23,493 bases of DNA from an uncultured Lachnospiraceae bacterium (GTDB lineage Bacteria > Bacillota > Clostridia > Lachnospirales > Lachnospiraceae), in the NCBI GenBank assembly GCA_902803635.1, contig CADCQU010000171.1, positions 1-23,493 of the forward strand. Reading direction: 5' to 3'. The notes beneath the pieces are model-generated. The model was not told where the DNA came from. It saw only the letters and a program-made list of their open reading frames with translations, and did no database searches. A program made the translations under genes and the position numbers. Within the stretch, counting starts at the first letter, position 1; the number at the start of each line of letters is the position of its first letter. Below are positions 1-23,493 of this stretch, piece by piece.

Positions 1-32
1 ATTATTATCTATTTTTTTGAGATTCCTCCTGC

Positions 33-2171
33 TCAGCCAGCCTCGGTCTCGGCCCCGAAGGTGGGGTCGTTGCGGTTGCCGAGAGTGATCTCGATCTCCA
101 TCTCCTCGTAGGCGGTTTCTGAGCTGTTGAGGCGTTCCACGGTGAACTTGACCTTCTCGCCGGCCGCATAATACTCCAGATAGCCCAAAAGCTGCGTCGA
201 GGAGGTGATGGTGCTCCCGTCGATGGCCGTGATGACGTCGCCCGCCTTAAGGCCGGCCGCCTCAGCCGGGCCGCCCTCCATAACATCGGAGACGTAGGCG
301 CCTGCCGGGTATCCCGACTGTACATAGAAGGTTGGCATCGTCATGCAATGGATGCCGATATAGGAGGCGTGCTCCGCGTCCACCTTCGTGCGTGCGGCCT
401 TGGTGCCGAGGTTCTCCAGGATCGGCCTCGCAGTCGCCATGGGGATCGCGTAGCCGACGCCCTCGATCTTGGTGTTCACGGCCTTGATCTCGTTGATGCC
501 GATCAGCTCCCCGCGAAGGTTAATGAGGGCCCCGCCGGAATTGCCCGGGTTGATGGAGGCGTCTGTCTGGATCAGCACGTGAACCACGTTATCCACCTCG
601 ACCTCGCGGTTCAGGGCGCTCACCACGCCGCAGGAAACCGACTGGCCGTAGCCAAGGGCGTTGCCGATGGCGACGACCGTCTCTCCGACGACCAACTGGT
701 CCGAATCACCAATCGTAATGACGCGAACCACGTCCAGTGTCTCCTGCGGGATGTCCGCCTTCTTTACCTGGACAATGGCAAGGTCGTTCCGCCCGTCGGT
801 CGCGGTGAGGGTTCCCTCGATCACGGAGTCGTCAATAAAGGTGACCGTAATCTTGTTCGCGTCGGAAATCACGTGGTCATTGGTCGCGATGAGCAGGTTC
901 TCCTCGGTCTCGCCGACGATGATGCCCGATCCGGCGCTGATATTTTCGTACGTCCCACCCTGGCCGAAGAAGTCCCTGTATTCCGTCAGGGACGTGTTGG
1001 TGATGGCCACCATGGACGGCATGGTCAGCTCGACCACCTCCGGAACCGTAAGGTCACGGTCTCCTGTCTCCTCGATGGCATCGTCCGGCAGCTGCGCCAG
1101 ACTCCCCTCCTCGCCGTGGTCACTCCGGCCGGCCGGCGTGCGGGACTCGTCGTTGTCCGGGCGATTGCCGATGATGACCTTCGGCGGCTCCTTCACCTCG
1201 GATGTCGTGGCCGTGGGAGTCTTCTGCGGGAAGATGCTCCCGATGAGGCGGCTCGCACCTACGAAGACCAGCGAGGCCACGAGGCCAAAGAGGGCTGCGA
1301 GGCCGATGATGGCCGCAATTTTCTTGCCCTTGCCGCCCTTCTTCTTCTCCGGGCCTTTTCCGGGGCCGCCGGGCCCCGAAGGTCCGCCCGGCCCGCCGTA
1401 GCTTACCGTTCCCGCAAAGGACCCGTTCCCGCGGTAGTTCGTGTCTGCCGCATTTGCCCGGCCAGCATAGGCTGCGTCCACCGCATTTGTATGGCTAGCA
1501 TTGGCTGTGTCCGCCGCAGTTGCCTGGCCGCCTTCCACAGTTCGCTGGCCATACGAAGCTCCTGTATAGGGTACCTGCCCCTCCGCCGTCCCTGCGTAGC
1601 CCTGTCGGGGACTCTCCTGGAAGCGATACACATCGTAGGGACTCGTGTACGGCTTCCGGACAGGCTGCTCAGACGAGGCTCCCCCGCTTTCCAAAACCGC
1701 GGCTGGTGTTTCCGGAACAGCCTCCGCCGTATCCATAATCGGCTCCTTTGCCGTCTGCGTATCCGCCCCGTAATGGATAGCCTGCACGAGCGGTGTCTCC
1801 GCCCCGTACCGCACATCCTCCACGGTCGGTGCCTCTGCCCCGTACCGCGCGGCCTCCACGTTCGGCGTCTCCGCCCCGTACCGCGCGGCCTCCACGGTCG
1901 GCTTCTCCGCCCTGAAGACCAAATCCTTTTCGTCCTTTGGCGCGTTCATCTCCTGCATGCCTGCAAATGCCTCGCCAACCGGCTCTTCCACAAATGCCGT
2001 CTTTGCTTCCGAGGGGCTCGGGATGCTGAACCCGCCAAAGCCATCTGCTCCCTCCTCGAAAGCTGTGTTTTCCGTTTTCAGGCTCCGGACATTTGCCAGA
2101 TAATCCGTACCGGAATCATTCGCCTGCTCGTTCCGATCTGCCGGTTCCTGGCCGTTATTCCAATCGTCCAT
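33..2171 (-). CDS. htrA: HtrA/DegP-type membrane-anchored serine protease with C-terminal PDZ domain
   Basis: This is a 712-residue envelope quality-control protease that should cut misfolded proteins outside the membrane. Residues 1-283 are a low-complexity, presumably cytoplasmic tail. It contains 12-residue repeats around YGAETPxVEAAR (about 97-144) and a Gly/Pro-rich then Lys-rich stretch just before the membrane. One transmembrane helix lies at about 284-306. The trypsin-like domain (about 375-590) shows an intact catalytic triad: His433 in NDHV, Asp463 in NDLA and Ser545 in NPGNSGG. A PDZ domain follows at about 600-697. The start is fixed by a strong AAGGAGGT at 2175-2182, spaced 3 nt from the ATG. 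The catalytic part is typical of the family, but the roughly 280-residue tail is far longer than in most HtrA proteins. It is last in the block, behind its own candidate promoter, so it may be regulated separately from the polysaccharide genes. The family call is secure; the role of the tail is unknown. Confidence 0.95.
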   Translation of the reverse strand: MDDWNNGQEPADRNEQANDSGTDYLANVRSLKTENTAFEEGADGFGGFSIPSPSEAKTAFVEEPVGEAFAGMQEMNAPKDEKDLVFRAEKPTVEAARYGAETPNVEAARYGAEAPTVEDVRYGAETPLVQAIHYGADTQTAKEPIMDTAEAVPETPAAVLESGGASSEQPVRKPYTSPYDVYRFQESPRQGYAGTAEGQVPYTGASYGQRTVEGGQATAADTANASHTNAVDAAYAGRANAADTNYRGNGSFAGTVSYGGPGGPSGPGGPGKGPEKKKGGKGKKIAAIIGLAALFGLVASLVFVGASRLIGSIFPQKTPTATTSEVKEPPKVIIGNRPDNDESRTPAGRSDHGEEGSLAQLPDDAIEETGDRDLTVPEVVELTMPSMVAITNTSLTEYRDFFGQGGTYENISAGSGIIVGETEENLLIATNDHVISDANKITVTFIDDSVIEGTLTATDGRNDLAIVQVKKADIPQETLDVVRVITIGDSDQLVVGETVVAIGNALGYGQSVSCGVVSALNREVEVDNVVHVLIQTDASINPGNSGGALINLRGELIGINEIKAVNTKIEGVGYAIPMATARPILENLGTKAARTKVDAEHASYIGIHCMTMPTFYVQSGYPAGAYVSDVMEGGPAEAAGLKAGDVITAIDGSTITSSTQLLGYLEYYAAGEKVKFTVERLNSSETAYEEMEIEITLGNRNDPTFGAETEAG
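1740..1883 (-). repeat. 36-bp in-frame tandem repeats in the htrA N-terminal tail
   Basis: About four copies of a 12-residue unit (RYGAETPxVEAA and variants) lie in tandem at residues 97-144, with a partial copy just before. The later copies are more diverged. The unit is a multiple of three, so gain or loss of a copy would keep the frame. Confidence 0.75.
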
Positions 2172-2191
2172 TGTACCTCCTTCGAAAACCT

Positions 2192-2209
2192 CCCATCGAA
2201 ATTGATGGG
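2192..2209 (-). other. Short hairpin in the htrA leader
   Basis: A perfect 6-bp inverted repeat, CCCATC and GATGGG, with a 6-nt loop lies 9 bases upstream of the htrA Shine-Dalgarno sequence. It does not itself cover that sequence. It has no clear T-run after it on the minus strand, so it is not a convincing terminator. It could be a leader structure or chance. Confidence 0.35.
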
Positions 2210-2220
2210 AAAAGCCTTCT

Positions 2221-2257
2221 TTGTATCAATTATATGCAAAAAGGATACAACAAACTT
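2221..2257 (-). promoter_or_regulatory. Candidate htrA promoter with an operator-like inverted repeat
   Basis: On the minus strand a perfect -10 hexamer TATAAT lies at 2229-2234. The hexamer 17 bp upstream (2252-2257, AAGTTT) is a poor -35. The -10 is enclosed by a perfect 7-bp inverted repeat, TTGTATC at 2221-2227 and GATACAA at 2244-2250. This is where a repressor or two-component regulator could bind. The promoter would lie about 50-60 bp before the htrA start. A weak -35 plus a dyad fits regulated expression, but this is inference. Confidence 0.4.
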
Positions 2258-2272
2258 GTGAAGAAACTGTGA

Positions 2273-3277
2273 TTATTTGAGACACTTTTCAAATTCCTCG
2301 CGGACGGCCTCCTCGTGGCCGGCCTCCCAGAAGCTCCGGTTGGACGTAAATGCCCGCACGGCAAATGCCGGCAAATGCCGGTAGGCCTTCCCGAGCCGAA
2401 ACCCTGTGAGCTTCGCCGCGCTGTGGACGACGAGCTTTGGCACGAGCAGCCAGTGCCCGGTTTTGACAAGGTGGCGGAAGGTTGCCGAGACGAGCCTTGC
2501 TCCCTCCCCGGCCGTCGGCACGCCATCAAAGACCTCCGGATGCATGGCCTCGGAGACGCCGTTGTCGAAATTCCGGTGAAACTGCTGCCGCGCAGAATAG
2601 TTGTGCGAATGGAGGACGCGGGCGTCGGCCTCGTAGACGATGGCCGCCCCCGCCTGGAGGGCCGTCGCCGCGAACACCATGTCCTCGTTGAAAATGCTGG
2701 GGACGGCGAAGCCGCCCAGCTCCAGAAGAAAGTCCCGTTCGTAGAGTGCGCAGACATTCGAGCAGAAAAAGGTCTTAATGCCAAGCTCCGGAAGATCCTC
2801 AATGACCTTCTTCCGGGAGCTTGGCGGGTAGTTGAACCGGCGGGTGTAGCGCTCGATGACGCCCGCATCCCTCTGGGGCAGCTGCCGTGCATAGGCGATA
2901 CGTACATTTGGCTTGGATATGGCCTGTACCAGCCGTTCCACGAGATATTTGTCGGCGGGCAGGGCATCCTGGGTCATAAAAAGAACATACTCGGCATCCG
3001 TCAGGCCAAGAGCCATTTGCCGCGTCCCGCCGTGGTCGAACGCGGCCTTGGGGATGTGGTGAACCCGGACATCGGAATAGCCCTCGACGAGCGTTGTGTC
3101 AAATGCCCCCTCCTCGGTGTTGATAAGGAGGATGTTCCGCGGCGCATGACTCTGCAAATGGAGACGCAAAAGGAGCGTCCGCAGCTCTGTACCCGGCCGG
3201 TAGGTCGGAATGACCACGTCCACAACGGCCCTAGCGCCCGTGCTATTCCCCTCCGAATTTTTTACATTTTCTTCCAT
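2273..3277 (-). CDS. Family 2 glycosyltransferase, probable rhamnosyltransferase
   Basis: This is a 334-residue cytoplasmic GT-A glycosyltransferase. The N-terminal GT2 strand VVIPTYRPG is at about 21-29. DHGGTR is at 81-86 and TQDALP, the metal/nucleotide-sugar site, at 102-107. NED at 197-199 is the likely catalytic base region. The HGGTR plus TQDA combination is characteristic of the rhamnosyltransferase branch of GT2 used in rhamnan and O-antigen synthesis, so dTDP-rhamnose is the likely donor. That fits rfbD elsewhere in the block. The ATG is preceded by AAGGAGAGG. The gene is separated from the LCP gene upstream by a 178-bp structured gap, so it may be only partly co-transcribed with it. 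Family confidence is high; the exact donor and linkage cannot be read from sequence. Confidence 0.88.
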   Translation of the reverse strand: MEENVKNSEGNSTGARAVVDVVIPTYRPGTELRTLLLRLHLQSHAPRNILLINTEEGAFDTTLVEGYSDVRVHHIPKAAFDHGGTRQMALGLTDAEYVLFMTQDALPADKYLVERLVQAISKPNVRIAYARQLPQRDAGVIERYTRRFNYPPSSRKKVIEDLPELGIKTFFCSNVCALYERDFLLELGGFAVPSIFNEDMVFAATALQAGAAIVYEADARVLHSHNYSARQQFHRNFDNGVSEAMHPEVFDGVPTAGEGARLVSATFRHLVKTGHWLLVPKLVVHSAAKLTGFRLGKAYRHLPAFAVRAFTSNRSFWEAGHEEAVREEFEKCLK

Positions 3278-3285
3278 CTTTCCTC

Positions 3286-3410
3286 TCCTTGCGAGCCGCG
3301 TGTTACCGAAGGCTCTGTGTAAAATTAGGTAGAGGAAGGCGAATGCCGAATCTCTACCCTCCTCGCGAGCCTCATGGTGCCGTAGCCAGCACGAGACTCT
3401 GTGAATAATA
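3286..3410. repeat. Imperfect direct repeat with hairpins in the LCP-GT2 gap
   Basis: Two related copies lie at about 3286-3327 and 3360-3410. Each has TCC(T/C)(T/C)GCGAGCC at one end and CTCTGTG followed by an A/T-rich stretch at the other. Each copy can fold. The first pairs GAGCC (3293-3297) with GGCTC (3311-3315). The second pairs GAGCCTC (3367-3373) with GAGACTC (3393-3399, one mismatch), with an inner GTGC/GCAC stem and a 3-nt bulge. The pair may be a small dispersed non-coding repeat or a duplicated regulatory hairpin. No open reading frame explains it. Confidence 0.5.
3321..3358 (-). terminator. Terminator-like hairpin with T-rich tail
   Basis: On the minus strand a 7-bp perfect stem (GGTAGAG/CTCTACC at 3352-3358 and 3328-3334) carries an inner GGC/GCC pairing and is followed by TAATTTT. 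It lies downstream of the LCP gene and upstream of the rhamnosyltransferase gene. It could terminate or attenuate transcription between them. The T-run is interrupted, so termination may be partial. Confidence 0.4.
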
Positions 3411-3436
3411 CAAGCGGACCGCTGCCGCGATCCGCT
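3402..3436 (-). terminator. Second terminator-like hairpin just after the LCP gene
   Basis: The inverted repeat AGCGGA (3413-3418) and TCCGCT (3431-3436) sits 20 bp beyond the LCP stop codon. On the minus strand it is followed by TTGTATTATT, a modest U-rich tail. On the plus strand it is followed by CTTTCATTTTT, which looks at least as good, so it could act in either direction. Strength is uncertain. Confidence 0.4.
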
Positions 3437-3455
3437 CTTTCATTTTTCTGTATTA

Positions 3456-5699
3456 CTATTTCAGTGTATCCGCCTCGCCGCCGCTGTTTCCAATCTCGCT
3501 GTCGGCGATTGCCTCCTCTCGCATCTCGGGGCCGTAGCCGGTGTTGAGGATGATCTGGCGGCTAAATTCCTTGACCGTCTGCGATGTTTCGTAGGAATCA
3601 AGGTCGTAAAGCCATTTATGAAGCTCAACAACGTTTTCATCCAGCGTAACCGGAATCACGGCGCTCATGATCTGCGGGCTGACATCCTTCCCGAGATGGA
3701 CTGCCGGAAAGCCCGTTGTCTTCTCGATTTCAAAATTGAACATCTTGGTCGCCATCGAGAAGATCTCTCCGACATCAAGACTCGTATAGCAGAGCGGCAG
3801 CACCTCGTCGAGAACGCGGTTGGCCATGCCGATGCCACCCGCCTTCACCTTCTGGATGACCTTCTCGATCACGAGACGCTGGCGCTGCGTGCGCTTCATG
3901 TCCCAGCCGTTGGTGTAACGGATACGGCAGTAGGCCGTCGCCTGGATTCCGTTCAAATGGTACTCGTGCGGCTCCTGCCCAACGAAGACCTCCAGCGGGT
4001 ACACCTGCTCACCGGTGATGGCCGCCGTCTCCACCTGGTAGTTGTTACAGTGGATGGCCTCCTGGTCGGTGAGCGTCACGTCGATGCCGCCCACGGCATC
4101 AACCAGCTTGATGACCGCCTTGAAATCGACCACCGCGTAGTCCTTGATGTTGAGGTCCAGGTTCGCGTTAATCATCGAGATGAGCTGCGGGGCACTGCCC
4201 AGGTTGTAGGCCGCATTTGCCTTATTGTACTGGTACTTGTTAACATTCTCCGGGCTCATAATGTTGAGGTAGGTGTCACGGTAGACCGAGACCAGCCGCA
4301 CCTTGCCCGTGCTGTTGTTGATGTTGCAAATAATCATCGTGTCGCTGTTGGCATAGTCGATCACGTCGGAGTCGCGGCTATCGATACCGACCAGAAGGAG
4401 GTTGGTGTAGCCAGACATCGTGTTGTCCTTCTTCACGTGCTCATCGACATAGACATCGTCCACGTCATGGACCTTCTGCACCTTGAGGTCGCGGCCAATG
4501 AGGCTGTACTTCCCAAACACGAAGGCCACGACAAATACCAGGACACCCAGAAGGACGAGGAGGAAGCTCATGAGGGCAATCATGCCAGCACTGCGTTTTT
4601 TCTTGGGCTTTCCCCTTCCAGCACTTCCAGCACTTCTGGGCGGATTCCCCGGATTCCTCGGCGGGACGTTCGAACCGCCGCTGCGGCCCTGGCCGCTGCC
4701 GCCCTTCATTTCCCGCCGGATCTGGCCGTTGGCAACCCGTCCGGTTGCTCCGGCCGGTCGCGCCTGCGCCGTCTGCCCGTTTGGGTTTGTCCTTGGGCGG
4801 GCCGGACGCTGCTGGCCGGCCTGCGCCTGTGCTGTTGTCTGGGGACGCGCGGTTCCCTGGGCGTTCCGCTGGGTTCCGGAAACGGTGCCCTGCGCCCGCT
4901 GCGGATTCTGCCGCTGGACGGCCTGGCCGTTTGACGCATACGCGCCGCCTGCCGCCCGCTGGGTAGCCTGGGCCTGTGCATACTGGGGATTTACAGGCCT
5001 TTGCCCGCCCTGCCCCTGCACGTACTGGCCGTTTGCGGTCCTCTGCCCGCCCTGCCTCTGCGCGTACTGGCCATTTGCGGTCCTCTGGACATTCTGTCCC
5101 TGCGTATACTGGCCATTTGCGGTTCTCTGGACACTCTGTCCCTGCGCGTACTGGCCGTTTGCGGGCCTTTGCCCGCCCTGCCTCTGCGCGTACTGACCAT
5201 TTGCTGATCTCTGGACATTCTGTCCCTGCGCGTACTGACCATTTGCCGTACGCTGGACGGCCTGCCCCTGTCCGGACTGTGCGTTTGCGGGACGCTGGCC
5301 ATTTGCCGCATACTGACCATTTCCGATCCGCTGCACGTTCTGTCCCTGCGGCCGCTGGCCGCCCTGCGATGTCCGCTGCCCGGCTCGCGCCTGTGCCTGT
5401 CGGCTGTAGGGATTCTGGCTGGCCGCCTGGGCCTGCCGCATATAGTAGCCACTCTCGACGGTTGCATTTGTCGCTTGCAGCTGCGCGTTCCGGGCATTCC
5501 CGTTATTTCCAACATTCCCTTCGGAAGCCCCACCCGCCATATTTGCCGTATTTCTGTAGGTGGTAGCGTCCTGCTCCTGGTAGTGCCCGCCGGGCATATG
5601 CTTGTCCGTGTAAGCAAATCGGCTGGTATGGCCCGTCTTCGCGGAGCTTTCCCTTGTCTCCTCCGGGTACCACCCGTTCTCGTCATACTTATCCGCCAT
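3456..5699 (-). CDS. LytR-CpsA-Psr (LCP) family cell-wall polymer ligase with a long Gln/Asn-rich N-terminal tail
   Basis: LCP enzymes move glycopolymers from undecaprenyl pyrophosphate to peptidoglycan on the outer face of the membrane. Counting from the start used here, residues 1-370 are low-complexity and Gln/Asn/Gly/Arg-rich. They include about ten 13-residue repeats around QRTANGQYAQGQ at roughly 111-245. A basic KPKKKR stop-transfer cluster precedes one transmembrane helix at about 371-396. The LCP domain follows from about 430, with LLLVGIDSRD, NSDTM (451-455), the Arg-Asp of VYRDT (472-476), and the conserved arginines of CRIRYTNGWD and RTQRQR (591-608). The start is placed at MADKYDENG because a GAGG-type site lies just upstream. 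An ATG 45 bp further up sits inside a hairpin and lacks a ribosome-binding site. It follows the initiating transferase gene by 89 bp, which suits a final attachment step. The catalytic call is secure; the tail is unusually long. Confidence 0.93.
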   Translation of the reverse strand: MADKYDENGWYPEETRESSAKTGHTSRFAYTDKHMPGGHYQEQDATTYRNTANMAGGASEGNVGNNGNARNAQLQATNATVESGYYMRQAQAASQNPYSRQAQARAGQRTSQGGQRPQGQNVQRIGNGQYAANGQRPANAQSGQGQAVQRTANGQYAQGQNVQRSANGQYAQRQGGQRPANGQYAQGQSVQRTANGQYTQGQNVQRTANGQYAQRQGGQRTANGQYVQGQGGQRPVNPQYAQAQATQRAAGGAYASNGQAVQRQNPQRAQGTVSGTQRNAQGTARPQTTAQAQAGQQRPARPRTNPNGQTAQARPAGATGRVANGQIRREMKGGSGQGRSGGSNVPPRNPGNPPRSAGSAGRGKPKKKRSAGMIALMSFLLVLLGVLVFVVAFVFGKYSLIGRDLKVQKVHDVDDVYVDEHVKKDNTMSGYTNLLLVGIDSRDSDVIDYANSDTMIICNINNSTGKVRLVSVYRDTYLNIMSPENVNKYQYNKANAAYNLGSAPQLISMINANLDLNIKDYAVVDFKAVIKLVDAVGGIDVTLTDQEAIHCNNYQVETAAITGEQVYPLEVFVGQEPHEYHLNGIQATAYCRIRYTNGWDMKRTQRQRLVIEKVIQKVKAGGIGMANRVLDEVLPLCYTSLDVGEIFSMATKMFNFEIEKTTGFPAVHLGKDVSPQIMSAVIPVTLDENVVELHKWLYDLDSYETSQTVKEFSRQIILNTGYGPEMREEAIADSEIGNSGGEADTLK
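4965..5369 (-). repeat. 39-bp in-frame tandem repeat array in the LCP gene
   Basis: About ten degenerate copies of a 13-codon unit encode variants of TANGQYAQGQNVQR (third copies read QRQGGQRP). The period is 39 bp and in frame, so recombination or slippage could change tail length without disrupting the enzyme. Copies differ at both silent and amino-acid-changing positions, which suggests an old array with partial homogenisation. Confidence 0.85.
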
Positions 5700-5726
5700 A
5701 AGAACCTCAACTTTCCTGCCAGGCTG

Positions 5727-5759
5727 CCCCAAGGCACCCGCCATGTTTGTCGCTTGGGG
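5727..5759 (-). other. Leader hairpin upstream of the LCP gene
   Basis: A perfect 7-bp inverted repeat, CCCCAAG (5727-5733) and CTTGGGG (5753-5759), encloses a 19-nt loop. It lies 27 bases before the chosen LCP start codon. There is no T-run after it on the minus strand, so it is not a terminator. It may be an mRNA leader structure, and it contains the rejected upstream ATG. Confidence 0.35.
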
Positions 5760-5788
5760 TATTTCACACCCTTTTTACAAGCATCGAC

Positions 5789-7195
5789 TCAATAGGCATT
5801 CTTGTTGACAAATCCGTTGAAGACCGTGAGGAACAGGATCTTGATGTCCAGTCCGATGGTCCAGTTTTCAATATAGTAAAGATCGTAATCAATCCGCCGC
5901 CGGATCGAGGTGTCGCCCCGGTAGCCGTGGATCTGCGCCCAGCCCGTCATGCCCGGACGCACCTGGTGCTTGACCATGTACCGCGGAATCTCCTCCTGGA
6001 ATTTTTCCACGTAGTAGGGCCGCTCCGGCCGCGGGCCGACGAGGGACATCTCGCCCTTCAGCACGTTGAAGAGCTGCGGGAGCTCGTCGATGCTGGTCTT
6101 GCGCATGAAGCGGCCGACAGGGGTCACCCGCGGGTCGTCCCGCACGGTCCACGCCTTGCTTTCCTTGTTCGGCTCCTGGACGACCATGGAGCGGAACTTG
6201 TACATGGTGAAGGGACGGTTGTGAAGGCCCACCCTCTCCTGCCGGAAAATCAGCGGTCCGGGGGATGTGGCCTTGATAATGATGGCGCAAATCAGCATCA
6301 CAGGAGATGCGATGATAATGCACACAAGACTCCCGAGGATGTCCATCAGGCGCTTCAATGCCGCCGAAAACGTATTTGTCAGCGGGACGTAGCGGATGTT
6401 GATAACCGGGAGTCCGAGGATGTCCTCGGTGTACGGTTTTGTCGGAATAATATTATAATAGTCAGGTATGAATTTTGTGTGAACTCCTGATTTTTCGCAG
6501 AGCGCGACGATTGATTCCAGGCGGTGGTACTCCGAGAGGCCCAGGGTGATGGCAATCTCATCCAGATGGTTCTCCGGGAGGATAACCATCAGGTTGTCAA
6601 TCCGTCCAAGCACCTTGATGCCCTTGTACATGGTGCCGGCCTCGATCCGGTCATCGAGGATGCCTCGGATGTTGAAGCCCCACTGGGGATTCGCGGTCAC
6701 GCGGTCAATATACTCCTCGGCAGCGCGGCTGTAGCCCACCAAAAGGACGTGGCGCTGGTTGCGCCCGTCCCTTCGGACACGCCGAAGGATGCCCCAGAGC
6801 AGAAAACGCACGGTGGTGTCAAGGAAGACGTTCAGGATAAAGAACATCACGATCATCGACCGCGACCAGTCCTGCTGGTGGGCAAGCTGCAAGGTGGCAA
6901 GGAAAATCAGAAGGCCGATGCCATTTGCCTCCAGGATGGCGGCAATCTCCAGCCGCCGGCCCTTGACGCGGCTTGGCGAATATAGATTGAAGGCCGAATA
7001 AAAGACCAGCATCACCGGAATCACGATGAGGAGCGCCCGGAGGTAGGTGTCGAGGGAAATGACCTCGACCGCCGTATCCTCGAACCAGCGGCTCCGGTAC
7101 CGGAGATACCAGGAAAAGACGTAGGCGAAAACGAGGACGACCGCATCGACCACCGCCAGAAACCGGCTAAAGTATTTCTGATTTTGTTCGATCAT
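5789..7195 (-). CDS. Undecaprenyl-phosphate sugar phosphotransferase (polyprenyl glycosylphosphotransferase, WbaP type)
   Basis: This enzyme starts the polysaccharide by moving a sugar-1-phosphate from a nucleotide sugar to undecaprenyl phosphate at the inner membrane face. The 468-residue protein has four N-terminal transmembrane helices. A Rossmann-like cytoplasmic domain follows, beginning HVLLVGYS at about 149. Then come a membrane hairpin near 285-308 and the C-terminal catalytic domain. Catalytic-domain motifs are FRQERVG (about 317-323), KFRSM (333-337), [20 protein letters not shown] (370-389) and [15 protein letters not shown]. Together these match the full-length WbaP/undecaprenyl-phosphate glucose phosphotransferase group. 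The first sugar (glucose or galactose) cannot be told. The ATG at 7193-7195 is chosen because GAGGAG (7201-7206) is 5 nt upstream; a GTG two codons earlier abuts that site. A promoter at 7247-7275 serves it, so initiation and attachment can be transcribed apart from the main operon. Confidence 0.94.
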
Positions 7196-7246
7196 GCCCA
7201 CTCCTCGTCTGCAACAGAATCTTTATATAATTCCCTTCAAAGAAAG

Positions 7247-7275
7247 ATAATACTATAAACCATCTAAGAAATCAA
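7247..7275 (-). promoter_or_regulatory. Sigma-A-type promoter for the initiating transferase and LCP genes
   Basis: On the minus strand, TTGATT (7270-7275) and TATTAT (7247-7252) are separated by exactly 17 bp in an AT-rich island. Each hexamer differs from consensus at one or two positions. The predicted start of transcription is near 7240, giving a leader of about 45 nt before the ATG at 7195. This is the best promoter in the window by eye. Confidence 0.65.
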
Positions 7276-7307
7276 TAAACTTTCCATAAACAAGATATTA
7301 CAAGAAA

Positions 7308-8276
7308 TTACCCCAATCTACGCAGGCAATTTACCCACAGCTCCCACTGGATTTTCAGGTAGTTCCCGAGGTAGCGGGGGCGGAAGCGAACGATCTTTCC
7401 CTCCGCGCGGGCCTTTTTGCAGAGTGCGAAGCCCTTCGCGATGCCACGGACATACTCCTTCCCGAAGCCCTTGGCCGCAAAAAAGACGGCCTTCACGAGA
7501 AAGCCCGGCACGAGGAGGGGAAGGTTGAGAAGAATCTGCGGGAGGGGCATGTTCTTTCCTATTATATAGATGCTGTTCCGCGAGGTATTGCGGACCTTGA
7601 AAAGGTTGTAGATCGAGCCGCTCGCCGCGCTGCCCGCATGGAGGACCTTCGCGCGGGGCGCGGAAATGTTCCGGTAGCCGCGGATGCGGGCCCGCCAGCC
7701 GATGTCGATATCCTCCAGGTATGCGAAATGCTCCTCGTCAAAGAGGCCGACCTCCTCCAAAAGCCTGCAGTCGTAGATGGCCGCCCCGGCGCAGCAGGCG
7801 AAAAGCTCCCGGCTCTTCCGGTACTCTCCCGCCGGCCTTCCCTTTCCGTCGGCAAATGCCCACCCGAAGGCGCAGTAGTAGTCGCCGGCATCGTCAATCC
7901 GCTCCGGGTCCTGCATTTGCAGCATCTTCGCCTGGGCTGAGAAGACCTTCCGGCCGGAAATGGCAAGCAGGAGCTCCTCGACAAATCTCGGGTGCGCGAC
8001 GGTGTCGTTGTTTAAAAGGATCACGTAATCCATGTCCTTCGAGGCGCGGATGCCGGCGTTGACGGCCCCGCAGAAGCCCGTGTTTTCCGGAAAACGGATG
8101 AGCTCCGCCTCCGGAAAGAGCCGCGCAACCTCCTCCGCGCTGCCGTCGGTACTGCCGTTGTCCACGACGATCAGCCGGTCCGCCGGCCGCGTCTGCCGCC
8201 GCATCGCCGCAAGGCACCCGCGGTAATACATAAGGCCATTGTAATTCGGTATAACAACCGAAACCTTCTTCTTCAT
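7308..8276 (-). CDS. Family 2 glycosyltransferase, WbbL/rhamnosyltransferase-like
   Basis: This is a 322-residue, single-domain GT2 enzyme. The N-terminal VSVVIPNYNG is at 5-14 and VDNGSTDGS at about 38-46. LLNND (87-91) is the metal and nucleotide-sugar motif. LEDIDIGWR (187-195) holds the likely catalytic acid residues plus the ED...W arrangement common to rhamnosyltransferases. The C-terminal 80 residues are hydrophobic and basic (around 243-275) and probably lie on the inner membrane face. The start has a GAGGGTGG site, and the gene begins 12 bp after the 601-residue transferase, so the two are probably co-transcribed. It is the last gene of the main operon before the AT-rich promoter island. 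Rhamnose as the sugar is an inference from family resemblance and from rfbD. Confidence 0.9.
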   Translation of the reverse strand: MKKKVSVVIPNYNGLMYYRGCLAAMRRQTRPADRLIVVDNGSTDGSAEEVARLFPEAELIRFPENTGFCGAVNAGIRASKDMDYVILLNNDTVAHPRFVEELLLAISGRKVFSAQAKMLQMQDPERIDDAGDYYCAFGWAFADGKGRPAGEYRKSRELFACCAGAAIYDCRLLEEVGLFDEEHFAYLEDIDIGWRARIRGYRNISAPRAKVLHAGSAASGSIYNLFKVRNTSRNSIYIIGKNMPLPQILLNLPLLVPGFLVKAVFFAAKGFGKEYVRGIAKGFALCKKARAEGKIVRFRPRYLGNYLKIQWELWVNCLRRLG

Positions 8277-8288
8277 ACTTTGCCACCC

Positions 8289-10094
8289 TCAAGGCTTCAA
8301 AGAATAATTCCACTTCTGCAGCGACAGGTTCTTGTTGTACATAGGATCCCCGTTTTTGAGGATCTGTTTCCACCGGACGCGCATATAGTCAATCTCGCTC
8401 TGGAAACGGCGGACCTTCTCCGGCGTATCCTCCGGGCCGCGGGTCTTGGACTCGTCGTGATAGAGCTCCGCGTACGGATCGTAGACCACAAGGTAGTCCG
8501 CCTCGCGGAGTCTTAAGCAAAGATCGACGTCGTTGAAAGCGATCGACAGCCTTTCCTCAAAACCGCCGACCTTCCGGAAGGCTTCCCGCTTCACAAGGAG
8601 GCAGGCCGCCGTACAGGCCGAAAGATCCTGCATGAGGTTCGCTTTATGCAAATACCCGCTCCGCCATTTCGGGAGGCCGACAAACATGGCCCCGGCGACC
8701 CCGCCGATGCCAATGACGATGCCGGCATGCTGGACGGTGTTGTCCGGATAGTAGAGCTTCGCGCCAACCGCGCCAACCTCGGGCCGCTGGCAGACGCCGA
8801 GCATTTCCGAAAGCCAGTCCTTCGTGATGGTCCCCCGCACGTCGTTGTTGAGGAAGAGCAGGTACTCCCCCCTCGCCGCGCGGGCCGCGTAGTTGTTGAT
8901 GGCCGAATAGTTGAAGCCCTGCTTCCAGCGGAGAAGCCGGATGCGCGGGTTGTCCGCAAGCTCCCGATAATATTCAAAAATCTCCTGGGTGGTGCTGTTG
9001 TTTTCCACCACCAGGACCTCGATGTTCTCATAAGTGTTGGCAAGGAGCGCGTCAAGGCAGGCCGCAAGCTCCTCCGCCGCGTCCTTGTTGGGGATGATGA
9101 CCGAAACGAGCGGCTGCCCCTGCACGGGGTAGTGCACGCGGTAGAAGCCAAAGTCCGGCAGCAGCTCCACCTCCCCGGGGCAGCCCACGCGCTGCAGATG
9201 CTCCTCGATGGCGCGTTTCCCGGCCTCATAGGCGTACTGCTTGCTCATCGGGTTGTCGGCCGTCGAGGCCTCGTGCGTCCGCCAGTGGTAGAGGACCTCC
9301 GGGATATGCACGATTCTCTCCGCCTTCTCGGCGCAGCGGAATATGAAATCGTAGTCCTGCGCCCCGTTCATCTCCTCGCGGAAGGGTCCCGCCGCCTCGG
9401 CAAGGCTCCTCTTCACCACGAGAAGGTGCGTGATATAGTTGTTCGAGCGCAGAAGGTCGAGGTTGAAGTCCGGCTTAAAATGCGGCTGGTAGTGCTTCGT
9501 CCCCTCCGCATCCACCTTGTCCTCATCGGAATAGAGGAAATCCGCCTCCTCCTTCACGATTGCCTCGGCCATCCGGTAGAGTGCCTGAGGGGCCAGAAGG
9601 TCGTCATGGTCGGCAAAGGCAAGATAATGGCCCGTCGCGGCCGCCATTGCCGCATTTGTATTCCCCGAAATCCCTGCATTATTCGAAAGACGCACCAGAC
9701 GGATGCGCGGATCGCGGGCGGCATAGGCCCGGGCCGTCTCGGACGGCGTCCTCTCCCCGGCCCTTGGCGGGGCGTCCATCTCCGTCGCGTCCGCCAGAAC
9801 AAGCTCCCAGGTTGGGTAGGTCTGGGCCAGGAGGGACTTGATGAGCTCCCGGAGAAAACGCTCAGGCGTGCGGTAGACCGGCACGACGACGCTGATCAGC
9901 GGGCCGCCGATGACCGGGCTGTTGCGCATCGCGAGGAGGGCCGCCTCGTCGGGCTTCTTCGCCTCGAACCAGGGACCGTAGGGTACCTCCTCCGGCTCCA
10001 TGCGCTCGCGCAGCCGGTGCACGAACTCCCCGACGCCATAGTGCTTGAGGTAGAGAAGTCCCTTCTTTATCTTATAGGGCGAAAATTTCGACAT
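8289..10094 (-). CDS. Tandem GT2 glycosyltransferase (two GT2 domains), 601 aa
   Basis: Two complete GT2 domains lie in one cytoplasmic protein. Domain 1 starts at about 66 (LISVVVPVYRTPE) and carries NTNAAM (145-150), DHDD (162-165), YSDEDK (188-193) and a QDYDF base motif (246-250). Domain 2 starts at about 319 (LVSVIIPNKD) and carries ENNST, FNYSAINNYA, LLFLNND (402-408) and FNDVDLC. Two active sites usually mean two successive linkages or a repeating disaccharide. It is a paralogue of the 821- and 1164-residue proteins but lacks their extra N-terminal domains. Its first 60 residues share only a short tyrosine/glycine-rich linker (YLKHYG...YGPW) with the 821-residue protein. The gaps to neighbours are 12 and 29 bp. 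The start has an AGGGG site. Donor and acceptor are unknown. Confidence 0.9.
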   Translation of the reverse strand: MSKFSPYKIKKGLLYLKHYGVGEFVHRLRERMEPEEVPYGPWFEAKKPDEAALLAMRNSPVIGGPLISVVVPVYRTPERFLRELIKSLLAQTYPTWELVLADATEMDAPPRAGERTPSETARAYAARDPRIRLVRLSNNAGISGNTNAAMAAATGHYLAFADHDDLLAPQALYRMAEAIVKEEADFLYSDEDKVDAEGTKHYQPHFKPDFNLDLLRSNNYITHLLVVKRSLAEAAGPFREEMNGAQDYDFIFRCAEKAERIVHIPEVLYHWRTHEASTADNPMSKQYAYEAGKRAIEEHLQRVGCPGEVELLPDFGFYRVHYPVQGQPLVSVIIPNKDAAEELAACLDALLANTYENIEVLVVENNSTTQEIFEYYRELADNPRIRLLRWKQGFNYSAINNYAARAARGEYLLFLNNDVRGTITKDWLSEMLGVCQRPEVGAVGAKLYYPDNTVQHAGIVIGIGGVAGAMFVGLPKWRSGYLHKANLMQDLSACTAACLLVKREAFRKVGGFEERLSIAFNDVDLCLRLREADYLVVYDPYAELYHDESKTRGPEDTPEKVRRFQSEIDYMRVRWKQILKNGDPMYNKNLSLQKWNYSLKP

Positions 10095-10123
10095 GATGCA
10101 TCCCCTTTATCCATTCGTACCGC

Positions 10124-11521
10124 TCACACGTACGGTGTCGTTAAATAGACGTCAAAAAACACGCAGATGGCATTGATAGCGAGCGCGACAAAGGCCATGA
10201 ACCAGAGCACCTTCGGGTGGCGCCGGATATACGTAAAACCGATGCCGATAAAGAGCAATAATCCCCCCATGGCCGGATAAATGTAGCGTCCCTGTGCCTG
10301 GAAATCGCTCGCATAGGCATACCAGGTATAAAGCGCGATGGTGATGAAAATGCTCACGAGCACCGAGGTGTAGAGCGCGACGGCGGTGCGCCCGCGCACC
10401 TTTGCCTCGGCAAGAACCGGCACCTTCCTCCACCTCCCCTCGGCAAAGGCGAGGATTGCGGCGAAAAGGCCGCCGCCGAAGAGGAAGTAGTACACGACGT
10501 AATACTTCGTCGAAGGCATGTAAGCCATAAAGCCAAAATACCCGAAAAAGCTGCGGAGCGTGATCTGCGGCCAGTAGAAATTTTCATAGGAGAACATTTC
10601 CAGAATGGAAAGCCCCTGGGCCTTCGGCGTTTTCGGAAGGGACGCCATAAATTCCGGGTTCGCCCGCTGGGCCTGCGAGGCCGCGGTCGCCGCGTCCCCG
10701 AAAAGGTCCCCGTGGATGATGAGGTTCCGCAGGTAGAGCGGAAGCAAAAGGACGGCCGCGACGCCGACAACGATGAGGAAGGCCTTCAAAAACTTCCTCT
10801 GCTTTGCCTTCCTCTCCTCCACCGTATCCGACTTTTTCGGATAGTCCTGTGTGAGGAAGAAATAGAAAATGCTCATGAGGATCCAACCGAAGGCGTTGAA
10901 ATAGGAAAGCCCCACGATTGCGATGCCGAGGGCAAGGACAAGCGCCGCCTTCCAGTCCCACCCCTCCTGGGCCGCGTAAATCCAGGACCAGAGGATGACC
11001 AGGGTGCCGAACAGCGCCACTATATCATTGTTCACATAGCTCGACAAAAAAGCGTACTGCGGGATCGTCGCCATCAGCACGACCACGAGCCATTTGACGG
11101 GGCGGGAAAAGAGCCGGCCCATCACCTTGAAGAGGACGAAGACGCCGCCCGCGCCGGCAAAGACACTGGTCAGCCGGGCTGCCCAGAGAAGCGCACGGTC
11201 TGCATGATGGATCATGGAGACCAGTTTCATAAAGAGTGCCGAGAGGATGGCCGGCAGCTGGGTCGGCTTGAAGCCGTAGGAAATCCCCCAGTCGGTCTGG
11301 AGCACCTCGTTCTCCCAGCCGGTCGGCAGCTTCCCGGTGTTAAAGATATAGCGCGGGATCATGAGCCGCATATTCTCGTCAGGACCATAGTTCTCCCCCT
11401 TGACCATGGCCCAGACAAGGTAAAAGGCGAAACAGAGCAGCACGAAAACAATTTCAAATACACGTTCATGCCGAACAAAAAAATTCCCCGTACTTCCGTT
11501 CCCCGTTTTCCTGTGTTTCAT
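10124..11521 (-). CDS. Multi-span membrane glycosyltransferase-like protein (GT-C fold, DUF2142-like)
   Basis: This is a 465-residue integral membrane protein with roughly ten hydrophobic helices. The first helix (about 21-40) is followed by an extracytoplasmic loop with YGPDENMR at 45-52. An acidic pair just after helix 1 is a hallmark of GT-C enzymes that use polyprenyl-phosphate sugars, as in ArnT, PMT and DUF2142 proteins. The loop then continues to a conserved-looking GISYGFKPTQLP segment. The ATG follows an AAGGAG site and lies 12 bp after the YfhO-like gene. It probably adds a sugar to the polymer outside the membrane, but it could instead be a polymer-related membrane protein of unknown activity. 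The family call is moderate because I rely on topology and one motif. No CAAATG motif was found in this gene, unlike all its neighbours. Confidence 0.65.
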   Translation of the reverse strand: MKHRKTGNGSTGNFFVRHERVFEIVFVLLCFAFYLVWAMVKGENYGPDENMRLMIPRYIFNTGKLPTGWENEVLQTDWGISYGFKPTQLPAILSALFMKLVSMIHHADRALLWAARLTSVFAGAGGVFVLFKVMGRLFSRPVKWLVVVLMATIPQYAFLSSYVNNDIVALFGTLVILWSWIYAAQEGWDWKAALVLALGIAIVGLSYFNAFGWILMSIFYFFLTQDYPKKSDTVEERKAKQRKFLKAFLIVVGVAAVLLLPLYLRNLIIHGDLFGDAATAASQAQRANPEFMASLPKTPKAQGLSILEMFSYENFYWPQITLRSFFGYFGFMAYMPSTKYYVVYYFLFGGGLFAAILAFAEGRWRKVPVLAEAKVRGRTAVALYTSVLVSIFITIALYTWYAYASDFQAQGRYIYPAMGGLLLFIGIGFTYIRRHPKVLWFMAFVALAINAICVFFDVYLTTPYV

Positions 11522-11533
11522 GTGTGCTCCTTC

Positions 11534-13966
11534 TTACGATTTATTTTCCAAGGCTTCCGCCTTCCTTCTTCTCCGGATATCGAGCCCGACAAGGAGGGCG
11601 AGAACAGCAAGCGAAGCGAAACTGATATAGGCTCCCACGCGAACGCCAGGGCACTCGTAGACGAGGCTCACCTCGTGCGTGCCCGCCGTCAGCCAGATGC
11701 CGTTAAAGCCCTTGTTCGCCTGGACCAGCTCCGTCTCCACACCGTCCACGAAGGCCTTCCAGCCGACCTCGTAGGGGATGGCCACAAAGAGAAGGCCGTC
11801 CTCCCTCGCGGTCACCGTCGCCTCCAGACGGTCCTCGGGGCCATTTGCCGTGGAGATGATCTTGGCGGAGGCATCACGGTCGCGGTAGGACACAGACCCG
11901 TCCTTCACGGCATTTGCCGGATAGTAGCTCAACATCCCGGCCGCCTCTTTATCCATGTAAATATCCACGCTCCCGACCGTGTCGATCTTCTCAAAACTTT
12001 CCGGTATATCAAGGACACGATTCGTACGCGGTTCCAGCCAGTCATCATTGAAGGCGTCAATCCTGCCCTCTATGACAAGGAGGTAGCGAAGGCCCAGAAG
12101 CCGCGCCTCGTCCTCGTATGCCTGAAGCTTCCAGGACCGGAAGGTGAGATGGTTCGGCGCCTCAAAAGCCAGCACGGGCCATTCCATGTCAACAAAGTCG
12201 ATGACATTCGCATTCATCGTACTGCTGTAATTGCTGATGCCGCGGTAACCCTGGAAGGGCGCGTCCATCGTGTCGGTCGCCCCGTAGGCCTTCTCCACGC
12301 GGTACCAGCCGGGATCTTCGGCCTTCAGCTTTGCTAAGGCCGCCCTGGTTTCCTCGTCCTCTAAAATTTCAAGTCGCGAATCCTTCACGGCCAGCGAGCC
12401 ACGCGAGCGAAAATTCGCCGAAAGCTCCGCGACAACGTTTACAAGGAGAATCAGCGAAAGAATGAGGGCCGTGTGGCGGAAGGCATTTGCCCATATCCGC
12501 TGGAGGCGCCGGGACCCCACGTCATCAAAGACGCTCTCCCCGCCGCTCGCCAGATGGAGGAAGATCAGCATCGCCGTCCCGCCTACCACGTGGGCGATCA
12601 TGACGAAGTCCATCCGCGTATCGAGGTCCTCCAGGATAATCCAGCCATAGCCGAGCACCAGCATGAGCGAGGCCAGAAAGGCACCCAGAAGTGAAAACCG
12701 GTGCTCGTGGAAGACTTCCTGCAGTGTTACCGCCGAAAGCAGGGCGAAGCCCGGCATGAAGAGGAACATGTAGCGGTTGAACGTCCCCGTAAACCCATTG
12801 AAAATCGTGCCCGCCGTGGGCGTGAGCATGGCCAAAAGCCCCACGAGAAGGAGGACGATTGCCAGCCGCATCCTTCTTTTCGCAATCTTCCGCCCCCGAA
12901 GCAGGCAAATGTACTGCCAGATGAGGGGGATGAAGAGCGTCGTGAAGAAAATGCAGGGACCCTCATAGTAATTGAGGTAGGGGCCCTCCGGGCCGACCCC
13001 CTGCGCCGCGCACGAGAAGAGACGTTCCAAAAGCGCCAGGTAGTACGCGCCCGGCAGCGGGTCGAAAAGCCGTTCCGCAAGGGACGCGTACCGCTCCATC
13101 CGCGACGAGACAAGGAAAATATTCGCGGCGGAGGGAAGGAGGGTCACCATGGCAAGGCCGACACCCAGTAAAATCGGCCAGAGTACACGAAAAGCTTCCT
13201 TAATGTATATACGCAGCTTCCGCTCCCGCAGGAAAAGCCGAAGGAGCAGGTAAACCCCCGTAAAAAGGAGCAGCATGTACGCAATATACATACTGGAGAT
13301 GACCGAGATGGCCGTCGCCAGGACAAGGCCCACAAAACGGCGGCCCTTTAGGCACCGCTCCGCCATGAGAAGCTCCAGCATGGTCAGCGCGGGCACGATG
13401 GCAAACTGGTAATGCTGGCCCCACACGATCATGAAGCCGCTGAAAGCATACATGAAGGCGGCCAAAAGCTTCGGGGCCTCCCCGAAGGAAAAGGTGGAGA
13501 GGTAAAGGTAGGCGAGGATCCCCGCCGCGAAGATTTCCGCGATATAGAGGAAAATCATCACAGAAGGCAGGATCTCCACACCGCACGCGGCCCCAAGCAG
13601 ATACGCCACAACGAGGGCCGGGTTACCTGGGTTCAGCATGAAAATGCTCGTGCCGAAGCCGATGGTGGTGCTCCAGAGGCTGAAATCGCCGGCCGCAATC
13701 TTGCGGGCGATGGCCGCATAGAGGCTCAGGTACTGCTGCCAGGTGTCCGAGCCGATGTCGTTGGCAAAGACAAAGAGCCGCCCCTCGAAAAGGTATTTGG
13801 AGAGGCCAAGAAGGCAGGCCGCGAGGATGAGAAGGCATAGCCAGACAAACGAACGCATCTCCACATGGAGAAGGCCCGCCTTCGCCGTCTTCCCTGCAAC
13901 CTCCTTTTGAACGTCCGCCTCATCCGTGCTCTCCGCCTGTGCCAGCACGTCCGTCTTCTCTTCCAC
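11534..13966 (-). CDS. YfhO-family membrane protein (GT-C type glycosyltransferase)
   Basis: This 810-residue membrane protein has a short cytoplasmic N-terminus, a first helix at about 39-56, an extracytoplasmic loop with FANDIGSDTWQQY (Asp70 and Asp74), about a dozen further helices, and a large C-terminal extracytoplasmic beta-rich domain. A last helix and a basic RRRRK tail end the protein. This layout and the C-terminal GWKAFVDG...WLTAGTHEV region match the YfhO family. In Bacillus and Listeria, YfhO proteins use undecaprenyl-phosphate sugars to decorate teichoic acids. Here it may decorate the polysaccharide. The start codon is GTG at 13964-13966, with an AGAGGAA site that overlaps the end of rfbD. 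Only 4 bp separate the two genes, which suggests translational coupling. No partner sugar-loading enzyme or GtcA-like flippase is seen in the window. Confidence 0.85.
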   Translation of the reverse strand: MEEKTDVLAQAESTDEADVQKEVAGKTAKAGLLHVEMRSFVWLCLLILAACLLGLSKYLFEGRLFVFANDIGSDTWQQYLSLYAAIARKIAAGDFSLWSTTIGFGTSIFMLNPGNPALVVAYLLGAACGVEILPSVMIFLYIAEIFAAGILAYLYLSTFSFGEAPKLLAAFMYAFSGFMIVWGQHYQFAIVPALTMLELLMAERCLKGRRFVGLVLATAISVISSMYIAYMLLLFTGVYLLLRLFLRERKLRIYIKEAFRVLWPILLGVGLAMVTLLPSAANIFLVSSRMERYASLAERLFDPLPGAYYLALLERLFSCAAQGVGPEGPYLNYYEGPCIFFTTLFIPLIWQYICLLRGRKIAKRRMRLAIVLLLVGLLAMLTPTAGTIFNGFTGTFNRYMFLFMPGFALLSAVTLQEVFHEHRFSLLGAFLASLMLVLGYGWIILEDLDTRMDFVMIAHVVGGTAMLIFLHLASGGESVFDDVGSRRLQRIWANAFRHTALILSLILLVNVVAELSANFRSRGSLAVKDSRLEILEDEETRAALAKLKAEDPGWYRVEKAYGATDTMDAPFQGYRGISNYSSTMNANVIDFVDMEWPVLAFEAPNHLTFRSWKLQAYEDEARLLGLRYLLVIEGRIDAFNDDWLEPRTNRVLDIPESFEKIDTVGSVDIYMDKEAAGMLSYYPANAVKDGSVSYRDRDASAKIISTANGPEDRLEATVTAREDGLLFVAIPYEVGWKAFVDGVETELVQANKGFNGIWLTAGTHEVSLVYECPGVRVGAYISFASLAVLALLVGLDIRRRRKAEALENKS

Positions 13967-13970
13967 GATT

Positions 13971-14885
13971 TTATTCCTCTTCCGCCTTCAAAATCTCGAC
14001 ATACCGGTGCAGCGCGTCCTGCCACTCCGGGAGCGGCGTAAAGCCCTCGCGAACCAGCTTCGAGCGGTCCATCCGCGAGTTGTACGGGCGCTTCGCCTTC
14101 GCCCCGTACTCCTCTGAGGTCACCGGCGACACCGTCACATTTGTCACGCCCGCCTCCTCGAAGATGGCCTTCGCAAACTCGTACCAGGAAAGGTAGGGGC
14201 CTTCATTTGTCACATGGTAAATGCCGTACCGGTCGGTCGTGATCATGTCGACGACCAGCCTCGCGAGGTCGTAGGTGTAGGTCGGCGTCCCAATCTGGTC
14301 CGAAACCACGGTCAGGTGGTCGTGGGTCTTCGCCAGCCGGAGCATCGTGCGGATGAAGTTCTTGCCGTTCCTGCCGAACACCCAGGCGATGCGGAGGATG
14401 AAGAACTTCGAAAGGTTCTCCTTCACCGCGACCTCGCCCTCGGCCTTGGTCGCCCCGTAAACCCCGAGCGGCTCGTAGGCGTCGTCCGGCTCCCACGGGC
14501 GGGTGCCATTTCCGTTAAATACGTAATCTGTCGAGAAATACATCATCGGAATATCCAGCTTTTTGCACGCCTCCGCAATGTTGCGGGTGCCTTCCGCATT
14601 GACCTTCCGGCAAATGTCCGGGCACTCTTCCGCCTTGTCGACGGCGGTCCAGGCCGCGCAGTGGACGACGGCGTCCGGTGCAAGCTCACAAATGGCCTTT
14701 TCCACGGCGGCCTTGTCGGTGATGTCCAGAGAAATATAGGGGAGACGCGTCACGGCCGTCCCGTCCGCAAGGCCCGCATAGGCCGGAGCAAGATCCGTGC
14801 CCACGGCCGCAAAGCCGCGCGCATCCAGCTCGTTCATCACATCGTGGCCGAGCTGCCCCGCCACGCCAGTCACAAAAATCTTCAT
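13971..14885 (-). CDS. rfbD: dTDP-4-dehydrorhamnose reductase
   Basis: This enzyme catalyses the last step of dTDP-L-rhamnose synthesis, reducing dTDP-4-dehydro-L-rhamnose with NAD(P)H. The 304-residue protein is a short-chain dehydrogenase of the RmlD group. The dinucleotide motif TGVAGQLG is at about 5-12, YFSTDYVFNG lies near the active site, and the catalytic Tyr-Lys pair is in VYGATKAEGE. Length is normal for the family. The start is the ATG at 14883-14885, six bases after GAGGAGG (14892-14898). A GTG 15 bp upstream would read through that site and is rejected. The stop codon of the preceding transferase overlaps the same site, so translation is probably coupled. rfbA, rfbB and rfbC are not in this window and must lie elsewhere. 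Its presence is the best evidence that the polymer contains rhamnose. Confidence 0.95.
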   Translation of the reverse strand: MKIFVTGVAGQLGHDVMNELDARGFAAVGTDLAPAYAGLADGTAVTRLPYISLDITDKAAVEKAICELAPDAVVHCAAWTAVDKAEECPDICRKVNAEGTRNIAEACKKLDIPMMYFSTDYVFNGNGTRPWEPDDAYEPLGVYGATKAEGEVAVKENLSKFFILRIAWVFGRNGKNFIRTMLRLAKTHDHLTVVSDQIGTPTYTYDLARLVVDMITTDRYGIYHVTNEGPYLSWYEFAKAIFEEAGVTNVTVSPVTSEEYGAKAKRPYNSRMDRSKLVREGFTPLPEWQDALHRYVEILKAEEE

Positions 14886-14891
14886 AATATG

Positions 14892-14898
14892 CCTCCTC
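14892..14898 (-). promoter_or_regulatory. Ribosome-binding site that decides the rfbD start
   Basis: GAGGAGG on the minus strand lies 6 nt before the rfbD ATG and overlaps the TGA (14897-14899) of the upstream transferase gene. It rules out the longer GTG start, whose second and third codons would be the site itself. Confidence 0.8.
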
Positions 14899-17362
14899 AC
14901 AGCTTCTTCAGCGAGAAATCCTGCGTCACCATCGAAAGGTTCGGGTTGTAGTACGGGTCGCCGTCGCGGAGGATCTCCGGCCAGCGCTTCTGGAACGTCG
15001 CCATCTCCCCCTGGAAGCGGCGGACCTTCTCCGGGTCGCCCTGGTCGAGGCCGCGAGACTTCGACTCGTAGTGGTGCAGCTCCGCGAACGGGTTATATAC
15101 AATGAGGTAGCCCGCCTGACGAATCTTCATGCAGAGGTCAATGTCGTTGAACGCGACGGCCAGCCCCTCGTAGAAGCCGCCCACCTCGTCAAAGACGTCC
15201 CGCCGCACCATCATGCAGGCGGCGGTCACCGCCGAATAGTTCTGCTGCAGGATGATCCGGTGCTGGTAGCCCGAGACGCTGCGGAGCTGGTTCACAAAAG
15301 CATGCCCCGCGATACCGCCCCAGCCGACGACCACGCCGGCATGCTGAATCGTATTGTCCTCGTAGAAGAGCCGCGCCCCGACCGCGCCGACGTCCGGCCG
15401 CATGCAGTAGCCCAGCATCTCCTCGAAGGCGTTATCCGCCATCAGCTCGGTATCGTTATTTAAAAGAAGCAGGTACGGGGCATCCGTGAACTGCGCTCCG
15501 AAGTTGTTGATGGCCGAATAGTTAAAGCTGCCCTCGTAGGTCACGACCTTCACGTTGTCGTGCTCCTCCTTAAGCTTCTCGTAGTACGCGAACGTCTCCG
15601 GCTCCGTGCTGTTGTTCTCCACGATCAGGATGTCGTAGTTCGGATACTTCTCCTTCTTAAAGATGCTCTGGAGGCATTTGTCGAGATCCTCCACATGGTC
15701 TTTATTCGGAATCAGCACCGTCAGCTGCGGCTGCTCCTCCCAGTGCCAGCGCGTCCGGTAAATTCCCGGGTACTGGCCCATCTCGGCCGTCGCCGGGAGG
15801 CCGAGCCTCTTGTAATGGTCATTGATGGCCCGCTCGCCGGCCTCGAAGGCGTAGAGCTTGCTCTCGGGATTCGCGGACGTTGAGCCCTCGAAGAACCGCC
15901 AGAAGTAGAGGATTTTCGGGATATGCACGATGTTTTCCGGCTTCGTGTTCTCCGTGCAGCGGAGGATGAAGTCATAGTCCTGCGCTCCGTCGTAATCGGA
16001 ACTGAAAGTCCCCACCTTCTCGACGAGCTCGCGCTTTACGACAAGGAAGTGGCAAATGTAGTTGACCGAGCAGAGGAAGTCCGGCGCGTAGTCCGGCTTC
16101 ATGTTGGGCTGCATGTGGTGCCGCGCCTCGTCCACCTTGTCCTCGTCCGAATACAGCATCTCCGCCTCCGGATGCTTCCGCAGGGCGTCCGCATTTTCGT
16201 AGAGTGCGTGGGGCGCGAGGATGTCGTCGTGGTCCAGAAAGCCGATGAAATCGCCCGTCGCCACGGCCATCGCCGCATTTGTATTATCCGCAATCCGGAG
16301 CTGCTTCCCGTCGTTCCGCACCACGCGGATGCGCCCGTCGCTCGCCTCCACGCGGTCCAAAAGCGCCGTAAACGCCGCCCGGTCGAAGAGCTTCTCATCA
16401 TCGGGGCTTCCCTGCCCCGAGCCGTCGCTTAAGATCAGCTCCCAGTTCGCGTAAGTCTGCTCCCGCACGGAATTGACCATCTCCCACAGGTACTCCTCCG
16501 GCGTCCGGTAGAGCGGGACGCAGATGGAGAATTTCGGGGCGGGATCAAAGACCTCCTCCCTCTGCATGGCCAGGACCTTCTTGTTCGGCAAATGCTTCTC
16601 GATCCAGGCGCCGTAGTTGATGGGCCGCCGCGAGGGGTCGAAGAACTTCTCCCAGGTCTTCTTGATGACGACCGTCGGCCCGTAGTATTTGACGTATTGC
16701 GTCCCGCGCTTCATCAAATGCCCGGCCTTCTCCATCTTCATAGAAAGGGCGTCCGTCTTCAGCTCACGGAGCATCCGCTCGTCGCCGGCCCGGAGCGCAA
16801 GATAAATCCGTTTTTTCGGAATTGGCCGAATTTCTGTCGTAAAACCGCAGTTCTTCTCAATCTCGTACTCCTCAAAGATGTCCGAGACGTCCGGGCGCGG
16901 GTACCGCTTGATCTTGCAGGGGATACGTTTTTTATTCTCATCGAGGACCACCAGCTCGACCGGATTCAGGGCCGCCGCCCAGCCGGTCACGCGGAGGCAC
17001 CCCTCCTCCTTTATGGGGACGCACTCGTCGAGGAAGAGCTTGATGGGACGCTTTTTCTCCACCAGCTCCTTCGCGGTAATCTCAAAGGCAAGGTGCCGGC
17101 CCTTCCGCCCTTCCGAGTAGAGGCAGAGCTTCCCGCGGAGAATCTGCACCCCGGAGAGGTCCACGTAGACCACCGCCTCCGCACCCCCGTACCGCTCGTC
17201 CACGTTGTCCGTGTTCTTCTCGACCTTCGCCGGGAAGGGCGAGCCGTCAAGGGTAACATATAGACGGGTGTCCGGAACCAAATGCCCGCGCAGGATGTAC
17301 AGCCCCTCCTCCGTCAGGGAAAACCGGTCGCTGCGAATCAAGAAACCATTATTGACAACCAT
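14897..17362 (-). CDS. Tandem GT2 glycosyltransferase with an N-terminal beta-rich domain, 821 aa
   Basis: Residues 1-115 and about 118-192 look beta-rich. The second part has the pattern VTGWA, then KKRIP, RPDV and CGFTTEI. This aligns with residues 471-528 of the neighbouring 1164-residue protein, so the two share an accessory domain. A linker with YVKYYG...NYGAWIEKH leads to GT2 domain 1 (from about 277). Its motifs are NTNAAM at 360-365, DHDD at 377-380, YSDEDK and QDYDF. GT2 domain 2 (from about 546) has FNYSAINNFG, LLLLNND at 631-637 and FNDIDLC. Both active sites look complete. The enzyme is cytoplasmic and probably adds two linkages or polymerises a repeat. It begins 27 bp after the 1164-residue gene, with a GGAGAGG site, and its stop overlaps the rfbD ribosome-binding site. 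Donor sugars are unknown; rhamnose is plausible from context. Confidence 0.9.
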   Translation of the reverse strand: MVVNNGFLIRSDRFSLTEEGLYILRGHLVPDTRLYVTLDGSPFPAKVEKNTDNVDERYGGAEAVVYVDLSGVQILRGKLCLYSEGRKGRHLAFEITAKELVEKKRPIKLFLDECVPIKEEGCLRVTGWAAALNPVELVVLDENKKRIPCKIKRYPRPDVSDIFEEYEIEKNCGFTTEIRPIPKKRIYLALRAGDERMLRELKTDALSMKMEKAGHLMKRGTQYVKYYGPTVVIKKTWEKFFDPSRRPINYGAWIEKHLPNKKVLAMQREEVFDPAPKFSICVPLYRTPEEYLWEMVNSVREQTYANWELILSDGSGQGSPDDEKLFDRAAFTALLDRVEASDGRIRVVRNDGKQLRIADNTNAAMAVATGDFIGFLDHDDILAPHALYENADALRKHPEAEMLYSDEDKVDEARHHMQPNMKPDYAPDFLCSVNYICHFLVVKRELVEKVGTFSSDYDGAQDYDFILRCTENTKPENIVHIPKILYFWRFFEGSTSANPESKLYAFEAGERAINDHYKRLGLPATAEMGQYPGIYRTRWHWEEQPQLTVLIPNKDHVEDLDKCLQSIFKKEKYPNYDILIVENNSTEPETFAYYEKLKEEHDNVKVVTYEGSFNYSAINNFGAQFTDAPYLLLLNNDTELMADNAFEEMLGYCMRPDVGAVGARLFYEDNTIQHAGVVVGWGGIAGHAFVNQLRSVSGYQHRIILQQNYSAVTAACMMVRRDVFDEVGGFYEGLAVAFNDIDLCMKIRQAGYLIVYNPFAELHHYESKSRGLDQGDPEKVRRFQGEMATFQKRWPEILRDGDPYYNPNLSMVTQDFSLKKL

Positions 17363-17389
17363 TACTCTTCCTCTCCTTTGTGTCCATCC

Positions 17390-20300
17390 TTACCTTTTTT
17401 TGTCCCCCGCCTTCATCTTCCGGGAAAGCTCCTGCAGCGGGGTATAGCCCTCGGGCATCGTCCCGGCGAGGACGTAGTCGGCCGCGTTGTACTCCAGGTT
17501 CGGGTTCCAGTACGGATCCCCCTTCTGGAAGATCTCCGGCCATTTTTTGCGGAGGATCCGCGCCTCCGAAAGCTGCCGTTCACGCTTTGCGTCGTCCAAT
17601 TCGTCAAGCCCGCGCGAGACGGACTCATAGTGGTAGAGCTCGCAGAACGCATCGTAAACCACCAGAAGGCCCATTTGCCGGACCTTGAGGCAGAGGTCCA
17701 CGTCGTTGTAGGCGACGGCCATCTGCTCGTCAAAGCCGCCAACCGTCCGGTAAAGGTCGGCGGGGATCATGAGGCAGGCCCCCGTAACCGCCGAGACGTC
17801 CTGGCTCTTCGCGACGCGGCCGAAATACCCGCCGGACGAGCGCTTCTCTCCCGCGCAAATGTGCCCGGCGATGCCGCCGATGCCCACCACGACGCCGCAG
17901 TGCTGCAGGGTGTCGTTCGGGTAGTAGAGCCGCGCCCCGCAGATGCCAACGTCCTTTCGCTGGCAGTAGCCGAGCATTTCCTCCAGCCAGCGGTCGGTGA
18001 TGACCTCCGTGTCGTTGTTGAGGAACAACAGGAACTCGCCCCTCGCCTCGCGGGCCGCGTAGTTGTTGATTGCGGAGAAATTAAACTCGCTAAGCCAATT
18101 AAGGACCTTCACATTGTCATGCTCCGCCTTCAGCTTTTCATAATAGGCAAATGTCTCCGCCTCGACACTGTTGTTTTCCGCCAGGATAATTTCGAAATTC
18201 CTGTAAGTAGATTTTTCAAATATAGAATTGACGCACCGCTCCAGAACCTCCCTGTGGTCCTTCGTGGGAATGATGATGGAGATGAGCGGCTCGCCCTGCA
18301 CGCGGTAAATGCTCCGGAAGCACCCGATGTCGCGGGCGAGTTCGACGCTCGCCGGAATGCCGAGGCGGTCGTAGTGCTCCTGCACCGCCCGGCGGCCCCG
18401 CTCGTATGCATAGAGCTTGCTCTCCGGATTGCCCGCCGTCGACTCGTCGTAGGCCCGCCAGTGGTAGAGGAAGCGCGGTACGTGTACGATTTTCTTCGCC
18501 TTCTCGCAGCAGCGGAAAATAAAGTCGTGGTCCTGCGCCCCGTCAAATTCGCTCCGCTCGTAGCGTCCGTCGGGCGAGGCTTCATCCGCGACCTCCCGTT
18601 TTACGCAGAAAATGTGCGTAATATAGTTGTTGCTGCAAAGAAGGTCCGGGTTGTAGTCCGGCTTAAAGTTCGGGCTGTAGAAGGTCTCCTTCTCCGGCAG
18701 CTGCTTGTCCTCATCCGTATAGATGACGTCCGCACCTGGATTTTCGTTGATGGCCTTCACCACCTCGTAGAGCGCGTCCGGCTCCAGAATGTCGTCGTGG
18801 TCGGCGAGCAGCAAAAACTCGCCCCGCGACATGCGGATCGCGGCATTTGTATTGCCCGAAATGCCTTCATTTTCCGCAAGCTTCTGGTAGGAAACCCGCT
18901 TGTCCACAAGGTAGCGGTTCCGGATAAGCCGGCCCGGCCCGGGATCGGTGCTCCCGTCCGCAAGGCAGACCTCAAGGTTCCGGTAGGACTGCCCCAGAAT
19001 GCTGTCCATGAGAGCGATCAGATACTCTTCCTTCGTATTATAGAGCGGAATGACCACGCTCACCAGCGGGCTGTACGCCGGCTGGTTGGCCGTCTGGCGA
19101 AGGAACTCCGCCTTCGTGATCTGCCGGTCACGGAACCAGTCGTCGTAGCCCTCGTCGTCCACCGCAAAGACCGGCGCCCCGTGCTCGCGCATATAGGCCT
19201 CCCGCACCTTCGGGTCGAGGAGGATGCGGGGCGTTAGCGTGATATAGCCCTCCGGATTGTCAAAGGCCAGCGTAATCTTCGGCTTTTTAATCTCCTTATC
19301 CGGGATTTTGATGACAAAGCCTGCCTTCAGGTCCTTGTCGAGGAGGTACGGGCCGTTGACGTCCTTGCGGAAGACCCAGCGGAGCCGCATTGGAAGCACC
19401 CGCTTGCCCTCCAGCGCGACGATGTTCGGCACCTCGTGCCGACCGTCAAAGGCCCAGCCGCGAAGGACGACCTGCCCTCCCTGGTAGAGGACCTGATCAA
19501 TCTTCGCCTTCATCTCTGTCTGGTCCTTGTCCAGCGGCTGCCGAAGCTCCGCGAGCGGATCCGGCTTACCGGAGCTTTTAAGAAGGGTGCGGTAGAAGCC
19601 CATCGAACGGTTGCCCTCGGTTTTTGCGAGGATGTCGGCGTGCGAAAGTGCGCGTTCCCGAAGCTCCCGGTACTTCCGTTTGGCCTCGGCAAGCTCGCTT
19701 CGAACGTAGGCGAGCTCCGACCGCATGCTGAGCACGTCCGCGGTCTCCCGCAGCAAATGCTCCGCCTCGGCGGAGGAGATGGGCGCAATCTTCATGGAAA
19801 TGCGGATCTCGGCGGCCTCCACATGGTCGAAGGTAATCTTCGGATCCTCGTCGGGGAACAAAATGCGGTCCTCGGCAAGGAGCCGCCCCTCGATAATGGC
19901 CGTCGAAAGCGCTATCGGCTTCCCGTCGGCCTCCACGTGGATGTCCGTCACAAGGCACGGAAGCTCCGTCGGGTCGATGCGGAAGGAATGTGCGCGGATG
20001 AGTGGGAACCGTAGATTCGCGATACCATTTACATCTGCATTTTCGCGAAGAATGTTCTTCTCCGTAAAGCCCTCGCCCTGGTCGATGTAGACGGTGACCG
20101 TCTTCTTCCCGTCGCCGTAGAGGAACTCGCCGGTGGACTTGTCAATCCGCACAAGGCCCGGAGAAATGGACGCATAGAGGTTGCGGAAGGGCACATGCCC
20201 CTCCTCCAGCCTCCGCTGGAACTCGATTTCCATCTCATAGTAGCGGCTCTTGCGGTCGAGGTCAATGTCGGCCGTCTCGAAAAGGCCGGCCTCCGAAAGC

Positions 20301-20884
20301 AGGGCCTCGCGGCCCGTGCGCGTGCCAAAATAGTGGAGGATCCGCCATTTGAGGAAGCTCACCGGGACGGGGCAAAGCAGCGTCCACTCGTAATCGATGA
20401 CCGTCCATTTGTCACCCGTGACGAAAATGTTCTCGGGAAGAAGGTCGATGTCGGCCGGTAAGACCGCCCTCTGGCCTTCGAGGCCCTCCCAGTGGCCCAT
20501 CCAGCGCAAAAAGACGTCCGTCTCGGAAAATTCGGTGTTCGCAAGGCTATCGACCTCCGAGAGAAGGTCGAGAAGCAGGGAGATGCCCTCCTCCTCGTCT
20601 CTCTGGAAGGCCTCCTCCAGGACTTCTTCGAGGCTCTTTGCCTTCAGGTATTCGAAGACCGCGCTCCCATTGTCGAGAAGACGCGCCTTGTTGGGCACGA
20701 ACCTCGTGCCCTCAAAGGCCTTCCCCAGAAGGCTGCCGATCTTCACCATGGACGCGACATGCTCCTTCGCCTCCGGAAAGAGCGGGCGCTTCCGGACATA
20801 CTTGATCCCGTCAAGGCTCTCGATCGTGGTCACCACCGCCGTGTTCCGCCCCCGCTCCGTACCGTACTTTACGTATTCAATCAT
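17390..20884 (-). CDS. Kinase-like domain + beta-rich region + coiled coil + tandem GT2 polymerase fusion, 1164 aa
   Basis: Residues 1 to about 230 resemble an aminoglycoside-phosphotransferase/protein-kinase fold. A candidate ATP lysine is in YVRKRPL (Lys32), a hinge-like VFEYLKAKSLEE lies at 76-87, and IDLLPENIF (146-154) mirrors the kinase catalytic loop with Asp147 and Asn152. Asp164 in IDYEW stands in for DFG. About 245-367 is a beta-rich region (DQGEGFTEKN). Residues 377-408 form a heptad coiled coil (a/d: L377, V384, M387, L391, V394, L398, A401, Y405, L408). About 462-540 is a GWA-type beta domain shared with the 821-residue protein. GT2 domain 1 runs from about 606 (DHDD 695-698, YTDEDK, QDHDF). 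Domain 2 runs from about 866 (FLNND 954-958, YNDVDLC). The AGGAGG at 20892-20897 overlaps the methyltransferase stop. The GT2 assignment is certain. The kinase fold rests on motifs only, and its function as a chain-capping kinase is inference. Confidence 0.85.
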   Translation of the reverse strand: MIEYVKYGTERGRNTAVVTTIESLDGIKYVRKRPLFPEAKEHVASMVKIGSLLGKAFEGTRFVPNKARLLDNGSAVFEYLKAKSLEEVLEEAFQRDEEEGISLLLDLLSEVDSLANTEFSETDVFLRWMGHWEGLEGQRAVLPADIDLLPENIFVTGDKWTVIDYEWTLLCPVPVSFLKWRILHYFGTRTGREALLSEAGLFETADIDLDRKSRYYEMEIEFQRRLEEGHVPFRNLYASISPGLVRIDKSTGEFLYGDGKKTVTVYIDQGEGFTEKNILRENADVNGIANLRFPLIRAHSFRIDPTELPCLVTDIHVEADGKPIALSTAIIEGRLLAEDRILFPDEDPKITFDHVEAAEIRISMKIAPISSAEAEHLLRETADVLSMRSELAYVRSELAEAKRKYRELRERALSHADILAKTEGNRSMGFYRTLLKSSGKPDPLAELRQPLDKDQTEMKAKIDQVLYQGGQVVLRGWAFDGRHEVPNIVALEGKRVLPMRLRWVFRKDVNGPYLLDKDLKAGFVIKIPDKEIKKPKITLAFDNPEGYITLTPRILLDPKVREAYMREHGAPVFAVDDEGYDDWFRDRQITKAEFLRQTANQPAYSPLVSVVIPLYNTKEEYLIALMDSILGQSYRNLEVCLADGSTDPGPGRLIRNRYLVDKRVSYQKLAENEGISGNTNAAIRMSRGEFLLLADHDDILEPDALYEVVKAINENPGADVIYTDEDKQLPEKETFYSPNFKPDYNPDLLCSNNYITHIFCVKREVADEASPDGRYERSEFDGAQDHDFIFRCCEKAKKIVHVPRFLYHWRAYDESTAGNPESKLYAYERGRRAVQEHYDRLGIPASVELARDIGCFRSIYRVQGEPLISIIIPTKDHREVLERCVNSIFEKSTYRNFEIILAENNSVEAETFAYYEKLKAEHDNVKVLNWLSEFNFSAINNYAAREARGEFLLFLNNDTEVITDRWLEEMLGYCQRKDVGICGARLYYPNDTLQHCGVVVGIGGIAGHICAGEKRSSGGYFGRVAKSQDVSAVTGACLMIPADLYRTVGGFDEQMAVAYNDVDLCLKVRQMGLLVVYDAFCELYHYESVSRGLDELDDAKRERQLSEARILRKKWPEIFQKGDPYWNPNLEYNAADYVLAGTMPEGYTPLQELSRKMKAGDKKR

Positions 20885-20895
20885 CCAAAAGCCTC

Positions 20896-21816
20896 CTATT
20901 TCCCGGTAATCTCCACCAAGAACGAGTTCGAAAACAGTGGGAACAGACCGTCCTGGATCAGCGAGTCAAATGCCTCCTTCTCGTCAAAGAGAACGAGCCG
21001 CCTGCGGTCGAAGTTCCGGATATTGTCCGAAAGACTGCCGGGCTTCGGCAGATTCTCATCCGAGAAAATGACCGTCGGGAACTTGTAGTCCGGGTACGGG
21101 TAGAAGAACTTCCACTCCTTCGCCCCCGCGGCCGCGATCACCTTCTCAAGGCCCGGCTTCGAGAACGTCCTTGCCCGCCGCGTATGGTTGTAGCCCTCGA
21201 TGCCCTCGAAATAGTTCCCCGTGTGGTCCTCGGTGCAGCCGGCGAAATATTTGAGGCCGAGGCGGTTCTCGATCGCCATGAGCACCTTCCCGCCGGGCTT
21301 TAAATGCCGGAGGATCTGCTGCAGAAACCCCACATACGGCTCCGGGCTCTTGATGTAGCTTGACGCGTACTCAAACACCCCGATGAGAGTGATGACATCG
21401 TAGTCATTTGGCAAATGCTTCTCGACATCCTCGTAGTTCCCGAGGAAAATGCGCAGGTTGTCCGCGTCCTTGTTGCGGTAGGCATTGACAAGGCTCCGCT
21501 TCCGCGAAAGCTCCACGCAGTCCACCTGGCCGGCATTTGCCGTGATGGCCCCTGTGATCGCACCGCAGCCGGAGCCAACCTCCAGCACCTTCATCTCCCG
21601 CGTAAACGGAAAATGCCGGAGGATGTTTTGGCGAGCCGACGAGAAATGGTACATGACAGGCCAGCTCTCCTCCTGGGCCACCACCTTGTCAAAATTCGCC
21701 GGGTCCGTCCTCCGCGCGATCTCCACCAGGAGGTCCTCGACGTTCCCGTCGCTGTAGAGGTCCGCCCCCGGATAATCGTCCAGAACCAGCTCCACACTGC
21801 CGATCTTCTCAACCAT
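20896..21816 (-). CDS. Class I SAM-dependent methyltransferase, candidate polysaccharide chain-cap methylase
   Basis: The 306-residue protein has the SAM-binding motif I VLEVGSGCGAITG at 77-89 and an acidic ribose-binding residue in DCVELS (99-104). Further Rossmann strands are at DVITLIGVFEY and GKVLMAIENRLG. The 75-residue N-terminal extension and the C-terminal 100 residues (tyrosine- and phenylalanine-rich) are outside the core. The start is the ATG at 21814-21816. GGAGGAGGG lies 8 nt before it, and the start overlaps the wzt stop by 8 bp, so translation is probably coupled to wzt. A longer start 51 bp upstream would lie deep in wzt and lacks a good site. The next gene starts 11 bp later with a kinase-like domain. 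By comparison with WbdD of E. coli O9a it may methylate the non-reducing end of the chain or a phosphate on it. It could equally methylate a sugar along the chain. Confidence 0.88.
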   Translation of the reverse strand: MVEKIGSVELVLDDYPGADLYSDGNVEDLLVEIARRTDPANFDKVVAQEESWPVMYHFSSARQNILRHFPFTREMKVLEVGSGCGAITGAITANAGQVDCVELSRKRSLVNAYRNKDADNLRIFLGNYEDVEKHLPNDYDVITLIGVFEYASSYIKSPEPYVGFLQQILRHLKPGGKVLMAIENRLGLKYFAGCTEDHTGNYFEGIEGYNHTRRARTFSKPGLEKVIAAAGAKEWKFFYPYPDYKFPTVIFSDENLPKPGSLSDNIRNFDRRRLVLFDEKEAFDSLIQDGLFPLFSNSFLVEITGK

Positions 21817-23191
21817 GTACAAGTCCCTCCTCCCCCTCCACAATCGTAACCTGCGAATCCATATCATAATATCCCACGGTATTCTTGGTCGATATGACCG
21901 TAATCCCGATCACGTCGTAGAGCCTGTGGAACACGCGGAACTGCCCCTCGTGGTAGCCTGTGCAGCCGAGCGAGAGCAGATACTCCCCGCCCTGCAGGTT
22001 CATCTTCTGCCGGAATGAGACCGTGATCACGTCCCCGTCATCCTTGTGTCCGGGGGGGTGCTCCTCGTACCAGGTATTCGTCCCCGTAATCTCCGTCCCC
22101 TGCAGATTCTTGAACGTATATGCCACAATCGGGTCGTCTACGGAGCTGTGGAAACGGACGGTCACCTGGATCGTGAACTCCGTCCCCTTCTCGATACTGC
22201 CCGTCTCATTTCCATTCGCATCATATATGCGGATCCGGACGAAATTTGCCTGTCCCTCACCGTACTCAATCGTGTTCGGATTCCGGTCCAGAACACCCGT
22301 AAGCTCGCTCTTGATCTTCTTTACGGCCTTTTCCGTTCCGGCCGCATTTGCCAACACCGATTCGCCGTTCTCTCCGTCCGTATTCCCGGCGGTAGCCGCA
22401 TTTGCGTCCTCAGAGCCTTCCGGGGCATCCCCGGAGTCAAGGTTTACGAGAAGCTTCTTATATAAATCCACCATCTCGCGCGGCTCGCCCTCGGCGCGCT
22501 TTACGCCCTTGTTGAGGAGCACCACGCGGTCGCAGTACTTGGAAATGCTGGAGAGGTCGTGGCTCACAAAGAGGATCGTCTTGCCCTGTGCCTTGAACTC
22601 CTCGAACTTATGGTAGCACTTCGACTGGAAAAAGACGTCGCCCACCGAGAGGGCCTCGTCCACGATCAGAATCTCCGGGTCGATATTGATGGCCACGGCA
22701 AATGCCAGCCGCACGAACATGCCGCTGGAATAGGTTTTGCAGGGCTGGTTCACGAAATCGCCGATATCGGCAAATGTCAGGATGCTGTCCATCCGGGCAT
22801 CGATTTCCTCTCTCGAAAACCCCATCATCGTGCCATTTAAATACACATTCTCAAGGCCCGTATACTCCATATTAAAGCCGGCCCCGAGTTCAAGAAGCGC
22901 GGATATGCGTCCATTCACCGTGACCGTGCCGGAGGTCGGGGTCAGCACCCCGGTGATAATCTTCAAGATCGTCGATTTACCGGAGCCATTCGTCCCGATG
23001 ATGCCCACCGTCTCCCCCTGCCGCACCGAGAAGCTCACGTCGTTCAGCGCGTAGAGATCCCGGTGCCGGTTCTTCTTTGAAAGCCCCAAAGCCTCCTTCA
23101 GCCGGTCCGAGGGCCTGTCATAGAGATGATATATTTTCGTCAAATTCTGCACCGAAAGTGCAGTTCTAACTTCTTGTTGCTCAAACGCCAT
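21809..23191 (-). CDS. wzt: ABC transporter ATP-binding protein with C-terminal carbohydrate-binding domain (Wzt type)
   Basis: This is the ATPase subunit of an ABC exporter for a lipid-linked polysaccharide. Of 460 residues, about 1-245 form the nucleotide-binding domain. It contains Walker A GTNGSGKST (66-74), the signature YSSGM (154-158, the usual variant in the Wzt/TagH group), Walker B EILIVDEA (173-180) and switch His211. Residues about 250-300 are an acidic, Ala/Asn-rich flexible linker. About 305-450 is a beta-sandwich like the Wzt C-terminal domain, with FVRIRIYDANG, a typical EKGTEFTIQV strand and the GGEYLLSLG strand. In E. coli O9a and O8 this extension binds the capped chain end and is needed for export, so it implies a specific end modification here. 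It follows the permease by 120 bp and overlaps the methyltransferase start. Confidence in the family is very high; the ligand is unknown. Confidence 0.95.
   Translation of the reverse strand: MAFEQQEVRTALSVQNLTKIYHLYDRPSDRLKEALGLSKKNRHRDLYALNDVSFSVRQGETVGIIGTNGSGKSTILKIITGVLTPTSGTVTVNGRISALLELGAGFNMEYTGLENVYLNGTMMGFSREEIDARMDSILTFADIGDFVNQPCKTYSSGMFVRLAFAVAINIDPEILIVDEALSVGDVFFQSKCYHKFEEFKAQGKTILFVSHDLSSISKYCDRVVLLNKGVKRAEGEPREMVDLYKKLLVNLDSGDAPEGSEDANAATAGNTDGENGESVLANAAGTEKAVKKIKSELTGVLDRNPNTIEYGEGQANFVRIRIYDANGNETGSIEKGTEFTIQVTVRFHSSVDDPIVAYTFKNLQGTEITGTNTWYEEHPPGHKDDGDVITVSFRQKMNLQGGEYLLSLGCTGYHEGQFRVFHRLYDVIGITVISTKNTVGYYDMDSQVTIVEGEEGLVHG
21825..21833 (-). promoter_or_regulatory. Ribosome-binding site that decides the methyltransferase start
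   Basis: GGAGGAGGG on the minus strand, inside the last codons of wzt, lies 8 nt before the chosen ATG. It supports the shorter 306-residue product and coupling to wzt translation. Confidence 0.75.
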
Positions 23192-23246
23192 TCCAATCCC
23201 TCAATTATTTCCATCTGTACGTTTTGCCCAAAAAGTAACGTTTTTT

Positions 23247-23277
23247 GTCATTCTGAGGTGCGCAGCGCCGAAGAATC
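23247..23277. repeat. REP-like palindromic intergenic repeat
   Basis: The sequence reads GTCATTCTGAGG...CGAAGAATC on the plus strand. It pairs ATTCT (23250-23254) with AGAAT (23272-23276), and GGTGC (23257-23261) with GCGCC (23265-23269). It matches from memory a class of small intergenic palindromes (GTCATTCTGAG-n-CGAAGAATC) seen in many unrelated bacterial genomes. It sits in the 120-bp gap between the permease and wzt. The T-run is on the plus-strand 5' side, so it is not a terminator for the operon. Confidence 0.6.
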
Positions 23278-23311
23278 CCGTCAACCCGAAGAGCAATGAA
23301 AAGAAATTCAA

Positions 23312-23493
23312 TTACAATACATCCGCAAAATGTACCCGCAGCCGCCGGAAAATGGACGTTCCAAGGAGGAACAGGAGGAGCGTGATGATCCAGAAGTACA
23401 GGGTCATCCCCAAATGCTCCGTAAACCACACCTTCCCATAAATCGCCTCCCGGTAACCGTTGATGACATAGTACATCGGGTTGATCTTGAAAA
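23312..23493 (-). CDS. wzm: ABC-2 type polysaccharide export permease, C-terminal end (partial, Wzm/TagG-like)
   Basis: Only the last 59 residues lie in the window; the 5' part is beyond its right edge. The fragment begins FKINPMYYVINGYREAIYGK, has one hydrophobic helix (about 31-48, YFWIITLLLFLLG) and ends RRLRVHFADVL. Both the NP...YR segment and the terminal HFADVL are highly characteristic of Wzm/TagG permeases that work with Wzt-type ATPases. It would form the membrane channel for the lipid-linked polysaccharide. The stop is TAA at 23312-23314. The assignment is strong despite the short length because the adjacent gene encodes the matching ATPase. Confidence 0.88.
   Translation of the reverse strand, partial: FKINPMYYVINGYREAIYGKVWFTEHLGMTLYFWIITLLLFLLGTSIFRRLRVHFADVL

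Follow-up and report, generated by a model that had tools for sequence, protein, structure and literature searches.

The closest known machine to the module described here is, judged by analogy of its parts, ORF6 of Klebsiella pneumoniae O7 rather than WbdD. ORF6-O7 is a single polypeptide containing a methyltransferase, an AmiN-like kinase, a CBM, a coiled coil and GT2 modules (PMC11231755), and it puts methyl-phosphate on the terminal rhamnose, a reaction shown in vitro with incomplete methylation (PMC11231755). WbdD of E. coli O9a, which places methyl-phosphate on the terminal sugar in a system whose Wzt also has a CBM, carries methyltransferase and kinase in one chain and recruits a separate polymerase, and its kinase has been described as of the eukaryotic protein-kinase type (PMC3482155). 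WsaE of the Gram-positive Geobacillus stearothermophilus, preceded by wzm-wzt, is described as having three active domains (one methyltransferase joined to two GT domains, no kinase) and makes a 2-O-methyl cap, to which Wzt is predicted to bind (PMC2943079). The S-layer glycan of C. difficile Ox247, also Gram-positive and ABC-exported, is reported to end in 2,3-cyclophosphoryl-rhamnose without methyl; this phosphate-bearing terminal rhamnose is proposed to end synthesis, and the text mentions neither a kinase nor a methyltransferase (PMC6254364). Capping thus has precedents among Gram-positives, where an initial annotation of the present DNA had called cap-controlled export notable.

Organization of the locus

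We analysed a stretch of 23,493 nucleotides (the window), contig CADCQU010000171.1 of an uncultured Lachnospiraceae bacterium. The gene order first read from it, i.e., the end of wzm, wzt with Wzt_C, a methyltransferase gene and then a 1164-aa kinase-GT2 protein, was confirmed:

23312..23491, minus strand: Wzm-type permease, C-terminal 59 residues, the gene being cut by the contig end (translation similarity)
21809..23191, minus strand: wzt, ABC ATPase carrying a carbohydrate-binding module at its C terminus (ABC_tran and Wzt_C matches)
21860..22273, minus strand: Wzt_C domain of wzt (PF14524, 142.1 bits, above cut-off)
20896..21816, minus strand: SAM methyltransferase, 306 aa from the likely start (Pfam methyltransferase families)
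17390..20884, minus strand: 1164-aa protein (kinase, beta domain, helix, probable second beta region, GT2, GT2)
20180..20884, minus strand: predicted kinase domain, residues 1-235 (AlphaFold, Foldseek/VIA matches, alignment)
19781..20101, minus strand: beta-rich domain, residues 262-368 (strands in the AlphaFold model)
19619..19774, minus strand: long helix, residues 371-422, 52 residues (AlphaFold secondary structure)
17585..19084, minus strand: two GT2 modules, residues about 601-1100 (Glycos_transf_2, two stretches)
14897..17362, minus strand: second polymerase-like protein, two GT2 domains, 821 aa
13971..14900, minus strand: rmlD, dTDP-4-dehydrorhamnose reductase (TIGR01214, 307.2 bits, cut-off 224.05)
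5789..7201, minus strand: WcaJ-type undecaprenyl-phosphate glucose phosphotransferase (TIGR03023, 507.2 bits, cut-off 410.75)
3456..5744, minus strand: LCP-family glycopolymer transferase (TIGR00350, 87.6 bits, cut-off 62.3)

The translated permease fragment resembles the end of the wzm that sits upstream of wzt in three relatives (L031, L034, L042). Wzt, carrying both the ABC ATPase and a Wzt_C domain above cut-off, is 40% identical over 452 columns to its Pseudomonas asturiensis homologue, and its gene overlaps that of the methyltransferase (start chosen from relatives and SD) by 8 nt. The GT2 modules of the 1164-aa protein share 38% identity with a Pseudomonas protein, and the 821-aa polymerase-like protein 40% with the GT2 region of this relative. 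The WcaJ-type phosphotransferase is probably the initiating enzyme, and the LCP-family enzyme, whose homologues lie near the module in only 3/30 and 5/80 relatives, has a possible role in wall attachment of the glycan. Since rmlC was not found in the incomplete genome (88.65% complete) and rmlB is present there only below cut-off, rhamnose is unsure as the cap target. The Gram-positive nature of the host, proposed from the start, was borne out by its placement in the Lachnospiraceae and by the absence of LpxC from the 88.65%-complete genome; a Gram-negative host was rejected on this absence and on a same-family genome (G082) that belongs to Anaerosacchariphilus polymeriproducens, of the Lachnospiraceae, 10 kb of locus L039 recurring unchanged in L069.

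Kinase and methyltransferase domains

Residues 1-230 of the 1164-aa protein are confidently predicted by AlphaFold to form an aminoglycoside-phosphotransferase-type kinase, in agreement with the kinase-like start noted initially, and the Foldseek/VIA matches listed for this model include Mph, APH, AmiN and LicA. Residues K32, D147, N152 and D164 are invariant in an alignment of 30 kinases (A3: the kinase part of 17 fused proteins, 12 separate ones and the window protein, L048 omitted). No Pfam model matches the kinase in the window protein, four relatives or the Pseudomonas protein, and NCBIfam gave no match to the window kinase. By BLAST the window kinase and the Pseudomonas relative are not significantly similar (E 0.11); the 30-sequence kinase profile does match the latter, with a best stretch at 2e-11 in a one-sequence search. 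Two PDB sequence-profile searches (one with the best 60 of 105 rows) returned mainly methyltransferases and weak protein-kinase rows including JAK1 (E 0.01 and 0.13), with no WbdD among the matches listed. WbdD was likewise absent from the 50 listed VIA matches of either model; in the Foldseek list of a fused relative it appears at ranks 26, 36, 37 and 49 (E about 1e-8), among many plain methyltransferases.

The beta-rich domain stands where ORF6-O7 has its Ig-like CBM, and a related domain occurs in kinase-less methyltransferase proteins. Helix 371-422, a probable coiled coil in the predicted model, precedes the GT2 region, which begins at residue 609 (Glycos_transf_2 match), and judging from sequence a second beta region probably lies at about 460-600. 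The comparison with ORF6-O7 runs via its published residues and the Pseudomonas relative: the window methyltransferase retains every one of the six SAM-pocket residues listed for that protein (mapped through Pseudomonas), and the 1164-aa protein has an AmiN/APH-like kinase domain with catalytic Asp, as in ORF6-O7. Both systems have conserved SAM and catalytic residues, a methyltransferase, an AmiN/APH-like kinase without domain annotation, GT2 modules and an ABC-dependent pathway; the window protein also has a possibly CBM-like beta domain and a probable coiled coil at the corresponding places. In contrast to ORF6-O7, the window has a Gram-positive host, a methyltransferase with its own gene and a cluster that includes an LCP enzyme, and its GT2 modules are probably preceded by an additional beta-rich region.

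Of the WbdD-like capping originally proposed, the methyltransferase and kinase folds and the Wzt extension are supported; the nearest model is ORF6-O7 and the kinase is of the AmiN/APH type. WbdD and the window would share the methyltransferase-kinase logic and a Wzt with CBM, a terminal methyl-phosphate being inferred here. Where the WbdD kinase is described as protein-kinase-type, that of the window has its best structural matches among aminoglycoside-type kinases; it is fused to GT2, a joining of terminator and GT2 modules already seen in ORF6-O7, and methyltransferase and kinase occupy two genes. The window resembles the WsaE system in its Gram-positive host and upstream wzm-wzt but differs in its separate methyltransferase and its kinase; Ox247 shares host type and ABC-dependent export and differs in its cyclic, methyl-free cap.

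Split and fused forms among relatives

Its own genome excluded, the methyltransferase was matched in 33 genomes with E values no weaker than 1e-46, and 30 of these were taken for locus inspection. Methyltransferase and kinase are joined in one protein in 18 of these 30 and separate in 12, so that the separate methyltransferase of the initial annotation is real and ordinary; separate genes are a common state. A frameshift or assembly split was ruled out by this recurrence and by two database clusters sharing length and start. That the split is a special feature was ruled out as well: the methyltransferase tree, a quick one of 45 rows (14 hand-picked for variety), requires 11 fused/split changes, at least four of them forced by starred branches. 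Another 80 loci (L061-L140) were retrieved with a profile of the fused proteins (A1, 17/18 of them, L048 omitted) and are hence biased to fused forms; L069 duplicates L039 (10 kb identical letter for letter) and L140 duplicates L037. All three parts, i.e., methyltransferase, kinase and GT2, share a single chain in 3/80 (L064, L068, L099), as in ORF6-O7. The order methyltransferase then kinase-GT was assigned to 11 loci, four of them (L038, L078, L084, L104) by length only, without a GT2-profile match. Fused relatives have a median of 6 residues after the kinase/beta profile, and 40 or more in 15/86; because the long coiled coil thus seems to be missing from most of them, the ruler part is not general.

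Pairing with a Wzt_C subtype

Methyltransferase, kinase and Wzt with its carbohydrate-binding extension are tightly linked across many genera. Anaerosacchariphilus polymeriproducens, Blautia sp. MSJ-19 and Roseburia hominis An869 are among the named carriers of the module. A kinase lies nearby in 45/47 rows of one Wzt_C subtype and in 1/28 rows with other Wzt_C, a count based on 54 kinase rows down to E 4.5e-33; the weaker rows left out often cover the beta domain only, and weaker methyltransferase rows were likewise omitted. Both subtype rows without adjacent kinase (G034 and G066, strong Wzt_C) have a kinase on a different contig of the same genome. Four kinase rows have no methyltransferase match inside 300 bases: G081 (weak match 487 bases off), G090 (at a contig start), G010 (none) and G033 (the latter half of a two-piece match, the former half having been omitted). 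The Wzt_C tree was a quick one, built without the Wzt of G018 and G064; its branches are long and its well-supported forks few (9/70 starred). This pairing could reflect joint inheritance of the operon. Beside the other Wzt_C subtype, 6/28 rows (L151, L152, L153, L155, L174, L175) have kinase-less methyltransferase-beta proteins, a possible parallel, by analogy, to E. coli O8 versus O9a.

Strong kinase matches occur in 51/100 Lachnospiraceae genomes (62/100 for the kinase profile at E 0.001), and going by sequence the module is common in this family. In the phylum sample at E 1e-20, a strict threshold that would miss distant forms, the kinase was found in 2/149 genomes, i.e., the window's own and one of the same family. 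A search of open-licence papers found no report of the module in Lachnospiraceae or other Gram-positives.

Proposed mechanism and alternatives

Capping by the methyltransferase-kinase pair is well supported, and we consider it likely that methyltransferase and N-terminal kinase form a chain-terminating pair of the ORF6-O7 type whose cap gates Wzm/Wzt export. In the cytoplasm, the GT2 modules would lengthen a glycan carried on undecaprenyl; at the helix end far from them, the kinase would phosphorylate the terminal non-reducing sugar; and the methyltransferase from the coupled gene would then methylate this phosphate, whereupon growth would stop. The carbohydrate-binding module of Wzt would recognise the capped end, Wzm/Wzt would export the chain, and the LCP enzyme may join it to peptidoglycan.

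It is less probable, though the best of the alternatives, that the kinase produces a phospho- or cyclophospho-sugar end that is never methylated, with the methyltransferase acting on a sugar hydroxyl elsewhere. The reported methyl-free end of the ABC-exported Ox247 glycan (PMC6254364) is of this kind; however, methyltransferase and kinase are fused in 18/30 loci, and the architecture is shared with ORF6-O7, which makes methyl-phosphate in vitro, if with incomplete methylation (PMC11231755). A methyl-only cap in the manner of WsaE or E. coli O8, with the kinase-like domain as a non-catalytic scaffold or sugar-binding part, agrees with the kinase-less proteins beside the other Wzt_C subtype in six loci and with the WsaE cap (PMC2943079), but is decidedly improbable given a catalytic lysine and two aspartates invariant in 30/30 aligned kinases and a separate Wzt_C subtype accompanying the kinase. 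Modification of internal sugars, lipid or protein, with the place beside wzt due to operon packing only, is slightly less probable still, the structural matches to LicA (choline kinase) and other small-molecule kinases being set against the position right behind wzt, the fusion to a polymerase and the pairing with one Wzt_C subtype.

Returning to the capping pair, we tentatively suggest that phosphate-methyl capping with cap-gated ABC export could be standard for a surface glycan of Lachnospiraceae, where a switch between methyl-phosphate and methyl-only ends would be matched by a change of the domain with which Wzt reads them, and catalytic domains would split and re-fuse freely. Lachnospiraceae are a leading family of gut Gram-positives. 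If true, a checkable chemical mark (31P, O-methyl) would be expected at the non-reducing end. Terminators with and without a kinase, each with its matching Wzt domain, would offer a natural comparison that could reveal how Wzt reads the cap. The length control that has been studied in O antigens of Gram-negatives, by methyl-phosphate at the chain terminus, would then extend to the surface glycans of common gut Gram-positives.

Gene cluster and host

The window comprises the entire contig (23,493 bases) of a genome that is 88.65% complete, and the gene list of the initial annotation (wzm end, wzt with Wzt_C, methyltransferase and 1164-residue protein) proved correct:

23312-23491, minus strand: 3' end of wzm, truncated at the contig end
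21809-23191, minus strand: wzt, with ABC_tran and Wzt_C matches
20896-21867, minus strand: methyltransferase ORF, likely start 21816
17390-20884, minus strand: 1164-residue protein, beginning 11 nt past the methyltransferase stop

The likely methyltransferase start is preceded by GGAGG and gives an 8-nt overlap with the wzt stop. Farther along the cluster lie a second GT2-GT2 protein, rmlD, YfhO-like and PMT-like membrane proteins, additional GT2 genes, a WcaJ-type initiating enzyme, an LCP transferase (3456-5744, with an N-terminal portion of roughly 390 residues beyond the LCP domain) and an HtrA-like protein. At this genome completeness no match to rmlC was found and that to rmlB fell below the cut-off; either gene could sit past the contig end or in the missing part of the genome. 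A second ABC ATPase of the genome (G000:C35:8317-8670; loci L143 and L179) has a Wzt_C match below the cut-off, and methyltransferases and kinases of the terminator types are absent from the 8.2 kb inspected around it.

Among database relatives of the methyltransferase, the few that carry a name belong to Lachnospiraceae, Blautia and other Eubacteriales. Of the 80 contigs retained from the fused-module scan, most are labelled Lachnospiraceae or genera such as Blautia, 10 kb of sample genome G082 (L039) are identical letter for letter to Anaerosacchariphilus polymeriproducens (Lachnospiraceae; L069), and no LpxC was found in the window's own, incomplete genome. The supposition of a Gram-positive host, a member of the Lachnospiraceae, is thus borne out.

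Distribution and arrangement of the module

Strong kinase matches were present in 51 of 100 Lachnospiraceae genomes (the window's own included). Among the 54 kinase rows used from this profile search, 50 are preceded by a same-strand methyltransferase match no more than 300 bases away, and for 46 a Wzt_C lies upstream at a distance of up to 6 kb. Methyltransferase and kinase are fused in 18 of 30 inspected loci, six have three genes and six (one assigned by length alone) resemble the window, with a methyltransferase followed by a kinase-GT protein; Wzt_C lies on the same strand in 29 and at most 200 bases away in 24. The 80 further loci, which lean to fused forms, comprise 68 fused, five window-like (three assigned by length alone), four with three genes and three with all in one chain, and Wzt_C was found in 78. 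The separate methyltransferase, pointed out in the initial annotation, is a minor variant: 12 of the 30 loci are split, and the methyltransferase tree requires 11 fused/split changes, at least four of them forced by starred branches.

Tandem methyltransferase-kinase genes (1431 and 622 residues) follow a single wzt in L048 (3904-10074), a 458-residue protein upstream of wzt in Clostridium puniceum (L066, 7343-8719) also matches the kinase/beta profile, and the contig that bears the module in L092 was assigned to Candidatus Gastranaerophilales and may be a Lachnospiraceae contig binned in error.

The closest known system

The accessible text on Klebsiella pneumoniae O7 ORF6 (PMC11231755) describes one chain with a methyltransferase, an AmiN-like kinase, a CBM, a coiled coil and GT2 modules, distinct from WbdD, that in vitro puts phosphate, partly also methyl, on O3 of the terminal rhamnose, its kinase being inactivated by D441A. 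Orthologues are reported there from alphaproteobacteria, gammaproteobacteria and cyanobacteria, with a homologue in Methanoculleus, and the term Gram-positive is absent from that text. A Pseudomonas asturiensis plasmid (L141, NZ_CP047266.1 71631-89166) encodes wzm, wzt and a 1457-residue protein of ORF6 make-up, in which Y28, Y66, G91, G93, E112 and Y158 of ORF6 keep their numbering and the kinase Asp is D443 (published D441 in ORF6). Mapped through this protein, the six residues correspond to Y38, Y73, G98, G100, E119 and Y167 of the window methyltransferase. Identity between window and Pseudomonas is 40% for Wzt, 35.5% for the methyltransferase and 38% for GT2; the window kinase gave no significant BLAST match to the Pseudomonas kinase (E 0.11), which was matched only by a 30-sequence profile (best stretch 2e-11, one-sequence search).

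Judged from published residues and the Pseudomonas homologue, ORF6 is the nearest known relative of the window's module, its AmiN-like kinase and GT2 modules in one chain being closer than WbdD, the model first proposed. In WbdD a long coiled coil serves as a ruler, whereas the window's helix is short (52 residues); at least 40 residues follow the kinase/beta profile in 15 of 86 fused relatives, and a long coiled coil is apparently missing from most of them.

Pairing of kinase and Wzt_C

The 100 genomes hold 75 Wzt_C rows, 47 strong (E below 1e-38) and 28 others, and a kinase lies within 6 kb of 45 of the former vs one of the latter. L187 and L194 are the two strong rows with the label "none"; in both genomes the kinase sits on a different contig. 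In a tree built from the C-terminal regions of 73 Wzt proteins, three changes account for the kinase label, against a mean of 23.1 after shuffling, and none of 500 shuffles gave so low a number. Monophyly of the 44 kinase rows is not rejected (p-AU 0.643). Such a pairing is what a Wzt_C that reads the cap would predict, and joint inheritance of neighbouring genes would predict much the same.

We inspected the loci of all 28 other rows, with flanks of a few kb, some ending at contig ends. In six (L151, L152, L153, L155, L174 and L175) a protein of 375-610 residues beside wzt (ca. 1 kb off in L155) joins a different methyltransferase directly to a related beta domain, with no space for a kinase, and these may be methyl-only terminators. 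Those of L151, L152 and L153 finish with a segment that looks like a coiled coil, plus a tail of the STSWKxTKPxR type resembling that of some kinase-bearing relatives, e.g., L053. In the flanks of 21 further loci neither a kinase nor a methyltransferase-beta protein was seen. Kinase-bearing and kinase-less loci look like the division between E. coli O9a (methyl-phosphate) and O8 (methyl) described in the available part of PMC3482155.

Capping in Gram-positives

The initial annotation considered cap-controlled export notable in a Gram-positive. Capped chains are not a new idea there, because, in the accessible portions of the sources, Geobacillus stearothermophilus WsaE gives a rhamnan a 2-O-methyl cap predicted to be bound by Wzt (PMC2943079), the Clostridium difficile Ox247 S-layer glycan terminates in cyclophospho-rhamnose, likened by its authors to O9a (PMC6254364), and comparable systems are stated to exist in Gram-positives (PMC3482155). 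For a methyltransferase-kinase terminator in Lachnospiraceae, no published account was found in the open-licence literature searched.

Few relatives have an LCP homologue close to the module (3 of 30 inspected and 5 of 80 further ones), so wall attachment is a guess for the window and not a demonstrated family trait. Further results against the proposed reading are the short or missing coiled coil, the rmlC/rmlB gap and the occurrence of the kinase, under a strict limit, in 2 of 149 genomes of the phylum sample. We conclude that the module, closest to ORF6, quite probably yields a capped product and would act in export, and that this terminator is real, well conserved and common in a Gram-positive family.
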